A DNA stretch of 64,000 bases, from contig NZ_CP092333.1 in NCBI RefSeq assembly GCF_018595675.2, positions 4,550,001-4,614,000 on the forward strand, given 5' to 3'. Below are positions 1-64,000 of this stretch, piece after piece. The stretch is from Flavihumibacter fluvii (lineage in GTDB: Bacteria > Bacteroidota > Bacteroidia > Chitinophagales > Chitinophagaceae). The first letter of the stretch is position 1; each line of letters begins with the position of its first letter. The notes below the pieces were generated by a model. It saw only the letters and a program-made list of their open reading frames with translations, was not told the DNA's origin and ran no database searches. A program made the position numbers and the translations under genes.

Positions 1-134
1 TCACTGCATCCAATCCACAGGTAGTCGGGCTTTTGGCCTTTAGACAGATTTTTGAAGTAATTAGGATCAAAATGGAGTTTTGTTTCTGCGTAGAGTTGGT
101 TGCCCTTAATTAATTTTTGGTATGATTTGTCCAT
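1..134 (-). CDS. Beta-carbonic anhydrase, N-terminal fragment cut by window edge
   Basis: An ATG at 134 opens a minus-strand frame that runs off the window after 44 codons. It reads MDKSYQKLIKGNQLYAE and ends in LWIGCSD, which matches the N-terminus of bacterial beta-class carbonic anhydrases: an E-x-K helix, then KGQKPDYLWIGCSDSR. The Cys of the final GCS is the first zinc ligand of that family. The enzyme interconverts CO2 and bicarbonate. Its start lies only 12 bases after the stop of the SulP transporter gene on the same strand, so the two are almost certainly one operon for bicarbonate uptake and equilibration. The remaining zinc ligands (His and second Cys) lie outside the window and cannot be checked. 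Confidence 0.85.
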   Translation of the reverse strand, partial: MDKSYQKLIKGNQLYAETKLHFDPNYFKNLSKGQKPDYLWIGCS

Positions 135-146
135 ATAATTTCTTTT

Positions 147-1766
147 TTAGTGGATGGATTGTACACGAGACAGATTTTCAATCTGGTATTTATCATGAAA
201 TCCTTCCAGGTTACATTCAATGTTTTTGAGAGGTACTTTTATATCCCTGAATTCCTTGATCAGTTCCAATACATCAAAATCAATGTATTTGGTATTGGAA
301 GCATCAATAATCACTTTCGAGTTTTCCGGAATATGGTCTAATGTTTCCCTAAGGGCAGCCTTATTTAAAAATGACACTTCTTCTGCCAGCCGAATTTGAA
401 TGAGGTCACCATTCCTATAGGTCGCTTTATGAAAGAAGTAGGAGTTTTTGAGGTTACCATGTAAAATGGCAAAGGATGCTGCAAGGATCCCTGCAATGAC
501 ACCAATAAGTAACCCTTCCCCCTTAAACGGCTTGTATAAGCCGAAAAGATCAATGCCAATAATGACGGATACTGTGACCATAAATGGAACAAACTGGTAC
601 TTCCCATTATTATACATCTGTTTAAATACTGAGATTTTGCACAGTTTATAACCAGTTAACAGGAGGATCGCTGCCAGTGCAGATAATGGAATCAGGTTTA
701 ACAGTTTGGGAATGGCAATTACTGTGACCAGCAAAAGCATCCCATGAACAATAGTAGAGACCTTTGATTTGGCGCCTGCCTGTACGTTTGCGCTGCTTCG
801 CACAATTACACTTGTAATGGGCAATCCACCAATTAATCCGGATATCGTGTTTCCAATCCCCTGGGCGACCAGTTCCTTATTGGTATTGGTTACATTTCTA
901 TCAGGATCAATATTATCTACAGCTTCAATACTTAATAATGTTTCAAGTGATGCAATAATGGCTATCATGAATCCTGTTATGATCACCTTGCTGTTTAAGA
1001 AACCGGAGAAGTCGGGTGTAACAAAGAAAGTAAAAAACTCTGCAGCACTGTTGGCGGATTTGATCTGCACCAGGTGTTCTGTAGAAATAGTCAATGCGCT
1101 ATCTGTGGCTTTGAATAGTTCATTCAGCAAAATAGAAACAATTACAGCAACAAGTGCTCCGGGAACAAATTTCATCCTGCGTTTAATAAATGGCTTTTCC
1201 CACACAAGCATGATTACAATAGATATCATGCAAATCATAAACACCCCGATATCGATATGCTGCAGGGGTTGTAGTAATTCATGCCAGTCCTCATTCCCGA
1301 AAGGAATCAATTCGGTCAGGTTTCCTTTTTCATCCTTGTCGTAGCCGGCTGCATGTGGAATTTGTTTAGCGATGATAAGGATACCGATACTGGTCAACAT
1401 ACCTTTTATAACACTGGATGGGAAGTAATTGGCTATGCCACCCATACGGGCAAATCCCATGATCATTTGCAAGATCCCTGCAATCAATACAGCACAGAGA
1501 AAAAGATTGAATGCCCCGATATTGGTAATAGCTGCTAAGACCAATGCAGCTAATCCTGCTGCCGGTCCGCTTACACTTAATTTTGAACCACTAAAAATAC
1601 CTACTACCACCCCGCCGATAATACCGGAAATCAGGCCACTGAAAAAGGGAGCTCCTGATGCCAATGAAATACCTAAACAAAGCGGAAGGGCAACCAGGAA
1701 TACCACTATTGCGGATGGGATATCTGAAGACAGATTACCCGTAAGGTTGCTGGGACGTCGAACCAT
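147..1766 (-). CDS. SulP/SLC26 family anion (probably bicarbonate) transporter with STAS domain
   Basis: The 539-residue product has the SulP layout. A short cytoplasmic N-terminus is followed by the family signature around residues 61-73 (SKLSVSGPAAGLA), about a dozen hydrophobic segments up to residue 440, and a C-terminal STAS domain (about 455-530, with VIIDASNTKYIDF in the loop that carries the phosphorylatable Ser/Thr in STAS proteins). SulP proteins exchange or import sulfate, bicarbonate or dicarboxylates at the inner membrane. The beta-carbonic anhydrase gene 12 bases downstream points to bicarbonate, as in known SulP/carbonic anhydrase pairs. That substrate call is inference, since sequence alone does not separate SulP substrates. 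The ATG at 1766 gives a normal family length. Confidence 0.88.
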   Translation of the reverse strand: MVRRPSNLTGNLSSDIPSAIVVFLVALPLCLGISLASGAPFFSGLISGIIGGVVVGIFSGSKLSVSGPAAGLAALVLAAITNIGAFNLFLCAVLIAGILQMIMGFARMGGIANYFPSSVIKGMLTSIGILIIAKQIPHAAGYDKDEKGNLTELIPFGNEDWHELLQPLQHIDIGVFMICMISIVIMLVWEKPFIKRRMKFVPGALVAVIVSILLNELFKATDSALTISTEHLVQIKSANSAAEFFTFFVTPDFSGFLNSKVIITGFMIAIIASLETLLSIEAVDNIDPDRNVTNTNKELVAQGIGNTISGLIGGLPITSVIVRSSANVQAGAKSKVSTIVHGMLLLVTVIAIPKLLNLIPLSALAAILLLTGYKLCKISVFKQMYNNGKYQFVPFMVTVSVIIGIDLFGLYKPFKGEGLLIGVIAGILAASFAILHGNLKNSYFFHKATYRNGDLIQIRLAEEVSFLNKAALRETLDHIPENSKVIIDASNTKYIDFDVLELIKEFRDIKVPLKNIECNLEGFHDKYQIENLSRVQSIH

Positions 1767-1857
1767 AAATTGGGAGAATTATGAAATGCACAAATAGGCT
1801 AATCCCTATTGCCAATGAACCGGCAATCCGGGAAATAGAATAACTAGTAAAGGACGT

Positions 1858-2220
1858 TTACGCCTTGAAATCAGGAGGCTGGATCACTTTTTGGCAATGA
1901 TTAGATGATAGGATGACAACAGATGCCGGGATCACGTAGGGGGCTTTCTGGAGCCTATGCAGTGCCAGGTAATCTGCAAAGTCCGGGAAATGGCATTGCA
2001 TGCTTTTCCCGCTTTTATGTTCTTCGTTAATGTTATTTGGATTGGAACTGCCTGCCTCTTCTTCGACAGTGTTCAGGATAGAGGTTTTGCATTTATTTGA
2101 CGCAAAAGGAAGGGAAACAAGTGATGTGCAAAGTGCCAATGAAAAAAACAACGCCAAACTACGGATCAGCAATCCATAGCGGAATAACCGGGGGCAGTAT
2201 GAAATGTTCTTACTATTCAA
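1858..2220 (-). CDS. Small secreted protein of unknown function
   Basis: I do not recognise the family. The 120-residue product has a basic N-terminus and a hydrophobic stretch (about residues 14-40, LLIRSLALFFSLALC) that looks like a signal peptide or membrane anchor. A polar acidic segment follows (EEEAGSSN), then a C-terminal part with two Cys residues and the ending QPPDFKA. Small exported proteins with scattered Cys and a Pro-Pro tail are common beside transport genes in Bacteroidota. It lies between the SulP gene and a small membrane-protein gene, all on the minus strand, with 91 bases to the SulP start. The start could be internal, and a cleavage site is not clear. Confidence 0.5.
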   Translation of the reverse strand: MNSKNISYCPRLFRYGLLIRSLALFFSLALCTSLVSLPFASNKCKTSILNTVEEEAGSSNPNNINEEHKSGKSMQCHFPDFADYLALHRLQKAPYVIPASVVILSSNHCQKVIQPPDFKA

Positions 2221-2295
2221 GCAACAGCGAATTTACATAACTACCGGCAATATCAAAGGGTAGTTAAGTTTTTTAACAATACCGCCAATCAAACG

Positions 2296-2529
2296 TCAGG
2301 GTTGGTCATTTATTTCCCCTTCGTATTCTCCATTCAAAGCGTAGTACCCGAAAAGCATGATTCCAAAGGCGATCGGGATAAAAATAATAACGAACACCCC
2401 CCATTGTATTTTCGTATCAAGGACAGGTTTTGCCCTTATTTCACTGGCGGCTGTGGATACCAGGAAATAGATAGCCAGTGGGCCAAGGGCCATCCACACG
2501 ATTCCAAGATATTTTTTTATTAGCTTCAT
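2296..2529 (-). CDS. Small two-helix membrane protein next to the MHS permease
   Basis: This 77-residue protein has two membrane helices (about residues 9-28 and 44-65), separated by a short polar loop, and an acidic tail (EYEGEINDQP). Its start is 11 bases after the permease stop, so the two are cotranscribed. Similar tiny two-helix proteins sit beside MHS-type permeases in other Bacteroidota, which suggests an accessory subunit or stabiliser. That role is inference from position, and no catalytic motif is visible. Confidence 0.7.
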   Translation of the reverse strand: MKLIKKYLGIVWMALGPLAIYFLVSTAASEIRAKPVLDTKIQWGVFVIIFIPIAFGIMLFGYYALNGEYEGEINDQP

Positions 2530-2540
2530 TATTTAAGCAT

Positions 2541-4085
2541 TTAGTCGTTTACATCAGGATCAATCTTATTACTCACATACAACAAGCCAATCACCAGGCA
2601 AACTGCGGCAACAATAATAGGGTACCATAATCCCACTAATTTATCTGCGGTATAAATTGTGGTCAATAATGTTGCGATGAAGGGTGTAAGCCCTCCAAAA
2701 ATCCCATTCCCGATATGATAAGGGAGAGACATGCTGGTGTACCTGATTTTTGTGGGAAAGAGTTCCACCAGGAATGCCGCAATAGGCCCATACACCATGG
2801 TGACCAATAGTATTTGCAGGAAAATCAGGAAGACCAGCATCAGGTAGGTTTCCTTATCCGGGTTTTTATCAACCACTATTTTGGTTGCAGCCAGGTGGTT
2901 GTTAACAGAATGTAGGCGAATGGTATCCACCTGCTGTAAAGTATAGCTGAAGCCATTAGCCAGGGCCTTCCTGGAACTGCTGATCCTTAATGAATCGCCG
3001 TTGGTGCCAAAAGCGGTGGTTTTCATGGGAAGATCAACAGAAGATACTATAGCTGACTGGGTTTGGGTAGTGTCAGAGAGCTGCAGGATTTTGCCATAGA
3101 TCGGCCGGTAGGCGATGACGGCCAGGAACATACCTGCCATCATGATCCATTTTCGGCCCACTTTATCACTCCAGCCGCCGAATACAACAAAAAATGGTGT
3201 GGCCAGCAGGATCGCCCAGATCAATATGGTCCGGCTTTGGTCAAAATCTATTTTACAGACATTTTCCAGGAAAGACTGGGCATAAAACTGGCCGGTATAC
3301 CAAACAACGCCCTGCCCCATTGTAGCGCCAAACAGGGCCAGCAGTACCATCTTCAGGTTGAGTTTATGGCCAAAACTTTCTTTGATGGGGTTCACCGATA
3401 GTGTTCCTTCTGATTTCAGTTTTGCAAAGAGCGGAGACTCATCCATTTTCATTCGGATATAAATGGATACAATCACTAAAACAATCGATATCAGGAAGGG
3501 AATCCGCCACCCCCAGTCATTAAATTTCCGGATGGATTCGGTCAGGTTGCTGTCAAGGCTATGCCTGGTCAATAGGATAACGCCTAAAGAAACGAAAAGT
3601 CCCAGGGTGGCCGTGGTTTGGATCCAGGCGGTATAATAACCCCTTCGTTCTGGTGGCGCGTGTTCAGCAACATAGGTGGCAGCCCCACCGTACTCTCCAC
3701 CCAGGGCTAGGCCCTGAACCAACCGCAGCAATAAAACAAGGATGGGGGCCAAAAAACCGATCCTATCATAACCCGGCACCAATCCTATGGCAAAAGTGGA
3801 TCCACCCATTAAAACCAGGGTCAGCAAAAAAGTATTTTTCCGGCCAACCAGGTCACCTAACCTGCCAAAGACGAGGGCACCAAAGGGTCGCACGATGAAA
3901 CCAGCTGCAAAAGTGGCCAGTGTACTTAATAGTGCAGCAGTTGGATTGGTTTTTGGGAAAAACTGGTTGGCGATAACTGTTGCCAGGCTGCCAAAAATGT
4001 AAAAATCATACCATTCTATTAGTGTTCCTGCGGAAGATGCCCCGATAATGCGCCAAATTCCACTTGTTTCGGTTTTTTGATTCAT
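2541..4085 (-). CDS. MFS transporter, metabolite:H+ symporter (MHS) family
   Basis: The product resembles the MHS branch of the major facilitator superfamily (ProP, KgtP, ShiA). The N-terminal helix has SSAGTLIEWYDFYIFG and the first cytoplasmic loop has GRLGDLVGRK. ALGGEYGGAATYVAEHAP follows helix 4, and the second-half repeat GGWSDKVGRK lies near residue 305. Members import organic acids or osmolytes with protons. At 514 residues it is about 75 longer than typical MHS proteins, because of a polar insertion between the ninth and tenth helices (about residues 330-400). The gene is divergent from acetyl-CoA synthetase, so acetate, propionate or a related monocarboxylate is the most likely substrate; this is inferred from context. 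Confidence 0.88.
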   Translation of the reverse strand: MNQKTETSGIWRIIGASSAGTLIEWYDFYIFGSLATVIANQFFPKTNPTAALLSTLATFAAGFIVRPFGALVFGRLGDLVGRKNTFLLTLVLMGGSTFAIGLVPGYDRIGFLAPILVLLLRLVQGLALGGEYGGAATYVAEHAPPERRGYYTAWIQTTATLGLFVSLGVILLTRHSLDSNLTESIRKFNDWGWRIPFLISIVLVIVSIYIRMKMDESPLFAKLKSEGTLSVNPIKESFGHKLNLKMVLLALFGATMGQGVVWYTGQFYAQSFLENVCKIDFDQSRTILIWAILLATPFFVVFGGWSDKVGRKWIMMAGMFLAVIAYRPIYGKILQLSDTTQTQSAIVSSVDLPMKTTAFGTNGDSLRISSSRKALANGFSYTLQQVDTIRLHSVNNHLAATKIVVDKNPDKETYLMLVFLIFLQILLVTMVYGPIAAFLVELFPTKIRYTSMSLPYHIGNGIFGGLTPFIATLLTTIYTADKLVGLWYPIIVAAVCLVIGLLYVSNKIDPDVND

Positions 4086-4116
4086 CTGTATGGGTTCGTT
4101 GCTTCGTTTGTTTTCA

Positions 4117-4146
4117 TAAACATACTAAATTAGCGGGCCATAACAA
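4117..4146 (-). promoter_or_regulatory. Probable promoter of the permease operon
   Basis: Reading the minus strand, TTG (4146-4144) and TATGTTTA (4124-4117) are 19 bases apart. This fits the Bacteroidota -33 (TTTG) and -7 (TAnnTTTG) pattern with one mismatch. The ATG of the permease follows about 30 bases downstream. The matching plus-strand promoter for acs is less clear (TAAATTAG at 4126-4133). Confidence 0.45.
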
Positions 4147-4152
4147 CGCCAT

Positions 4153-6066
4153 ATGTCATATCCATATCAGCTTAATTCCCTAGAAGAATACCAGTCAGCC
4201 TATAATAAAAGCGTATCTGATCCGGAAGCATTCTGGGCGGATATTGCCGGAAATTTTTTTTGGCGAAAGCGCTGGGATAAAGTGCTGGACTGGAATTTCA
4301 GGGATCCAAAGATTGAATGGTTTATTGGCGGGAAATTCAATATCACTGAAAATTGTCTCGACCGCCACCTCGGTTCACTGGGAAATCAACCTGCCATTAT
4401 TTGGGAACCGAATGATCCGGAAGAACACCACAGGATACTTACCTATAGGGAACTGCACAACAAAGTGATGCAGTTTGGTAATGTGTTAAAGAATAATGGT
4501 GTAAAAAAAGGTGACAGGGTTTGCTTGTATATGGGGATGATCCCGGAGCTGGCTATCGCAGTGCTGGCCTGTGCCAGGATCGGGGCTATCCATTCTGTTA
4601 TTTTTGGAGGTTTCAGTGCACAGAGCATAGCCGATAGGCTGATCGATGCCAATGCAGAATACATTATTACCTGTGATGGCGCATATCGCGGCAACAAGGA
4701 AATACCCTTAAAAAATGTGATTGATGATGCCCTCATCCAGTGTCGTTTTGTAAAACGGGTGATTGTCGTAACCCGCACCAGGACTGCAGTTTCGATGATC
4801 AAAGGCCGGGATGTGTGGTGGGAAGATGAAATTAAAAAAGTAGAGACCCAGGGTAATAAGGATTGTCCGGCTGAAGAAATGGATGCTGAAGATCCCTTGT
4901 TTATTTTATATACTTCGGGTTCCACTGGAAAGCCAAAAGGCGTTGTGCATTCCGGTGCAGGGTATATGGTCTATACCAATTATACTTTTGTAAATGTTTT
5001 CCAATATAAGCCCGGTGATATCCATTTTTGTACGGCCGACATTGGCTGGATAACCGGGCATAGTTATATCGTATATGGTCCGTTAAGTGCCGGTGCCACA
5101 ACCTTATTGTTTGAAGGGGTACCCACATGGCCGGATGCGGGCCGGTTCTGGGATGTGGTCGACAAATACAAGGTGAATGTATTATATACAGCACCTACGG
5201 CCATCCGTTCCCTGATGGGCTTTGGCTTAGGGCCGGTAAAGGATAAGGACCTCAGTTCCCTTCGTGTTCTGGGTACCGTGGGTGAGCCCATTAATGAAGA
5301 GGCCTGGCATTGGTATGATGAGCATATCGGAAAGGGCAGGTGCCCTATTGTGGATACCTGGTGGCAGACAGAAACGGGTGGCGTGCTGATCAGCAATTTG
5401 GCCGGCGTTACGCCATCGAAGCCAAGTTTTGCTACTTTACCGATGCCGGGTATCCAACCCGTGCTGGTAGATGAGAAAGGTGATGAAATTACCGGCAATG
5501 ATGTGAGTGGGAATTTATGTATACGCTTCCCATGGCCATCCATCATCCGGACGACCTATGGAGACCACGAGCGTTGCCGTACCAATTATTTTGCTACTTA
5601 TCCAAATATGTATTTTACAGGTGATGGCTGCTACCGCGATTCCCAAGGCAATTACCGTATCACGGGAAGGGTTGATGATGTGCTGAATGTGAGTGGACAC
5701 CGGATCGGTACAGCAGAGGTGGAGAATGCCATTAACATGCATGCCGGTGTGGTAGAAAGCGCTGTGGTAGGCTATCCGCATGATATCAAAGGACAGGGTA
5801 TTTATTGCTTTGTGATTTACCAGGGCACCCATGGTGATGAAAACCTGAGCCGCCAGGATATCACGCAGACAGTTAGCCGAATTATAGGCGCTATTGCAAA
5901 ACCCGATAAAATCCAGTTTGTAAGCGGATTGCCGAAAACCCGCAGTGGCAAGATCATGCGCCGTATTTTACGCAAAATCGCCGAAGGGGAATTAGAGCAA
6001 CTGGGTGATACTTCGACCTTACTTGACCCTGGAGTAGTGGATGAAATTAAGAAAGGCCGTTTATAG
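4153..6066 (+). CDS. acsA: Acetyl-CoA synthetase (AMP-forming)
   Basis: Converts acetate, ATP and CoA to acetyl-CoA through an acetyl-adenylate. The 637-residue length is normal for the family. Visible motifs are the phosphate-binding loop YTSGSTGKPKG (about residue 253), DTWWQTETGG, the hinge GRVDDVLNVSGHR, and the C-terminal PKTRSGKIMRRILRK. The Lys in that last motif (about residue 600) is the one that protein acetylases modify to switch the enzyme off. It is divergent from an MHS permease and its small partner, which makes an acetate uptake and activation module. The 3' end overlaps the converging acyltransferase gene by 20 bases. Confidence 0.96.
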   Translation: MSYPYQLNSLEEYQSAYNKSVSDPEAFWADIAGNFFWRKRWDKVLDWNFRDPKIEWFIGGKFNITENCLDRHLGSLGNQPAIIWEPNDPEEHHRILTYRELHNKVMQFGNVLKNNGVKKGDRVCLYMGMIPELAIAVLACARIGAIHSVIFGGFSAQSIADRLIDANAEYIITCDGAYRGNKEIPLKNVIDDALIQCRFVKRVIVVTRTRTAVSMIKGRDVWWEDEIKKVETQGNKDCPAEEMDAEDPLFILYTSGSTGKPKGVVHSGAGYMVYTNYTFVNVFQYKPGDIHFCTADIGWITGHSYIVYGPLSAGATTLLFEGVPTWPDAGRFWDVVDKYKVNVLYTAPTAIRSLMGFGLGPVKDKDLSSLRVLGTVGEPINEEAWHWYDEHIGKGRCPIVDTWWQTETGGVLISNLAGVTPSKPSFATLPMPGIQPVLVDEKGDEITGNDVSGNLCIRFPWPSIIRTTYGDHERCRTNYFATYPNMYFTGDGCYRDSQGNYRITGRVDDVLNVSGHRIGTAEVENAINMHAGVVESAVVGYPHDIKGQGIYCFVIYQGTHGDENLSRQDITQTVSRIIGAIAKPDKIQFVSGLPKTRSGKIMRRILRKIAEGELEQLGDTSTLLDPGVVDEIKKGRL

Positions 6067-7303
6067 TTGCCAGGATCCTGTTTCGTTTTTCTGTTAATTC
6101 AGTAAGGCGGGATAGTGGTAACTTTTTGCCGTCCAGTTGCTTTTTCCAGGCCTTGTAATAAGCAAAATAATTCCAGCTGTATTGCCCGGTGGAGAATGCA
6201 ATGAACATTAAGGCAATTGCTTTCCATGATGGCAACAGGCTAAATGCAAGGATTCCCATTAATGTAAACCAGCTGATATACAATAAAGCTGCTGAGGTGA
6301 CCAGTATCCAAGTGTAGAAGTCAAACCTTTTTACTTTATTATCAGCAATTTTCCTGGCCAGTAATAAAGGCAGGCTGTTGAGGATCCAGCCGATGATTGC
6401 AGCAGGAAGACCAATGATGAGTGGGGAAGCTGATAATTTTGGTGCACTGGCAGCAACAATTTCCGCATCACTGGTGCCTGTTTCCCCTAATAATTTATGG
6501 TACATGGCCAGGTTTTCCCTGTCTGTTGGGGGCCAATTTGCGAATGCCCTGCTGATGGTAAGTTCCTTGTTGATGGATTCTTTACTTTGGCTATTGAGTG
6601 CAGCTGATGCATTGCGCCAGGTATCCAGAGCCTGGAATAATAAAGCAGTGGATTCTTTTCCTGCATCCACCACTAATTGCTGGACAGCACTAAAAGCCCG
6701 CTGGGTGATTTGATTCAAAGCCATTGCGGGTTGCCCTGGGTATGCCTGCAAAATAGTATTGGTAATAATGGGAGGTCCGGCATGCACCCAAACTGTACTG
6801 AAAATATGGGTTGGGTGACTGTAATTGATACCGATTGGTACGATGGGAAGTTGAAGCGCCGGATTTCTTTTTATCGTTTGGAGAGCGATTCGGAATGCCC
6901 CTTTCCTGAATGCCCAAAGCCGGTAATCGATATGGCTGGTCCCTTCCGGAAAAAATAAAACCAACTCACCATTTAATAATAAGGTTATTGCTTTTTCAAA
7001 TGTATCATCATTGGCGCCGATGGTATGCCGGCCAGCTTCGTGGTTGTGCACGGGATGCATGTGTAGTGCATGGAGAATTTTTGTGACTATTGGGTTAATG
7101 AATATATCCCCTCTTGCAAAGAAATGGACCGGTCTTTTTAATAATATGCCCAGCAAGGCGGCATCCATTAAGGAGGAAGGATGGTTCGCTACCAATAATG
7201 CTGCGCCATTAGATGGAATATGGTCCAGGTTGTGCTGAAGGATATCTTTATAGAACAAGCCCAGTGCAGCCCGCATCATTATTTTTACAAAACGATACAA
7301 CAT
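6047..7303 (-). CDS. PlsC-like 1-acylglycerol-3-phosphate acyltransferase, membrane-bound
   Basis: The acyltransferase domain fills the first half. The catalytic NHPSSLMDAAL (NHxxxxD, about residue 40) is followed by FFPEGTSH, the substrate-phosphate-binding block. The C-terminal half adds a soluble helical segment and two to four membrane helices near residues 300-385. Such proteins acylate lysophosphatidate or related lipids at the inner membrane. A GTG at 7324 would extend the frame, but it lies inside a strong terminator hairpin (7316-7337), so I use the ATG at 7303 (418 residues). The last 20 bases overlap the 3' end of acsA on the other strand. The acyl acceptor cannot be read from the sequence. 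Confidence 0.85.
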   Translation of the reverse strand: MLYRFVKIMMRAALGLFYKDILQHNLDHIPSNGAALLVANHPSSLMDAALLGILLKRPVHFFARGDIFINPIVTKILHALHMHPVHNHEAGRHTIGANDDTFEKAITLLLNGELVLFFPEGTSHIDYRLWAFRKGAFRIALQTIKRNPALQLPIVPIGINYSHPTHIFSTVWVHAGPPIITNTILQAYPGQPAMALNQITQRAFSAVQQLVVDAGKESTALLFQALDTWRNASAALNSQSKESINKELTISRAFANWPPTDRENLAMYHKLLGETGTSDAEIVAASAPKLSASPLIIGLPAAIIGWILNSLPLLLARKIADNKVKRFDFYTWILVTSAALLYISWFTLMGILAFSLLPSWKAIALMFIAFSTGQYSWNYFAYYKAWKKQLDGKKLPLSRLTELTEKRNRILATINGLS

Positions 7304-7309
7304 AGCAGA

Positions 7310-7337
7310 TAAAAAAAGCCCCACAATTGTGGGGCTT
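7310..7337 (-). terminator. Intrinsic terminator of the T9SS cargo gene
   Basis: The 22-base perfect dyad AAGCCCCACAATTGTGGGGC-TT (7316-7337) is followed on the minus strand by a run of T (7317-7311). It sits 26 bases after the stop of the large T9SS gene and ends only about 8 bases before the ATG of the acyltransferase gene. That gene must therefore be read through the terminator or use a promoter hidden within it. Confidence 0.85.
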
Positions 7338-7362
7338 CAATATAATTATTAATTACGGCTAA

Positions 7363-10029
7363 TTATTGAATTACGAAAGGAACCACTTTCTTCTCACCAT
7401 TAACCTGGGTATTGATGAAGTAGGTACCCTTTGGTAAACCAGACACGCTGATCTTACCACGGCTATCACCACCGAAGCTGATCTGTTCCTTACGAACAAC
7501 ACCACCGATAGCGTTAATGATGGTTACCTGGACTTTCTGGTTCTTCCAGCTTGCGTTTTCAAGGTATGTTGGAATTGAAGCATTTACCGGGTTAGGGTAA
7601 AGTTTTAATCCGGTAAATGAAGTACCTGAACCTGAAACCCTGATTTCCTTACTGTAGCTGAACTTACCATTTACATCAGTTTGTTTGATCCTGTAAAGGG
7701 CAATACCACTTAATGGGTATTGGTCAGTAAAGGTGTAATAAGACGTCAGGTTTGTGGTTCCGTTTCCGGCCACTTCACCGATAGCGCTGAATTTGCTGCC
7801 ATCACCTGAACGTTCTACAGTAAATTTCTCATTATTTTCTTCAGAAGAAGTCGTCCAGGCCAATTCAACTACACTATTTACATGACGGCCAGTGAAGCTC
7901 AGCCAGTTAACAGGCAATGGATTGAGGATCGAGTCTGTTGTCCAGAGTGTGTGTACCGGATCTGGTTGCCTAAGCGCACCATCAGGTGTTGAGGTCCTTA
8001 CAAAGTTGGGTGCAGCAGGATCAAATCCCTGGCTTTTTGTTTGCCAGGCTGCTTCCCATGCAGCAACACCAATTAGGGTAGGATCGGTTATTCCACCACT
8101 GCGTAAGTTTTCAAAAGAGAGCCAAACATAAGGCATACTAGCGTCAGGGGCAGCAAAATCAATTGGACTCATACCAATCCTCCAGTATTCCTGGGTACTG
8201 ACTTTGGTAGTAGGCGGTAATGGCGGTGTTGGGGCAAATGTTTGGGTTTCGTAGGTTGGGTCTGGATTTTGATGGAAATATTGTGCGACATATGAATTGG
8301 AGGCATTTGAGATTAGTGCAGTACCAAATGCTGTGCCTCCACTTAATGCAGCAGGCGCATAAAAACCACCATCACCAATTGGGAAAGTAAAAGCGGTGAT
8401 TCCTGTTTTTTGAACAGGGCCATCAACATAACTGCTGTTATTGGCGCCGGAAACAGTAGTTGTATTACCAATAGTCAGGATATTAGTTGAAGTGGTATTT
8501 ACTATACCGCTGGTGAAAGTGACAGTCTGGCCAGCCTGGTCTAAGACGAAAGGTGTGGCAAGAGTAATATCACCACCTGTTTTATTGAAAACAACGGGAC
8601 CGTTGAAAATGCCTTGGGTTCCTGCGAAAAAATTAACCGTTTGAGAATTGGTTCCTGTGAATTCCAGTTGAATGTTACCATTAGTTGCATCAGCGCCAAT
8701 ACTAGTTGTACTTAGGTTTCCACCTACTTGAACAGTAGCATTTCCAGCCCCGCCAATATTGAATCTTCCATTGTTAATGGATAAATTATTCGCAATATTG
8801 ATGATGTCTAAATTTTCCAGGTTTATGTTGCCATTTGCACTGCTATTATTCAACGTAAGGTTATAAAAGTTTAGGGTACCTGGCGTTGCTGCCCCATTGA
8901 TTGAAATAGTTCTTGCTGCAGTGCTTGCTAGGTCTACCGTTCCGGTATTCGGGATAAAAGTTCCAGCAGCTGTTATGTTTCCATCTATGGTAAGGGTATT
9001 ATTAGGAGCACTTAAAGTACCGGCTGCAGAAATATTTAAGTTAGCGAAATTGATGGTCGCAGCATCATTATCAGGAAATTGAACAGTTCCACTCGTAACA
9101 TTAAAAGCGCTGTTAATTGCAGCGGTGCTAAGGATGATATTGTTTGATGGCAATGTAGTTGTAAATGATACTGTACTTGCCGGGTTGGTTTTATTTATCG
9201 TGATAGAGCCGTTGCCGCCAATTTTAAATGGAGCATCCACAATTACTGTTGAATTAGCCGTGCCATTAAATGTAAGGTCCACTAAAGCGCCCAAAAAGGT
9301 AGACTCAATTGTTAAATTTCTTCCAACTTGAACCGTACCTGTTCCGGTTCCCAGTGTTCCATTTATTAAACTAAGGTCATTTTGAACATTTAAAATATCA
9401 TTAGGGGCAATATTTAGGTTCTGGGTGCCGGTATTTGCTTTATCGAGGACCACATTGTACAAGTTTAAGGTCCCGGATGCACCACCATTTACATTTATTG
9501 TGCGGTTCGCGAAGCCATTATTATCTCCATCAAAAGTTACTGTACTAGTTCCGGCATTAAAAGCTGCGGGAGCATCATACGTAAAATTGCCATCAAATTC
9601 CAGATTACCTGCAGCATTAATAGTACCACCTCCATGAACGAAATTCCCAATATTGGTGAAGCTACCAAGTCCATCTGCCCGCATGTTTATTGTACCCCCT
9701 GCAATAGAAGCATCCCCTAATACTGTAAAGCCAAAATTGTTACTTGCCTGGGTGATGGTTCCAGTGTATCCCGTATTAACCTGTAAGGCAGCAACAACAA
9801 TGGAAGCCACATTTAAATTACACCCCAGTGTATTAGTAGCATCAAAAATTGCTGTTTGACCAACAGATGGCACGGACGCAGGTGGAACACCTGCAGGTGT
9901 CGCAGCCCAGTTATTTTGGTTATTCCAGTTCAGGTTCGCAGCACTTGCTGGCCTCCAGTACCGGTTTTGAGCCATCGTGGCCCCGGAAAGCAAAAGACAT
10001 AGGAAGGTTAAGTGTAATAGTCTTCTCAT
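7363..10029 (-). CDS. Large secreted beta-solenoid protein with T9SS type A sorting domain
   Basis: The ATG at 10029 starts a clear signal peptide (MRRLLHLTFLCLLLSGATMAQ), so I prefer it to the upstream start at 10065. The mature protein (888 residues with signal) opens with YWRPASAANLNWNNQNNW. It continues as a long Asn/Thr/Gly-rich series of short beta-strands with internal repeats (for example NLYNVVLDKAN and NFYNLTLNNSS, each followed by ILNVQNDLSL or IINIANNLSI), typical of filamentous adhesin-like beta-solenoids. Near the C-terminus is a fibronectin-like segment (EENNEKFTVERSGDGSKF). The end is a T9SS type A sorting domain: LYPNPV, GLPKGTYFI, then KVVPFVIQ. It is therefore exported to the cell surface or medium. 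The ligand is unknown. Confidence 0.88.
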   Translation of the reverse strand: MRRLLHLTFLCLLLSGATMAQNRYWRPASAANLNWNNQNNWAATPAGVPPASVPSVGQTAIFDATNTLGCNLNVASIVVAALQVNTGYTGTITQASNNFGFTVLGDASIAGGTINMRADGLGSFTNIGNFVHGGGTINAAGNLEFDGNFTYDAPAAFNAGTSTVTFDGDNNGFANRTINVNGGASGTLNLYNVVLDKANTGTQNLNIAPNDILNVQNDLSLINGTLGTGTGTVQVGRNLTIESTFLGALVDLTFNGTANSTVIVDAPFKIGGNGSITINKTNPASTVSFTTTLPSNNIILSTAAINSAFNVTSGTVQFPDNDAATINFANLNISAAGTLSAPNNTLTIDGNITAAGTFIPNTGTVDLASTAARTISINGAATPGTLNFYNLTLNNSSANGNINLENLDIINIANNLSINNGRFNIGGAGNATVQVGGNLSTTSIGADATNGNIQLEFTGTNSQTVNFFAGTQGIFNGPVVFNKTGGDITLATPFVLDQAGQTVTFTSGIVNTTSTNILTIGNTTTVSGANNSSYVDGPVQKTGITAFTFPIGDGGFYAPAALSGGTAFGTALISNASNSYVAQYFHQNPDPTYETQTFAPTPPLPPTTKVSTQEYWRIGMSPIDFAAPDASMPYVWLSFENLRSGGITDPTLIGVAAWEAAWQTKSQGFDPAAPNFVRTSTPDGALRQPDPVHTLWTTDSILNPLPVNWLSFTGRHVNSVVELAWTTSSEENNEKFTVERSGDGSKFSAIGEVAGNGTTNLTSYYTFTDQYPLSGIALYRIKQTDVNGKFSYSKEIRVSGSGTSFTGLKLYPNPVNASIPTYLENASWKNQKVQVTIINAIGGVVRKEQISFGGDSRGKISVSGLPKGTYFINTQVNGEKKVVPFVIQ

Positions 10030-10201
10030 GGTAGAGTATTTGTTGATAAGTGATTGCATAAACAATACAGTTTTGAAATAAATGAATAATCTCCAGGCAC
10101 AAAATTGTGCTTGAAATGGTTCAAAAATTTCTACGTAAGGGATCGGGAAACTGTGGTTGTTCTACCAGGATATTTAAGACTATTCTCGTTAAGAGACAAA
10201 C

Positions 10202-10229
10202 AAAAATAGCCATATCTTGTGATATGGCT
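10202..10229 (-). terminator. Intrinsic terminator of the L,D-transpeptidase gene
   Basis: The stem AGCCATATC (10208-10216) pairs with GATATGGCT (10221-10229) around a TTGT loop. On the minus strand it is followed by TATTTTTG. It lies 35 bases after the transpeptidase stop. The plus-strand side is also T-rich, but no plus gene ends here. Confidence 0.7.
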
Positions 10230-10263
10230 GTTAATTTTTTGGGTATTTTTCAGGTGCGGAACC

Positions 10264-10821
10264 CTATTTTCGTATACTCACTCTGGTGCCTATAGGAATC
10301 ATGGCATAAATCTCATCCATTTCGCTGCGTTTCAGGCTGATACACCCATTTGTCCAGTTCTGGAAATAGTCCACGGCCATGTCATCCCGTTGCCAGGTAC
10401 CATGGATGCCGATACCATCCCCGATTTTGGCATTTTTGGGGATAAGCCCTTTTGCTTTTCGCTCCTTGAATTTGGCGATATCGGCCGCTGTAGGGTAATC
10501 GATCAGCATAATTTCCCCCCATTTTTCATGGGGTCGCTTGGAAATGATCTTATATTCCCCTTCGGGTGTCTTCCTGTCTCCCTGGACCAACTTATCGCCC
10601 AGGGTCTTTTCCCCGAAAACGACCGGGTAGGTGGCGTACCACCCATCATCATCATAGATACTGAGTTCGTAATCGGATTTGTCGATGAGAATCCGGGGAG
10701 TCCCATTTAATTCCCCGTTGAACCGGTTTTGCCGGATTGGCCGGTAATGATGGCCTGAAAATGAAAAAAGGCCTACTGCAATAAGCAGTAGTAAGGATAC
10801 GGATACACGTGACAGCTGCAT
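10264..10821 (-). CDS. L,D-transpeptidase (YkuD/ErfK family), exported
   Basis: This is a 185-residue protein with an N-terminal signal or anchor segment (LLLLIAVGLFSF). A YkuD catalytic domain follows: PRILIDKSDYELSIYDDD, then GDRKTPEGEYKI, then GIHGTW and the catalytic block NWTNGCISLKR, with the nucleophilic Cys. The usual Ser-His-Gly-Cys is Thr-Asn-Gly-Cys here, a variant seen in ErfK-type members. These enzymes form 3-3 cross-links in peptidoglycan or attach proteins to it in the periplasm. The gene stands alone between two terminators. Confidence 0.88.
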   Translation of the reverse strand: MQLSRVSVSLLLLIAVGLFSFSGHHYRPIRQNRFNGELNGTPRILIDKSDYELSIYDDDGWYATYPVVFGEKTLGDKLVQGDRKTPEGEYKIISKRPHEKWGEIMLIDYPTAADIAKFKERKAKGLIPKNAKIGDGIGIHGTWQRDDMAVDYFQNWTNGCISLKRSEMDEIYAMIPIGTRVSIRK

Positions 10822-10924
10822 AGGTTTTTGTTTTTAAAGTAGCTTCGACGACTTTAGGGTAGTTCAAAAACGCTGCCAGAGGTGCAAATATTACCTGTGT
10901 GGAAAAACTTTGAAAAATGTTAAC

Positions 10925-10949
10925 AAAAACGCCCCGGAGACCGGGGCGT
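10925..10949 (-). terminator. Intrinsic terminator of the DUF4332/BON/LysM operon
   Basis: A 9-base GC-rich stem, ACGCCCCGG/CCGGGGCGT (10929-10937 and 10941-10949), has a three-base loop. On the minus strand it is followed by TTTTG. It sits 15 bases after the stop of the LysM gene, at the end of the three-gene operon. Confidence 0.85.
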
Positions 10950-10964
10950 AATCTAAGCCTGAAG

Positions 10965-11339
10965 CTATTTTGAGGGGATTTTTAATTCCCACCCCGGTTG
11001 TATCAGGTCGGGGTTTTTTATCCGGTCTGTGTTGGCTTCGTAAATATCCTTCCAGGAAAGGCCGGGATATTTCTTCGCAATTTTACTAAGGTTGTCGCCG
11101 CTCTTTACAATATAGGTCTCTTCCGCACCTGCGGCAACGGCCAGGTTCAATACCAGGTCAGAATCCCGGAAATCAGGGTTTATTGTTTCATAGAGGTCCC
11201 ACAGGCTTTGCTTGTTTGCGCTACTGGAGGCGGTGCCGTCTATATATAATACCCCTTCCTGTTCCCTTACCTGCAGATCTGCCACACCCTGTGCCTGTGC
11301 TGCGTCGACCAGGGCTTTGTATTTATCTTGCAATCCCAT
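10965..11339 (-). CDS. BON-LysM protein resembling the potassium-binding protein Kbp (YgaU)
   Basis: The 124-residue product has an N-terminal BON-like domain (about residues 1-68; VREQEGVLYIDGTASS) and a C-terminal LysM domain (about 74-124; ETYIVKSGDNLSKIAKKY, ending in PGWELKIPSK). This is the architecture and near the size of E. coli Kbp/YgaU, a soluble K+-binding protein. No signal peptide is visible, which also fits Kbp. It is the last gene of an operon, 11 bases after a BON lipoprotein gene. A role in osmotic or envelope stress is inferred from the family. Confidence 0.85.
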   Translation of the reverse strand: MGLQDKYKALVDAAQAQGVADLQVREQEGVLYIDGTASSSANKQSLWDLYETINPDFRDSDLVLNLAVAAGAEETYIVKSGDNLSKIAKKYPGLSWKDIYEANTDRIKNPDLIQPGWELKIPSK

Positions 11340-11350
11340 AGCTGTAAGTT

Positions 11351-11845
11351 TTATTTTTTGATGACCAATTTGTTTTCAATCTTTTTGGGCTTGATCTCAT
11401 TCAGCTGCTGTATTAGGGCGGGCAGGTCGGCTTTTTTTATTTCCCCGGTCAGGGTAACGACACCATCTTTTACGGTGGCGGTCACTTTATCCTGTTTCTG
11501 GCCGGAAATAATCGCGGCTACAGACTGTTGCAGGGTTTCATCAGGATTGATCACAACAGGGGCTGGTGGTGGTGGCGGCGGCGGAATAGTGAGGTTATTG
11601 GCCACTGATTTTACTCCTTTAACTGCTTTTGCCGCAGTCTCGACCGCAGCTTTGGTTGCATCATCGGCCACTTCCCCTGTTATCGTCGCGACACCATCTT
11701 TTACACTTACACTGACTCCAGGATAGCTGGCTATTGCACCGGTAATGCCTTTTTCAATATCTGCGTCTTTTGGCGCACATGCCGCAAAGGTCATGGCAAT
11801 GACCAGGGCCCATCCCAATAATACCCGTCCGACTTGACGTTTCAT
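11351..11845 (-). CDS. Lipoprotein with two BON domains
   Basis: A signal peptide ends in the lipobox FAAC (Cys about residue 23). Two BON domains follow (about residues 28-85, GVSVSVKDGVATITGEV, and 105-164, VTATVKDGVVTLTGEI), joined by a proline linker containing PPPPPPPAP. BON domains bind phospholipid surfaces, and double-BON lipoproteins such as OsmY and DolP work in outer-membrane integrity. It lies between DUF4332 and BON-LysM genes with short gaps (30 and 11 bases). The clear internal similarity of the two domains indicates duplication. Confidence 0.88.
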   Translation of the reverse strand: MKRQVGRVLLGWALVIAMTFAACAPKDADIEKGITGAIASYPGVSVSVKDGVATITGEVADDATKAAVETAAKAVKGVKSVANNLTIPPPPPPPAPVVINPDETLQQSVAAIISGQKQDKVTATVKDGVVTLTGEIKKADLPALIQQLNEIKPKKIENKLVIKK

Positions 11846-11875
11846 ACTTGTTGATTTACTAATTAGGAATATGGT

Positions 11876-12283
11876 TTAATGGAAAATTTTTTGGTCGAGT
11901 GTCTTGGCTGCCGCAATCATGCCTTCCAGGGTCTCTGCCGATGGTACTTTGCCCGAAAGTCCATATTGCTGGTTTACCTCCGTTAACCTGTTATGCAGGT
12001 TAGTGGCATTCCTGGTGGCGAGCTCTTTAACGGTGTCTACACCGGCAGCTTCAAGAAGTTCTGCGGTTTGCCCGGCGATGCCGTTGATCCTGAACAGGTC
12101 AGCATGGTTCACCCAGGTCAGGATCAGGGATTCAGGGATTTTTGTGGCCGCTGCCAGGATCTCGCGGCCTGCTTTTGTGCCCGCTTTCAACAGTAGGTCC
12201 TGAGTTCTTTTGATGCCATGCAGTTCAAGTTTTGCCGCATAGGTTTCTCCGATACCCTCAATGTCAATTACTGGATAACTCAT
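11876..12283 (-). CDS. DUF4332 (helix-hairpin-helix-like) protein
   Basis: This is a 135-residue soluble protein. Its N-terminus, VIDIEGIGETYAAKLELHGI, and the second block, LFRINGIAGQTAELLEAAGV, are paired helix-hairpin-helix-like motifs characteristic of DUF4332. The motif resembles DNA-binding HhH elements, but the biochemical role of DUF4332 is not established. It is the first gene of the operon with the BON lipoprotein and the BON-LysM protein. A 12-base perfect palindrome lies 23 bases upstream of its ATG. Confidence 0.8.
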   Translation of the reverse strand: MSYPVIDIEGIGETYAAKLELHGIKRTQDLLLKAGTKAGREILAAATKIPESLILTWVNHADLFRINGIAGQTAELLEAAGVDTVKELATRNATNLHNRLTEVNQQYGLSGKVPSAETLEGMIAAAKTLDQKIFH

Positions 12284-12305
12284 TACTTATTCTTTGCAAC
12301 TAATA

Positions 12306-12317
12306 TACAATATTGTA
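12306..12317. promoter_or_regulatory. Perfect 12-base palindrome upstream of the DUF4332 operon
   Basis: TACAATATTGTA is fully self-complementary and lies 23 bases before the ATG at 12283. That is the right place for an operator of a dimeric regulator. No regulator gene is adjacent, and the sequence is AT-rich, so chance is possible. Confidence 0.3.
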
Positions 12318-12365
12318 CCATGTGAAATAGACCGGGCAAATTATTATATTTTGAATAATTGCCAT

Positions 12366-12398
12366 AAAAAGAAAGAGGCGGTCCAATCAGACTGCCTC
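12366..12398 (-). terminator. Intrinsic terminator of the sigma/regulator/barrel operon
   Basis: On the minus strand a GAGGC...GCCTC stem with a GTC/GAC extension (12375-12384 with 12390-12398, one mismatch) is followed by TTTCTTTTT. It lies about 20 bases after the stop of the outer-membrane barrel gene. Confidence 0.6.
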
Positions 12399-12419
12399 CT
12401 CCACATGATTTTGCAAGGC

Positions 12420-13274
12420 TTAGTACCAGGTACCCAACCTGATGCCTACCGCGTATGGCGTTTGGTCCAGGCCTTTTTTGAACATCGATTTGAAAGCGTA
12501 CGATCCATATAAACTTACGGGTCCGAGTTTAATCTCACCGATATAGGCCAATTTAAAATCTTCCAGGCCAAGGTCACCTCTCAGCTTTTCTTTTCCTGTT
12601 TCATCACTAATGTATTTCTGCCTTGAATTATACAGGTAGCTGGCACTGATTCCCGCACTCAGCCCAAAAGAACTGAATTCACTATTCTGGGGTGTAAAAT
12701 TATAATTCAGCATCAGGGGAACCGTCACATAATTGAGGGCCAGCTTATTCTTGGAATAATCGATCACTTCATCCAAATTAATGGCCGGTGGATTTTTTGA
12801 GTACCTGATATCTTCCTCATACCGGAAATTGTAATATTCAAGTCCAATGCCATACTTTAAGTTTAGTTTATGTTGCACCATGTTCAATCGCTGCATCACA
12901 ATCCATAAATTAAAATTGACGGATTTCCCATTGTTCAGGTTAAACCAGTTTTCGTTGCTGCCCGGTGCAAAAGCCTGGGTCTCGGCGCTGTTATAATCTG
13001 TTTTATCAATATAGTTATTAAATCCGAAATCCATGTTTAACCACGTTGTGGTGAGGTTAGCAGGTTTCTTGCGGTTGTGCCGGTAAATATTGATATCCCA
13101 GTCGCTGTGTACCGTTCCGGTATTTGAGCTTCCGCCATTTTTCAGGATAATGATATTTCCAATTTTTACAGTATCACTGGTAATTGCGGGAGTTTTACCT
13201 GCTGTGTCTGTCTGGGCCCGGAGGCTGACGCCGGCAATAGTTGCCATGGCCAAGAGTGTGATCTTCTTTAGCAT
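12420..13274 (-). CDS. Outer-membrane beta-barrel protein (PorT-like family)
   Basis: The ATG at 13274 begins a clean signal peptide (MLKKITLLAMATIAGVSLRAQ). The frame is open for 44 codons further upstream, but that part is unlike a signal sequence and I leave it out. The 284-residue product is rich in alternating aromatic strands (LNYVTVPLMLNYNF, LSAGISASYLYNSRQ) and ends in AVGIRLGTWY with a terminal aromatic, as barrel proteins do. It is the third gene of an ECF sigma / membrane regulator operon, 31 bases downstream. It is therefore likely a target or sensor part of that envelope-stress circuit. Confidence 0.8.
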   Translation of the reverse strand: MLKKITLLAMATIAGVSLRAQTDTAGKTPAITSDTVKIGNIIILKNGGSSNTGTVHSDWDINIYRHNRKKPANLTTTWLNMDFGFNNYIDKTDYNSAETQAFAPGSNENWFNLNNGKSVNFNLWIVMQRLNMVQHKLNLKYGIGLEYYNFRYEEDIRYSKNPPAINLDEVIDYSKNKLALNYVTVPLMLNYNFTPQNSEFSSFGLSAGISASYLYNSRQKYISDETGKEKLRGDLGLEDFKLAYIGEIKLGPVSLYGSYAFKSMFKKGLDQTPYAVGIRLGTWY

Positions 13275-13305
13275 ATCCTTTGTTTTATCGTTTACTGATT
13301 GATGG

Positions 13306-14373
13306 TTATTGTTCCAGTGAGGCAGTGAACACGCCTCCTTTTTTATGATCTGGTGACAATGGGTTTTTTTGTTCCACATACCTGCTCGCTTTGCGTAACA
13401 GTCCACGCAACGGGGATTTCCGGTTTACAGGTGCGTTGTCTACATAGATATAATCTTCACTGGCAGCATTTTTGGCATAATCTGCATTTTGCAGGTTTGT
13501 TGTTTCTGTTACAGGGGCCTGGTTGATTTGAACGTCTGGAGTAGTGCTGGCTATCAGCGCTTCTGCACCTTTTACCTCAATGGCCGGATTAATGTTGCCT
13601 GTTGCCGGAACTTCCACATCTTTCCCCTGCTCATTACTAGCGACCAATGGTTGTCTTTCGGTTTGATCAATTTCCTTAAGGTGTTTAACCAGGGTGGCTT
13701 TTTGCGGTTGTCCTACGGAGTTAGTTGGAGTTATTTCCGCAACCAGTTGTTTTTCTTCAACAGGTTGTTTAGGAATGCTTTCCCGGACATTATTATCTAT
13801 TTCCTTATGAAGTTTGTCTTCTGTTACGGCGATAGTCTCAATACTTGCAGGTTGTTGTGGCTGTCTTTGCTGAAGCCAATATAATCCGGCAATAAGTATC
13901 AAAACAGCCGCTGCTGCAAACCGCATCCACATTATAATTACTGGCCGCTTACCTTCTGTTTTCCTGTACAATAGGTTCTTGTCAGGGAATTGAATTGTGG
14001 TATCGGGGTGGAATTTGGTTTGCTGAATCAGTTCAAATTCTTCCTGGCATTCAGGATGGTTATATACAAATTGCTCTGTTGCTGCTTTTTCAGTGTTGCT
14101 TAATTCATCGTCTGCATATTTCACAAAATAGCCTTCATAATTGGTCATATTCACGAGACTAATGGTATCTGTTGTCCGGAACAGGCTTTCCTTATCCATG
14201 AAGGAAACAGGAAGCTCATGTGGCAAAACCGTTTGCAAAAGCAAGTCTAATTCGGCTTTCAGGTCGGGATGTACTGCTGCGAAGCTTTCTACTGCCTGTT
14301 TTTCTGCGGCTGATAATTCATTATCGGCATACAGCAGGAAAAATTCTTCGTAATTATTTCTATTGATGTTCAT
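13306..14373 (-). CDS. Membrane-anchored putative anti-sigma factor with duplicated N-terminal domain
   Basis: The N-terminal cytoplasmic part contains two copies of one domain: YEEFFLLYADNELSAAEKQA (about residue 8) and YEGYFVKYADDELSNTEKAA (about residue 80), each followed by a helical PE/PD-rich stretch. A single membrane helix follows (about residue 150; FAAAAVLILIAGLYWLQ). A long low-complexity periplasmic tail with Asn, Gln and Glu precedes a basic C-terminus. There is no HxxxCxxC zinc motif. The gene directly follows an ECF sigma gene, so anti-sigma function is the natural inference. An alternative ATG at 14406 overlaps the sigma stop by 11 bases and would add 11 residues. Confidence 0.72.
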   Translation of the reverse strand: MNINRNNYEEFFLLYADNELSAAEKQAVESFAAVHPDLKAELDLLLQTVLPHELPVSFMDKESLFRTTDTISLVNMTNYEGYFVKYADDELSNTEKAATEQFVYNHPECQEEFELIQQTKFHPDTTIQFPDKNLLYRKTEGKRPVIIMWMRFAAAAVLILIAGLYWLQQRQPQQPASIETIAVTEDKLHKEIDNNVRESIPKQPVEEKQLVAEITPTNSVGQPQKATLVKHLKEIDQTERQPLVASNEQGKDVEVPATGNINPAIEVKGAEALIASTTPDVQINQAPVTETTNLQNADYAKNAASEDYIYVDNAPVNRKSPLRGLLRKASRYVEQKNPLSPDHKKGGVFTASLEQ

Positions 14374-14395
14374 GGTACTCAGTTTTGGGTAAAAC

Positions 14396-14881
14396 TCAGA
14401 TGACATTTTCAGGTTTCACCAGGTAATTCTTCAATTGGATCCTTGCTCTGTGCAGGTAAACTTTTACCTGGCTTTCACTCAATGACGTAATTTTTCCGAT
14501 TTCCTCATAAGAATAGCCTTCATAATCTTTCAAAAGTACCAGGCTGCGCTGGGTTTCACTTAACCTGGAAAGTGCGTCATCCAGCACTTTCTTCAGGTTG
14601 TTTACTGGCTTATTGGATATACTTACATGTTCACTAAATTCATCCTTCAGGACAACCCGTTTTAATTTTCTCAGGTGGTCGATCATTTGGTGGTAGGCCA
14701 CAGTGAAGAGGTAGCTTTTGCTTTTATCATAGGTGACCTCTTCGCGGTGCAGCCACATTTTTTCAAATGCAGATTGAACCACGTCCCTCGAGTCTTCTTC
14801 ATGCCGAAGGTTTTTAAGGATAAAGCGGTAGACGTTATCCGCATAAACCCGCACACATTCGTTGTATTCCCTTTCCGTCAT
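14396..14881 (-). CDS. ECF-type RNA polymerase sigma factor
   Basis: The 161-residue product has sigma region 2 (YRFILKNLRHEEDSRDVVQS, then KSYLFTVAYHQMIDHLRK) and region 4 (ALSRLSETQRSLVLLKDYEG, then SYEEIGKITSLSESQVKVYL). Group IV sigma factors respond to extracytoplasmic signals. I use the ATG at 14881 (MTEREY); a TTG two codons upstream is less likely. The next gene begins at or within its 3' end, consistent with coupled synthesis of sigma and its membrane regulator. The barrel gene completes the operon. Confidence 0.92.
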   Translation of the reverse strand: MTEREYNECVRVYADNVYRFILKNLRHEEDSRDVVQSAFEKMWLHREEVTYDKSKSYLFTVAYHQMIDHLRKLKRVVLKDEFSEHVSISNKPVNNLKKVLDDALSRLSETQRSLVLLKDYEGYSYEEIGKITSLSESQVKVYLHRARIQLKNYLVKPENVI

Positions 14882-14956
14882 AAACAATTCTGATTGAATT
14901 TTCCAGCCAGTTATATTAATTATACGTACAGCGGATCCATAAAGTTACAATACCCC

Positions 14957-14982
14957 AAAAAAAATCCAGCCAAAGGCTGGAT
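14957..14982 (-). terminator. Intrinsic terminator of the small Cys-containing protein gene
   Basis: An 8-base stem, ATCCAGCC/GGCTGGAT (14964-14971 and 14975-14982), has a three-base loop. On the minus strand it is followed by TTTTTTTGGG. It lies about 27 bases after the stop at 15009, and the sigma operon must start downstream of it. Confidence 0.8.
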
Positions 14983-15008
14983 AAACGGATTTGAGCCGGT
15001 ATATATCC

Positions 15009-15236
15009 CTAAATATGGGCGGAAAGCAGGTTGTCAGACATGGAATCCCAAATTATTGATCCGCCAGAACCAACCGGCGTTACGGTTTTTTCAAGTGGGC
15101 AACCCATTTCAGTACTGCAGCAATTTGTTTCCTTGTCCTGTAAAACAGGATGTATTGCTATAGATTTATAGGCTAACAGTGCAAGAAGGATCAGAAGTAT
15201 CATCAAGCCACTTTGCCAAAAACGCAAAATCTTCAT
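15009..15236 (-). CDS. Small membrane-anchored protein with Cys pair, unknown function
   Basis: I do not recognise this 75-residue product. It has an N-terminal membrane helix (about residues 10-26; LMILLILLALLAYKS), then a short exported part with NCCSTEMGC, and ends in SGGSIIWDSMSDNLLSAHI. Support for a real gene comes from the strong terminator just downstream (14957-14982) and from the ATG preceded by an A-rich leader. The three closely spaced Cys could bind metal or form disulfides; this is speculation. Confidence 0.5.
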   Translation of the reverse strand: MKILRFWQSGLMILLILLALLAYKSIAIHPVLQDKETNCCSTEMGCPLEKTVTPVGSGGSIIWDSMSDNLLSAHI

Positions 15237-15365
15237 AAAAAGGTTTTGTAATATGACGTAAGTTAGGCAGCACGCGTTACAGCCTGCAGCTAAAAAAGTT
15301 AAAAAAGAGGTAAACCATTTCTCTTTATCATTATAAGGGATGTCCGGTTAGCTTGTATTCTTCCC

Positions 15366-15373
15366 TATTTTTG
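15366..15373 (+). promoter_or_regulatory. -7 promoter box for kbl
   Basis: TATTTTTG is an exact TAnnTTTG match, 18 bases before the ATG at 15392, the usual place for a Bacteroidota primary-sigma -7 box. No convincing -33 TTTG is seen at the expected spacing. Confidence 0.5.
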
Positions 15374-15391
15374 CCTAATAATCAACCATTC

Positions 15392-16579
15392 ATGAATCAG
15401 AAATTTGTGCAACGCATAGCTGCTGAACTGGAGGAAATCAAGGCAGCCGGATTATTTAAAACTGAAAGGATTATCACCAGTGAGCAGGGGGCTGAAATTA
15501 TGGTCAACGGTAAAAAAGTACTTAATTTTTGTGCCAATAATTACCTCGGACTTTCCAGCCATCCTGCTGTTATTGAAGCTGCTCATAAAGCAATCGACTC
15601 ACACGGTTATGGCATGAGTAGTGTTCGCTTTATCTGCGGCACGCAGGATATCCACAAAACGCTGGAGAAAAAACTGGCAGAATTCCTGGGCACGGAAGAT
15701 ACGATCTTGTATGCAGCGGCTTTCGATGCTAATGGGGGTGTATTTGAACCCTTGTTTGGCGAAACGGATGCCATTATTTCTGATGAATTGAACCATGCTT
15801 CTATCATCGATGGGGTGAGGTTGTGCAAAGCACAACGTTTTCGCTACAAGCACAATGACATGGCAGACCTGGAAGCCCGCCTGATTGAAGCGAAAAATGC
15901 CAGGAGCCGGATCATTGTGACCGATGGCTCCTTTAGCATGGACGGCACTATTGCGCAACTGGATAGAATTTGTGACCTGGCTGACCAATATGATGCCATC
16001 GTGATGATTGACGAATGCCATTCTTCCGGCTTTTTGGGAAAAACCGGCAGGGGAACCCATGAATACAGGGGTGTGATGGGGCGTATTGATATTATCACCG
16101 GTACCCTGGGGAAAGCACTTGGCGGGGCATCGGGTGGATTTACAAGTGGCCGTAGTGAAATTATTGAAATGTTACGCCAGCGTAGCCGGCCTTATCTTTT
16201 CAGCAATACCCTGGCCCCATCTATTGTCGGCGCCTCAATTGCCGTTTTGGATATGCTCAGCAAAACCACCGAGTTGCGTGACCGGCTGGAATTCAATACC
16301 CGCTATTTCAGGGAAAAAATGACGGCTGCCGGATTCGATATCAAACCGGGTGACCATCCAATTGTGCCGATCATGTTATATGATGCGGTGATCGCCCAGC
16401 AATTTGCTGCCGGACTTTTAGAAGAAGGGATTTATGTCATCGGGTTTTTCTTTCCTGTTGTACCAAAAGGGCAGGCCCGCATTAGGGTTCAGCTTAGTGC
16501 CGCGCATTCGCAGGCACACCTGGATGCTGCGATAGCAGCATTTAATAAAGTGGGGAAGAAGCTGGGGGTAATTAAGTAA
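15392..16579 (+). CDS. kbl: Glycine C-acetyltransferase (2-amino-3-ketobutyrate CoA ligase)
   Basis: A PLP enzyme of the alpha-oxoamine synthase family that, with threonine dehydrogenase, splits threonine-derived 2-amino-3-ketobutyrate into glycine and acetyl-CoA. The 395-residue product from the ATG at 15392 starts like E. coli Kbl ([19 protein letters not shown]). It carries [25 protein letters not shown] and the PLP-binding GTLGKALGG (Lys about residue 241). A TTG at 15353 would add 13 residues with no family counterpart. No threonine dehydrogenase gene is in the window. A large imperfect hairpin separates it from converging ridA. Confidence 0.93.
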
Positions 16580-16658
16580 GCTGTGAGCTGTAAGCAGTGA
16601 GCAGTGCAGTATGGTTTCTACTGCTTCCCGCTCACTGCTTCCTGCTCACTTTGCAGCT
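16579..16658. repeat. Imperfect inverted repeat with heptamer units between kbl and ridA
   Basis: AAGCAGTGAGC (16592-16602) pairs with GCTCACTGCTT (16630-16640), CAGTA (16607-16611) pairs with TACTG (16619-16623), and outer arms GTGAGC/GCTCAC extend it. The left arm contains AGCAGTG twice in tandem. The structure covers the last few codons of ridA and ends directly after the kbl stop, so it may end both converging transcripts, although it lacks a T-run. It also looks like a member of a dispersed intergenic repeat family. Confidence 0.55.
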
Positions 16659-17026
16659 ATCATAGATATTTCAACATTCACATTCTTCGGGAGTCCCTTA
16701 ACTGCAACGGTTTCACGGGCAGGGAAATCGCCACTGAAATATCGGCCGTATACCTCATTCACAATACTGAACAGGCCCATATCACTAAGGAAAATCGTCG
16801 TTTTCACCACATTGCTGAAATCCATTCCTGCTTCCTTTAATACCGCCTTTAGATTCTGCATCACCTGGTGCGTTTCACTTTGTGTATCCGTGGCTTCAAT
16901 ATTGCCGCTTACCGGGTTAATAGCCACCTGCCCGGATATAAATAAAAAATTTCCAGCAAGTACTGCCTGGTTGTAGGGTCCAATCGGAGCCGGGGCATTT
17001 AAAGTGGTAATGATCTTTTTTTCCAT
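16646..17026 (-). CDS. ridA: RidA family enamine/imine deaminase
   Basis: The 126-residue length and motifs are those of RidA/YjgF/UK114: APAPIGPYNQAV at the N-terminus, FLFISGQVAINP, and FPARETVAVKGLP near the C-terminus, with the conserved Arg that binds the substrate carboxylate. The protein hydrolyses reactive 2-aminoacrylate released by PLP enzymes such as threonine and serine dehydratases. It converges with kbl, another PLP enzyme of threonine breakdown, which fits functionally although the two are not cotranscribed. Confidence 0.93.
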   Translation of the reverse strand: MEKKIITTLNAPAPIGPYNQAVLAGNFLFISGQVAINPVSGNIEATDTQSETHQVMQNLKAVLKEAGMDFSNVVKTTIFLSDMGLFSIVNEVYGRYFSGDFPARETVAVKGLPKNVNVEISMIAAK

Positions 17027-17058
17027 TCAGCAAAAATAATTGCTTTGTACTTTTGCTG

Positions 17059-17691
17059 ATGGTTGTTTCTGCAATTAGGGTCGCAATTTGTAGGGATTCT
17101 GGTCATGATCCATTCCCGGAAACCTGCGTTGAGCCCGCATTTATTCAGTATTTTAATGATTTTGACGCATTTATACATTCTGAATCTGACATCTATGTTG
17201 ATTGCGCGTTTAGTATAAATAATGAAAGGATTGCTGCTTTACAATTACTTTCCCCAGCCTGTATATTGATAAACGCAGTAAATGCGGCGCCTGGTGATTT
17301 GCCAAAGGCATTTATCCGGTTTAACGGGTGGGCTGGATTTGAAGCCGGGCAGGTACTGGAAATAGCCGGTTGTGCGGGTGAAGTCCCGGAGATTGTATTG
17401 CAGTTCGCCATGGCTTGTGGATTAACCTGTATTTCAGTACCGGATCAGCCAGGTATGGTAAGGCCAAGGGTGGTGGCAATGATCATCAATGAAGCATACC
17501 ATGCCTTAGGGGAAGGTGTAAGCACTGTAGCAGAAATTGATATCGCCATGAAATTAGGCACAAATTATCCCTTTGGCCCTTTTGAGTGGGGCGATCTGAT
17601 CGGATTGCACAGGGTGAAGGAATTATTGGATAAAATGGCCCAAATTGATCATAAATACCAGCCCGCTCCGAGCCTCGTAGCAGCTGTATAA
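17059..17691 (+). CDS. Degenerate 3-hydroxyacyl-CoA dehydrogenase homologue (C-terminal domain intact)
   Basis: The second half is a recognisable 3HCDH C-terminal domain (PGMVRPRVVAMIINEAYHAL, then GTNYPFGPFEWGDLIGLHRV). The first half, about 120 residues, keeps only the late part of the NAD domain. There is no GxGxxG loop, and the catalytic HFFNP segment reads RFNGW, so the catalytic His is missing. It is therefore unlikely to oxidise hydroxyacyl-CoA and may bind acyl-CoA or act as a scaffold. The ATG at 17059 is used (a TTG lies two codons upstream). tsaB follows after 8 bases, so the two are cotranscribed. Confidence 0.75.
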   Translation: MVVSAIRVAICRDSGHDPFPETCVEPAFIQYFNDFDAFIHSESDIYVDCAFSINNERIAALQLLSPACILINAVNAAPGDLPKAFIRFNGWAGFEAGQVLEIAGCAGEVPEIVLQFAMACGLTCISVPDQPGMVRPRVVAMIINEAYHALGEGVSTVAEIDIAMKLGTNYPFGPFEWGDLIGLHRVKELLDKMAQIDHKYQPAPSLVAAV

Positions 17692-17699
17692 TACGAATA

Positions 17700-18377
17700 A
17701 TGTCAAAAATCCTGATTATTGATACTGCAATTGATGTGGCCGGACTCTGCCTTTGTGATGGGACGCATATAATTGGAGAAGACAGGAACGCTACCTTAAA
17801 AGATCAGGCGGGTTGGCTACAACCTGCAATAGCAAGGCTCCTTAAAAAGGCAGGCCTTCCGTTATCTTCATTGGAAGCCATCGCAGTTTCTGCTGGTCCG
17901 GGTTCCTATACCGGATTAAGGGTAGGAATGGCTACCGCCAAAGGGCTTTGTTATGCCCTTTCAAAACCATTGATTTCCATGAATACCTTGAAAATAATGG
18001 CCATATCTGCCAAAAAGCAATTAGGGGAAAACAGTTTTTTCTGCCCGATGATTGATGCACGGAGGATGGAAGTTTTTACCGCACTATATGATAATCAATT
18101 GGTTGAATTAATGCCGCCACAGGCGATGATCCTTGAACCGACAAGTTTTGATGGCTGGCTTTCGCGATCGACAGTAATTTTCTTTGGGAATGGGGCACCA
18201 AAATACAAGAACCTGTTAAAAAACGACCAGGCAATTTTCAGGGATATTTCATTAAATGTGTCTGACAGTGCAGTTTTAGCGGCTGAAATGTATGCCAGAA
18301 ATGAATTTTCTGACCTTGCCTATACAGAACCTTTTTATATTAAACCCTTCTACTCGCCCCTAATTGGAAATTCGTGA
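17700..18377 (+). CDS. tsaB: tRNA threonylcarbamoyladenosine biosynthesis protein TsaB
   Basis: An ASKHA-fold partner of TsaD needed for the t6A37 modification of ANN-decoding tRNAs. The 225-residue product opens with ILIIDTAIDVAGLCL and carries the conserved AVSAGPGSYTGLRVGMATAK (about residues 62-81), the signature of TsaB/TsaD-like proteins. It lacks the HxxxH metal motif of TsaD, as expected for TsaB. It follows the degenerate dehydrogenase gene by 8 bases. Confidence 0.92.
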   Translation: MSKILIIDTAIDVAGLCLCDGTHIIGEDRNATLKDQAGWLQPAIARLLKKAGLPLSSLEAIAVSAGPGSYTGLRVGMATAKGLCYALSKPLISMNTLKIMAISAKKQLGENSFFCPMIDARRMEVFTALYDNQLVELMPPQAMILEPTSFDGWLSRSTVIFFGNGAPKYKNLLKNDQAIFRDISLNVSDSAVLAAEMYARNEFSDLAYTEPFYIKPFYSPLIGNS

Positions 18378-18399
18378 AGCATATTAATAAATTGATATG

Positions 18400-18407
18400 T
18401 AAATTTG
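18400..18407 (+). promoter_or_regulatory. -7 promoter box for the ArsR-type regulator
   Basis: TAAATTTG is an exact TAnnTTTG match in the 83-base gap between tsaB and the regulator gene, 53 bases before its ATG. It implies a separate transcript with a leader of about 45 bases. The -33 element is not obvious. Confidence 0.45.
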
Positions 18408-18460
18408 CAGGCTAAGGTTGAGGCATAAACACTGATTATCTAAAAATCCAATTTTCAGAC

Positions 18461-18802
18461 ATGAACACAGTAGCATCAAATTTTGTATTGGTAAACGAGG
18501 CAGAAGGCTCCGAAATGAAAGTAGATTTCTTACATGTTAAAAAAGCGGCTCTTACCCTAAGGGCTATGAACCACAAACTTCGGCAGCAGATCATGAGGTT
18601 GTTGGAAGAGAATGACAAGTTAACCGTTACCGAAATTTATGTTCGGTTAAGGCTGGAACAGTCCGTTGCTTCACAACACCTTGCTATTTTGCGCAGGGCG
18701 GGTATTGTTCGTACAGAGCGGGATGGTAAGTTCATTTACTACCGTTTGAACGAGCCCCGGATCCTTGAAATCAGCCGTTGTGTGGAAGATATCATTAATT
18801 AA
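18461..18802 (+). CDS. ArsR/SmtB-family winged-helix regulator
   Basis: The 113-residue protein has the ArsR fold: RAMNHKLRQQIMRLLEEND, then the recognition helix region RLEQSVASQHLAILRRAGIV and the wing RTERDGKFIYYRLN. It has a single Cys near the C-terminus, so neither the metal-binding ELCVCDL motif nor the two-Cys persulfide switch of BigR/SqrR is present, and its signal is unknown. A strong terminator follows. The persulfide dioxygenase gene 128 bases downstream is a candidate target by position only. Confidence 0.85.
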   Translation: MNTVASNFVLVNEAEGSEMKVDFLHVKKAALTLRAMNHKLRQQIMRLLEENDKLTVTEIYVRLRLEQSVASQHLAILRRAGIVRTERDGKFIYYRLNEPRILEISRCVEDIIN

Positions 18803-18827
18803 TCCTTCGTTTCAACGGGTTATGACA

Positions 18828-18858
18828 ACAGCGGGGACAAGTTCTCCGCTGTTTTTTT
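18828..18858 (+). terminator. Intrinsic terminator after the ArsR-type gene
   Basis: ACAGCGGGGA pairs with TCTCCGCTGT (10 bases, one G-T pair) around a five-base loop and is followed by seven T. It lies 26 bases after the stop at 18802 and separates the regulator transcript from the persulfide dioxygenase gene. Confidence 0.88.
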
Positions 18859-18930
18859 AGTTATTGCCGGGAATGGTTTCAGTGTTTCTGCTATAATCTG
18901 CCTATCCTGATGTACGATTAAATTTATAAT

Positions 18931-20337
18931 ATGTTTATCCAGCAATTATATACCTCATGTCTAAGTGAGGCCGCCTATTATGTAGAAAGTAACGGTGAAG
19001 CTGCTATTATTGACCCTTTAAGGGATGTTTCTGAATATATTGAGCTTGCATCATCCCGAAACGCCACCATCAAGTATATTTTTGAAACGCATTTTCATGC
19101 TGATTTTATCAGCGGGCATTTAGACCTGGCCAAAATAACCGGGGCGCCTATTGTTTTTGGACCTGGTACCCAAACCCGTTACCCAATACACAAAGCAGCA
19201 GATGGGGAGCGGTTTTCCCTTGGAGACATCAGCATTGAAGTACTGCATACACCAGGCCATACACTGGAATCATCTTGCTACCTCTTGCGTGATGAGCAGG
19301 ACCGGCCACATGCAATATTTACTGGAGATACTCTTTTCGTAGGGGATGTTGGCCGGCCCGACCTTAGCAGTGGCCATTTATCCAAAGAGGAACTGGCCGC
19401 AATGTTATTTGAATCGCTCAACCATAAAATTGTTGTACTACCAGATAACGTAATTGTTTATCCGGCGCATGGACCAGGTAGTAGCTGTGGAAAACAACTT
19501 GGTCCTGAAACCTTCAGCACCATTGGTATTCAAAAACAAACCAACTATGCGCTGAAGGAACAAAACATGGATGCCTTTATCCAGGCAGTAACCGAAGGCC
19601 TGCCGGAAATCCCTCAATATTTTCCCATCAATGCGCGGATCAATAAAGAAGGATATGGCCCATTGGAGGAAGTCCTGAAAAAAGGACTTCAACCCATATC
19701 CGTAGCAGCACTGCAACAGAAAATTGCTGGAGAATCACCGGTACTGGTAGATACCCGGCCTTCAGCAGAATTTGGGAATGGATTTATTCCAGGCTCCATC
19801 AGCATCGGGCTGGATGGCAGGTATGCTGAATGGGCGGGCAGCCTGCTTCCGTTCAATGCTGAAATAATCCTCATCTGCCATGATGGAAAGGAAGAAGAAT
19901 CGCTGATCAGGCTAGCAAGGGTCGGATTTGAGAATATTCATGGATACCTGAAAGGAGGATTTTCTGCATGGCAAAAAGCCGGTGCTCCAATCGATTTAAT
20001 TATCGAAGTAGAGGCCGATGAGCTGGCAATGGATCTTCCGCATGACCCTAACCTTTTAGTTGTGGATGTTCGAAAATCTGCAGAATTTGCGGAAGGCCAT
20101 GTTCAGGGTGCTATGAATCTTCCCCTGGCAGATATGAACGACCCGGCTTCCATGGCGCTATTTGAAGATCACCATAACATTTACCTTCATTGCGCAGGAG
20201 GATACAGAAGTATTATTGCCGCTTCCTTACTGAAAAGGCAGGGAATTCATAATATCCGGAATATTTCCGGAGGCTGGAATGCCATTAAAGAACAAACTGG
20301 AATTCCTGTCGAAAAGGAAGCAAGTATGCTGAACTAA
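18931..20337 (+). CDS. Persulfide dioxygenase-rhodanese fusion (CstB/ETHE1-like)
   Basis: The N-terminal metallo-beta-lactamase domain (about residues 1-245) has the ETHE1 iron site: ETHFHADFISGH (His54, His56, Asp58), HTPGHTLES and FTGDTLFVGDVGRPDL. Two rhodanese domains follow. The middle one (about 255-355) has CHDGKEEES in the active loop. The C-terminal one (about 365-465) has HCAGGYRS with an intact catalytic Cys (about 423). This MBL-rhodanese-rhodanese order is that of Staphylococcus CstB, which oxidises persulfide to thiosulfate. It probably detoxifies sulfide-derived persulfide in the cytoplasm. Its stop is two bases from that of the converging response regulator gene. Confidence 0.88.
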   Translation: MFIQQLYTSCLSEAAYYVESNGEAAIIDPLRDVSEYIELASSRNATIKYIFETHFHADFISGHLDLAKITGAPIVFGPGTQTRYPIHKAADGERFSLGDISIEVLHTPGHTLESSCYLLRDEQDRPHAIFTGDTLFVGDVGRPDLSSGHLSKEELAAMLFESLNHKIVVLPDNVIVYPAHGPGSSCGKQLGPETFSTIGIQKQTNYALKEQNMDAFIQAVTEGLPEIPQYFPINARINKEGYGPLEEVLKKGLQPISVAALQQKIAGESPVLVDTRPSAEFGNGFIPGSISIGLDGRYAEWAGSLLPFNAEIILICHDGKEEESLIRLARVGFENIHGYLKGGFSAWQKAGAPIDLIIEVEADELAMDLPHDPNLLVVDVRKSAEFAEGHVQGAMNLPLADMNDPASMALFEDHHNIYLHCAGGYRSIIAASLLKRQGIHNIRNISGGWNAIKEQTGIPVEKEASMLN

Positions 20338-20339
20338 AG

Positions 20340-21002
20340 TCATACTGTAACAATCCCATTCTTGATCGCAAAAGTGACCAGGCCAACCCTGGTTTTCAAT
20401 TGCAGCTTGTCGAACAGGGCATCACGGTAACCATCAATGGTGCGTGGGCTCAGGTACATTTTGCTGGCTATTTCTTTATAGGTGAGTTCTGTGCAGGCAT
20501 AGCGCAGGAATTCGATTTCCCGGTCATTAAGAACAGAGATTGGGTTTAGCGATTCCTCCATTTCATCATCATACCGATTGATGGTATGTATTAGCCTGCC
20601 GGTCACCAATTCTGAATAATAAAACCCCTTTTGCATAAGGGAATCCATCGCCTGTCTCAAGTCAGCGGGGTCGCAGTATTTCACGACATATCCCCGTGCC
20701 CCTGCCTTAAACATCCGTATGATGGCATTTTCTGAATCATACATTGATAATGCCAGCGTGAGAACATCGGGATAAAGCCGTTTTAACCAACCGGTGGAGG
20801 AGTAACCATCCATCTCAGGCATATTGACATCCATAAGCACAAGGTCGGGTAGGTTGCCCGGATCCAGGTGGGTGATCAGTTCCTTACCGTTCGATGCCTC
20901 AAAAAGCACACGATAATCCTGGAATCCATCCACCAGGGAAGCTAGTCCTTTACGTAAAAGGATATGGTCCTCTACCAATGCAACTTTGAATGGCTGCTTC
21001 AT
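20340..21002 (-). CDS. NarL/FixJ-type response regulator
   Basis: The 220-residue product has a receiver domain (VALVEDHILLRKGL, phosphoacceptor Asp58 in LVLMDVNMPEMDG, Lys in GARGYVVKY) and a C-terminal LuxR helix-turn-helix (LNDREIEFLRYACTELTYKE, then YLSPRTIDGYRDALFDKL). The ATG at 21002 fits the receiver start; the frame is open 24 codons upstream. No histidine kinase gene is nearby, so it is an orphan in this window and its partner cannot be named. Confidence 0.92.
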   Translation of the reverse strand: MKQPFKVALVEDHILLRKGLASLVDGFQDYRVLFEASNGKELITHLDPGNLPDLVLMDVNMPEMDGYSSTGWLKRLYPDVLTLALSMYDSENAIIRMFKAGARGYVVKYCDPADLRQAMDSLMQKGFYYSELVTGRLIHTINRYDDEMEESLNPISVLNDREIEFLRYACTELTYKEIASKMYLSPRTIDGYRDALFDKLQLKTRVGLVTFAIKNGIVTV

Positions 21003-21107
21003 TTTTTTCCGTTTAAAATTTGAATAATGGGGCTTGAACAAGATCAGTGTGTCAAGGGTCAAACGAATCAACAAAAGATGTTGTAGCAGGAAATTGGCAG
21101 GAATGGA

Positions 21108-22040
21108 TCAGGTGGTGATAGTTTCATAGGGATGGATGACTTTCTCTGGTGGCGGTTCGTTGTCTATCCAATTTCGTGAAAATTCCGGTTGCCAGCTTTT
21201 TTTCCATCGTCGGTGGCTCCATAACCACATATCAGGCCGCTCCCGGATCACTTTTTCCAGAAAATCGCGGTATTGGCGGGTAAGTTCTCCTGCTGGCAAG
21301 TTTGCCGGATGTTCAGTGGCCAGCTTACTGTGCATAAAATAGTGCCCCCTTTTTTCTTTGGTAATATGTAAAAAAATAACCGGGATATCACCTGCCCTTG
21401 CTCCTTTTTCCGGTCCAGCTGTAAAAGCTGAAGGTATTCCAAAGAAATTCAGCCACATGGCTTTGTGTACATTACCCGGAACCTGGTCGGCCGCCAGGCC
21501 AAGCAGGTATTGCGTATTCCGGTAAGGAAGCAGGCCTTTACGCATTTCATTTGCGGGCAATAAAATTGTACCTGAACGGCTCCTGAGTCGGATGAAAAGC
21601 CTGTCCATTGCTTTACTTTTCAAAGGCATATACACCCCCAGAAAAGTGTATCTCGACAAATAGGAAAATCCAATTTGAGCCAACTCCCAGTTAAAATTAT
21701 GTCCCAGGTGAACCTGGCAGCGTAAGCCTTTATCATAAAGGTCTTCTATAGCCTTAAGATCACCTGATACTCTTTTCATTACCCATGCCTTACTGGCTGA
21801 AAACAACTTAATGGTTTCCAGGAAGGTGTCAGTGAAATTTTGTTCAAACTTTTTGGCAATGGCTTTTCTTTCCTGGACTGATTTTTCCGGAAAGGCCAGT
21901 GCCAGGTTCTTATAGACCACTTCCCGCCTGTAGCCAAAAACACCAAACAAAAGCCAGCAAACAAAATCGCTGATCCCATACATGACCCACATCGGGAGTA
22001 AGGAAAAAAGGTAAAAAAAACCATAGACCAGGTAATACAT
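21108..22040 (-). CDS. LpxL/HtrB-type lipid A acyltransferase
   Basis: A 310-residue inner-membrane protein of the lysophospholipid/lipid A acyltransferase family. An N-terminal membrane segment (YYLVYGFFYLFSLLPMWVMY) is followed by VVYKNLALAFPEKSVQER, the catalytic HLGHNFNWELA (HxxxxE-type), GLAADQVPG and the C-terminal WLWSHRRWK typical of LpxL. It transfers a secondary acyl chain to a lipid A precursor. It may be cotranscribed with nadB upstream (86-base gap). Which acyl position it modifies cannot be read here. Confidence 0.9.
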   Translation of the reverse strand: MYYLVYGFFYLFSLLPMWVMYGISDFVCWLLFGVFGYRREVVYKNLALAFPEKSVQERKAIAKKFEQNFTDTFLETIKLFSASKAWVMKRVSGDLKAIEDLYDKGLRCQVHLGHNFNWELAQIGFSYLSRYTFLGVYMPLKSKAMDRLFIRLRSRSGTILLPANEMRKGLLPYRNTQYLLGLAADQVPGNVHKAMWLNFFGIPSAFTAGPEKGARAGDIPVIFLHITKEKRGHYFMHSKLATEHPANLPAGELTRQYRDFLEKVIRERPDMWLWSHRRWKKSWQPEFSRNWIDNEPPPEKVIHPYETITT

Positions 22041-22126
22041 GTACTATTGCTTGTTTTACAAATGTAATGGGCATTATGTCCAGATGCTAATCCGGCAGGG
22101 GGAGAAAAACACGGTATTTTAGAGGG

Positions 22127-23728
22127 TTATAATACAATATTCTGCACCAATGGACTTTTTTCGGGATAATCTGTATTGAAATGCAGGCCCCTGCTTTCTT
22201 TTCTGAATTGGGCCCCTTTAACGATCAGGAAGGCTACGCTGATCATATTCCTAAGTTCACCCAATTGCGGCGAAACCTTGGTGGACTGGTATAATTGTTC
22301 AGTTTCGGTCCACAGCAGGTCGAGCCTTTTCATCGCCCTTTCCAATCGCACATTGGTACGTACAATGCCTACATAATCACTCATCAGCAACTGGAGTTCC
22401 TTGAGACTTTGTGTGATCAGGATCATTTCGCGAGGATCGGTAGTGCCTTTGGTGTCCCAATCGGGCACCATTTCCGGGGATAATGTGGAAGGTTTTTCGA
22501 TAGCTGCATTTTCATAGGCCCTATGACCAAAAACCATGGCTTCAAGCAGGGAATTACTGGCAAGCCGGTTGGCACCATGTAATCCGGTTGAAGCACATTC
22601 ACCCGCAGCATAAAGGTTACGGATGGATGTTCTTCCCCATTCATCGGTTTTAATGCCGCCGCAGCTATAGTGCGCGGCTGGAGCTACCGGGATCATATGC
22701 TGGGTGATATCAATGCCGATGGACAAGCACTTTTCATAGATGTTGGGAAAATGATGGAGGAATTTTTCCTTGTCCATATGCCTGCAATCAAGGTAAACAT
22801 ATTCAGTACCCGTGATCTTCATTTCACTGTCGATGGCCCTGGCAACGATATCACGGGGTGCAAGGTCTTTGCGGTCATCATACCGTTCCATAAAAGCATC
22901 GCCCTTTTTATTGCGTAAAATACCGCCATCACCACGCACAGCTTCTGTAATAAGGAAGGCTTGTCCACCAACTCCAGGTTCATACAGTGCAGTTGGATGA
23001 AACTGGATAAATTCCATATTCTCTATGCGACCCTTGGCCCGGTACACCATGGCCACGCCATCACCTGTTGCAATGGAAGGGTTGGTGGTTGAACGGTACA
23101 CCTGGCCATTTCCACCTGTTGCTAAATAGGTTATTCCCGCCAGTATTTTTTCTACCTGGTTGTTATTGGTATTCAAAGCATACACACCGTAACACTGGAT
23201 ATCGGGCGTGCTTTTGGTGACAAGGTAACCCAGGTGATGCTGGGTAATGAGCTCTATCACGAACCAATGTTTGATGAATTCAATATTGGCGTATTGCTGC
23301 ACTTTTTCGATCAGGGCCCTTTCCATTTCCTTGCCGGTAACATCTTTGTGGTGGAGGATGCGGTATTCACTATGGCCACCCTCCATGCCGAGGGCATATT
23401 CACCCGAATCATCTTTGTCGAATTGGGCACCCCAATCGATCAGTTCCCTTATCCTCTCTACACCTTCCTTTACAACGATCTCCACCACCTTTGGGTTACA
23501 CAGACCATCTCCGGCAATAAGGGTATCATTAATGTGTTTTTCAAAACTATCGTTTTCGAAATCGGTTACTCCCGCTATTCCGCCTTGTGCATATTTGGTA
23601 TTGGTTTCGTCTGCATTGGCCTTTGTGACCAGGGTGATCTTTTTTTCGGGAAACCGGGATGCCATTTTCAGGGCAAAGGTTAATCCTGCAATTCCCGAAC
23701 CGATGACAAGGAAATCTGTTTGCTTCAT
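22127..23728 (-). CDS. nadB: L-aspartate oxidase
   Basis: An FAD enzyme that oxidises aspartate to iminoaspartate in the first step of de novo NAD synthesis. The 533-residue product has the FAD loop (FLVIGSGIAGLTFALKMA), YAQGGIAGV, LATGGNGQVYRSTTNP, MEFIQFHPTALYEPG and AGECASTGLHGANRLASNSL, all diagnostic for NadB. The ATG overlaps the stop of the preceding lysoplasmalogenase gene (ATGA, 4 bases), so they are translationally coupled. nadA and nadC are not in the window. Confidence 0.95.
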   Translation of the reverse strand: MKQTDFLVIGSGIAGLTFALKMASRFPEKKITLVTKANADETNTKYAQGGIAGVTDFENDSFEKHINDTLIAGDGLCNPKVVEIVVKEGVERIRELIDWGAQFDKDDSGEYALGMEGGHSEYRILHHKDVTGKEMERALIEKVQQYANIEFIKHWFVIELITQHHLGYLVTKSTPDIQCYGVYALNTNNNQVEKILAGITYLATGGNGQVYRSTTNPSIATGDGVAMVYRAKGRIENMEFIQFHPTALYEPGVGGQAFLITEAVRGDGGILRNKKGDAFMERYDDRKDLAPRDIVARAIDSEMKITGTEYVYLDCRHMDKEKFLHHFPNIYEKCLSIGIDITQHMIPVAPAAHYSCGGIKTDEWGRTSIRNLYAAGECASTGLHGANRLASNSLLEAMVFGHRAYENAAIEKPSTLSPEMVPDWDTKGTTDPREMILITQSLKELQLLMSDYVGIVRTNVRLERAMKRLDLLWTETEQLYQSTKVSPQLGELRNMISVAFLIVKGAQFRKESRGLHFNTDYPEKSPLVQNIVL

Positions 23729-24408
23729 ACAGTATTCAATTTAGAATTCAGCAGTTGTTTTGCACCTAATACAATGGCTAGCTGTGCCAGTATATAGGTG
23801 CCCATGATTGCAAGGCCTGCTCCTGAAAATGCCTGCACGAAACTATTGATGGCAAGCAGGCTGTCTGAAAGTATAAATAATGCAGCACCGGTGATACACC
23901 AAAGGGCAGCATCTGATTTTTTATTGTTGAATGCGTGAAAAGCCATCACGAACATGGCGGCTATCACTAAAGCATACACCAAAACGGGTAATTTTAATGT
24001 CGGGGTGAGGTGTGGTGCAAGGAAGAAATAGAACAGGCCTGCATAAAGGGCCAGTGCAGCCAGGATGACGATATTCCAGGGCCCGGCCTGGGCGTTTTTT
24101 CGCCGGATAGCCATAAAGAAAAAGATATAACAGAGATGTGCAACAAGGAATGAAGCCAATCCGGCAATAAAATAGGTTTCACCTTCATTCATCAGAAAGA
24201 TATCGCCCAGCCACGAGCACAATAACGCTGCGCTGATCCACTTGCGAAACCGGGTGCTTCCATTTGTGCCCAACAAAAAAAACACCAGCAACACGATCAT
24301 CAGCAGTGGCTTTGTAACAAACCTCACCAGGCCCCAGTTGGCCAGGATAGACAACCCATGCAGGATTGCTGTCAGTCCATATCCATAGAGCCATCCTTTG
24401 CCCTGCAT
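23725..24408 (-). CDS. Lysoplasmalogenase family membrane protein (YhhN/TMEM86)
   Basis: A 227-residue protein with about eight hydrophobic helices and the YhhN family signatures, for example FRKWISAALLCSWLGDIFLM (first part), FIAGLASFLVAHLCYIFFF, and GAALFILSDSLLAINSF near the C-terminus with the conserved Asp. Family members hydrolyse the vinyl-ether bond of lysoplasmalogen. Whether this organism makes plasmalogens cannot be judged here. It overlaps nadB by 4 bases and the upstream lipoprotein gene by 1 base. Confidence 0.85.
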   Translation of the reverse strand: MQGKGWLYGYGLTAILHGLSILANWGLVRFVTKPLLMIVLLVFFLLGTNGSTRFRKWISAALLCSWLGDIFLMNEGETYFIAGLASFLVAHLCYIFFFMAIRRKNAQAGPWNIVILAALALYAGLFYFFLAPHLTPTLKLPVLVYALVIAAMFVMAFHAFNNKKSDAALWCITGAALFILSDSLLAINSFVQAFSGAGLAIMGTYILAQLAIVLGAKQLLNSKLNTV

Positions 24409-25178
24409 TAGTATTGAATTGTTATTTCCAGGTTCTGGGGTGAATCCAGCGCAATGGTAATGTCATTCAGCAGGGTCACTGTTTTTTTATCCGGTGAAAG
24501 AGTGGCGCGGGGATTACTCACAGATTTTGCGGCACGTGGCAGATTCACCTTAAGGTTCATTTGCATATCACCCATCATCGCCATCATGCCTTTGGATTCC
24601 TGCACTTTCGGATCATTGGATATCGCATCAAAACGCTCCTTGTTCAGTGTCCTGCTGTATTTGTTATTTGAAATGGCCACATCATACATGCTGCCAATTT
24701 TTTCAATGCCTGAATTATCTGATGCACCGGTATTTTCACTGTTGCTGTTTGGATTCAATCCTTTTAACACATTGCCCATCATGCCATCCTGGTTGATAGC
24801 AGCATAAAGCTTATTGGCATCAGACAGGTTTTTAAATGGGTAATTCATGTCCATCTTAAATAAATTTTCCTTTACATCCATGTTAAGGTGCAGTACTCCA
24901 TTCCTGAGTAAAGCTTTATTTTCAGCTGATACATCCTTTGCAGTATCTACAATATCTTTCATCAGGATGGTAGTATCCATGGCCTTATTGATGCCTTCCT
25001 TGGCGAGATCTTCTTCCGAAGCAAAGCTTTTCAGCATCTCGAATAATTTACCCATATCGGTATGCACTTTCATCTCGCCGGAACCATCAGCTTTCAGTAT
25101 TACTTCTTCATCAATCTGGATACAGGCTGAAAAACAAACCGCGATCAGGGCCGCAAACAGGAACTTATATTTCTTCAT
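24408..25178 (-). CDS. Lipoprotein of unknown function
   Basis: A 256-residue lipoprotein: signal MKKYKFLFAALIAVCFSAC with lipobox FSAC (Cys19), then IQIDEEVILKADGSGEMKV. Starting a mature lipoprotein with a strand pattern of charged repeats followed by a Met-rich middle (GMMAMMGDMQMNLKV) is common in Bacteroidota proteins of unknown role. No catalytic motif is visible. Its stop shares one base with the next ORF, and it begins the operon with lysoplasmalogenase and nadB. Confidence 0.8.
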   Translation of the reverse strand: MKKYKFLFAALIAVCFSACIQIDEEVILKADGSGEMKVHTDMGKLFEMLKSFASEEDLAKEGINKAMDTTILMKDIVDTAKDVSAENKALLRNGVLHLNMDVKENLFKMDMNYPFKNLSDANKLYAAINQDGMMGNVLKGLNPNSNSENTGASDNSGIEKIGSMYDVAISNNKYSRTLNKERFDAISNDPKVQESKGMMAMMGDMQMNLKVNLPRAAKSVSNPRATLSPDKKTVTLLNDITIALDSPQNLEITIQY

Positions 25179-25204
25179 TTTACGAATTTGAATAGTGGTA
25201 CAAT

Positions 25205-26167
25205 TTAAGCGCTTTCCCCGGTTTTTACCTGGTAATGAAGGGTCAGCGTTTTTTGGGTGCCGGGTTCCAATAACAATAAACCCATTTTATTGTTGAAGCT
25301 ATCGGGCGCCGCCGATAAATTTTCTATTGCTATGCTGTGGCGGTCTTCGGGCGTATAGATCTGCAGGAAGGGGTAATTTTCGTCGGCTATGAAACAGAGG
25401 CTCAATTTTGCAGCCGGATTGCTGAAGGTGCAAATGGGTTGACCTGCATTTTCATTCACCAGGAAACAATTGTCGAGTTTTCTGTTGCCTAATTGCCTGG
25501 CTTCGTTAAAATCTGAAAAATCGACTATATGTCCGGTGGGGATAAGGTGGTCATCAAATTCAAGCATACCCGTCGCCGGAAATTGGAGCGTACAGTCATC
25601 TATTGGGGCATTCAGCCTGAAATATGGATGCCAGCCGTCTGCCATAGGAATAGTGACGGTATCGTCATTTCTAAGAATTGTCTGCAGTTGCAGGGTTTTA
25701 CCTGGAAAAAGGGTGTAGCGGATAGTGCAGGTATAGTTAAAAGGGTAGCCCGGGTCCTCTGCTTTGTAGGAATAGGTAAAGTCGACCGAAGCCATAAATT
25801 CAGTTACCGCTTCCGCCGTTATGGTGAATTTTTTATTGAACAATAGGCCATGGATAGCAGATCCGTCGGGAAATTTATTAGGAAACTCATACAATTGCCC
25901 GGCCAGGGTATATTGGGCGTTTTTGATGCGGCAGGGAAACGGCGAAAGTTTGCTGCTCTTGTAACTTGAAGTTAGTGTTTGTGCGATATTCTCTGCGCTC
26001 ATATAATTATTTATGATATTATATGGGCCATTTTCAAGGGGTACTTCGAAAGCATGTAACATGGCTCCGAAGTCTGGCGCAATGGAAACAGTAACAGATT
26101 GCTGGTCGTCGTGCAGGTGAACCAGGGTAATCCCGTTGGTTACAGCCTTTGAAATGCGGAAACTCAT
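25205..26167 (-). CDS. Aldose 1-epimerase (mutarotase) family protein
   Basis: The 320-residue product has the galactose mutarotase fold pattern: SIAPDFGAMLHAFEVP near the start, SAIHGLLFNKKF (with the catalytic-region His), DGWHPYFRLN (second His) and LLLEPGTQKTLTLHYQV at the end, where the Glu of LEPG is the catalytic base position. It interconverts alpha and beta anomers of aldoses. No sugar-catabolic genes are adjacent. A second, more distant mutarotase homologue is at 55435. Confidence 0.85.
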   Translation of the reverse strand: MSFRISKAVTNGITLVHLHDDQQSVTVSIAPDFGAMLHAFEVPLENGPYNIINNYMSAENIAQTLTSSYKSSKLSPFPCRIKNAQYTLAGQLYEFPNKFPDGSAIHGLLFNKKFTITAEAVTEFMASVDFTYSYKAEDPGYPFNYTCTIRYTLFPGKTLQLQTILRNDDTVTIPMADGWHPYFRLNAPIDDCTLQFPATGMLEFDDHLIPTGHIVDFSDFNEARQLGNRKLDNCFLVNENAGQPICTFSNPAAKLSLCFIADENYPFLQIYTPEDRHSIAIENLSAAPDSFNNKMGLLLLEPGTQKTLTLHYQVKTGESA

Positions 26168-26185
26168 TAAACAAAACTACCTTAA

Positions 26186-26217
26186 TTGCACTTCAAATCC
26201 CACTTCCCCTACCTTTG
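26186..26217 (+). promoter_or_regulatory. Promoter of the OXA-like gene
   Basis: TTG at 26186-26188 and TACCTTTG at 26210-26217 (exact TAnnTTTG) are 21 bases apart. The ATG at 26234 is 16 bases downstream of the -7 box. This is one of the best-formed Bacteroidota promoters in the window. It overlaps the nominal upstream extension of the frame, which supports the internal start. Confidence 0.6.
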
Positions 26218-26233
26218 CCGCACAATAATTTCT

Positions 26234-27052
26234 ATGCGATATTTTGCTGGGTTAGTTTTTTTAGTGCTGGTATTGGCAGCCTGTTCATCCAATAGCGTGA
26301 AGGAAGAGAAGGACCTGGAAAAGTTCATTACTGCTGAAAAAATGACCGGGGTTTTTGGCCTGTTCGATAATGCCCAGGGAAGTTTCATCCTGAGCGACCG
26401 CAAGCGCTTTCGGGATAGTGCTTACCTGCCTGCATCTACGTTTAAGGTGGTGAATGCCTTAATTGGCCTGGAAACGGGGAAGGTAAAAGATGATAGTACA
26501 GTTATTCCATGGGATGGTATTACCCGCCGGGTGCCTGAATGGAATCAGGACCTTAGTATGTACCGTGCTTTCAGGGTTTCTTCGGTACCCTGGTTCCAGG
26601 AACTGGCCAGGCGGATCGGGAAGGATACTATGCAACGTTGGTTGGATACATTGGGTTATGGCCGCAAAAAGGGCCGGGCGGTAATTCACCAAATTGATTC
26701 TTTCTGGCTGGATAACAGTATTAAGATGACGCCTGATGAGCAACTTGGACTAATGAAAAAATTGTATTTCGACCAGCTGCCCTTTCAGCGCAGGACGGGG
26801 GAGATAGTAAGCCGGATGATGCTTATGGAGGATAACAGTAATTACCGCCTGAGTTATAAAACCGGTTGGGGTATTGCCGAAAACGGTGACTCAATTGGCT
26901 GGATCATCGGCTGGGTGGAAGAAAATAAACACCCCTATTTTTTCGTCTTACAATTGCGGTCGTCAGATGCGCAGGTTGATATGCCGGCTGCCCGTCTTAA
27001 GGTGCTGAAAGGTATCCTGAAAGAACTAGGTTTTATGGAGGGTAAAAAATAA
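26234..27052 (+). CDS. Class D (OXA-like) beta-lactamase homologue, lipoprotein
   Basis: From the ATG at 26234 the product (272 residues) begins with a lipoprotein signal (VLVLAAC). It has the class D order of motifs: PASTFKVVNALIGL (nucleophile Ser68 and Lys71), SSVPWFQELARRIG, LGYGRKKG where class D enzymes have YGN, IDSFWLDN with the conserved Trp, and YKTGWG (KTG box). Class D enzymes hydrolyse penicillins with a carboxylated Lys. The YGN Asn is Arg here, so activity or specificity may differ. Membrane anchoring suggests a periplasmic lipoprotein. The upstream frame from 26186 overlaps the promoter. Confidence 0.87.
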   Translation: MRYFAGLVFLVLVLAACSSNSVKEEKDLEKFITAEKMTGVFGLFDNAQGSFILSDRKRFRDSAYLPASTFKVVNALIGLETGKVKDDSTVIPWDGITRRVPEWNQDLSMYRAFRVSSVPWFQELARRIGKDTMQRWLDTLGYGRKKGRAVIHQIDSFWLDNSIKMTPDEQLGLMKKLYFDQLPFQRRTGEIVSRMMLMEDNSNYRLSYKTGWGIAENGDSIGWIIGWVEENKHPYFFVLQLRSSDAQVDMPAARLKVLKGILKELGFMEGKK

Positions 27053-27060
27053 GCGGCTGA

Positions 27061-28110
27061 ATGCGCCTGTTTGGCGTTTTTTTTGCCTTACATTGTTATA
27101 AACACGGACCCTTGTTTCGATTTGAACATACATACTTATTGTCTATTCTGGTACTTGTGCCGGTATTGGTCGGTTTTTACCTGGCTGTGCTCCGCTGGAA
27201 ATCAAAAACTGCGGCTATTATAGGTGATAAAGACTTGGTACAGGTACTAACCCGTAATTATTCCCCCACAAGGTATTTCTGGAAGTTTTTTGTTGCAATT
27301 TCTGCTCTGGTATTTTTGGTGTTGGCAGCTGCCAATCCACAGACGAAGGGCGAAGGAGGTAAAGTAAACCGCAAGGGCCTTGACCTGATGATTTTAATGG
27401 ATGTGAGTAAAAGCATGCTGGCACAGGACATCAAGCCCAACCGGCTGGAAAGGTCGAAACAACTGGTAAGCCTGCTGATTGACCAGTTATCCGATAACCG
27501 GATTGGGCTGGTGTGGTTTGCAGGACGGGCCTACCTGCAAATGCCATTGACTACTGATGTTTCGGCGGCAAAAATGTATTTGCAGAATGCCGGTCCCGAT
27601 GCAGTACCCACCCAGGGAACGGTTATCGGCGAGGCCTTAAAAATGGCTAGCAATTCATTTAATTCCAAGGAAAAAAAATATAAAGCAGTCATTTTGATTT
27701 CCGATGGGGAGGACCATGATCCGGAGGCTTTAAAAATAGTAAAGGACCTTGCTGCAAGCGGGGTGATGATCAATACAGTTGGTGTTGGCTCACCCCAGGG
27801 AGCCACCATTTTTGATCCCGCTACCAACGATACCAAGCGCGATGCCAATGGCAATACCGTGATCACCAGGCTGAATGAACTGCAATTAAGGGAGTTGGCT
27901 CAAACGGGCAATGGCACCTATGTTTTATTGCAGGATCCTTCGGCGGCGGTTAGAACGCTCCAGGCGCAATTGGCCACTATTGAGCAAAAAGAATTGCAGG
28001 ATGATGCTTTTGTGCAGTACAATACATGGTACTTCTATGTGTTGGCTATGGTGCTTGTTTTACTTTTGCTGGAAATATATTTGCCGGAAAGAAAACCGAT
28101 GCCTGTATGA
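27061..28110 (+). CDS. batB: Membrane VWA-domain protein BatB
   Basis: BatB-type protein: two membrane helices near the N-terminus, then a von Willebrand A domain (about residues 105-300) with an intact MIDAS site (LMDVSKSM, then PLTTD and SDGEDHDP), and a C-terminal helix (WYFYVLAMVLVLLLLEIYL). The region FRFEHTYLL is the usual start of the family. The ATG at 27061 lies inside a terminator-like hairpin, so an in-frame TTG at 27112 (332 residues) is at least as likely. batC follows with a 4-base overlap. Bat proteins are linked to stress tolerance in Bacteroidota; the mechanism is not settled. Confidence 0.85.
   Translation: MRLFGVFFALHCYKHGPLFRFEHTYLLSILVLVPVLVGFYLAVLRWKSKTAAIIGDKDLVQVLTRNYSPTRYFWKFFVAISALVFLVLAAANPQTKGEGGKVNRKGLDLMILMDVSKSMLAQDIKPNRLERSKQLVSLLIDQLSDNRIGLVWFAGRAYLQMPLTTDVSAAKMYLQNAGPDAVPTQGTVIGEALKMASNSFNSKEKKYKAVILISDGEDHDPEALKIVKDLAASGVMINTVGVGSPQGATIFDPATNDTKRDANGNTVITRLNELQLRELAQTGNGTYVLLQDPSAAVRTLQAQLATIEQKELQDDAFVQYNTWYFYVLAMVLVLLLLEIYLPERKPMPV
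27063..27084 (+). terminator. Terminator-like hairpin after the OXA-like gene
   Basis: CGCC/GGCG with a G-T closing pair (27063-27067 with 27073-27077) and a five-base loop is followed by eight T (27077-27084). It lies 10 bases after the OXA-like stop and covers the nominal batB start. The stem is short, so the call rests mainly on the T-run and position. Confidence 0.5.
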
Positions 28111-28733
28111 AAAAAATATCCCTGGTTATAATGTGCGGGTTATTTGGCGTGTTCCAGTCGAGCGCACAATCATCGGCTATCCGTGAAGGGAACAAACTGT
28201 ATAAAGAAGGCCGATATGATGATGCCCTTGTGGCATATGACAAGGCGGGGAAGAAAGACCCTGGCGATTTAACAGCCATGTACAACCGCACAAATACCCT
28301 GGCAAAAAAAGGCGATAAAACCGCTGCCATGGACGGGTATTATAAATTGATCGCGGAGGGCCGGGATGCTGCCATCAGGCAAAGATCGTATTATGATAAG
28401 GGGGTTTTGCACCAGCAACAACAGCAGCTGGATGAAAGTATTTCTGCCTGGAAATCGGCAGTGATCCTTGATCCGGAAGATAAAATGGCGAGGGAAAATC
28501 TTGAAAAGGCCCTTCGGGAAAAGAAAAAGCAGGAGCAAAAGAAAGACGAACAGAAAAAGGACCAGAAAGATAAAAAGGAACAGGATAAGCCCAAGCCCGA
28601 ACCCCAGCAAAGCAAGCTGAACCAGAAACAGGTGGAACAATTGCTGAAAGCGCTGGAGCAAAAAGAAAAGGAAGTACAGAAAAAACTGCAGCAACGTACC
28701 GCCAGTTCCCATCATCCTGAAAAGGATTGGTAA
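28107..28733 (+). CDS. batC: TPR protein BatC
   Basis: The 208-residue product starts at the ATG overlapping the batB stop (ATGA at 28107). It has a signal peptide (MKKISLVIMCGLFGVFQSSAQ), then tetratricopeptide repeats (AIREGNKLYKEGRYDDALVA, YYDKGVLHQQQQQLDESISA) and a Lys/Gln/Glu-rich coiled tail. This is the usual BatC partner of BatB in Bacteroidota aerotolerance (Bat) operons. Here the pair stands alone: moxR, DUF58, batA, batD and batE are not in the window, and ispG follows. Confidence 0.87.
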   Translation: MKKISLVIMCGLFGVFQSSAQSSAIREGNKLYKEGRYDDALVAYDKAGKKDPGDLTAMYNRTNTLAKKGDKTAAMDGYYKLIAEGRDAAIRQRSYYDKGVLHQQQQQLDESISAWKSAVILDPEDKMARENLEKALREKKKQEQKKDEQKKDQKDKKEQDKPKPEPQQSKLNQKQVEQLLKALEQKEKEVQKKLQQRTASSHHPEKDW

Positions 28734-28751
28734 TACGGCAAACATCCACCC

Positions 28752-28772
28752 ACAAACAATTGTTATGTTTGT
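28752..28772 (+). promoter_or_regulatory. -7 box of ispG inside an inverted repeat
   Basis: TATGTTTG (28764-28771) is an exact TAnnTTTG match, 19 bases before the ispG ATG. It overlaps an inverted repeat ACAAACA-N7-TGTTTGT (28752-28758 and 28766-28772), which could be an operator or simply part of the AT-rich promoter. Confidence 0.45.
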
Positions 28773-28790
28773 TGTTTAAAATATTCCCTG

Positions 28791-30809
28791 ATGCAACTTT
28801 ACAGCGCCTCGCTGACTGATTATAAAAGATTGATAACGAAGGAAGTCAAGGTTGGTGACCTTATTCTTGGCAATGGTCAGCCGATCCGGATCCAGACCAT
28901 GACCACTACCGATACCATGGATACTATGGCTACCGTAGAGCAAAGTATCCGTTGTATTGAAGCTGGAGCAGAATTGGTACGCATTACGGCACCCAGTAAG
29001 AAAGAAGCTGAAAACCTGCAATTGATCAAGAATGAATTACGCCGGCGTGGCTACCATACCCCACTGGTTGCAGATATACATTTCACCCCAAATGCAGCGG
29101 AGATCGCCGCCAGGATTATTGAAAAGGTCCGTGTGAATCCGGGGAATTACGTCGATAAGAAAAAATTTGAGCAGATTGATTATACAGACCTGGAATATGC
29201 AGAAGAGATAGAGCGTATCCGTGAGCGTTTTACTCCTCTTGTAAAAATTTGCCGGGAATATGGCACTGCAATGCGGATCGGCACCAACCATGGCTCCCTC
29301 AGCGACCGGATCATGAGTCGCTATGGTGATACGCCGATGGGCATGGTGGAAAGTGCAATGGAGTTTTTGCGGATCTCGCGTGGGGAGAATTACCACAATA
29401 TCGTGCTGAGTATGAAGTCTTCGAATCCACAGGTGATGGTTCAGGCTTACAGGATGCTTATCCAAACCATGTTTAATGAATTCGGGGAGATATACCCGCT
29501 GCACCTGGGGGTAACGGAGGCCGGAGATGGGGAAGATGGCCGGATCAAATCTGCCATCGGCATCGGGTCTTTGCTGGAAGATGGTATTGGCGATACCATA
29601 CGTGTATCCCTCACCGAAGATCCGGAATTTGAAATTCCGGTTTGCCGTGATTTAGTGAAAAGGTATGATCGCTATGCTGATGGTAGTGTTTCAGGCAGGG
29701 TTCCTGCCATTGATACCGGGACATTAAAATATTCTCCATTTGAGTATCGCCGCCGAAATAGTTTTGTGGTTGATAATATTGGCGGGAAGCAAGTGCCTGT
29801 TGTGATTTCCGATCTCAGTAAAATTGAAAAAATTACACCCAGCGATTTATCAGGGATAGGATACAGGTACGATGCTGCCACTGATAAATGGGTAATTGGG
29901 GATGCTGCGGCGGATTATATTTTTACCGGGCATCAATTGCTGGATTTTGCCTTGCCTGGTACGTTAAAAGTGATCGTATATCCTGCAACCTGGGAAAAGG
30001 CAGCTGATTCTACCAAATACCTGCCCATTTTCCAGGATAGTGGTTATGCACGTGCTGATGTTAAAAGCGGGCGAATGAATTTTGTGATGGTAGATTGCTT
30101 CAATGATGACCGTAACATCAATAATTTTACTTTTTTAGACCAGTTGGCCAATGATCCAACCGTGGTGATCTGCCTGAGTAGTTCAAATATAAATGCCTTG
30201 CAATCAGTTCGCCGGATGTTTGTGGAGCTTTTGGACCGGGAAATCAGGAATCCGGTGGTTTTGATGACCGATAGCAACTGGCAAACACCAGATGAGCACC
30301 TGATTCATTTTGCTGCCGAAACCGGAGCATTATTTTTAGATGGATTCGGGGATGGCCTCTGCCTGGGTTATGCTGCTGGTTCCAAACTGGAAAATATGCA
30401 GGTTACCGGGCGTACTTACCTGCCTGTAAAGGATGTGTACCAGTTTACCAATAATACTGCTTTTTCTATTTTGCAGGCCACAAGGACCCGGATTTCCAAG
30501 ACTGAATATATTTCCTGTCCAAGTTGCGGAAGGACATTGTTTGATTTGCAGGAAACTACAGCTAAAATTCGTGCGGTGACCAACCACCTTAAAGGCGTTA
30601 AAATTGCGATTATGGGTTGCATTGTAAACGGTCCGGGTGAAATGGCTGATGCCGATTTCGGTTATGTGGGCAGTGGTCCCGGTAAGATTACCCTGTACAA
30701 AGGCAAGGAAGTGGTCAAGCGCAATGTGGACAGTGAAGTGGCCGTTGATGAACTTATTAAGTTGCTGAAAGAAAATGAAGCCTGGGTACATCCATCACCT
30801 GCCGGGTAA
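28791..30809 (+). CDS. ispG: 4-hydroxy-3-methylbut-2-en-1-yl diphosphate synthase
   Basis: The iron-sulfur enzyme of the MEP isoprenoid pathway that makes HMBPP. The 672-residue length is that of the Bacteroidota/plant-type enzyme, with a large insertion between the TIM barrel (about 1-280; VADIHFTPNAAEIAARIIEK) and the reductase domain. The [4Fe-4S] ligands are visible as SCPSCGR (about 573-580) and MGCIVNGPGE (about 609), followed by FGYVGSGPGK. It has its own -7 box and no close partner gene. Confidence 0.95.
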   Translation: MQLYSASLTDYKRLITKEVKVGDLILGNGQPIRIQTMTTTDTMDTMATVEQSIRCIEAGAELVRITAPSKKEAENLQLIKNELRRRGYHTPLVADIHFTPNAAEIAARIIEKVRVNPGNYVDKKKFEQIDYTDLEYAEEIERIRERFTPLVKICREYGTAMRIGTNHGSLSDRIMSRYGDTPMGMVESAMEFLRISRGENYHNIVLSMKSSNPQVMVQAYRMLIQTMFNEFGEIYPLHLGVTEAGDGEDGRIKSAIGIGSLLEDGIGDTIRVSLTEDPEFEIPVCRDLVKRYDRYADGSVSGRVPAIDTGTLKYSPFEYRRRNSFVVDNIGGKQVPVVISDLSKIEKITPSDLSGIGYRYDAATDKWVIGDAAADYIFTGHQLLDFALPGTLKVIVYPATWEKAADSTKYLPIFQDSGYARADVKSGRMNFVMVDCFNDDRNINNFTFLDQLANDPTVVICLSSSNINALQSVRRMFVELLDREIRNPVVLMTDSNWQTPDEHLIHFAAETGALFLDGFGDGLCLGYAAGSKLENMQVTGRTYLPVKDVYQFTNNTAFSILQATRTRISKTEYISCPSCGRTLFDLQETTAKIRAVTNHLKGVKIAIMGCIVNGPGEMADADFGYVGSGPGKITLYKGKEVVKRNVDSEVAVDELIKLLKENEAWVHPSPAG

Positions 30810-30820
30810 TGGTGGGTGTT

Positions 30821-31360
30821 TTAATGGTCTGACCTTTTGAGTACGGCACGCTGGAAGCTCCTGATGCCATAACTTTTTACTTTTGGAATAGTGGTATCAC
30901 GACCGCCGGTGATCGCAATGGCTTTTTCCTGGGAGTTGTAAAATTCTACTACCAGGCTGTCTCCCGATAGGGCATAGGTATTTAAGATCGTATTTCCCCC
31001 AACGGAAAAACTTCCGCAGAATCGATCCCCGATCAGGAACTGGTCGAGTATAATACTATTCAATTCATCAATCAGCCAATGACCTTTTGACTTGTCATAG
31101 GGCCTGAGAATATACGGCCTGTTGTCTTGCTGTTGCTTTCCATAGATCAGGCGCCAGCTATACTGGTCGGCACTATCTGTCGGAAGGATGTGCAATTCCA
31201 TGTCTACAGACTGCCTTTTTACGGGACCCTGGTACCAGTCCAGTGTTCCTTTCCATTTTCCCTGCCAGGATGCAGGGAAGGTGCTTTCTGCATTTTGTGC
31301 AAAGCAAATTCCTGTAATAGTGAAAGAAAACAAGCATAAAACCAATCGTATGATGTGCAT
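30821..31360 (-). CDS. Secreted protein of unknown function
   Basis: Not recognised. It has a signal peptide (MHIIRLVLCLFSFTITGICFAQ), then a beta-rich domain starting FPASWQGKWKGTLDWYQG that reads like a small lipocalin-type barrel (alternating strands such as MELHILPTD and DSLVVEFYNSQEK). Similar WQGKWKG openings occur in Bacteroidota secreted proteins of unknown role. It is the last gene of the haloperoxidase/receptor cluster, 22 bases after the receptor stop, so it may be part of the same function. Confidence 0.75.
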   Translation of the reverse strand: MHIIRLVLCLFSFTITGICFAQNAESTFPASWQGKWKGTLDWYQGPVKRQSVDMELHILPTDSADQYSWRLIYGKQQQDNRPYILRPYDKSKGHWLIDELNSIILDQFLIGDRFCGSFSVGGNTILNTYALSGDSLVVEFYNSQEKAIAITGGRDTTIPKVKSYGIRSFQRAVLKRSDH

Positions 31361-31382
31361 GGCCGTCAGCAGATATTTTACG

Positions 31383-33575
31383 CTAGATACGGATCATAAT
31401 CGTAAAACAGAAATTCCTTCCATCTGATGGCCAGATGCCGGGCCCGGGGTAAAATGCAGGCCGTTTCGTAAAATATTCTTTGTCGGCGACGTTGCTAACG
31501 CTGGCCCTTGCTTCAAGATTTTTTGTAAAGCGATATCCGGCATTAAGATCGATGATACCATAGGATGGCACCAATCCAACTGCCCCTGTCCCTGCCGGAG
31601 GTGTAACCGTATTCAAGGCATCAGCAAAGGTTTCACTGGTATAACTGTAGAGCGCTGACAGGCTGATTTTACTGTACCGCAGGGTAAGGCCGTTCCTGCT
31701 GATCATATCCGGTGCGCTTTCCACTTTATTGCCTTTGACATTGATATTGGAATTGCCGGATTTCACCATTGCTGAAGTGTATCGGGCATGGCAAAATGCT
31801 GTAGAGGTAAATACCGATGCGCCAATCCTGCCTCCCAGCATCCAGTCGGCCTGGATAAATACTTCTGCACCAATGGTACGTGAGTTGCCAATATTGGTCC
31901 TGTAGGTATAGAATTCACCCGAATCATCGGTTTGCAGTAAAGTCCCAAAGCGGTATTTATATTCGAGCAGGTAGGCGTTGATATCCCACCTCAGGAATTT
32001 CCAATTTCCCCTGATGCCCAGTTCTGCGTTATATCCTTTTGAATCCCGGATATTGGGATCAACTTTTTCATACAATGATGCCGGGATAAGGTCCTTGAAT
32101 AGCATAGGACGGTAAGCCTGGGAAGCGCCGCCATAAAATTCAACATGAGGTCCTGGGGTATATGAGAAATTCACGCCAAATAAGGGAAACTGGTGCCGGA
32201 TACTTACCGGCAATTCATTGTCGGGATAATAATTTATTTTTCCACTCATATCAGTACGGCCGATTTCAATGCGGCCGCCTGCATTAAAGGATAAGTTTTT
32301 CAGCAGTTTAAACCGGTTCTCAGCGAATAAGGCAATATTTTTTGTTTTAAAGTGTACATCCCGGCCCCAGCCTGGTTCTACAAGGCTAAGGTCAAAATCG
32401 GTTCCTGTGGTGCCTTTCCCCATCTGGGTTCGGTGTAGGTCATTGTTCATATATTGGATACCGGTACTGATTGCACTCCATTGTTTGCCGATCAGGTATT
32501 CCTGCAATATCCTGAGTTCTGCAGTATAGCTATTAAACTGGTCAATATCTACCTGGCGGTTATTGTATTGAAATGTAAGCGGATTGATACTGTCTTTTAC
32601 ATTGGCAGGTTTGTCGTATAATACACTGTTTCGTTTACCAAGAACTGCAGAGCTGATGATTTGAAATTTCGTATGTGGTGCCAACTGCCAGTTCAGGTTG
32701 ACCGATGGAATATGTATGTCCGGGTTGAAATAATTCCTGCTTCGCGTCGACTGGGTTGGATCTTGTTTGAACATACTGTCATTTAGCTGTCCGGGGATCT
32801 GGTAGGTATAGGCCGACCTGGACCATTCAACCATTATCGAAAGGTCCTGATTTGGGTTGTAGGTAAGTGCAATGCTTTGTGCCTGTGATTCGGTATGCTC
32901 ATTATCGCGGTAACCATTACGCGATTTTTTACTCATGTAAGCATAGTACCTGAATTTTCCGATTGTACCACCTATGGCATTATAGGTACTCAGGAGTTGG
33001 TAGGACCCCGCATTATTAATGCTTTCGAAGCTGAATGGTTTTGCTGTATCCGCCTGTTTGGTGATATAATTTAACATGCCACCGAACTGTGCACCATATT
33101 GCAGGGAGCCGGTACCTCTTACCAATTCAATGTGATCGATACTTTCCAGGGGCATACTAAAGTGGCTGGCAGGGTAGCCATACATATCTGAATTCGTGAT
33201 AATGCCGTCTTTCCTGATATTAAATTCCCAGCCCCGGTGGGGATCAAGTCCACGGGTAGCGATATTGATCTGGTTGCCTGATCCGTCCATATCATATACG
33301 AATATCCCGGGCACTTTTGCAAAGACCTGGCGGCCGATCTTGTCGGCCAGGTCTGCAGGTGTCTGGCTTAAATTAATAGACTCGGATTTCTTCCCCGAGA
33401 ATATATAGGTGCCTTTCGTATCGGGCAGGTGTAATACCAGCCCTTGCTTCATGAATGCGGTGATCGTGATGCTGTCTAACATACGTGAGGCAGGCAGTGT
33501 ATCGGCCGCAGTTTTTTCCTGGGCAGAAAGACGAAGGGTTACCAGCAGAAGGGCTATGATAGCGAACTGTTTCAT
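31383..33575 (-). CDS. TonB-dependent receptor, ferric-citrate (FecA) type without signalling domain
   Basis: A signal peptide from the ATG at 33575 (MKQFAIIALLLVTLRLSAQ) is followed by a plug domain and a 22-strand type barrel ending GRNFCFTIMIRI. The plug has GNQINIATRGLDPHRGWEFN, YGYPASHFSMPLESI and IELVRGTGSLQYGAQFGG, which match FecA-like ferric-citrate receptors. There is no N-terminal signalling (STN) or carboxypeptidase-like domain. An ATG at 33593 lies in a hairpin and is rejected. The substrate could be a ferric chelate, but the neighbours (two haloperoxidase/PAP2 proteins) are not iron-uptake genes, so this is uncertain. Confidence 0.88.
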   Translation of the reverse strand: MKQFAIIALLLVTLRLSAQEKTAADTLPASRMLDSITITAFMKQGLVLHLPDTKGTYIFSGKKSESINLSQTPADLADKIGRQVFAKVPGIFVYDMDGSGNQINIATRGLDPHRGWEFNIRKDGIITNSDMYGYPASHFSMPLESIDHIELVRGTGSLQYGAQFGGMLNYITKQADTAKPFSFESINNAGSYQLLSTYNAIGGTIGKFRYYAYMSKKSRNGYRDNEHTESQAQSIALTYNPNQDLSIMVEWSRSAYTYQIPGQLNDSMFKQDPTQSTRSRNYFNPDIHIPSVNLNWQLAPHTKFQIISSAVLGKRNSVLYDKPANVKDSINPLTFQYNNRQVDIDQFNSYTAELRILQEYLIGKQWSAISTGIQYMNNDLHRTQMGKGTTGTDFDLSLVEPGWGRDVHFKTKNIALFAENRFKLLKNLSFNAGGRIEIGRTDMSGKINYYPDNELPVSIRHQFPLFGVNFSYTPGPHVEFYGGASQAYRPMLFKDLIPASLYEKVDPNIRDSKGYNAELGIRGNWKFLRWDINAYLLEYKYRFGTLLQTDDSGEFYTYRTNIGNSRTIGAEVFIQADWMLGGRIGASVFTSTAFCHARYTSAMVKSGNSNINVKGNKVESAPDMISRNGLTLRYSKISLSALYSYTSETFADALNTVTPPAGTGAVGLVPSYGIIDLNAGYRFTKNLEARASVSNVADKEYFTKRPAFYPGPGIWPSDGRNFCFTIMIRI

Positions 33576-33580
33576 GAATT

Positions 33581-33616
33581 TAAAAACAGCCATAAGGTAT
33601 TATACCCTATGGCTGT
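33581..33616 (-). terminator. Terminator/attenuator hairpin between haloperoxidase and receptor genes
   Basis: ACAGCCATA (33586-33594) pairs with TATGGCTGT (33608-33616), and GGTAT pairs with ATACC inside. On the minus strand five T follow (33586-33581). It begins about 18 bases after the stop at 33635 and ends 6 bases before the receptor ATG. It may end or reduce transcription from the upstream four genes. Confidence 0.75.
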
Positions 33617-33634
33617 GTGTTAGGTAAGAAAAAA

Positions 33635-35185
33635 TTATTCAGCGCCATCGGATTCAGCTCTCTGAATCGCATAGTTCCCGACATTATTTCCTGCTACCAA
33701 ACCAACCGTGCAATCGCTTCTGTAGTGAATGCCACCATATACCCGTGACATAGATGCTTCGTTGGCCATCTCTGTATAGGCTGATTTCCTGGATGGAATG
33801 ATATGGCCAAGTATTGTAGCGGCAGCTCCACTGAAGGTAGAATGCCCTGAAATATAGCTGGGAAAGTTTGGTATGCCGGTGAGCGTTTTGATCCTGGGAT
33901 CCAGTTGTGTTGGCCTTGGATTGAAATAATGATATTTGGTATCCCAGCAAACAATGGCAGCATCCATAAGACTCATATTTAATAAGGCCATATTGCGGGC
34001 CCAGCGCACCTCACTAAAGTTTTCTTTGATGAAGTCTTCGGCAGCAATAGCATCCCAATGCCCGGGCGGCGTATAAGTACCTACACCATCCGCCCAAAAA
34101 TGTACGATCCTGATATTTTCGCGGGATGGATTGTTGATGTAATTATATACCTCCTCAGTTTCATGTTTCATTTTCTCGCTGGTGACAGAAGGCGGTGGAT
34201 CCGGGCGTAAGGAGATAACAGTCAGGGAGTCAAGCAGGAAGCCTTTTACCTTTCCGAAAGCCGGCAACATGGGTGGACGTTTTGGTATTTCAAAACTATA
34301 CCAGGGTTCTTCCCCGCGGGCGATACAGTCTTCTTCCAGTTTGGTCCACATGGCCTGGTTACCTGCTGCCGCACCGGCACGGTCCCCTCTTGCCCGGATA
34401 ACAAATTTCTGGGCCACTGCCTTACCCAGTGCTTCCCCGGCATCTATGTCACTCCGCACATTTGCGCCGGCTATGATCCTGGATAGTTTATGTTCAGCCG
34501 CTTTTTGCTGGATAAAATCCTGGTCTCCCGGAAACAATAATTTCAGCATTTCAACTGCCGCACCTGCTATTACCGCATCCTCCGAAGGATATGAGGGCAG
34601 CTCGGAAACCGGTACCAGGACTTGCAATGAGCTATCAACTTTGTATGGCGCTTTTCGGTTATACAAAGATTTATAATGCCATGCAGCAACCAATGCATCA
34701 TATTGCGCAGCACTCACATAAGCGTATGCCCTAGCTGCATATGGCGGATTGGAAAACGGGAATTGCGGGTAGGCAAGGGGGTTATTCGCACTCGGAAAAG
34801 GATAAGTGCCATCAGCATTCTGGTAGGGGGGCAGGTTGTGCTTGGCCACAAGTTCCCTGAGGATTTCATTCCAGCGTAATACACCGCCTGCGGACCAATA
34901 ACCCACGATGTCTTTTTCTTCCTGGCTCAGGTCAGCCTGCGTAGCCTTGATTTCATTGATCTGCGCGATATATTCAGGCGTATTGGTGGGAATTGGCGCG
35001 GCAACTTCAATTTCAGCGGCATTCGTGAGAAGGATTGTTTTCCATTCACCGGCGTTTGCGTCTATGCTGGATGGAGTTAATGCCGGCAGGTTGGCAGTTC
35101 TTTCATGTATATCTTTTGAACAAGCTATGATGATGAGGGTTGCCATTAAGGTGAGGATCCCTGATATCTTGAATTTCTTTTTCAT
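33635..35185 (-). CDS. Vanadium-dependent haloperoxidase/PAP2-family lipoprotein 1
   Basis: A 516-residue lipoprotein (lipobox IIAC). The C-terminal PAP2 fold has all three motifs: KYHYFNPRP (K-x6-RP, about residue 416), PSYISGH (about 443) and SRVYGGIHYRSD (SR-x5-H-x3-D, about 478). These residues bind vanadate in haloperoxidases and phosphate in PAP2 phosphatases, so the reaction (halide oxidation by peroxide or phosphate ester hydrolysis) cannot be settled by motif. The N-terminal half has a similar but degraded segment (PSYPSEDAVIAGAAVEML). I use the ATG at 35185 over a GTG three codons upstream. It is followed by a hairpin and the receptor. Confidence 0.87.
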   Translation of the reverse strand: MKKKFKISGILTLMATLIIIACSKDIHERTANLPALTPSSIDANAGEWKTILLTNAAEIEVAAPIPTNTPEYIAQINEIKATQADLSQEEKDIVGYWSAGGVLRWNEILRELVAKHNLPPYQNADGTYPFPSANNPLAYPQFPFSNPPYAARAYAYVSAAQYDALVAAWHYKSLYNRKAPYKVDSSLQVLVPVSELPSYPSEDAVIAGAAVEMLKLLFPGDQDFIQQKAAEHKLSRIIAGANVRSDIDAGEALGKAVAQKFVIRARGDRAGAAAGNQAMWTKLEEDCIARGEEPWYSFEIPKRPPMLPAFGKVKGFLLDSLTVISLRPDPPPSVTSEKMKHETEEVYNYINNPSRENIRIVHFWADGVGTYTPPGHWDAIAAEDFIKENFSEVRWARNMALLNMSLMDAAIVCWDTKYHYFNPRPTQLDPRIKTLTGIPNFPSYISGHSTFSGAAATILGHIIPSRKSAYTEMANEASMSRVYGGIHYRSDCTVGLVAGNNVGNYAIQRAESDGAE

Positions 35186-35197
35186 ACTACTCACTTT

Positions 35198-36175
35198 TTA
35201 TTGGTTTTCCTTAACGGGTTTCGATTTCTTATTGAAATAGAATGCATAAAAAATGCCGGCATTAAATGCGGTGGACTGGCCCACATTTCTCCCTTTTATC
35301 ACCTGGTTTACCCCGGCGAGAACAGACAGGTTGGTATGGATGGGTAGCGTGTATTTAAAGCTGGCGCCAATACTTGTTGCGTCCATATTATTGCTGGGGA
35401 ATGGCATGTTGTTCCGGGTCATATCGAAACCGCCAAGTGTGGACCAATTGCTTAGCAATGCTTCTGCAATCAGGTATTTACCGCGGTATCCGGCCCTGAG
35501 CTGGTAGTTTGCAGCATCAGGCATAGCCACTTCATCAGTGTTGTGAAGTTCGGTGTCGTAATACGCAGTGCGATCGATGTTCACATTGCTGCGAAGCACA
35601 TACGCCGCACTTGCGGTAACAAATATCCTGTTCCTCAGGTAATCTGCCATTATCCTCCCGGTGAGGTTTGTACTGCCTAATCCAATGGATAAAGGCAGGA
35701 AATCTATCACATATTCAGAAGAAGGCGTTGAAATTCCACCCACCACTAACAAGGCCAATTTGTTTTTTCCAAACGCTTTTTTTACGGCTTTCCATTTAAC
35801 ATTCAGGGAAAGGTCCTGAGTCCCTTTCAGTCCATGCAGCGTGCCAGCACTGGCTTCAGTCCATACATAGGGAAGTCCGACCATTACATTTAAATCGTTG
35901 GTGATACCATAATTCGCCATAAACATTACGGACTGGTTGGTCACCGTACCGAGGTTTTCGTTATTTCTTTTTAATGTGCCTTCCCAATAGTCTTCCCAGG
36001 ATGAATGTGTGTACATGAATCCAGCACAGAACTGGTTTTTATTCATCATGATGGCATCCATTTCTGTTTGGGCGGAAGCCGTAATTGAAAATAATTGCGT
36101 GGAAAATAAAAGTATAAAAGTTAATAGTCGCCTGTCCTTTTTAAAAAGGAGGCTGACCAATGTATGTAGTAACAT
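35198..36175 (-). CDS. Outer-membrane beta-barrel protein B of the haloperoxidase cluster
   Basis: A 325-residue protein with a signal peptide (about residues 17-37, LLTFILLFSTQLFSITASAQ). Repeated amphipathic strands follow (FCAGFMYTHSSWEDYW, NVMVGLPYVWTEASAG, ASFKYTLPIHTNLSVLAGVN) up to FNAGIFYAFYF. This is the pattern of transporter-like barrels of the phenol MetA family. It lies between barrel A (30 bases upstream) and haloperoxidase 1 (12 bases downstream), so it is cotranscribed. Substrate unknown. Confidence 0.78.
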   Translation of the reverse strand: MLLHTLVSLLFKKDRRLLTFILLFSTQLFSITASAQTEMDAIMMNKNQFCAGFMYTHSSWEDYWEGTLKRNNENLGTVTNQSVMFMANYGITNDLNVMVGLPYVWTEASAGTLHGLKGTQDLSLNVKWKAVKKAFGKNKLALLVVGGISTPSSEYVIDFLPLSIGLGSTNLTGRIMADYLRNRIFVTASAAYVLRSNVNIDRTAYYDTELHNTDEVAMPDAANYQLRAGYRGKYLIAEALLSNWSTLGGFDMTRNNMPFPSNNMDATSIGASFKYTLPIHTNLSVLAGVNQVIKGRNVGQSTAFNAGIFYAFYFNKKSKPVKENQ

Positions 36176-36205
36176 GATTAGGCAGTTAATAGGTAATCAA
36201 ATAAA

Positions 36206-37288
36206 TCAAAACCTGATGCTGTAGCCAAGGTTGATGGCATAATCCGCAAACGCAGCATCACCGTGGCGATAGGTTCCGGTTATTTCAGAATTTTCCTTAT
36301 CCGTTACACTCTGCGTACGATTGCGCACCATGGCAACGGGAACATACAGGAACAAGGCAGACTTCTTCATTTGGTAGGAAATGCCGGGCTCAATAGAAAC
36401 GATATATCCGGGCCTTCTGAATCCCGCACTGCTCCCAATGAGGTCATACACCGGAATACCTTCCAGCCTTCCGCCCAATGATGCGGAGAAACCTTTCAGG
36501 TTACCCAGGAAGTTGTAATTAAACCCAATCCGGGCAAGGTACTGGTCAGGAACGCTCATAATAGATTCATTGGCGAGAGTCGCGCTTAATGTCTCCCTAT
36601 AGGTCCGTGTGCCGTTTACTTCCCTGGGATTAAAGAGGTAATAGGCGTTACCGTAGATATTCGCTAAAGGAGTTATGTGATAGAAACCATTCAGTTCAAG
36701 CGCCACACCGGTACCACCATCCCCAAGCTGGATGGATTGGTCAACAGGACGCATTTCCTTTGTTCCATCCGGACCAACATTGAAGAAATAGTCCTGGTAA
36801 TTGTAATCGCCGGTTGGGAGTTTTAATCCCGCCCCTAATTGAAAGTTCCCTTTGGAATGCTTAGCCGGGTCAATCATCCAACGGTAAGCCATGATACGCA
36901 TATCCCCAATACCGAAAGATTCTGTGGAGTGGCGTTCAGTGCGGCCATGCTCATACAAAGAAGAACGCTGGTTAGCGCCAATTGGTATGCCGACAGCTAA
37001 AGACCAGCGCGGGCTGATTTGTTTCTGGATGGAAAGGTCCAGCAAATGCTGCCAGTTGATCACTTCGGTGCCCAGCTTTTGTCTTTCTTCCTGTTCTTCT
37101 TTTCCTTTAAAGTGGCGGAAAGATTTAAAGTAGCGGTAGCCCATATTGAACTGCCATTGGCCGGGTGCAGATTGTTGCCCGGTGACATTACAACTGGTAC
37201 CCGTTCCGCGAAGGGCAACACAGCCTTGTGTAAATGATGTGGTGTGGCAGGTGATTAACACTGCCAAAGTGAATATAAAAGATCTCAT
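36206..37288 (-). CDS. Outer-membrane beta-barrel protein A of the haloperoxidase cluster
   Basis: A 360-residue protein with a signal peptide (MRSFIFTLAVLITCHTTSFTQ) and a barrel ending YAINLGYSIRF with terminal Phe. Strands include WQFNMGYRYFKSFRHFKGK, WSLAVGIPIGANQRSS and PIANIYGNAYYLFNPRE-like segments (seen as ITPLANIYGNAYYLFNPRE). Two Cys near the mature N-terminus (GCVALRGTGTSCNV) could form a disulfide. It follows haloperoxidase 2 by 15 bases. It resembles barrel B in overall layout, which suggests a pair of related channels. Confidence 0.78.
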   Translation of the reverse strand: MRSFIFTLAVLITCHTTSFTQGCVALRGTGTSCNVTGQQSAPGQWQFNMGYRYFKSFRHFKGKEEQEERQKLGTEVINWQHLLDLSIQKQISPRWSLAVGIPIGANQRSSLYEHGRTERHSTESFGIGDMRIMAYRWMIDPAKHSKGNFQLGAGLKLPTGDYNYQDYFFNVGPDGTKEMRPVDQSIQLGDGGTGVALELNGFYHITPLANIYGNAYYLFNPREVNGTRTYRETLSATLANESIMSVPDQYLARIGFNYNFLGNLKGFSASLGGRLEGIPVYDLIGSSAGFRRPGYIVSIEPGISYQMKKSALFLYVPVAMVRNRTQSVTDKENSEITGTYRHGDAAFADYAINLGYSIRF

Positions 37289-37303
37289 GATAGTAGTTTG
37301 GTT

Positions 37304-38641
37304 TTATTTCTTCAAAGTGAGCTTTGATACAATGAGTTCCCCAACTTTTTTTCCTGAGGAAATACCCAGCTCATTGTCGAACCGAAAATGAATCCCGCCG
37401 TAAAGCCTTGACATGGCAGCTTCTGCTGAGGCGTTTCGAAAAGAGGTGATTTCCCTGCTGCTAATTCCGAATTCAAGCTGCGAAGTGTCTGTGAACCGTA
37501 ACTCATTTCCAAATACACTCGTCATTGTTTCGGCTGCCGCAGCTGAAACCGTAGCGTGACCGCTAGGAAAAGAGGGGAACGGTGGTGTTTGAATATATGG
37601 CCTCCAGGATGCATCTATTTGTTGATTGATGACAGTTTCCGGTCGAATATAATTATACATGTATTTGCTTTCCCAACAGCTGATGAAGCCATCGAAGAGG
37701 GTGATAGCTGTTTTCGCATAGGCTGCAACGGTAGTGTTAAAGTCCGCCCCGATTGTTTTTGCTGCTATCCCAACGATATTCATCCAGTGGCCAGGAGGTG
37801 AGAACTTTTTGGTAGCAAACATAACGTGTCCGCTAACATTCATTTTGAACGGGTTATCATCCCAGAAATCAGCAATATGTTTTTGTTCGTCAGATAAACT
37901 GTCTCCAATTTGTTTTACTTCCATAACCGCCTTGTAAAAAGCGCCATTTTTATCTTGCATATTATAAGCAGGTGGCATTTCTGCCCTGCACATTGATGCG
38001 CTGTCCAGTACCATCGGCCTGATTTCAGACCAATGTGGCTCTATTGCCTGGGCATACATTGGCGGAGTAGGCACCCAGCGACCGGAATCTGTATTGACAG
38101 TATACCGGGTAGCTGACCTGGTTTGGGCATAATTGTCCTTTTTAGACCATTCCATAATGCTGGCGGCAATGGTATCTGCAAATGCCCGGGATCCTTTTAT
38201 TTTTCCAGAAGGCATACCGAGGCTGTCTGCCATGTGCAATAATTCGTCGAAATAGCCCATCATACTTCCCTCAGGGAAAGTAACTGCGTTACCAACCTTG
38301 GTAAAAGCCAGCATGGCTGCCAAAGGATAGTCAATCTCACCCGCATTGGCAGGTTTTGGTAATGCCGGCAGGTGTTTGATTTGTCCGGCAAGGCTTTGGA
38401 AATGGGTTGGATCACCCGCAGCAACCACTTCATATGCGGCAATAGTGGCATAAGCATAATTGCGACTGGCGATCATCGGTGGAAAATTGTTTTCCAGCAC
38501 TACATCATTGAGTTTCTTAACAGTAGAGCAAAACAATAACGGATCGTTCAGTGTGGCAGATTTATCTTCCTGTTTACAAGACGAAATAGACACCAATGCC
38601 AGGCTGCTGATAGTAAGCCAGGAATAGAAGGAATGCTTCAT
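37304..38641 (-). CDS. Vanadium-dependent haloperoxidase/PAP2-family lipoprotein 2
   Basis: A 445-residue lipoprotein (SISSCKQ lipobox). PAP2 motifs are complete: KYMYNYIRP (about 325), PSFPSGHATVSAAA (about 360) and SRLYGGIHFRFD (about 410). It is a diverged paralogue of the protein at 33635, sharing motif spacing and the N-terminal helical domain (DEQKHIADFWDDNPF corresponds to the region before VHFWADG in the first). It is the first gene of the cluster, so two related periplasmic enzymes bracket two barrels. Either haloperoxidase or acid phosphatase chemistry is possible. Confidence 0.87.
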   Translation of the reverse strand: MKHSFYSWLTISSLALVSISSCKQEDKSATLNDPLLFCSTVKKLNDVVLENNFPPMIASRNYAYATIAAYEVVAAGDPTHFQSLAGQIKHLPALPKPANAGEIDYPLAAMLAFTKVGNAVTFPEGSMMGYFDELLHMADSLGMPSGKIKGSRAFADTIAASIMEWSKKDNYAQTRSATRYTVNTDSGRWVPTPPMYAQAIEPHWSEIRPMVLDSASMCRAEMPPAYNMQDKNGAFYKAVMEVKQIGDSLSDEQKHIADFWDDNPFKMNVSGHVMFATKKFSPPGHWMNIVGIAAKTIGADFNTTVAAYAKTAITLFDGFISCWESKYMYNYIRPETVINQQIDASWRPYIQTPPFPSFPSGHATVSAAAAETMTSVFGNELRFTDTSQLEFGISSREITSFRNASAEAAMSRLYGGIHFRFDNELGISSGKKVGELIVSKLTLKK

Positions 38642-38740
38642 TTAATGAGCGATTTTAGAGCTAAATGGACAAAAATGATTTGCCACATCAACATGAATTG
38701 ATCATGGGACCAACAAAAAGTAAAATGCAGGTTGGAGGGA

Positions 38741-39307
38741 TCAGCCTATATCGGGTGGCTGTTCCTGGGCGGATTGGAAAGAAACGGGTAAATAATCAAG
38801 ATATACCTGGTAAGCTACAGGCCGTTCATTAAAAGATGGCGTGAATAATGCCTGTTTTTGAATTGTAAGTCCTTCAGTCAGGGTATTCTTGACACTATTG
38901 GATTGTTTCGCGGGAGCATGTTTTCCTGACGAGCTGGTTTGTTGCAGGTCATTCACCATTTTAAAGAATTCGTCACGGGCGTTGGTCAGGTGGGTGGCAT
39001 GGGCATTTGGAATACACCTCATTTCAAGGGAATCATTGAAGATCCTTTTTTCAACATATTGGTATTTCATACCGCCAATGGTCACCTCACCCTTTACGCG
39101 TTCGAAAATCGGCGAATTGGTGTAATAAGGCAGGTTCTCAACGGGAAGTTTAATGGTGATCAGTGCTTCTTCGTCGTAGTTGCGATCATCCAGCCGGGCA
39201 TTCAATAATTGGCTGGAACTTTCCTCCAGGTAAGAGAATACCCAACGATACCCCCCCCAATTAAATAGCAGGATTCCTATTAATGTTATCGCAGCAAGTT
39301 TTTTCAC
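38741..39307 (-). CDS. Membrane-anchored protein with poly-G tract, unknown function
   Basis: The open frame extends to 39535, but that part overlaps the Gly-rich membrane protein gene in another frame. The credible start is the GTG at 39307, which begins MKKLAAITLIGILLFNWGGYRW, a membrane anchor. The 188-residue product then has a soluble exported domain (LITIKLPVENLPYYTNSPIF, then VKGEVTIGGMKYQYVEKRI). Eight consecutive G (coding strand; 39251-39258) encode part of NWGGY near residue 18. It is third in line after the two membrane-protein genes, in a position like that of the third gene of DUF2157/DUF4401 operons. Not recognised as a family. Confidence 0.65.
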   Translation of the reverse strand: MKKLAAITLIGILLFNWGGYRWVFSYLEESSSQLLNARLDDRNYDEEALITIKLPVENLPYYTNSPIFERVKGEVTIGGMKYQYVEKRIFNDSLEMRCIPNAHATHLTNARDEFFKMVNDLQQTSSSGKHAPAKQSNSVKNTLTEGLTIQKQALFTPSFNERPVAYQVYLDYLPVSFQSAQEQPPDIG

Positions 39308-39374
39308 CGGCCCGAAAGATAGCAAAAATTCCGATTTTCTGCACCTGCCAGGTTCAAGGCAGCGGGTGAACTGC

Positions 39375-40538
39375 TTAAAACCCGGAGCCTGCGCCACCAC
39401 CACCAAAGTTTCCACCGCCAAAATGTGTTCCGGGCCCTTCTGCACCTGCTCCAGCAGATGCCTGCCTGGAAAATCCAACAGATATGGCCAGTGATTCGGC
39501 CCATTCCCAGCCAGTTTCTCCAGGATCAATTTCATCGGTAAACGAGGAAGAATTGGTTTTCAGGTAGTTAATGATAAAATAGGAAAGTATTACCAGGACA
39601 ATGCCGTAAAGAAATGCTGCCAGCTCATGATCCACCGGATGGAGCTCATATTGCAAAAAAAAGAAAAAGGCAATAACAAGGGCAATACCTATCCTGATCC
39701 AGGGGCGATCTTTTTTGAACAGGCCAAAACCGAGGATGGCAACAGGCACTAAAATGGTCCAGATCCAATGAAACCAACCCAGGGGCAATGGTTTTTGCGT
39801 GGCAGGGGACAGGGAATTAAAATCATGTAAATATTGTTCTGCAACATAATAATGAAGGCTTCCGTAACAAGCAATGATAGCTGCGTATTTCAATAGCTGG
39901 AAGACCTGCCGGTGGTAAATAAAAAGAGGTTTTTTTTGAAGGAGGTGAAGACCTGCTGCAGTAAGGGCCAAAACCGCAGCAATAATGAAAAGAACAAAGG
40001 CACCTGGTTGCCCATTCCATAATTTGACAAAATAGTAAATCAGGCTGATCAGGGATCCAAGCGCGAGTAAAGCTGCAAGCCTGTCCATGTAACGGAGGGT
40101 GGCAGTGATGTACACAAATAGTGCAATCGAAGAGATAAGGATTTCCTGTTTGAATTCTACCCTGATCAAAAAGAACGCCAGCATGTATATGATCCCGGAA
40201 TGTAATAAAAAATCATCTATGCCAGACCGGTAGTGGTACCATTTGTGTATTATAATTTCAAGCACGGCGATTGAGGCAAGTCCAATGAATAGTGCAAAGG
40301 ATTCCGGTTCCCAGGTGCCAGTTATCAATGTCAATAATCCGATAATTGACGAAGAAACAATTGATGCAAGTATAGCTAAACCAATCCGTAAGAAAATATT
40401 CGGGGAATAAAACCGTACCGGGTATTCGATACAGATTTTATTATATTCTTCCCTGGTGATAAGGCTGGACTGTAAAGCTTTTCCAGCAAAGCTTTGCAGC
40501 TCCAGGTTTTTAATATCAGCTTCAGGATATGCGATCAT
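39375..40538 (-). CDS. Polytopic membrane protein with Gly-rich tail, unknown function
   Basis: A 387-residue protein with a short soluble N-terminus (residues 1-45) and about nine to ten membrane helices (for example FLRIGLAILASIVSSSIIGL, HSGIIYMLAFFLI, LAAFLYGIVLVILSYFI). The C-terminal cytoplasmic or exported tail ends THFGGGNFGGGGAGSGF. Gly-rich tails of this kind occur in TPM/DUF2207-type proteins. By order and topology it resembles the DUF4401 member of DUF2157-DUF4401 operons. It overlaps the 3' end of the DUF2157 gene by 17 bases. Confidence 0.75.
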   Translation of the reverse strand: MIAYPEADIKNLELQSFAGKALQSSLITREEYNKICIEYPVRFYSPNIFLRIGLAILASIVSSSIIGLLTLITGTWEPESFALFIGLASIAVLEIIIHKWYHYRSGIDDFLLHSGIIYMLAFFLIRVEFKQEILISSIALFVYITATLRYMDRLAALLALGSLISLIYYFVKLWNGQPGAFVLFIIAAVLALTAAGLHLLQKKPLFIYHRQVFQLLKYAAIIACYGSLHYYVAEQYLHDFNSLSPATQKPLPLGWFHWIWTILVPVAILGFGLFKKDRPWIRIGIALVIAFFFFLQYELHPVDHELAAFLYGIVLVILSYFIINYLKTNSSSFTDEIDPGETGWEWAESLAISVGFSRQASAGAGAEGPGTHFGGGNFGGGGAGSGF

Positions 40539-41517
40539 CGGATTTGATTTTTTTATTTAATGTACTGAGTAAAAATGCCACACTTATTCCTGAAATAAGG
40601 TAATAAAAAAGGTTGGCGTATATTTCATTTTCTTCCTGGAGTCCCTTGATTATTTTGGCTGAAAAGACATAGGAAAGACCTGCATAAACATAGAGGCAGC
40701 TGAAGACCAAAAAATAATTCGACTTTTCCGTAATGGCTTTACGTAAATAATAGAATCCTGAAAGGACTAATAAAAACAACCAGGCTATATATAGTTTATC
40801 GAAATGAATTATTCCGGCAATCGATGAAAGGAAGAGGCCATGAAAACCGAATTGCTGGTAGATAGCTGAAAAATGTGGTTTAACAGTTCGTTTTTTTACA
40901 ATATTTGCCAGGAGCACCAGGAAGATCGATAATGACAATGCTGTAATTATTGTGCCTTCCTGATTCAGTTCTTTAATTCCATACCAGGTGCCCTTATTGA
41001 TGGTAATTCCGGCCCATGCTGCTAAATTAATGATAGCCAGGCTAAGCACTCCCTTGTGATCGAAATAATAGGCTGTTGCAAAGAGCAGGACCATGGGAAT
41101 AAAACTGGCCAGTCCCCACCTGGTACCGAAAAAATGGAACTGTGTTTGCAGGTAACCTATCACAATCAATAATAATATTGATCCAAGCAGAAGGATATAA
41201 TCTGCCAGGGCCGAAGATGGTCTTGTGGTTTTGATGTTACTATTACGCCACCAGAAACAATATCCGAAACAGGCCAGGCAGGCGGTGGCCAAACTGCCCA
41301 CTATAACCAGGTGGCCAAGCTGGTCAATATGTTTATACACCAGCACCCCTATTCCGCTGCTGATCAATAATACACCCAGGTAAAGCAATGCCCGGATTTC
41401 AGCATGAAGGCTGATCCTGGGTGTTGATGCAGAATTTTTCAATTTTTCAAATGATGTTTCGCTAATCAGCCCCTTGTTGAGCAGGCCTTCAAACAGCGTA
41501 TTGGACATATAAGGCAT
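40522..41517 (-). CDS. DUF2157-like polytopic membrane protein
   Basis: A 331-residue protein: a soluble N-terminal helix pair (LFEGLLNKGLISETSFEKLK), then about ten membrane helices starting ALLYLGVLLISSGIGVLVYK, the region where DUF2157 proteins begin their membrane part. It ends in a basic tail. Function of the family is unknown. It is the first of three tightly linked minus-strand genes and is divergent from icmF. A second in-frame ATG three codons in (41508) is equally plausible. Confidence 0.78.
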   Translation of the reverse strand: MPYMSNTLFEGLLNKGLISETSFEKLKNSASTPRISLHAEIRALLYLGVLLISSGIGVLVYKHIDQLGHLVIVGSLATACLACFGYCFWWRNSNIKTTRPSSALADYILLLGSILLLIVIGYLQTQFHFFGTRWGLASFIPMVLLFATAYYFDHKGVLSLAIINLAAWAGITINKGTWYGIKELNQEGTIITALSLSIFLVLLANIVKKRTVKPHFSAIYQQFGFHGLFLSSIAGIIHFDKLYIAWLFLLVLSGFYYLRKAITEKSNYFLVFSCLYVYAGLSYVFSAKIIKGLQEENEIYANLFYYLISGISVAFLLSTLNKKIKSDDRIS

Positions 41518-41654
41518 TTATTTCCCTTTAAAATACGGATTTATTCGTGGTTCATCTGGCGCGTTCAACCCGCTGGCTGCACCTCGAAACTAACAGCCGT
41601 TCGTAATTGGTGATCCCGATGTATCTTTACCAACCAATTGAAACTGCTTGATTT

Positions 41655-44600
41655 ATGGGTTATTCTCCCCAACATAAGGTTCGGATCGTGACGGCTGCCT
41701 CATTATTCGATGGACACGATGCAGCGATTAATATTATGCGCCGGATTTTGCAATCCAAAGGCGCAGAGATCATCCACCTGGGGCATAATCGCTCTGTCCT
41801 GGAAATTGTGGAAGCGGCCATTGAAGAAGACGCACAGGGCATAGCCATTACCAGCTACCAGGGTGGCCATGTGGAATTTTTTAAATACATGAAAGACCTG
41901 CTCGACCAGAACGGTTGCGGGCATATTAAAATATTTGGCGGTGGTGGCGGTACAATCCTGCCCACGGAAATCAGGGAACTGCACCAATATGGAATCACCC
42001 GCATTTATTCCCCGGATGATGGCCGTAGCATGGGACTGGAGGGAATGATCGAAGATGTGATCAGCAAATGTGATTTTGCCCTCAATGGCAACGGTGTATA
42101 TCCAAAGCCCATGAATCTTGGGGAAGTTAAAGATGTCCGGACCATTGCCCGTCAAATTACCAATGCTGAAAATGGTGCCCGGGAGAATTCCGATTTTGAT
42201 CCGGCAACAATTAAACGCCCGGTTTTGGGTATTACAGGTACTGGTGGTGCCGGAAAATCATCTGTGACGGATGAAATAGTACGCCGCTTCCTGAATTCTT
42301 TTACCGACAAAACCATTGCGGTTATTTCTGTTGATCCATCGAAAAAGAAAACGGGGGGGGCATTATTGGGAGACAGGATCCGTATGAACAGCATCAGTTC
42401 ACCCAGGGCGTATATGCGATCATTGGCCACACGGGATGATAATACTGCATTAAGCGCATATGTGCAGGATGCCATCGATATCTGCAATGCTGCGGGATAT
42501 GACCTCATTATCCTGGAAAGTGCGGGAGTAGGCCAGAGCGATGCTTCCATCCTCGATTTTTGTGATGTTAGCCTTTATGTAATGACACCGGAATATGGGG
42601 CTGCATCCCAGCTTGAGAAAATCAATATGCTTGATTATGCAGACCTTGTTGCTATCAATAAATTCGACAAGAACGGCGCACTGGATGCCCTGCATGATGT
42701 TCGCAAGCAATATAAACGTAACCATAATCTTTTTACGGCGAAAGACGAGGACCTCCCGATTGTTGGGACCATTGCTGCCCAATTCAATGATTCGGGTGTA
42801 AATGAATTGTTTGAAAAATTACTAACCACACTGGAATCCAAGTGCTACATAAGTTTCGGTAGCATTGAAAAACACCGGCATTTGGCAGATACTACCGCTA
42901 AATCGCAGGCCATACCTCCCAAAAGGGTTCGGTATCTCTCGGAAATTGCTGATAGCAGCAGAACATATGATAGCTGGGTAAAAGAGCAGGCAGCAATTGC
43001 TTCCAGGCTTTACCAGGTAACAGGTGTCATGGAAGAAAAGGAAACCGGCTCCATACCCCAATTAGAAACATTGCGACAAAAACTCAGGAGCAGCCTGCAT
43101 CCGGAATGTATTCGGCTGATTGAAGGGTGGGCGGGCCTGGTGGAGAAATATAACAAACCATTTTTCGAATATGAAGTCCGTGGGAAGGTCATCCGCCAAC
43201 CGCTCAGTACCCAATCCCTGAGTGGCACTGTTGTAAAAAAACTGGTGCTGCCCAAATACAAGGACTGGGGTGATATCCTGCATTGGCAGCTACAGGAAAA
43301 TGTTCCCGGCGAATTTCCCTACACCTCAGGTGTTTTTGAACTCAAGCGGCAGGGGGAAGATCCCACGCGCATGTTTGCCGGTGAAGGCGGACCGGAAAGA
43401 ACGAACAAGCGCTTCCACTATGTATCCCATGAACAGCCAGCCAAGCGGCTGTCTACGGCCTTTGATTCAGTGACGCTGTATGGAGAAGACCCGGCTATTC
43501 GCCCGGATATCTATGGGAAAATCGGCAACAGCGGGGTAAGTATCGCAACGGTCGACGATGCTAAAAAACTGTATAGTGGATTTGATCTATGTGATCCCAG
43601 GACCTCTGTAAGTATGACGATCAATGGCCCGGCGCCCATCCTGCTGGCCTTTTTTATGAATGCTGCCATCGACCAGGCTTGTGAAAAATACATCAACGAT
43701 CATCCGGACATCAACCTGCAGGATATTTTTGAAACCCGGTACAAAAATTTTGTTAAGCCGGTTTATTATAATCCTTCCTCACCCGAACGGCTACCCGAAG
43801 GCAATAATGGGCTTGGCCTTAAACTGTTGGGCTTAAGCGGTGAGGATGTATTACCCATCGATATTTATAACCAGATCAAGGCGGAAGCCCTGCAACAGGT
43901 GCGGGGAACCGTGCAGGCCGATATCCTGAAGGAAGACCAGGCCCAGAATACCTGTATTTTCTCCACGGAATTTGCCCTTAAGCTGATGGGTGATGTACAG
44001 GCCTATTTTATTTCGCAGAATGTGCGGAATTTTTATAGTGTATCCATCAGTGGCTACCATATTGCGGAAGCTGGCGCTAATCCTATAACGCAGCTCGCCT
44101 TTACCCTGGCCAACGGCTTTACTTATGTAGAGTATTACCTTAGCCGGGGAATGGACATCGATGATTTTGCGCCCAATCTTAGTTTCTTTTTCAGCAATGG
44201 CATGGACCCGGAATACAGCGTCATCGGACGTGTTGCCCGCAGGATCTGGGCCAAGGCCATGAAACTCAAATACAAGGGGAATGAACGCAGCCAGAAACTG
44301 AAATACCATATACAGACCTCAGGCAGGTCGCTGCATGCCCAGGAAATTGATTTCAATGATATCCGCACAACACTGCAGGCACTGTATGCCATATACGACA
44401 ACTGCAATTCATTGCATACAAATGCGTATGATGAAGCCATCACTACGCCAACGGAAGAAAGCGTACGGAGGGCAATGGCTATCCAGCTCATCATCTATCG
44501 GGAACTGGGCAGCGCCAGGACAGAAAATTTCATTCAGGGATCTTTCCTGGTTGAAGAAATGACCGACCTGGTGGAAGAGGCCGTACTTGCTGAATTTGAT

Positions 44601-45002
44601 CGCATCAATGAAAGAGGTGGCGTTCTTGGTGCCATGGAAAGAATGTACCAGCGTAACAAGATCCAGGAAGAAAGCCTGGTCTATGAAATGCAAAAACATA
44701 CCGGGGAACTGCCAATTGTTGGCGTTAATACTTTCCTGAATAAAAAGGGATCACCCACTATTATCCCCAATGAAGTCATCAGGAGTACCCGGGAAGAGAA
44801 AGACCAGCAAATCGCCAACCTGCAGTCGTTCTGGAAACGCAATGAAGGCAAATCAGCAATGGCCCTTAAAAGGCTCAAGGAAGTTGCGGTCACTAACGGC
44901 AACCTGTTTGAAGAATTGATGGAAACCGTAAAATACTGTTCCCTTGGCCAGATCACCCATGCTTTGTATGAAGTTGGTGGCCAGTATCGCAGGAATATGT
45001 AA
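41655..45002 (+). CDS. icmF: Fused isobutyryl-CoA mutase (IcmF), B12-dependent
   Basis: A 1115-residue single-chain mutase. The N-terminal cobalamin domain (about 10-140) has [13 protein letters not shown] with the axial His. A MeaB-type GTPase domain follows (P-loop GTGGAGKSS about 195-203; [19 protein letters not shown]). The C-terminal TIM-barrel substrate domain starts around residue 550 ([19 protein letters not shown]). This order and length are those of IcmF, not of methylmalonyl-CoA mutase, and Phe in FPYTSGVF sits where the methylmalonyl enzyme has Tyr. It interconverts isobutyryl-CoA and butyryl-CoA (or isovaleryl/pivalyl-CoA) with a built-in chaperone. A run of eight G (42353-42360) lies in the GTPase domain. 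Confidence 0.93.
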
Positions 45003-45033
45003 ATTGAACGCTACCCGAAGCAAAAATAAATTC

Positions 45034-48000
45034 ATGAAGAAAATAGTTCTCCTGCTGCTCCTGCCCGTTTGCAGCATTTATGCCCAACCAAAGAAAAAAA
45101 CTGTCTCCAAAACCGCTGCAAGCACTGCTGTTCAATTGCAATCCCCGGATGAAGCGCTTCGGACGGTAAAATTCCGGAATATCGGCCCTTTCCGCGGCGG
45201 CAGGTCAGTTACTGCGACGGGCGTATCCGGAAATGACAAGGTTTATTATATGGGTACCACCGGCGGCGGTGTTTGGAAAACGGCTGATGCAGGATTATCA
45301 TGGACCAATATCTCTGACGGATATTTTAATACGGGTTCAGTGGGCGCGGTTGCTGTAGCAGAGTCTGATCCGAATGTTATCTATGTTGGAATGGGTGAAC
45401 ATGCCCCGCGTGGGGTAATGACCTCCTATGGTGACGGAGTTTATAAAAGTACTGATGCAGGAAAGACCTGGAAACATATCGGGCTCAGTACAAGCAGGCA
45501 GATCGCAACCATCCGGATTCATCCTTCCAATCCGGATATATTGTATGTGGCTGTGCAAGGTGCTTTAAATGGCCCTTCTGAAGATCGGGGTATCTATCAG
45601 TCTGTTGATGGTGGAACCACCTGGAAAAAAATATTGTATGTTAATGAAAGTACAGGATGTTCAGACCTCAGCATGGATCCTAACAATCCGCGGATCTTAT
45701 ATGCAGCCATGTGGGAACACCACCGCCTTCCATGGGAAGTGAAGAGTGGCGGCCCGGGGAGCGGACTGTACAAATCTACGGATGCAGGGTTAACCTGGAA
45801 TAAAATAGAAAATGGCCTGCCAAAAGAAAAGGGCAAAATGGCGGTTACAGTGGCCCGTAGTAACCCGGATAAGGTGTATGCCCTGGTAGAAAGTGATACA
45901 GAAAAAGAACTGGGTGGATTGTTTGTAAGCAATGATGCGGGTGCTTCGTTTAACCGTGTCAGTAAGGATCACCGCCTTACTACAAGGGCCTGGTATTATG
46001 TTGAAGTGTTTACGGATCCCCAGAATGAAAATATTGTGCATTCCCTGGGTGCTGAATGGCTGAAGAGTATTGATGGCGGCCAGACCTGGAAGACCATGCA
46101 AAGCCCCCACGGGGATTTTCACCAGTTGTGGTTCAATCCGGCTAATCCCCAGAACCTCATCCTGGCAGATGACGGTGGGGCTTATGTCAGCTTTAATGGT
46201 GGCAACTCCTGGAGCCCGCAGAATAATCAGCCCACTGCTCAATTATATCGTATCAATGCCGATAATCTTTTCCCTTACCATTTGTATGCAGGGCAACAGG
46301 ATAATACATCTGTTGTCATTGAAAGCCGCAACACCTGGGGTAGTTCCATCGGGGAAAGAAACTGGTTTTATTCAGCCGGTGGTGAAAGCGCTTTCCTGGC
46401 ATTCGATCCCGATCACCCGAAATACGTAATGGGTGGCAGTTACCAGGGTACTATTGAATTGCTTGACCAGGAGATCAGGGAGGGTAAAGGTGTGATGGTA
46501 GTGCCCTTGCAGTACCAGAGTATTATGCCGAAAGAAATGCGCTACCGCTTTAACTGGAACGCACCCATCATCTGGTCAAAACATGAACCGGGTACTTTTT
46601 ATCACGCCGGTAACCGATTGTTTAAAACTTCCAACCTGGGTAAATCCTGGACCGTAGCTTCCCCGGACCTTACCCGCCACGATACCTCCAAAATGGGCCG
46701 TAGCGGCATTCCTTATACCAATGAGGGGGCCGGCGGTGAAAATTACGGCACGATCAGTTATGTTATAGAGGCGCCTGATGAAAAGGGGGTGATCTGGACC
46801 GGTAGTGATGACGGACTGGTGCATGTTACCCGCGATAATGGCGCTACCTGGTTGAATGTTACACCTGCCGGGCTGCCTGAATGCCTCGTGAATAGCATCG
46901 AAGTATCACCGCACGAAAAAGGCACGGTGTATATTGCCTGTACAAGATATAAAATGAATGACCTGGCTCCTATGTTGTACCGGTCAAGGGATTATGGAAA
47001 AAGCTGGACGCGCATCAATGATGGAATCCCGGTTGGCGCCTATACCCGGGTTATCAGGGAGGATAATAAAATGAAAGGACTGCTGTTTGCAGGAACAGAA
47101 ACCGGACTGTATATTTCATGGGATAACGGTAATGCCTGGACTAAAACGCAATTGGGTTTGCCTGTTACGCCAATTACTGATTTAAAGATTCACCAGAATA
47201 ACCTTGTAGCTGCAACCATGGGCCGTGCATTCTGGATCCTGGATGACCTGTATATGGTGCGGAATTATGGTAAACTTAAATCGGTGGACACCTTTCAATT
47301 GTTTGGCCCGGATTCGGTTTATCGCTTAGGAGGCGGAAGCTCCCTGGATGCTCCAGGTAGTACAGATGATCCAAAGCCGGCCACACCAGGCTTCGAGGGT
47401 ACCAATGCTCCTGTTGGAGCAGTACTCTATTATGCAATACCTGCTGGTTCTGATAGTGTTAAAGTATCACTCACCATAAAAAATGCTAAAGGCGAAGTGG
47501 TTCGGCGTTATTATGATTCTGCTGACCAGAAATTTGTTGAATTTCCCGGTGGACCGGCTGCAGCGCCGGTATTGCCAAAGAAACCCGGATTAAACCGGTT
47601 TGTCTGGGACCAGCGATATTCCGTTTTGCCTGGTGTTCCCACGGCTTATATGGAAGGCAGCTGGCTTGGTCATCGTGCACCTCCAGGTAATTATATGGCA
47701 GAAATGACTTTTAATAAAACAACTGTCCAACATAGTTTTATTATACGTCCCGACCCGCGTATTTCAGCATCATCTGCTGATTACGATGAACAGCATCTCT
47801 GGTTGACAAAAGTGGAAGATGGACTGAGGGATCTTCACGGATCTGTGTTGCAATTAAGGGTGGCAAAGAAACAGGTGGCAGACCTGCTTGATCTCATTGG
47901 CGATAAGCCGGCTTATGCTGCTGTTAAAAAGTCGGCCACCTCATTGCAGGAAAGGATGAATAAATGGGAGGAGGCGTTGGTACAAAACCGCTCAAAGAGC

Positions 48001-48240
48001 TACGATGATATCATTAATTTTGTAAACAAACTGGGTGCGGATTATTTTTTCCTGAAAGGAGAGATGGATAGTAATATGCCATTTGTAACAGATGGCCAAA
48101 AGGAACAATTCCAAACCCTGAACGCAACATGGATGCCATTGAAATCGGAATTCAATAGTATGGTCAATACGGCAATTCCGGAATTGAACGCTTTGTGCCG
48201 TTCACTTGGTATTGAAAGGGTGATGATGCCAGTTGAATAA
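45034..48240 (+). CDS. Secreted VPS10/sortilin-like BNR-repeat (beta-propeller) protein
   Basis: The ATG at 45034 starts a signal peptide ([18 protein letters not shown]); the frame is open 30 codons upstream inside icmF, which I reject. The 1068-residue product has many Asp-box/BNR repeats ([45 protein letters not shown]), forming one or two beta-propellers. It is similar to the large family of Bacteroidota proteins annotated as glycosyl hydrolase or sortilin-like. A C-terminal helical part (about 930-1068) follows. The enzymatic role is unproven. A small protein gene follows after 11 bases. Confidence 0.85.
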
Positions 48241-48251
48241 TTTATTACCCA

Positions 48252-48680
48252 ATGGAAAAGAAGAAACCGGATATTGATATCGTGAACGAAATATTGGAGG
48301 AGTGCATCATGGCATACCCGGTTTCTTCTTTTATCATCAGTTTATACAAGCAATACCTTCAAAGGGGCAGCCTCAGCAAAAAGCAACTCCAGGGCCTCTA
48401 TGCAAAAGCCTCGAAAATCGAGTTGCTTTCCCCTGGGAAACTGGCTACACTGGAAGCCCTTATCCACCGGATGCCTACCCGGCAGAAATCCACAGCACCA
48501 GCTATTAAGCCTGTATTTGAAAGGGATGAACAGCAAGGCCGGATGCTTGATGCTATCCTGGGAAAATATCCCAACCACAAAATGGCCTTGTTCCTGAAAG
48601 CGAAGTATGATAATGATGAAACATTATCTTCAACCGAACTTGCAGACCTGAAGCGTTTTACCAAAAGCCTTGGTGTGTGA
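48252..48680 (+). CDS. Small helical protein of unknown function
   Basis: A 142-residue, mostly helical protein without signal peptide. Its two halves look alike in pattern (DIVNEILEECIMAYPVSSF, then RMLDAILGKYPNHKMALFL), suggesting a pair of similar helical hairpins. No motif is recognised. It is cotranscribed with the BNR-repeat protein (11-base gap) and its stop is two bases from the converging DUF1611 gene. Confidence 0.7.
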   Translation: MEKKKPDIDIVNEILEECIMAYPVSSFIISLYKQYLQRGSLSKKQLQGLYAKASKIELLSPGKLATLEALIHRMPTRQKSTAPAIKPVFERDEQQGRMLDAILGKYPNHKMALFLKAKYDNDETLSSTELADLKRFTKSLGV

Positions 48681-48682
48681 TT

Positions 48683-49744
48683 TTACACCGGTTTACTGAG
48701 TAGTCCTTTTAGCACAGGCAATATTTTTTCCACACCTTTTTGAAGCGGCAATAAAACCGGGATGGCTAATTCTTTTTCCAGCTGTTCTGCAAAGGCATTG
48801 GCTTCTTCCTCTGTGCAATCCTCGGTATTCAGTGCCACTGCAATTACCCTGGATCCGTACATCCCGATCAGGCTGATCTCTGATTGCACAGATGGGATTT
48901 CACCCCATGCCGGATCGTGTTCGAAATATTTTCGCTTCGGCGCATATACCAGCACGGTATACCTGGCATTACCGGAAACCAGGAATTCTGAACCACAGGG
49001 TCCGCTTGGGTTTCGCAGGGCAGATTGTCCTTCGAGCAAGATAATTTCAGCACCCGTTTCTTTCCAGCAGGAAACAATGGCATGTTCAATTTCCCCTGAT
49101 ATAAAGTCATTCAGTGTTGAATCAAAAACAAAACCATATTGGCCACCCTGCAACCAGCCGGTTTGCCCGGTATAGATCATGGCTGCGCGTATGCCCCCTG
49201 TTTCGCAGGCCTGCCGGATCAGCCGGGCAGTGGTTCTTTTGCCCATCGCGCAATCCATGCCTAAAACTGCAATCACCGGTGAGGTGACTGAAAAAATCTC
49301 CCCGGTCCAGAAATGCAGGTCCGCCCTTTTCTTTGGTCGCCTGATATCTATTAGCTCCACCCCATATTCAGTGGCCAGTTGAACGATCGCAGGTTTGTCG
49401 CCCAGGAATTCGTGCAACCCGTTTACGATGGATATTTTATGGCGGATAGCTGTTTCAATGAGGCTTAAAAAATCGGGGGGCAATACACCTCCTACTGTAG
49501 CTACGCCAATAATGCAATAGCTGATATCCCGAACAGCCAAAAGCGCCGCTTCAATGCTTGCGAACACCGGTATATTGCGGTTTTTCCCATCTAAAACGAC
49601 CCCGGCATCCTGTCCGGCATAACGGTGATCAATAACTGCTAACACCGTAAATCTTTCTGTTCCGCGAATCAATCCGTGGGCAGTTTTTGCATCGGGAAGG
49701 TTCAGCATACCATTGGTCAATACAATTGCGCCTGGTTTTTCCAT
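48683..49744 (-). CDS. DUF1611 protein, D-glutamate N-acetyltransferase-like (DgcN family)
   Basis: The 353-residue product has the DUF1611 two-domain layout: an N-terminal Rossmann-like domain (ERFTVLAVIDHRYAGQDAGV) and a C-terminal P-loop domain with VLGMDCAMGKRTTARLI (about residue 158), IYTGQTGWLQGG and ILLEGQSALRNP. Some family members (DgcN) N-acetylate D-glutamate, and the family is often found beside dipeptide epimerase genes. Here the partner is instead the serine hydrolase/D-aminoacylase gene, 4 bases upstream on the same strand. That supports a role in D-amino-acid metabolism. The substrate is inference. Confidence 0.82.
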   Translation of the reverse strand: MEKPGAIVLTNGMLNLPDAKTAHGLIRGTERFTVLAVIDHRYAGQDAGVVLDGKNRNIPVFASIEAALLAVRDISYCIIGVATVGGVLPPDFLSLIETAIRHKISIVNGLHEFLGDKPAIVQLATEYGVELIDIRRPKKRADLHFWTGEIFSVTSPVIAVLGMDCAMGKRTTARLIRQACETGGIRAAMIYTGQTGWLQGGQYGFVFDSTLNDFISGEIEHAIVSCWKETGAEIILLEGQSALRNPSGPCGSEFLVSGNARYTVLVYAPKRKYFEHDPAWGEIPSVQSEISLIGMYGSRVIAVALNTEDCTEEEANAFAEQLEKELAIPVLLPLQKGVEKILPVLKGLLSKPV

Positions 49745-49748
49745 CTCG

Positions 49749-52274
49749 TTATTTTTTTAAAAATTGTCCGGGATAAGGTTCTGTGGCATTTGGCCGGGGA
49801 TACACCGTTTTTCCATTGACCCAAACAGTCAGAATGCCTTCTGAAAGGGCTTTCGGGTCCTGGATGGTGGCTTTATCAATAACCGTATTCTTATCAAAGA
49901 GCACCAGGTCGGCATAGTAGCCTGCTGCGATCACGCCCCTGTTTTTTATCCCTATGTGTTCAGCAGCCAGTGCGGTCATTTTGTATATGGCATTTTCGAG
50001 CGACATGATTTTTTTCTCCCTTACATAATGCCCCAGCACCCTGGTGAAAGACCCATGGCCCCTCGGATGTCCACCGCCCGATCCATCTGAACATATATTG
50101 GAATTGGGCCAGGCCAGCAAACTGATCACGTCTTCATCGGTCATCGATTTGCCCATAATGGTTTCAACATCATCCACCTCAGGATGTGTTTTCCCGTATT
50201 CATCAGCAATCGCGATAAGCCAGACCAATGTTTTTGCTGCTGATTCCTGGCGCATACCTGCAACCTCAGTAATTGTTCTGCCCTGGAAATCCGGGACCGG
50301 TGCATAAGTGACCAGCACGGAAGCTGATGGGTCAAATGTATGTTCCAGTGCATATTCTGCACTGGTTAGGTTCGTATAATCAGTTTTAGGGAATAATACT
50401 TTCAATGTGCTGCTCCAGAAATCGTAAGGATAAACATCTGCAGTAATATCCACACCAGCTAACCTTGCCCTTTGCAGTTTGGCCAGGAGCTCACTGGCGG
50501 TTTTCCAATCATCTTTCAGGCCGATTTTGAAATGGGAAATCTGGACGGGTATTTTTGCTTCACGGCCAATTGAAATGATTTCGTCGATGGCGGCTTCCAG
50601 GCCAATGTCTTCGCTGCGCATATGGCTGATATACCTGCCTTTCGCTGCTGCAGCCACTTTGGCGAGTTCCACTACCTCATGGAAATTGGAGAAATAGGCA
50701 CCTGCATATTCCAGCCCGGTCGATAATCCCAGCGAACCTTTTTTCATTTCATCGGCCAGGATAGCTTTCATTTTTTCAAGTTCAGCCTCAGTTGCCGGCC
50801 GGTTGAGCTGACCTTCTCCCATCACCCTTTCCCTTAGTTCAGTATGCCCGGTATAGGTGGCGATATTGGTGGCGACGGGTTGCGCTTTCATGTCAGCAAT
50901 AATACTATCCACATAACTTCCATAACCATCCTGGCCACTCACGATGGTGGTAATGCCCTGGCTCAGGGTGGCTATTGCTGCCGGTTGATTACGGAGCGAA
51001 CCCCGGTGATGGCTATGCGTATCTATGAAACCAGGGGCAAGTACTTTTCCCCCGCCATCAATAACATTTTCCCCCGGAAACGATTCAAGGTCGCCAACCG
51101 CCAATATTTTATCCCCTTCCAGTCGCACCGCTGCATTCCTTGCCGGGGTTCCTGTTCCGTCAATCAGGGAAACATGTTGAATTAATGTTGTTGCCGGAAC
51201 GGGATTGTCCTGCCCGTTAAACAATGACCGGGCATAGTTCAAACCCTTTGAATTGGAAGAACTACTCAGCACAATTAATGTGCGGTTGTTTTTCACATCC
51301 CTGCAAATCAGGTTCAGGAATCCACCCCATCCGCCCGTATGGTGGAACTGCTCATTTTCTTTATCAATAGCCCAGCCAAACCCATAGGGATAAGTGCTGT
51401 CGTTTTTCAATTTAACCGGCTTGAATGCCTCTTGTATGGTGGCTGGTTTAATGAGCTTTGATTTGTATAACTGTTGTTCCCATTTCAACAGGTCCTCTAC
51501 AGATGAATAGAGGTTGCCATCACCTGCAACACCATCCAGGTAACCTAAATCGTCCACCATTTTACGACCATTGAGATTCCTGAATCCAACCACATGGTTT
51601 TTAGGTATGGCCGGCATGGTTACCGTATAGAGGTAGGTGTCTTTTAATTTTAATGGTTGAATGATTTCCTTATTCAGGAATTCTGCCAATGGTTTTTTGC
51701 TGACGCGTTCGATTATTGATGCCAGGAAAAGGTAATTGGTATTACAATATTCCCATTTTGTGCCTGTTTCGAAATCCAGCATAGGTTTGATGCTGGCATA
51801 CAGTGCCAGGGTTTTGTTATTGGTAAGGGTATCTGTCATCCTCCTGATCTGCTGGAAGGGTTCAAAGTATTCAGTAATTCCGGAAGTATGCGTCATCAGG
51901 TGACGGATAGTAATAGTAGCATAAGGCAATTCCGGCAGGTATTGCTGGATGGGGTCATCAAACTGTAATAACCCGCGATCCGATAAAATCATGATGCCTG
52001 CGCAAATAAATTGTTTGGTAACAGAGGCCAGGTTGAAGGATGATGATGTTGTCAACGGTTCCCCGGTCCGGAAATCTGCAACACCAAAGGCTTTCTTATA
52101 AACCACCTTTCCTTTTTCTGCATAGAGTACCGTCCCATTAAAACGGCCGGTATTGTACAGGTAGGTGAGTGTGCTGTCTAATTTGCCTGCCTGGAAGGAT
52201 GAAAAGGTTGCAGGTTGTGCAAGAGCAAATATAGTGATGGCATGGGCGACAAGTAAAAGGAGGTATTTTCTCAT
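49749..52274 (-). CDS. Fusion of class C-like serine hydrolase and N-acyl-D-amino-acid deacylase, exported
   Basis: The ATG at 52274 starts a signal peptide (MRKYLLLLVAHAITIFALAQ). Residues about 25-350 form a beta-lactamase/D-aminopeptidase-like serine hydrolase with SVTK (Ser84, Lys87), YCNTNY and HTGGWGGF. Residues about 355-840 form a metal-dependent D-aminoacylase: DTHSHH, ISHMRSED, VQISHFK and CSDGSGGGHPRGHGSF. The position of the bridging Cys in the Alcaligenes enzyme reads GQDG (Asp). Together the domains could cut D-containing peptides and deacylate N-acyl-D-amino acids in the periplasm. The two domains normally occur as separate proteins. DUF1611 follows after 4 bases. Confidence 0.87.
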   Translation of the reverse strand: MRKYLLLLVAHAITIFALAQPATFSSFQAGKLDSTLTYLYNTGRFNGTVLYAEKGKVVYKKAFGVADFRTGEPLTTSSSFNLASVTKQFICAGIMILSDRGLLQFDDPIQQYLPELPYATITIRHLMTHTSGITEYFEPFQQIRRMTDTLTNNKTLALYASIKPMLDFETGTKWEYCNTNYLFLASIIERVSKKPLAEFLNKEIIQPLKLKDTYLYTVTMPAIPKNHVVGFRNLNGRKMVDDLGYLDGVAGDGNLYSSVEDLLKWEQQLYKSKLIKPATIQEAFKPVKLKNDSTYPYGFGWAIDKENEQFHHTGGWGGFLNLICRDVKNNRTLIVLSSSSNSKGLNYARSLFNGQDNPVPATTLIQHVSLIDGTGTPARNAAVRLEGDKILAVGDLESFPGENVIDGGGKVLAPGFIDTHSHHRGSLRNQPAAIATLSQGITTIVSGQDGYGSYVDSIIADMKAQPVATNIATYTGHTELRERVMGEGQLNRPATEAELEKMKAILADEMKKGSLGLSTGLEYAGAYFSNFHEVVELAKVAAAAKGRYISHMRSEDIGLEAAIDEIISIGREAKIPVQISHFKIGLKDDWKTASELLAKLQRARLAGVDITADVYPYDFWSSTLKVLFPKTDYTNLTSAEYALEHTFDPSASVLVTYAPVPDFQGRTITEVAGMRQESAAKTLVWLIAIADEYGKTHPEVDDVETIMGKSMTDEDVISLLAWPNSNICSDGSGGGHPRGHGSFTRVLGHYVREKKIMSLENAIYKMTALAAEHIGIKNRGVIAAGYYADLVLFDKNTVIDKATIQDPKALSEGILTVWVNGKTVYPRPNATEPYPGQFLKK

Positions 52275-52299
52275 AACCAACAAATGGAATGGAAATATA

Positions 52300-53226
52300 T
52301 TACTTATTCAGACATGCCTGGTATACGCCGGGGGTAATGCCTTCGGATTTTTTGAAGAGGCGTACAAAATAATTTACGTCACTGAAGCCGCATTGCAAAC
52401 TGACGGAAGTGATCGTGTTGTGTTCATCGGATAATAACTGTTTGGCCAATTTAATCCTTTCGCGGTTGATGAATTCAAGCGGACTTACCCCAAACTGTTC
52501 CCTGAACCATTTGAAGAAAATATTCCGGCTGAGGTAGGCTTTCCTGCAAAGCGTATCCATGGAAATATGGTTGGTAAGGTTCTCGTTGATATAATGCAAA
52601 ACGTAATGCAACCTGGTCTGGTTATGCTGTTGCGAACTTTCCATCTGCACCTGCATCAGGTGTTGGCTCTGCACCAGCCTGATCAGGAGTTCCTTCATAT
52701 TCAGGTCCGCATAAATATTTTTGGCCTTGTCGCCGCTGCTGCAGATCCTGATCAGTTTATTAATGGTATCCGTCACTTCATTATCGTTCTCGAAATGGTA
52801 CTGGTTGAATTGTAATTTCCAGGTATGGAATTCATCGGGATCATTATTATAAAAGCTGTCCAGGTAATGCAGGGTATTGTTCACATATTTGGCATCAACG
52901 GCCAATGCAATGCATTGCGTAGGGTTTTCAGTATGCGCTTCCGGGAAATCGATCACCATGGTTTCATCTGCCGGTACAATGACCGTTTCTCCTGGCAGGT
53001 AATCGAAGGCTGGTTCATTCAGGAGGTGCATGATTTTTTTTCCACGCACCATGCTGGTGATCACGAAGTCAGGAAAAGTCAGCGGAATCCGGAAGGCCTG
53101 CTGGTAACTTTCAAAAACATTTAATTCGCAATTGCTGAGGTTGAATACACGCCGGTTTTCCACCATTGTCTGCAAGTACTTGGGGTGGGTAAGATCAATT
53201 TTATGGAGATGTTTTCCAGCCGGCAT
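52300..53226 (-). CDS. AraC-family transcriptional regulator
   Basis: The ATG at 53226 is preferred to a TTG at 53298. The 308-residue product has an N-terminal cupin-like sensing domain (about residues 5-170; LPGETVIVPADETMVIDF) and a C-terminal double helix-turn-helix (about 205-305; MDTLCRKAYLSRNIFFKWFR, then VSLQCGFSDVNYFVRLFKKS). It is divergent from aldB and DUF779, a common arrangement in which the AraC protein activates the aldehyde dehydrogenase. The next genes downstream on its own strand are not coupled to it by spacing it shares with aldB. Confidence 0.9.
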   Translation of the reverse strand: MPAGKHLHKIDLTHPKYLQTMVENRRVFNLSNCELNVFESYQQAFRIPLTFPDFVITSMVRGKKIMHLLNEPAFDYLPGETVIVPADETMVIDFPEAHTENPTQCIALAVDAKYVNNTLHYLDSFYNNDPDEFHTWKLQFNQYHFENDNEVTDTINKLIRICSSGDKAKNIYADLNMKELLIRLVQSQHLMQVQMESSQQHNQTRLHYVLHYINENLTNHISMDTLCRKAYLSRNIFFKWFREQFGVSPLEFINRERIKLAKQLLSDEHNTITSVSLQCGFSDVNYFVRLFKKSEGITPGVYQACLNK

Positions 53227-53297
53227 GGCAAGCGTATTCAGTTGTAATCCATTCCAATTTAATCCAATTTGGAAGCCGGTCAAAAACAGAAGGTACA

Positions 53298-53324
53298 ATT
53301 GTGCTATTGAAAAATACTATTGTG
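53298..53324. promoter_or_regulatory. Direct repeat between AraC-type regulator and aldB, candidate operator
   Basis: ATTGTG occurs at 53298-53303 and 53319-53324, exactly 21 bases apart (two helical turns), with an extra CTATTG pair at 53304 and 53317. Same-orientation half-sites spaced 21 bases are what AraC-type dimers bind. The site lies between the two divergent starts. Confidence 0.4.
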
Positions 53325-53385
53325 AAGTGCGTTGCAGATAAATAGATGAAAATTCAGGTATTCAATAACGATAAAAAGCTTCCAT

Positions 53386-54918
53386 ATGAGTACAGCAACA
53401 GCCGCCGCATCCGTCAGTAATGTGGCACCGCGACCAAAATTCAAAGACCGTTACGACCACTATATCGGGGGTAGGTGGGTAGCACCTTCCAGTGGTCAGT
53501 ATTTTGATAATATATCCCCCATTGATGGTAAAGTGTTTACGCAGGCTGCCCGGGGTAATGCGGCCGACATTGATAAGGCGCTGGATGCCGCCTGGGCCGC
53601 TTTCCCGGCATGGAGCAAGTCTTCGGCCGCCAGCCGGAGCAATATTTTATTGCGTATTGCCCAGGTAATTGAAGATAACCTTGAATACCTGGCCAGGGTT
53701 GAAACCGTTGATAACGGAAAAGCCATCCGTGAAACCAGGGCAGCCGACCTGCCCCTGGTCATAGATCATTTCAGGTATTTCGCCGGGGTGATCCGGGCCG
53801 AGGAAGGCAGTCTGAGCGAGCATGATGAAACGACGGTGAGCATTAACCTGCATGAACCTATCGGGGTAGTTGGACAGATCATTCCCTGGAATTTCCCGCT
53901 CCTTATGGCCACCTGGAAAATAGCCCCGGCCCTTGCTGCAGGATGTTGTGTGATTGTTAAACCTGCTGAGCAGACGCCGACCAGTATACAGTGTATGATG
54001 GAATTGATTGGCGATCTCCTGCCTGCAGGTGTGTTGAATGTTGTAACCGGGTTTGGTCCGGAAGCCGGAAAGCCACTGGCCACGTCACCACGCATCAGTA
54101 AGGTTGCATTTACGGGTGAAACCACTACCGGTCGGCTGATCATGCAATATGCTTCCGAAAACCTGGTTCCTGTAACCATGGAACTGGGTGGTAAAAGCCC
54201 GAATATTTTCTTCCCCTCTGTTGCTGCAGCAGACGATGCTTTTTTCGACAAGGCCGTTGAAGGTGCGGTGATGTTTGCCCTGAACCAGGGTGAAGTGTGC
54301 ACCTGTCCATCGCGCATATTGGTACACGAAAGTATCGCCGATAAATTCCTCGAAAGGGTAATTCGCCGCACCCAGGCCATCAAAATGGGCAATCCATTGG
54401 CTGAGGATACCATGATGGGCGCACAGGCATCTGAAGACCAGTATAATAAAATCCTTAGTTACATGGATATCGGCAAGCAGGAAGGCGCCCAGGTATTGTG
54501 CGGTGGCGGCGCTTTCCATATTAACAGTGGATTGGAACATGGTTATTATATCCAGCCAACCATTTTCAAAGGGCATAATAAAATGCGCATTTTCCAGGAA
54601 GAGATTTTTGGTCCTGTTGTTTCCGTTACCACTTTCAAGACCACAGAGGAAGCCATCCATATTGCTAATGATACTTTATATGGATTAGGAGCCGGTGTAT
54701 GGACCCGGGATGCCCACGAACTCTACCAGGTGCCGCGTGCCATCCAGGCTGGAAGGGTTTGGGTGAACTGTTACCATGCCTATCCGGCGCATGCGCCATT
54801 CGGTGGATATAAAAAATCCGGGTTTGGCCGTGAGACCCACAAGATGATGCTGAACCATTACCGGCATACTAAAAATATGCTGATCTCCTACAGCCAGAAT
54901 AAACTCGGTTTCTTTTAA
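53386..54918 (+). CDS. aldB: Aldehyde dehydrogenase (AldB/ExaC type)
   Basis: NAD(P)-dependent oxidation of acetaldehyde or other short aldehydes to acids. The 510-residue product has all family motifs: [40 protein letters not shown] (catalytic Glu) and [11 protein letters not shown] (catalytic Cys305). It ends like E. coli AldB ([20 protein letters not shown]). DUF779 follows after 9 bases, a pairing typical for AldB/ExaC enzymes, and an AraC regulator is divergent. With acsA in the same window, the cell can route acetaldehyde to acetyl-CoA via acetate. Confidence 0.94.
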
Positions 54919-54927
54919 TAAGTAGAA

Positions 54928-55293
54928 ATGCAGATCCAAAGAATCCTGGCAACAGAAAAAGCAGTAGCCCTGATCACAACACTAAAGCAACTGCACGGTG
55001 CACTGATGTTTCACCAGAGTGGCGGTTGTTGCGATGGGTCCAGCCCGATGTGTTTTGAAGACGGTGAATTCAGAACGGGTGACAGTGATGTTTGCCTGGG
55101 TGAAGTTGAGGGCTGCAGGTTTTATATGAGCCGTGATCAATTTGAATATTGGCAACACACACAGTTGATCATAGACGTAACGCCCGGGCGGGGCAGCAGC
55201 TTCAGCCTGGAGATCCCGCTGGGCGTTCGTTTTTTTATCAGGGGCAGGGTCTTTTCAGGTGATGAATTATCAATGCTTCCGGAGGTAGGTTAA
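54928..55293 (+). CDS. DUF779 protein
   Basis: A 121-residue protein of the DUF779 family, recognisable by MFHQSGGCCDGSSPMCF near residue 30 and FSLEIPLGVRFFIRGR in the second half. The conserved Cys-Cys and Cys suggest metal binding or redox work. Genes of this family almost always accompany AldB-type aldehyde dehydrogenases, but the biochemical role is not established. It is cotranscribed with aldB and followed by a terminator. Confidence 0.9.
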   Translation: MQIQRILATEKAVALITTLKQLHGALMFHQSGGCCDGSSPMCFEDGEFRTGDSDVCLGEVEGCRFYMSRDQFEYWQHTQLIIDVTPGRGSSFSLEIPLGVRFFIRGRVFSGDELSMLPEVG

Positions 55294-55314
55294 GTTTAAT
55301 ATCCTATAATTACA

Positions 55315-55347
55315 ACAGGCGCATTTCCACGCGCCTGTTTTTGTTTT
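55315..55347 (+). terminator. Intrinsic terminator of the aldB-DUF779 operon
   Basis: ACAGGCGC (55315-55322) pairs with GCGCCTGT (55331-55338) around an eight-base loop, followed by TTTTGTTTTG. It lies 21 bases after the DUF779 stop. Confidence 0.85.
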
Positions 55348-55400
55348 GATGTGTTTCCCGGCAATTCCTGAAAATAAAATTGATTTGCAGTAAGGTGATT

Positions 55401-55408
55401 TACCTTCG
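55401..55408 (+). promoter_or_regulatory. -7 box for the mutarotase-like gene
   Basis: TACCTTCG matches TAnnTTTG at seven of eight positions, 26 bases before the ATG, and a TTG lies about 18-20 bases upstream. Confidence 0.4.
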
Positions 55409-55434
55409 GCATACCAATTAAAAAGGGATGAATT

Positions 55435-56319
55435 ATGGCTGAACTGATCACATTGGATAACGGGGTACTTGAAGTGAAGATCCACCCCAAAGGCGCTGAA
55501 CTGCGGGTCCTGCGTAACAAGGCAACCGGCATCAATTATATGTGGTCCGGGGACGCAAATTTCTGGGGCAAATATTCCCCCATATTATTTCCAATTGTTG
55601 GCCAGCTCCGGGACAATACCTACTTGTATAACGGTAACAGCTATTCGCTGCCACGGCATGGGTTTGCCCGCGACAGGACTTTCCAGGTGGAGCAAACCAG
55701 CGATCATTCTGCGGTATTTACTTTACAGGATGACGCCGAAAGCCATGCTGTGTACCCATTTGCATTTGTGTTGCAGGTCTTTTATGAACTGGATAACCAC
55801 CAGTTGACCACCAGGTATACAGTTACTAATCCCGGAACCGGCGAATTGCTGTTTTCCATAGGTGCGCATCCTGCTTTTGCCGTACCCTTACTGATCGATG
55901 GGGTGGAGTCAGCATACGAAGACTATTCGCTTGTGTTTAACCATTCAGCTGCATTGACCCGATGGAAACTGGATAATGGCTTACTGACCAGTAACCATGA
56001 ACCGGTCATCTTACAGGATCATGTTTTGCCGCTGCGTAAGGAACTTTTTGCTGAAGATGCAGTAGTACTAAAAGGCTTGGCCGATAATACGATCCGGCTG
56101 GCCTGCAGCAAACATTCGCATGGTATTGATTTCAGCTGGACAGACTTTCCTTTTTTCGGCATCTGGGCCGCGCCTGGCGCGCCTTTTGTTTGCCTGGAAC
56201 CCTGGTGTGGAATTGCAGACCATGTGCACCACGACCTGCAATTGACCACCAAGGAAGGCATCCAGTCACTCCCGCCAGGTGAAACCTGGACCAGGCAATG
56301 GCAGGTTAACTGTTTTTAA
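55435..56319 (+). CDS. Aldose 1-epimerase family protein (LacX-like)
   Basis: A 294-residue mutarotase-fold protein: VLEVKIHPKGAELRVLRNKA, YSPILFPIVGQLRDN, LPRHGFARDRTF (His) and IGAHPAFAVPL (second His region), then FVCLEPWCGIADH (catalytic Glu region). It is the LacX/YeaD-like branch, shorter than true GalM. Its substrate is unknown. It stands alone, with its stop abutting that of the converging TonB-dependent receptor. Confidence 0.87.
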   Translation: MAELITLDNGVLEVKIHPKGAELRVLRNKATGINYMWSGDANFWGKYSPILFPIVGQLRDNTYLYNGNSYSLPRHGFARDRTFQVEQTSDHSAVFTLQDDAESHAVYPFAFVLQVFYELDNHQLTTRYTVTNPGTGELLFSIGAHPAFAVPLLIDGVESAYEDYSLVFNHSAALTRWKLDNGLLTSNHEPVILQDHVLPLRKELFAEDAVVLKGLADNTIRLACSKHSHGIDFSWTDFPFFGIWAAPGAPFVCLEPWCGIADHVHHDLQLTTKEGIQSLPPGETWTRQWQVNCF

Positions 56320-59049
56320 TTATAAACTCAGGCTCAGCCGCAAAAAGAAATAAGATCCATTAGCGCCCATCTGCACAGGTGCATATTTGAATACTCCGAA
56401 ATAACTATTCGCATATACCTGCTTGTCGGGATATACATTCAGTAAATTATTTGCACCGATAGTTATCGCCAATGCTTTGGAGACCGCATAGGAAACTGTT
56501 AAGTCAGTCACCACTTTGCCCTTGTGTTCCTGTAATTCACCAAAAGGATAACCATTGCGGGTAACTTTTCCAAAATAGGTAAAGCGCAGGCTGTTGGTGA
56601 ATTTCGCAAGCCGGTGGGTGATACCCAGGCTTCCCTTTGTCTGTGGACTATAGGTCTCAATGATAGACCGTTCAACCGGGCCAAAGAAAATATCTTCCTG
56701 GCCTTTCAGCGAGGCGGGGATGTTTAAGTCGTTGCCGACTTTGTTTTTATTGTAATTGCCCGCCAGCACGAAATCGAATATGTTCTTCCCGGCGTTTAAT
56801 TTATAGGAAGCCACCAGGTCAATGCCGCTTGTGGTGGTATTCACGGCATTTGCAAAGAAGCGTGCGGCTGACACACCGTAAGGTTGCAACATGTCCTGGA
56901 TCTCTTCAACCGGTTCACCATATGGATCAAACCCGAAGCTACCGGTAAGCGCTATACGATTATCAATTTTGATCAGGTAGCCATCAATTGTTAAGCGGAA
57001 TTTGCTATTAGGCGAAAAGGTAAATCCGGCACTGCCATTAACCGACGTTTCTTGTTTCAGTTTTGGAATACCCAGTCCTTTGGCTACCTCGCTGTTATTG
57101 GGAAAGAATCCCGACTGGCCCAGTTCGCCATTCGGCAGGATATCGGTACTGCTATAACTGAAATATTGCTGGTGCAGGCTGGGTGCCCGGAAACCTGTAC
57201 TCACCGCGCCCCGCAGGCCAAAAGCATCAGTGAACTGGTAGCGTAAGGCGAGTTTGCCATTGATGGTAGAACCGAAATCGCTGTAGTTTTCAAACCTGGC
57301 GGCAGCGGCTACGAGGAATTTTTTGGTGAGATCAATTTCCCCATCTGCATAGAGCGCAATATTATTGCGGCTTTGTTTTGTAGCATCCCTGGGCGAAAAT
57401 CCCACAAAGGATTGTGCGCCGCCGGCGAAATCCAGCAGGCTGGGATCGATGATGGTGGTGCCATCGGGGCTGTAGGCATAGTTCCGCCAGGAGCCTTCTT
57501 CACCTGCCTTGATCTGGTATTGGTCGATCCGGTATTCTGCACCCAGGGCCAGGTTCAGTCCGGCTGCCACACCCGGGAAGAATTTCCTGAGGTCGGCATT
57601 GACGGTGTTTTGGGTGAAGGCATGGCTGCCACTTTCGAAACTGGTTGGGCTCTTTTCCCGCAGGGTAGCGTTATTGGTGTTGGCCGTCGTATAGGCGAAA
57701 CTGTTATGCCCGAAGGTATTGGAGAGATCCAGTTTCCAATCTGCAGGCAACCGGAGCTTCACACCGGCGCTGATCGACTGGTCCCAGATCTTTGATTGCG
57801 TTGTTGGCTGGAAACCATTTGGGTACAGGTCTAACACCACATTGCTGTATTCGCTGGGCAGGCGGCGGAATCCGAAGCCGTCACCGGTACGGTAACTCAA
57901 TCCGCCGAAGGCGTAGAATTCATGTTGCTGTCTTGCGCCGAAAGGGAGGGCCAGGTTAACGAAGGCCGATCCATTCCTGATACGGGCATCGCCTACTGCA
58001 AAATTATGGTCATCACGGCTAAGCTTACGCGCAGCTAAAACGCTGTCGTCATAAGCCCTGGAAGCCGCCGGGTTTTCCGTGAAGTCATACGCGAAATAAT
58101 TACCCAGCGCACTCTGGTCATAAATGATCAGGTCGTGGTTCTGGGTGCGGTTGGTGCGGTCGCGGTATAACAGGTCGCCGGTCAGGTTCAGGTAGCCTCC
58201 CTGTTTGCCCAATGAAAATCCTTTATTCAGGTTGAGTTGCGCTGTACCACCGTCACCTTTTGCGGTGATACCGGCTGTAGCATTGGCATTGAGCTGGTGG
58301 TCATTTTTTTTCAGCACCACATTGATCACACCGGCAATAGCATCAGATCCATATTGCGCTGCGGCGCCATCGCGCAGCACTTCAATGCGTTCGATGGCTG
58401 CAGCAGGAATAGTGTTCAAATCTGTGCCCACACTACCGTTACCCACCGTTCCCTGGTAATTCACCAGCGATGTGGTATGGCGGCGTTTGCCATTGATCAG
58501 CACCAGCACCTGGTCTGGACCGAGTCCGCGCAGACTGGCCGGGTCAATATGTTCCGTACCATCCGCCGAGGACTGCCGGTTGGAATTGAAGGAGGGTGCC
58601 AGGTAGGTAAGGGCCTGGTTCAGGTCGTATTGCGGCAGGATACTGGTGACATTCCTGAAATCAAGGATATCAACTGGTACAGCAGATTTAATATTGCTCC
58701 TGCCTGATCTTGATCCTACAACAGTGACCTCACCCAGGAAACCATTGGCCTGTTCCAGCTGGATAAAGCTTCCTGGAGTAATGGAATCGATCGCTATGGT
58801 CAATTCACGATAACCAACAGCTGATATGACCAGGGTGTTAGCCTTGTTGCGGTCTACCCTGATCGAAAAACGGCCATCTACATCAGTTGATGTAACTGAT
58901 ATAGAAGCATTATCGCGCACTGTTGCGCCAAACAGGGGATCTTTGCCTGCACCGCGCACCTGGCTATTGATTATGATGGCTTGTGCCTGCAGCAGGATCG
59001 GAAATATGATGGTTGCGACTAGTAAAATCAGGAAAGGTCTCATGGTCAT
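56320..59049 (-). CDS. TonB-dependent receptor with carboxypeptidase-like N-terminal domain
   Basis: A 909-residue outer-membrane receptor: signal peptide (FLILLVATIIFPILLQAQA), a CarboxypepD-regulatory-like domain (about 25-105; DPLFGATVRDNASISVTSTD), a plug with LRGLGPDQVLVLINGKRR and IERIEVLRDGAAAQYGSDAI, and a barrel ending NGSYFFLRLSLSL. It is not a SusC protein (no SusD gene follows). Its ATG overlaps the stop of the DUF62 gene (ATGA, 59046-59049), so the two are translationally coupled. The coupling suggests it imports a substrate or product of that enzyme. Confidence 0.9.
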   Translation of the reverse strand: MTMRPFLILLVATIIFPILLQAQAIIINSQVRGAGKDPLFGATVRDNASISVTSTDVDGRFSIRVDRNKANTLVISAVGYRELTIAIDSITPGSFIQLEQANGFLGEVTVVGSRSGRSNIKSAVPVDILDFRNVTSILPQYDLNQALTYLAPSFNSNRQSSADGTEHIDPASLRGLGPDQVLVLINGKRRHTTSLVNYQGTVGNGSVGTDLNTIPAAAIERIEVLRDGAAAQYGSDAIAGVINVVLKKNDHQLNANATAGITAKGDGGTAQLNLNKGFSLGKQGGYLNLTGDLLYRDRTNRTQNHDLIIYDQSALGNYFAYDFTENPAASRAYDDSVLAARKLSRDDHNFAVGDARIRNGSAFVNLALPFGARQQHEFYAFGGLSYRTGDGFGFRRLPSEYSNVVLDLYPNGFQPTTQSKIWDQSISAGVKLRLPADWKLDLSNTFGHNSFAYTTANTNNATLREKSPTSFESGSHAFTQNTVNADLRKFFPGVAAGLNLALGAEYRIDQYQIKAGEEGSWRNYAYSPDGTTIIDPSLLDFAGGAQSFVGFSPRDATKQSRNNIALYADGEIDLTKKFLVAAAARFENYSDFGSTINGKLALRYQFTDAFGLRGAVSTGFRAPSLHQQYFSYSSTDILPNGELGQSGFFPNNSEVAKGLGIPKLKQETSVNGSAGFTFSPNSKFRLTIDGYLIKIDNRIALTGSFGFDPYGEPVEEIQDMLQPYGVSAARFFANAVNTTTSGIDLVASYKLNAGKNIFDFVLAGNYNKNKVGNDLNIPASLKGQEDIFFGPVERSIIETYSPQTKGSLGITHRLAKFTNSLRFTYFGKVTRNGYPFGELQEHKGKVVTDLTVSYAVSKALAITIGANNLLNVYPDKQVYANSYFGVFKYAPVQMGANGSYFFLRLSLSL

Positions 59050-59969
59050 TTGGTTTTAGCGGTTATTTTTTGAATGGTCACCTGCCAGTTGCCGCCGCTG
59101 CTTACACCGTGTTTAGCAGCGAAACTGCCCTGGTTGATCCCGAAGGCAAATTGCAGGAGGCTATTGGCATAGGCGACGGGTTGCCCGGCTTTCACGGCAG
59201 AAAAAGTAGTGGCAAAGGGCATAGTACCGGTATAGACGGGCTTTTTATTATGGAAGATGGAAACCTTCAGGAGGTCGCCATATTGAATGCCGTTTTCTTT
59301 CAGTAAGGCCAGTGGAATATTGGTCCACACATTACCGTATTGTACATCCAGCACAGGTATGGTTCCACTGAAGATGCCTTTTTCAATGCGGGCGGGCAAA
59401 TAGGTTATTTTGACAATTTCAGGAGGCAGGGCCGGACCCACTTCATCGTACCGGATCACCCCCGCAGCGAGTCGCGCTCCGGTGTAAGCATATACATCGC
59501 GGCCATGGAAAGTATAGGATTCATTGGATCCCTTCAGGCGGTTCAGCTTTTCATCGATCTGCCGCAACGAATCGATACCAATGGTTTCTGCCAAAAGGGT
59601 CAGGGTGCCATTATCTGGTGTAACAATAAACTGGCCGGTCCGCAATTTGGCCACCACCGATTTCCGCACCGAACCTACCCCGGGGTCAACTACCGAAACA
59701 AAAACGGTTCCAACCGGCCAGTACCCCACGGTCTGCTGCAGCCGGTATGCAGCCTGCCAGATGTCGAATGCGGGGATTTCATGCGTCAGGTCAAATTGTT
59801 TGAGTTGTGGCGATACGCCATAGGCTACCCCCTTCATGGCCGAAACGGCACCATCTTTCAGGCCGAAGTCGGTCTGGAAAACCAGGGCGCCATTCTGGGC
59901 CGTTCCCGAAAAGGGGCACAACCCATAGCTCACCAACAACATTACATATACGATTATTCGCTGTTTCAT
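59046..59969 (-). CDS. Exported DUF62 (SAM hydroxide adenosyltransferase family) protein
   Basis: The 307-residue product matches the DUF62/SAM hydrolase family: VFQTDFGLKDG (Asp34 region), VVDPGVGSVRK (Asp95, Arg102), TPDNGTLT and YTFHGRDVYA (His155). These are the Asp-Arg-His residues that activate water in SAM hydroxide adenosyltransferases, which split S-adenosylmethionine into adenosine and methionine. Unlike the usual cytoplasmic enzymes it begins with a signal peptide (MKQRIIVYVMLLVSYGLCPF, then SGTAQ), so it should act in the periplasm. It is the first gene of a two-gene operon with a TonB-dependent receptor. Confidence 0.87.
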   Translation of the reverse strand: MKQRIIVYVMLLVSYGLCPFSGTAQNGALVFQTDFGLKDGAVSAMKGVAYGVSPQLKQFDLTHEIPAFDIWQAAYRLQQTVGYWPVGTVFVSVVDPGVGSVRKSVVAKLRTGQFIVTPDNGTLTLLAETIGIDSLRQIDEKLNRLKGSNESYTFHGRDVYAYTGARLAAGVIRYDEVGPALPPEIVKITYLPARIEKGIFSGTIPVLDVQYGNVWTNIPLALLKENGIQYGDLLKVSIFHNKKPVYTGTMPFATTFSAVKAGQPVAYANSLLQFAFGINQGSFAAKHGVSSGGNWQVTIQKITAKTK

Positions 59970-59986
59970 AAAGATTGATTGGGCGG

Positions 59987-60002
59987 CAAACTTACAAATT
60001 TA
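59987..60002 (-). promoter_or_regulatory. Two adjacent -7-like boxes before the DUF62 gene
   Basis: On the minus strand TAAATTTG (60002-59995) is directly followed by TAAGTTTG (59994-59987), both exact TAnnTTTG matches, 18-33 bases before the ATG. Only one can be the main box; the pair may give two start points. Confidence 0.45.
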
Positions 60003-60046
60003 TTAGTCTATATAATCACTAGATTACAGGAAGGGTAAGCGATCAC

Positions 60047-60076
60047 TTGACACTGGGACCTTTTACACTATCTTTA
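60047..60076 (+). promoter_or_regulatory. Promoter of the DEAD-box helicase gene
   Basis: TTGACA at 60047 and TATCTTTA at 60069-60076 (one mismatch to TAnnTTTG) are spaced as in Bacteroidota promoters, with 19 bases between TTG and the -7 box. The GTG start follows 25 bases downstream. Confidence 0.45.
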
Positions 60077-60101
60077 CGGGAATAAGAAATGTATATTATT
60101 T

Positions 60102-61517
60102 GTGAAGTTTAGTGAATTGTCCCTCGATCCGGGACTGATGGAAGGGATCGAAGCAACAGGATATGTAACCCTAACCCCGATCCAGGAACAAGTGATGCCG
60201 ACCATTTTGGCCGGCCGCGATATTATCGCCTCTGCCCAAACCGGAACCGGTAAAACGGCGGCCTTCCTGCTACCAGTTTTAAGTAAATTAATTGAGCATC
60301 GCCATGAAGGCCATACCAGTGGCATCATCATCGTGCCCACCCGTGAGCTGGCCGTGCAGATCGCACAGGCAGTAGAGGGGATGGCCTATTTTACCCCCAT
60401 CAGTAGCATTGCTATTTATGGTGGTGGTGATGGAAATGCCTTTGTGCAGGAAAAGCAGGCGCTCCAGAAAGGGGTTGACCTCGTGATCTGTACGCCGGGA
60501 AAACTGATCGCCCACCTGAATATGGGTTATGTGAAGTTTGATGAATTGCAGTACCTGGTGCTGGATGAAGCCGACCGCATGCTGGATATGGGTTTCCATG
60601 ATGATATCATGCGCATCATCAGGCAATTACCGGCGAAGCGCCAGAGCCTGCTTTTTTCGGCCACCATGCCGGAAAAGATCCGCAGCCTGGCCAAAAAGAT
60701 CCTGAAGGATCCTGCTGAAGTAAATATTGCCCTGTCGAAGCCACCGGAGAAGATCGACCAGAAAGCCTATGTGGTCTATGAACCACAGAAAGACCCGCTG
60801 ATACAGCATATCATCAGGAATACCCCGCACCGCAGCCTGATCATTTTCTGTTCACGCAAGCATACCGTAAAACAACTGGCTGCCTTCCTTAAGCGCAATA
60901 AGTTCAATGTGGCGGAAATCCATTCTGACCTGGAGCAATCTGAACGCGAAGACCTGTTACAGGGCTTCAAAAGCGGCCGGATACCGGTTATCGTGGCCAC
61001 CGATGTTTTATCGCGCGGAATTGATATAGATACCATCGACGTGGTGGTGAACTATGATGTGCCGCACGATGGCGAAGATTATGTACACCGTATCGGCCGT
61101 ACGGCAAGGGCGGAAAAAGAAGGAAAAGCGTTTACCCTGGTGAGTGATAAAGAGATCGGCCGTTTTGCACGGATCGAATCCCTGATCGGTAAGGTGGTGG
61201 AAAAAGCACCCGTGCCTGCAGAATTAGGGCCGGCGCCTGAATATGCCGTGCATCGCCGCTCTGGTGGCTCCCGGGGCGGGGGCGGCAATGGTCCCCGGCC
61301 AAGGCCTGGAAATGATGGGCCAAGGCATTCCGGCGGTCAGCCACGTAACCAGGAGAATGGTCACCGGAAAGAAGGCCCAAGGCGCGAAACACCGCCAAGG
61401 CATACGCCTAAGCCACGCACAGGCCCACCGAAAACAATCGAGAAAAGAAGTGCACCGGAAAGGGCAGGGGAAAATCCGGCCGGACCGGTTTTGCCGGCAA
61501 CAGGTGACCTGAATTAA
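60102..61517 (+). CDS. DEAD-box RNA helicase (RhlE type)
   Basis: A 471-residue helicase that starts at GTG (60102); no in-frame ATG fits. Motifs: Q-motif TLTPIQEQVMP, I AQTGTGKTAAF (about residue 45), Ia PTRELAVQ, II DEADRMLDMGF (about 154), III SATMP, V TDVLSRGIDID and VI HRIGRTARA. A basic Arg/Gly/Pro-rich tail follows from about residue 385 (SRGGGGNGPRPRPG), likely to bind RNA. It unwinds RNA for ribosome assembly or decay, probably in the cold. An amidase gene follows after 18 bases. Confidence 0.94.
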   Translation: MKFSELSLDPGLMEGIEATGYVTLTPIQEQVMPTILAGRDIIASAQTGTGKTAAFLLPVLSKLIEHRHEGHTSGIIIVPTRELAVQIAQAVEGMAYFTPISSIAIYGGGDGNAFVQEKQALQKGVDLVICTPGKLIAHLNMGYVKFDELQYLVLDEADRMLDMGFHDDIMRIIRQLPAKRQSLLFSATMPEKIRSLAKKILKDPAEVNIALSKPPEKIDQKAYVVYEPQKDPLIQHIIRNTPHRSLIIFCSRKHTVKQLAAFLKRNKFNVAEIHSDLEQSEREDLLQGFKSGRIPVIVATDVLSRGIDIDTIDVVVNYDVPHDGEDYVHRIGRTARAEKEGKAFTLVSDKEIGRFARIESLIGKVVEKAPVPAELGPAPEYAVHRRSGGSRGGGGNGPRPRPGNDGPRHSGGQPRNQENGHRKEGPRRETPPRHTPKPRTGPPKTIEKRSAPERAGENPAGPVLPATGDLN

Positions 61518-61535
61518 GAAGTAGCTAGTTTTCCT

Positions 61536-62342
61536 ATGCAAGTTTCGAGGTATGTATTGATGCTTTTCGCGGCGCTGCTCCTGCTGTACAGCTGCAGCAG
61601 GAATCCTTATGCGAAGACCAACAGGGTCCAGAAAAAGCAGGTGAAACAATATGCCAAAAGCTTACGGCAATACCCGCCCGGCAATAGCCTGGATGATGGT
61701 GATTACTGGGTGGGTACCACCAATTTCGGTATGCGGAAACCGAATTTTGTGGTCATCCACCATACCGCGCAAAACAGTTGTGACCAGACCCTGAAAACAT
61801 TTACTCTTCCAAAGACCCAGGTGAGTGCGCACTACGTGATCTGCAAGGATGGCACCATTCACCATATGCTGAATGATTACCTGCGGGCGCATCATGCCGG
61901 GGTGGCCAGGTGGGGAAATAATACCGACCTGAATTCAACCAGCTTAGGCATTGAACTGGATAATAATGGCTATGAATATTTTGATGACCGGCAGCTGGCC
62001 AGTTTGTACCGCCTGCTCGATACCCTGAAGCTCCGGTATAATATTCCGACCGCAAATTTTGTGGGGCATGGTGATATTGCACCCAGCCGCAAGAACGACC
62101 CCAATTGGCGCTTTCCCTGGAAAGACCTGGCAGATAAGGGTTTCGGTACCTGGTATAAAGACACGACCCTGCTTGAGCTGCCGTATGGTTTTGATCACCT
62201 GATGGCTCTGCGGCTCGTGGGATTTGATGTAAAGGACAGTAGTGCCGCCATTCTTGCCTTTAAACGGCATTGGTTGCAGGATACGACAGCAGGCATGAAC
62301 CCGGCCGCTGAAAAAGTATTATTCGGGTTGATCAGGCAGTGA
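61536..62342 (+). CDS. N-acetylmuramoyl-L-alanine amidase (Amidase_2/AmpD fold), lipoprotein
   Basis: The 268-residue product has a lipoprotein signal (LLYSC, Cys about residue 20) and an Amidase_2 domain. The zinc ligands are visible as VVIHHTA (about 67-73) and GHGDIAPSRKNDP (about 185-195), with the second-ligand and substrate region SAHYVICKDGTIHHML between. The enzyme cleaves the lactyl amide of peptidoglycan or anhydro-muropeptides at the outer membrane (AmiD-like). It is 18 bases after the helicase stop and its end overlaps the converging phosphoesterase gene by 11 bases. Confidence 0.9.
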   Translation: MQVSRYVLMLFAALLLLYSCSRNPYAKTNRVQKKQVKQYAKSLRQYPPGNSLDDGDYWVGTTNFGMRKPNFVVIHHTAQNSCDQTLKTFTLPKTQVSAHYVICKDGTIHHMLNDYLRAHHAGVARWGNNTDLNSTSLGIELDNNGYEYFDDRQLASLYRLLDTLKLRYNIPTANFVGHGDIAPSRKNDPNWRFPWKDLADKGFGTWYKDTTLLELPYGFDHLMALRLVGFDVKDSSAAILAFKRHWLQDTTAGMNPAAEKVLFGLIRQ

Positions 62343-63465
62343 TCTTTCCGGCCAGGCTCACCAGGTGGATCTCTTCGGCCACAATCCTTACAGGCAGGCC
62401 ATCTACCTTGCTCCATTTAACCAGCCGCATATAACCACCGGCGATTTCCAGCCCGGTGATATTCCCGTCTTCATAACAGCAGCATCCCGCATTAAAATAG
62501 CTGGGCTTCATGTGCCGGAAGGAGTTATTCACGACATCATATTCGCGCCTGCGCCGGGGAATTTCTGCATTGATTTTTTCCTGTGCGGCGGTATCGTTTT
62601 TTTCTGTGGCGTATTCGAGGTCAAGGTATAATCTTTCCAGGTGGGTGAGGGAATTGAAAACAGGCTGGTGGGTATGCCCGGTGATCAGTACCAGGTTTTT
62701 TTGCGCGGCGCTCCATTCATACATGAACTGGTTGTGCAGGGATTTGTTTTCGTCGTTACAGGACGGGGTATTGGTATTGATCTCGAGAAAGGATTGCAGG
62801 GGTCCCCAGATATAACTGACAAACCATTTGCTGAACGCATTGCCATCGCTCTGTGCATCACCCTGGTGCCCATGTGTGCAGAAGATATCAATGGATCCGA
62901 TAGGTAATTCAGCGCGCAATACAACACCGGTATGGGCTTTTACCGGTGCGTTGAAAATACTTTTCAGCACTGCCGGGGCAAGAAGATCATTTCCCCAGTA
63001 CAGGTCGTGGTTGCCATACAGTTTAACAAAGGCATTTCTTTCGATGAATTTCCCCTCTGCTTCAAAGGTTGCTTTATTGAATTTGATGACGTTGGGCAAC
63101 ATATTCTCCCAGAGTTCTTCACTATCGCCCAGGTTGAGGTAATAAAAATTGTGTTTATTATAGTGTTCCAGGGCAGCCAGGTAATTGTCTTCGCAAATGG
63201 CGAAATCATCGGAACCATCGCGGGTGCCTTTATGCATATCCGTGAAAATAATGATCGGTTGTTCATCGGGCCTGAAGGCGATGAGCGGACCCTTTTTACC
63301 GGGTTCGGTGATGATGGACCGGTATAATTCCGTGAGTGCCGTGTTGATCTTATCCTGTTGTGGTGCAGAAGAAATCTTATTCGCCAGCCAGGTCACCGGC
63401 CTGGTTAGTAAGAATTGCAGGATGACCCTGAAGAATTCAAAAATGGCTAGAATTATTTTACGCAT
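62332..63465 (-). CDS. Metallophosphoesterase
   Basis: The 377-residue product has the calcineurin-type motifs in order: IIIFTDMHKG (Asp-x-His), YLNLGDSEELW (Gly-Asp), VKLYGNHDLYWG (Gly-Asn-His-Asp), IFCTHGHQGD and LITGHTHQPVF. These residues bind two metal ions. An N-terminal hydrophobic helix (ILAIFEFFRVILQFLL) may anchor it to the membrane. Substrates cannot be told from motifs. It overlaps the amidase by 11 bases at the 3' end. Confidence 0.9.
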   Translation of the reverse strand: MRKIILAIFEFFRVILQFLLTRPVTWLANKISSAPQQDKINTALTELYRSIITEPGKKGPLIAFRPDEQPIIIFTDMHKGTRDGSDDFAICEDNYLAALEHYNKHNFYYLNLGDSEELWENMLPNVIKFNKATFEAEGKFIERNAFVKLYGNHDLYWGNDLLAPAVLKSIFNAPVKAHTGVVLRAELPIGSIDIFCTHGHQGDAQSDGNAFSKWFVSYIWGPLQSFLEINTNTPSCNDENKSLHNQFMYEWSAAQKNLVLITGHTHQPVFNSLTHLERLYLDLEYATEKNDTAAQEKINAEIPRRRREYDVVNNSFRHMKPSYFNAGCCCYEDGNITGLEIAGGYMRLVKWSKVDGLPVRIVAEEIHLVSLAGKITA

Positions 63466-63496
63466 AACCTTCTAAGCAGGAAGTTACGAGGAAAGC

Positions 63497-63539
63497 GGGA
63501 ATGGTGAATGCGTGAATGGTGAATGGTGAATAGTGAATG
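63497..63539. repeat. Short heptamer repeat array (GTGAATG)
   Basis: Six consecutive units of GTGAATG or a one-base variant (GGGAATG, GTGAATG, then a one-base insert, GTGAATG, GTGAATG, GTGAATA, GTGAATG) fill the gap between the phosphoesterase start and the umuC stop. Seven-base intergenic repeats of this type occur in many copies in some Bacteroidota genomes. No coding content is visible. Confidence 0.75.
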
Positions 63540-63541
63540 GG

Positions 63542-64000
63542 CTATTTTACTTCAAAAAGTTCCTTCCAGCGCGTGGTGTAGCGGGGGCTTTTCAGTTCCT
63601 GGCGCATCTTCCAGTTCCGTTCCGTTCCGGATGCGGCAAATTTTACCATATCATCCCGCTGGCTGAAATTGATATTGTCCACTGCCTGCATCAATTGTTG
63701 ATATTCTTTTTTCCCTTCGGGCGAGAACAGGTTGCCCTGGATATTTTCTTCCGGCACCAGGTTGCCGAGGTTGATGCCGGCCTTCAGGTATTTCGGTCCG
63801 GGTTGGTACAATGCTTCCACTAACTTCATGGCATAACCGATAAATACATTGGTCAGGGAAGTGGCTTTGGGTAGCCTGACGGACAAGGTGCTTTTTTTGG
63901 GGTGGTAGGTAAAGTTATTGTTGTCTGCACAAACCAGGTACACTTCAAGCGTAGCGGCTGCACTATGCTGCCGGCGTAATTTTTCTGCGGCCCTTGCCGT
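63542..64000 (-). CDS. umuC: UmuC-like Y-family DNA polymerase, 3' part
   Basis: The frame is open from the window edge (64000) to the stop at 63542, so the N-terminal part lies outside. The visible 152 residues are the UmuC C-terminus: RAAEKLRRQHSAA, VYLVCADNNNF, SVRLPKATSLTNVFI, KAGINLGNLVPE and the terminal SPRYTTRWKEL (DUF4113). UmuC is the catalytic part of error-prone polymerase V used in translesion synthesis. umuD would be expected beyond the edge. Polymerase motifs are outside the window and cannot be verified. Confidence 0.88.
   Translation of the reverse strand, partial: TARAAEKLRRQHSAAATLEVYLVCADNNNFTYHPKKSTLSVRLPKATSLTNVFIGYAMKLVEALYQPGPKYLKAGINLGNLVPEENIQGNLFSPEGKKEYQQLMQAVDNINFSQRDDMVKFAASGTERNWKMRQELKSPRYTTRWKELFEVK

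Follow-up and report, generated by a model that had tools for sequence, protein, structure and literature searches.

The window, i.e., the whole stretch of 64,000 nucleotides that was analysed, lies in a single-contig genome of 5.0 Mb and carries on its minus strand a gene for a DUF62-family enzyme followed by one for a TonB-dependent receptor (TBDR). The features of this locus are as follows:

59046..59969, minus strand: DUF62 protein (SAM_HAT_N + SAM_HAT_C), 307 aa, predicted periplasmic SAM hydrolase of the exported form (Pfam domains, AlphaFold2, fold match)
59898..59969, minus strand: predicted Sec-type signal peptide, residues ~1-24, cleavage approximately near TAQ/NG (hydrophobic N-terminus, heuristic)
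59685..59687, minus strand: codon of triad residue D95 (D in 130/130 exported loci)
59664..59666, minus strand: codon of triad residue R102 (R in 129/130 exported loci)
59505..59507, minus strand: codon of triad residue H155 (H in 128/130 exported loci)
59046..59049, minus strand: ATGA, receptor start overlapping enzyme stop (4 nt), translational-coupling geometry (sequence)
56320..59049, minus strand: TBDR of subfamily A, 909 aa, with CarboxypepD_reg-like, Plug and beta-barrel domains (Pfam, subfamily tree, model)
59995..60002, minus strand: TAAATTTG, promoter -7-like element, weak evidence (sequence only)

The initial annotation gave the open reading frames, strands and ends of the two genes as we find them, and the overlap that it described is confirmed in the sequence (AAATGACCATGAGA), where the TGA of the enzyme overlaps the ATG of the receptor; a second in-frame ATG of the receptor lies 6 nt further, and the start codon could be either. 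The pair is flanked on the opposite strand by one aldose-epimerase-like gene and one gene for a DEAD-box helicase, and because these run the opposite way the enzyme and the receptor look like a two-gene unit. The element TAAATTTG resembles, on weak evidence, the Bacteroidota -7 promoter element (consensus TAnnTTTG). Riboswitch control of the pair was rejected, as nothing in the window scores high enough to pass the gathering cut-off of any Rfam family. Among the tested flanking genes of the receptor there is no SusD-like gene.

Assignment of the enzyme to the DUF62 family, by domains and triad, is well supported. Both Pfam domains score above their cut-offs (SAM_HAT_N, 169.9 bits against 26.3, E 3.8e-50; SAM_HAT_C, 64.6 bits against 25.5, E 1.1e-17), and D95, R102 and H155, pointed out in the initial annotation, are indeed in place and conserved in the exported loci as listed above. 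In the alignment they match the triad of SAM hydroxide adenosyltransferases and are in register with that of the Thermotoga enzyme (2zbu), SalL having Y, T and Y there. According to PMC10491745 and PMC4859513, the D-R-H triad is the mark of hydrolases rather than halogenases (numbered D68-R75-H127 in PMC4859513). Since the triad is in place here and absent from SalL, the enzyme is more likely to hydrolyse than to halogenate, as far as residues can tell; a SAM-dependent halogenase was rejected, the triad being present and the fluorinase model scoring 78.2 bits against a cut-off of 400. The AlphaFold2 model of the enzyme (34 sequences) has a mean pLDDT of 90.5, its best Foldseek match is 2zbu (TM 0.86 on target length, 31% identity), and 40/40 solved chains matched at E <= 0.001 belong to the DUF62/SAM halogenase family, SAM-bound SalL among them. 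None of the 16 matching solved sequences is a close relative, and the structure and NCBIfam comparisons found no solved or curated member of the exported subfamily. Against the NCBIfam (R)-SAM hydrolase equivalogs the enzyme misses both cut-offs (129.8 against 350 and 113.8 against 470 bits), and these are reached by 0/4 tested members or near members (window, E. coli, E. faecium, Listeria). Across the exported loci D34 and N213 are retained along with the triad. Position 271 is Leu in 127/130 of them and Arg in SalL; the fluorinase presumably has Arg there likewise, the Thermotoga hydrolase also aligns without it, and this Arg binds the methionine carboxylate.

The N-terminus of the enzyme, MKQRIIVYVMLLVSYGLCPFSGTAQ-NG, reaches a Kyte-Doolittle maximum of 2.90 over 10 residues, a hydropathy heuristic that agrees with the signal-peptide start originally claimed. 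By this heuristic (mean hydropathy of 1.7 over 10 residues, a threshold chosen after the values were seen), a signal-like N-terminus is present in 115/115 distinct loci outside the non-Bacteroidota group and in 14/15 within it; the fifteenth, L181, shows one on separate reading. Please note that the 130 exported loci are these 115 plus the 15 set aside as non-Bacteroidota, and that one locus within the 115 (L155) is titled candidate division KSB1. A lipobox pattern also fits 26/115 loci. The cytosolic paralogue has neither a signal-like N-terminus (0/20) nor the full triad (0/20); the copy in the window's own genome, a second, non-exported DUF62 gene (L226), has N, D and Y at the triad positions. 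Neither four distant relatives (L106, L117-L119) nor the copies read from Listeria (one) and E. faecium (two), members at 47-50% identity, carry a signal. The reservation attached to the initial annotation, that homologues might mostly be without a signal peptide, thus holds for the other DUF62 proteins (20/20 paralogues and the relatives just named) and not for the orthologous clade. Judged by its N-terminus, the enzyme is likely exported out of the cytoplasm.

The exported clade is mostly 50-67% identical and comprises Bacteroidota, Aeromonas, Edwardsiella, E. coli and one Clostridium. Of 194 genomes sampled from the window's family, 186 show a DUF62 match of any kind and 47 the close form, which is 52-100% identical in 46 of them and 38% in the other; the close form was also found in 13/392 genomes of the phylum (E <= 1e-100), 11/396 of the class, 8/106 of family f3 and 8/106 of genus g99, which appears to be Flavobacterium; these genome samples overlap. 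One genome of the window's own genus (G008) is without it. The scan of named genomes gave at least 592 stretches with at least 562 relatives, of which the best 80 were taken, so that the 115 loci do not amount to random sampling; these 80 include, among others, Chitinophaga, Pedobacter, Mucilaginibacter, Flavobacterium, Dyadobacter, Spirosoma, Aeromonas, Edwardsiella, a Pasteurellaceae MAG and Clostridium. Among complete E. coli genomes the exported form is present in 2374/5426 (44%), sitting between yigE and uvrD in the two regions read; the SMS-3-5 copy has a visible signal sequence, and the gene is missing at this locus in K-12 MG1655. One IMG/VR contig (L200), whose neighbours were inspected by eye, also carries the gene. 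A viral origin is among the rejected readings.

By its domains the receptor is an ordinary TBDR, with an uncommon, specific partner. Its Plug (63.4 bits) and beta-barrel (132.3 bits) are above the Pfam cut-offs; it stays below the SusC/RagA model (TIGR04056, 81.7 against 368.25 bits) and reaches no NCBIfam cut-off. The structural model is middling (mean pLDDT 69.6). In fold the receptor comes closest to those for siderophores, and the matches also include receptors for B12, haem and transferrin; because the top 50 are all at <=16% identity, the modelled fold says little about the ligand. Subfamily A (14 rows, the window's receptor among them) forms one clade (SH-aLRT 99) and occurs in three arrangements: co-directional and downstream of the enzyme (window, L061, L071, L129, L136, L145, L154), divergent from it (L109, L110, L169, L171, L192) and upstream across a single intervening gene (L134, L139). 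In L061 a FecR-like gene is found right past the A receptor. Subfamily B receptors stand upstream on the same strand in 11 loci (in L084 with one intervening gene), and B-related receptors are also found apart from the enzyme. The phylogenies of receptor and enzyme were both built quickly, with SH-aLRT support; on that of the enzyme the A-downstream label has to change 6 times, and well-supported branches force no fewer than 4 of these changes, and therefore this pairing has arisen or disappeared repeatedly.

In 25/115 loci the enzyme has a TBDR no more than two genes away, and in 22 the two adjoin directly; TBDRs fill 22/226 immediate-neighbour slots versus 3/724 slots three to six genes off, and come within two genes in 0/20 cytosolic paralogues and 0/15 loci set apart as non-Bacteroidota. 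They are also the largest same-strand neighbour cluster within 200 bp (19/146 ORFs), the next being a LiaF-like membrane protein (8, in six loci). As proposed at the outset, the pairing reaches beyond the genus, recurring in Chitinophaga, other Chitinophagaceae, Pedobacter, Flavobacterium and Microscillaceae loci; Chitinophaga sp. CF118 (L136) and Pedobacter cryoconitis (L145) are two species with both genes of the pair intact. The further suggestion that the receptor is a constant neighbour had to be rejected on the count of 25/115, and two genomes of the same genus (G099, loci L060/L120, and G155, L069) keep the enzyme and its flanking genes with no receptor within two genes. Because 90/115 loci and all 15 set-apart loci are without a TBDR within two genes, the receptor is dispensable.

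The converse question was addressed by receptor-led searches of 194, 396, 106 and 106 genomes, with the A receptors of the window (first two), L145 and L110 as queries and the best 2, 4 or 8 candidates scored per genome. Among the candidates scored, receptors >=50% identical to the queries occur in 10 genomes, i.e., the window's, G049, G178 and seven of genus g99; the L145 query found none among those scored in its 106 genomes. An A receptor is beside the enzyme in 10/10 of these genomes, G178 having one extra A-like piece on another contig (C205). Some genomes that lack the close form of the enzyme (e.g., G153, G095, G186, G089) have receptors of lower similarity (42-48%). The A clade was mostly gathered via enzyme loci, and exclusivity rests on these 10 genomes. 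In genus g99, with 106 genomes covered, 8 have the enzyme, 7 the A receptor and 7 both (Fisher 3.3e-10, a value that takes loci as independent although they are related), and 7/7 of these receptors are divergent, 150-351 bp from the enzyme match. Although the window's own genome has 49 Plug matches, it is unlikely that TBDRs adjoin the enzyme by chance just because they are so numerous, with the caveat that the loci are related and the Fisher values treat them as independent; the case for a link between receptor and enzyme is good. The association is thus reproducible and the enzyme clade looks widely exported; the salvage function of the pair is unproven.

Besides the TBDR, four repeated co-directional neighbour clusters were annotated: LiaF-like, rhodopsin-like, DUF305 and a permease. 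In L134 and L139 the order on one strand is A receptor, amino-acid permease and exported enzyme (PF13520 in the tested L134 copy, with which the L139 copy clusters), and in L138, where the contig ends, permease and enzyme are still together. Two E. faecium plasmids carry the non-exported relative followed by ECF transporter/importer genes; one of them has mmuM and an S-methylmethionine-permease-like gene nearby, a block separated from the DUF62 gene by an IS6 transposase gene. No importer adjoins the DUF62 gene in the one Listeria region read, and an ECF linkage across Firmicutes was not upheld, both cases being E. faecium plasmids. We give no weight to MetH, found at a single Siphonobacter locus (L135) three genes upstream.

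How might these genes work together? Because the permease order, the E. faecium ECF genes and the export together point there, the substrate would come from outside. We propose that the enzyme is secreted via Sec to the periplasm, in some relatives tethered as a lipoprotein, where a triad-activated water may attack C5' of S-adenosylmethionine or a close adenosyl-sulfonium; the products, adenosine and methionine, would then be taken up by the cells. The subfamily-A receptor, where present, would carry the scarce, charged substrate over the outer membrane, and the permease between receptor and enzyme in two relatives would import methionine. That imported SAM or a close analogue is hydrolysed to adenosine and methionine in the periplasm, in a small salvage module, seems to us about as probable as not. 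We are more hesitant about a dedicated TonB-dependent SAM route, in which receptor A imports, the periplasmic DUF62 enzyme splits and permeases take the products; this remains a tentative proposal, somewhat below the halfway mark. SAM is ~400 Da and could pass through porins, which we count against a need for the receptor, and a 38% identical relative (L105) has lost R and H of the triad, which also counts against our best explanation.

Two other readings leave the enzyme a SAM hydrolase. The receptor may import a larger adenosyl-bearing or SAM-derived compound, e.g., an adenosylated cofactor, which the exported enzyme trims or releases in the periplasm; siderophore, B12, haem and transferrin receptors, its relatives by fold, have cargoes larger than SAM, two TBDR subfamilies (A, B) adjoin the same enzyme, and the FecR-like gene of L061 would fit as well. 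We nevertheless regard this as unlikely, with the active-site positions as in SAM hydrolases, the four annotated neighbour clusters neither cobalamin nor iron genes, and the receptor fold matches too distant to tell much of the cargo. Likewise of low probability is a housekeeping or detoxifying enzyme that breaks down SAM which is outside or has leaked, perhaps its (R,S) epimer, with no import role and the TBDR incidental. StDUF62 selectively hydrolyses (R,S)-SAM, according to PMC12120602, TBDR genes are common, as the Plug matches of the window's genome show, and in most loci no TBDR is close; against it stand the enrichment beside the enzyme, seen neither three to six genes off nor beside the cytosolic paralogue, and the co-occurrence of receptor and enzyme in genus g99. 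A substrate of the exported clade other than SAM or a near analogue is quite improbable, since Leu at 271 and the missed (R)-SAM hydrolase cut-offs, which favour it, are set against a Thermotoga hydrolase also without that Arg and against the retained D34, N213 and triad.

DUF62 enzymes are thought to cleave the cofactor SAM inside cells. Their role is described as unsettled in PMC10491745 and PMC12120602, and among the matches listed in open-licence papers we found no report of an exported DUF62 enzyme or of TonB-dependent SAM uptake, which does not prove absence. The place of the exported-looking enzyme next to an importer suggests that Bacteroidota with the pair salvage SAM or a similar compound from outside. 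If true, a dedicated TonB-dependent SAM route would mean that DUF62 enzymes have a physiological role, and SAM would join the cargoes of TonB-dependent receptors.

Compared with the SAM hydroxide adenosyltransferases (DUF62, PF01887 + PF20257; PH0463, MJ1651, T. maritima 2zbu/2zbv), the window enzyme is alike in both domains and in fold, with the triad as in 2zbu; unlike them it has a signal-like N-terminus and Trp at 71 and 215, is 26-31% identical and scores under the cut-offs of their NCBIfam equivalogs. The SalL chlorinase and the fluorinase are also alike in fold, and SalL shares with the window enzyme the NxW motif of the C-terminal part; the window enzyme differs from SalL in having the triad, and from the fluorinase in falling short of its model (78.2 bits, cut-off 400). 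The receptor resembles the siderophore and B12 TonB-dependent receptors (FepA/PfeA, BtuB) in plug and barrel but, unlike these, belongs to its own enzyme-linked subfamily A, under the NCBIfam cut-offs.

Past the end of the window there is a second TonB-dependent receptor, this one of the B type, about 9.4 kb upstream of the gene for the exported enzyme; in another genome of the same genus (G155) a relative is found about 14.6 kb upstream of the enzyme gene:

G000:C1:4619406-4621892, second TonB-dependent receptor, B-type

Within the window itself, an 844-aa protein (49749-52283, minus strand) combines two domains in one chain, a serine hydrolase domain that is beta-lactamase-like and an amidohydrolase domain.

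In four loci, three of them titled Spirosoma, one and the same gene adjoins the exported enzyme directly upstream on the same strand; its bacteriorhodopsin-like assignment comes from the L144 copy, with which the other three loci were grouped as the same gene:

L144:7080-7943, same strand as the enzyme, bacteriorhodopsin-like gene

Non-exported DUF62 paralogues are common across the bacterial family of the window, and the alignment shows that the full D-R-H triad is missing from the cytosolic ones at all 20 loci (L226-L245). On two E. faecium plasmids, genes for the S, A and T components of an ECF transporter come after a non-exported DUF62 gene:

L204:6010-10011, DUF62 and ECF genes
L205:481-4446, DUF62 and ECF genes

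At L204, mmuM and an S-methylmethionine-permease-like gene are close by, separated from the DUF62 gene by an IS6 transposase gene.

A gene for a SAM hydrolase, with export and activity both predicted from sequence, is also carried by E. coli:

L201:7920-8822, predicted exported SAM-hydrolase gene (further E. coli loci, L202 and L246)

In both regions examined it sits between yigE and uvrD; it is missing from the yigE-uvrD site of MG1655, the locus examined there, and is annotated as a pseudogene in KE47; overall, 2374 of 5426 complete E. coli genomes contain it.
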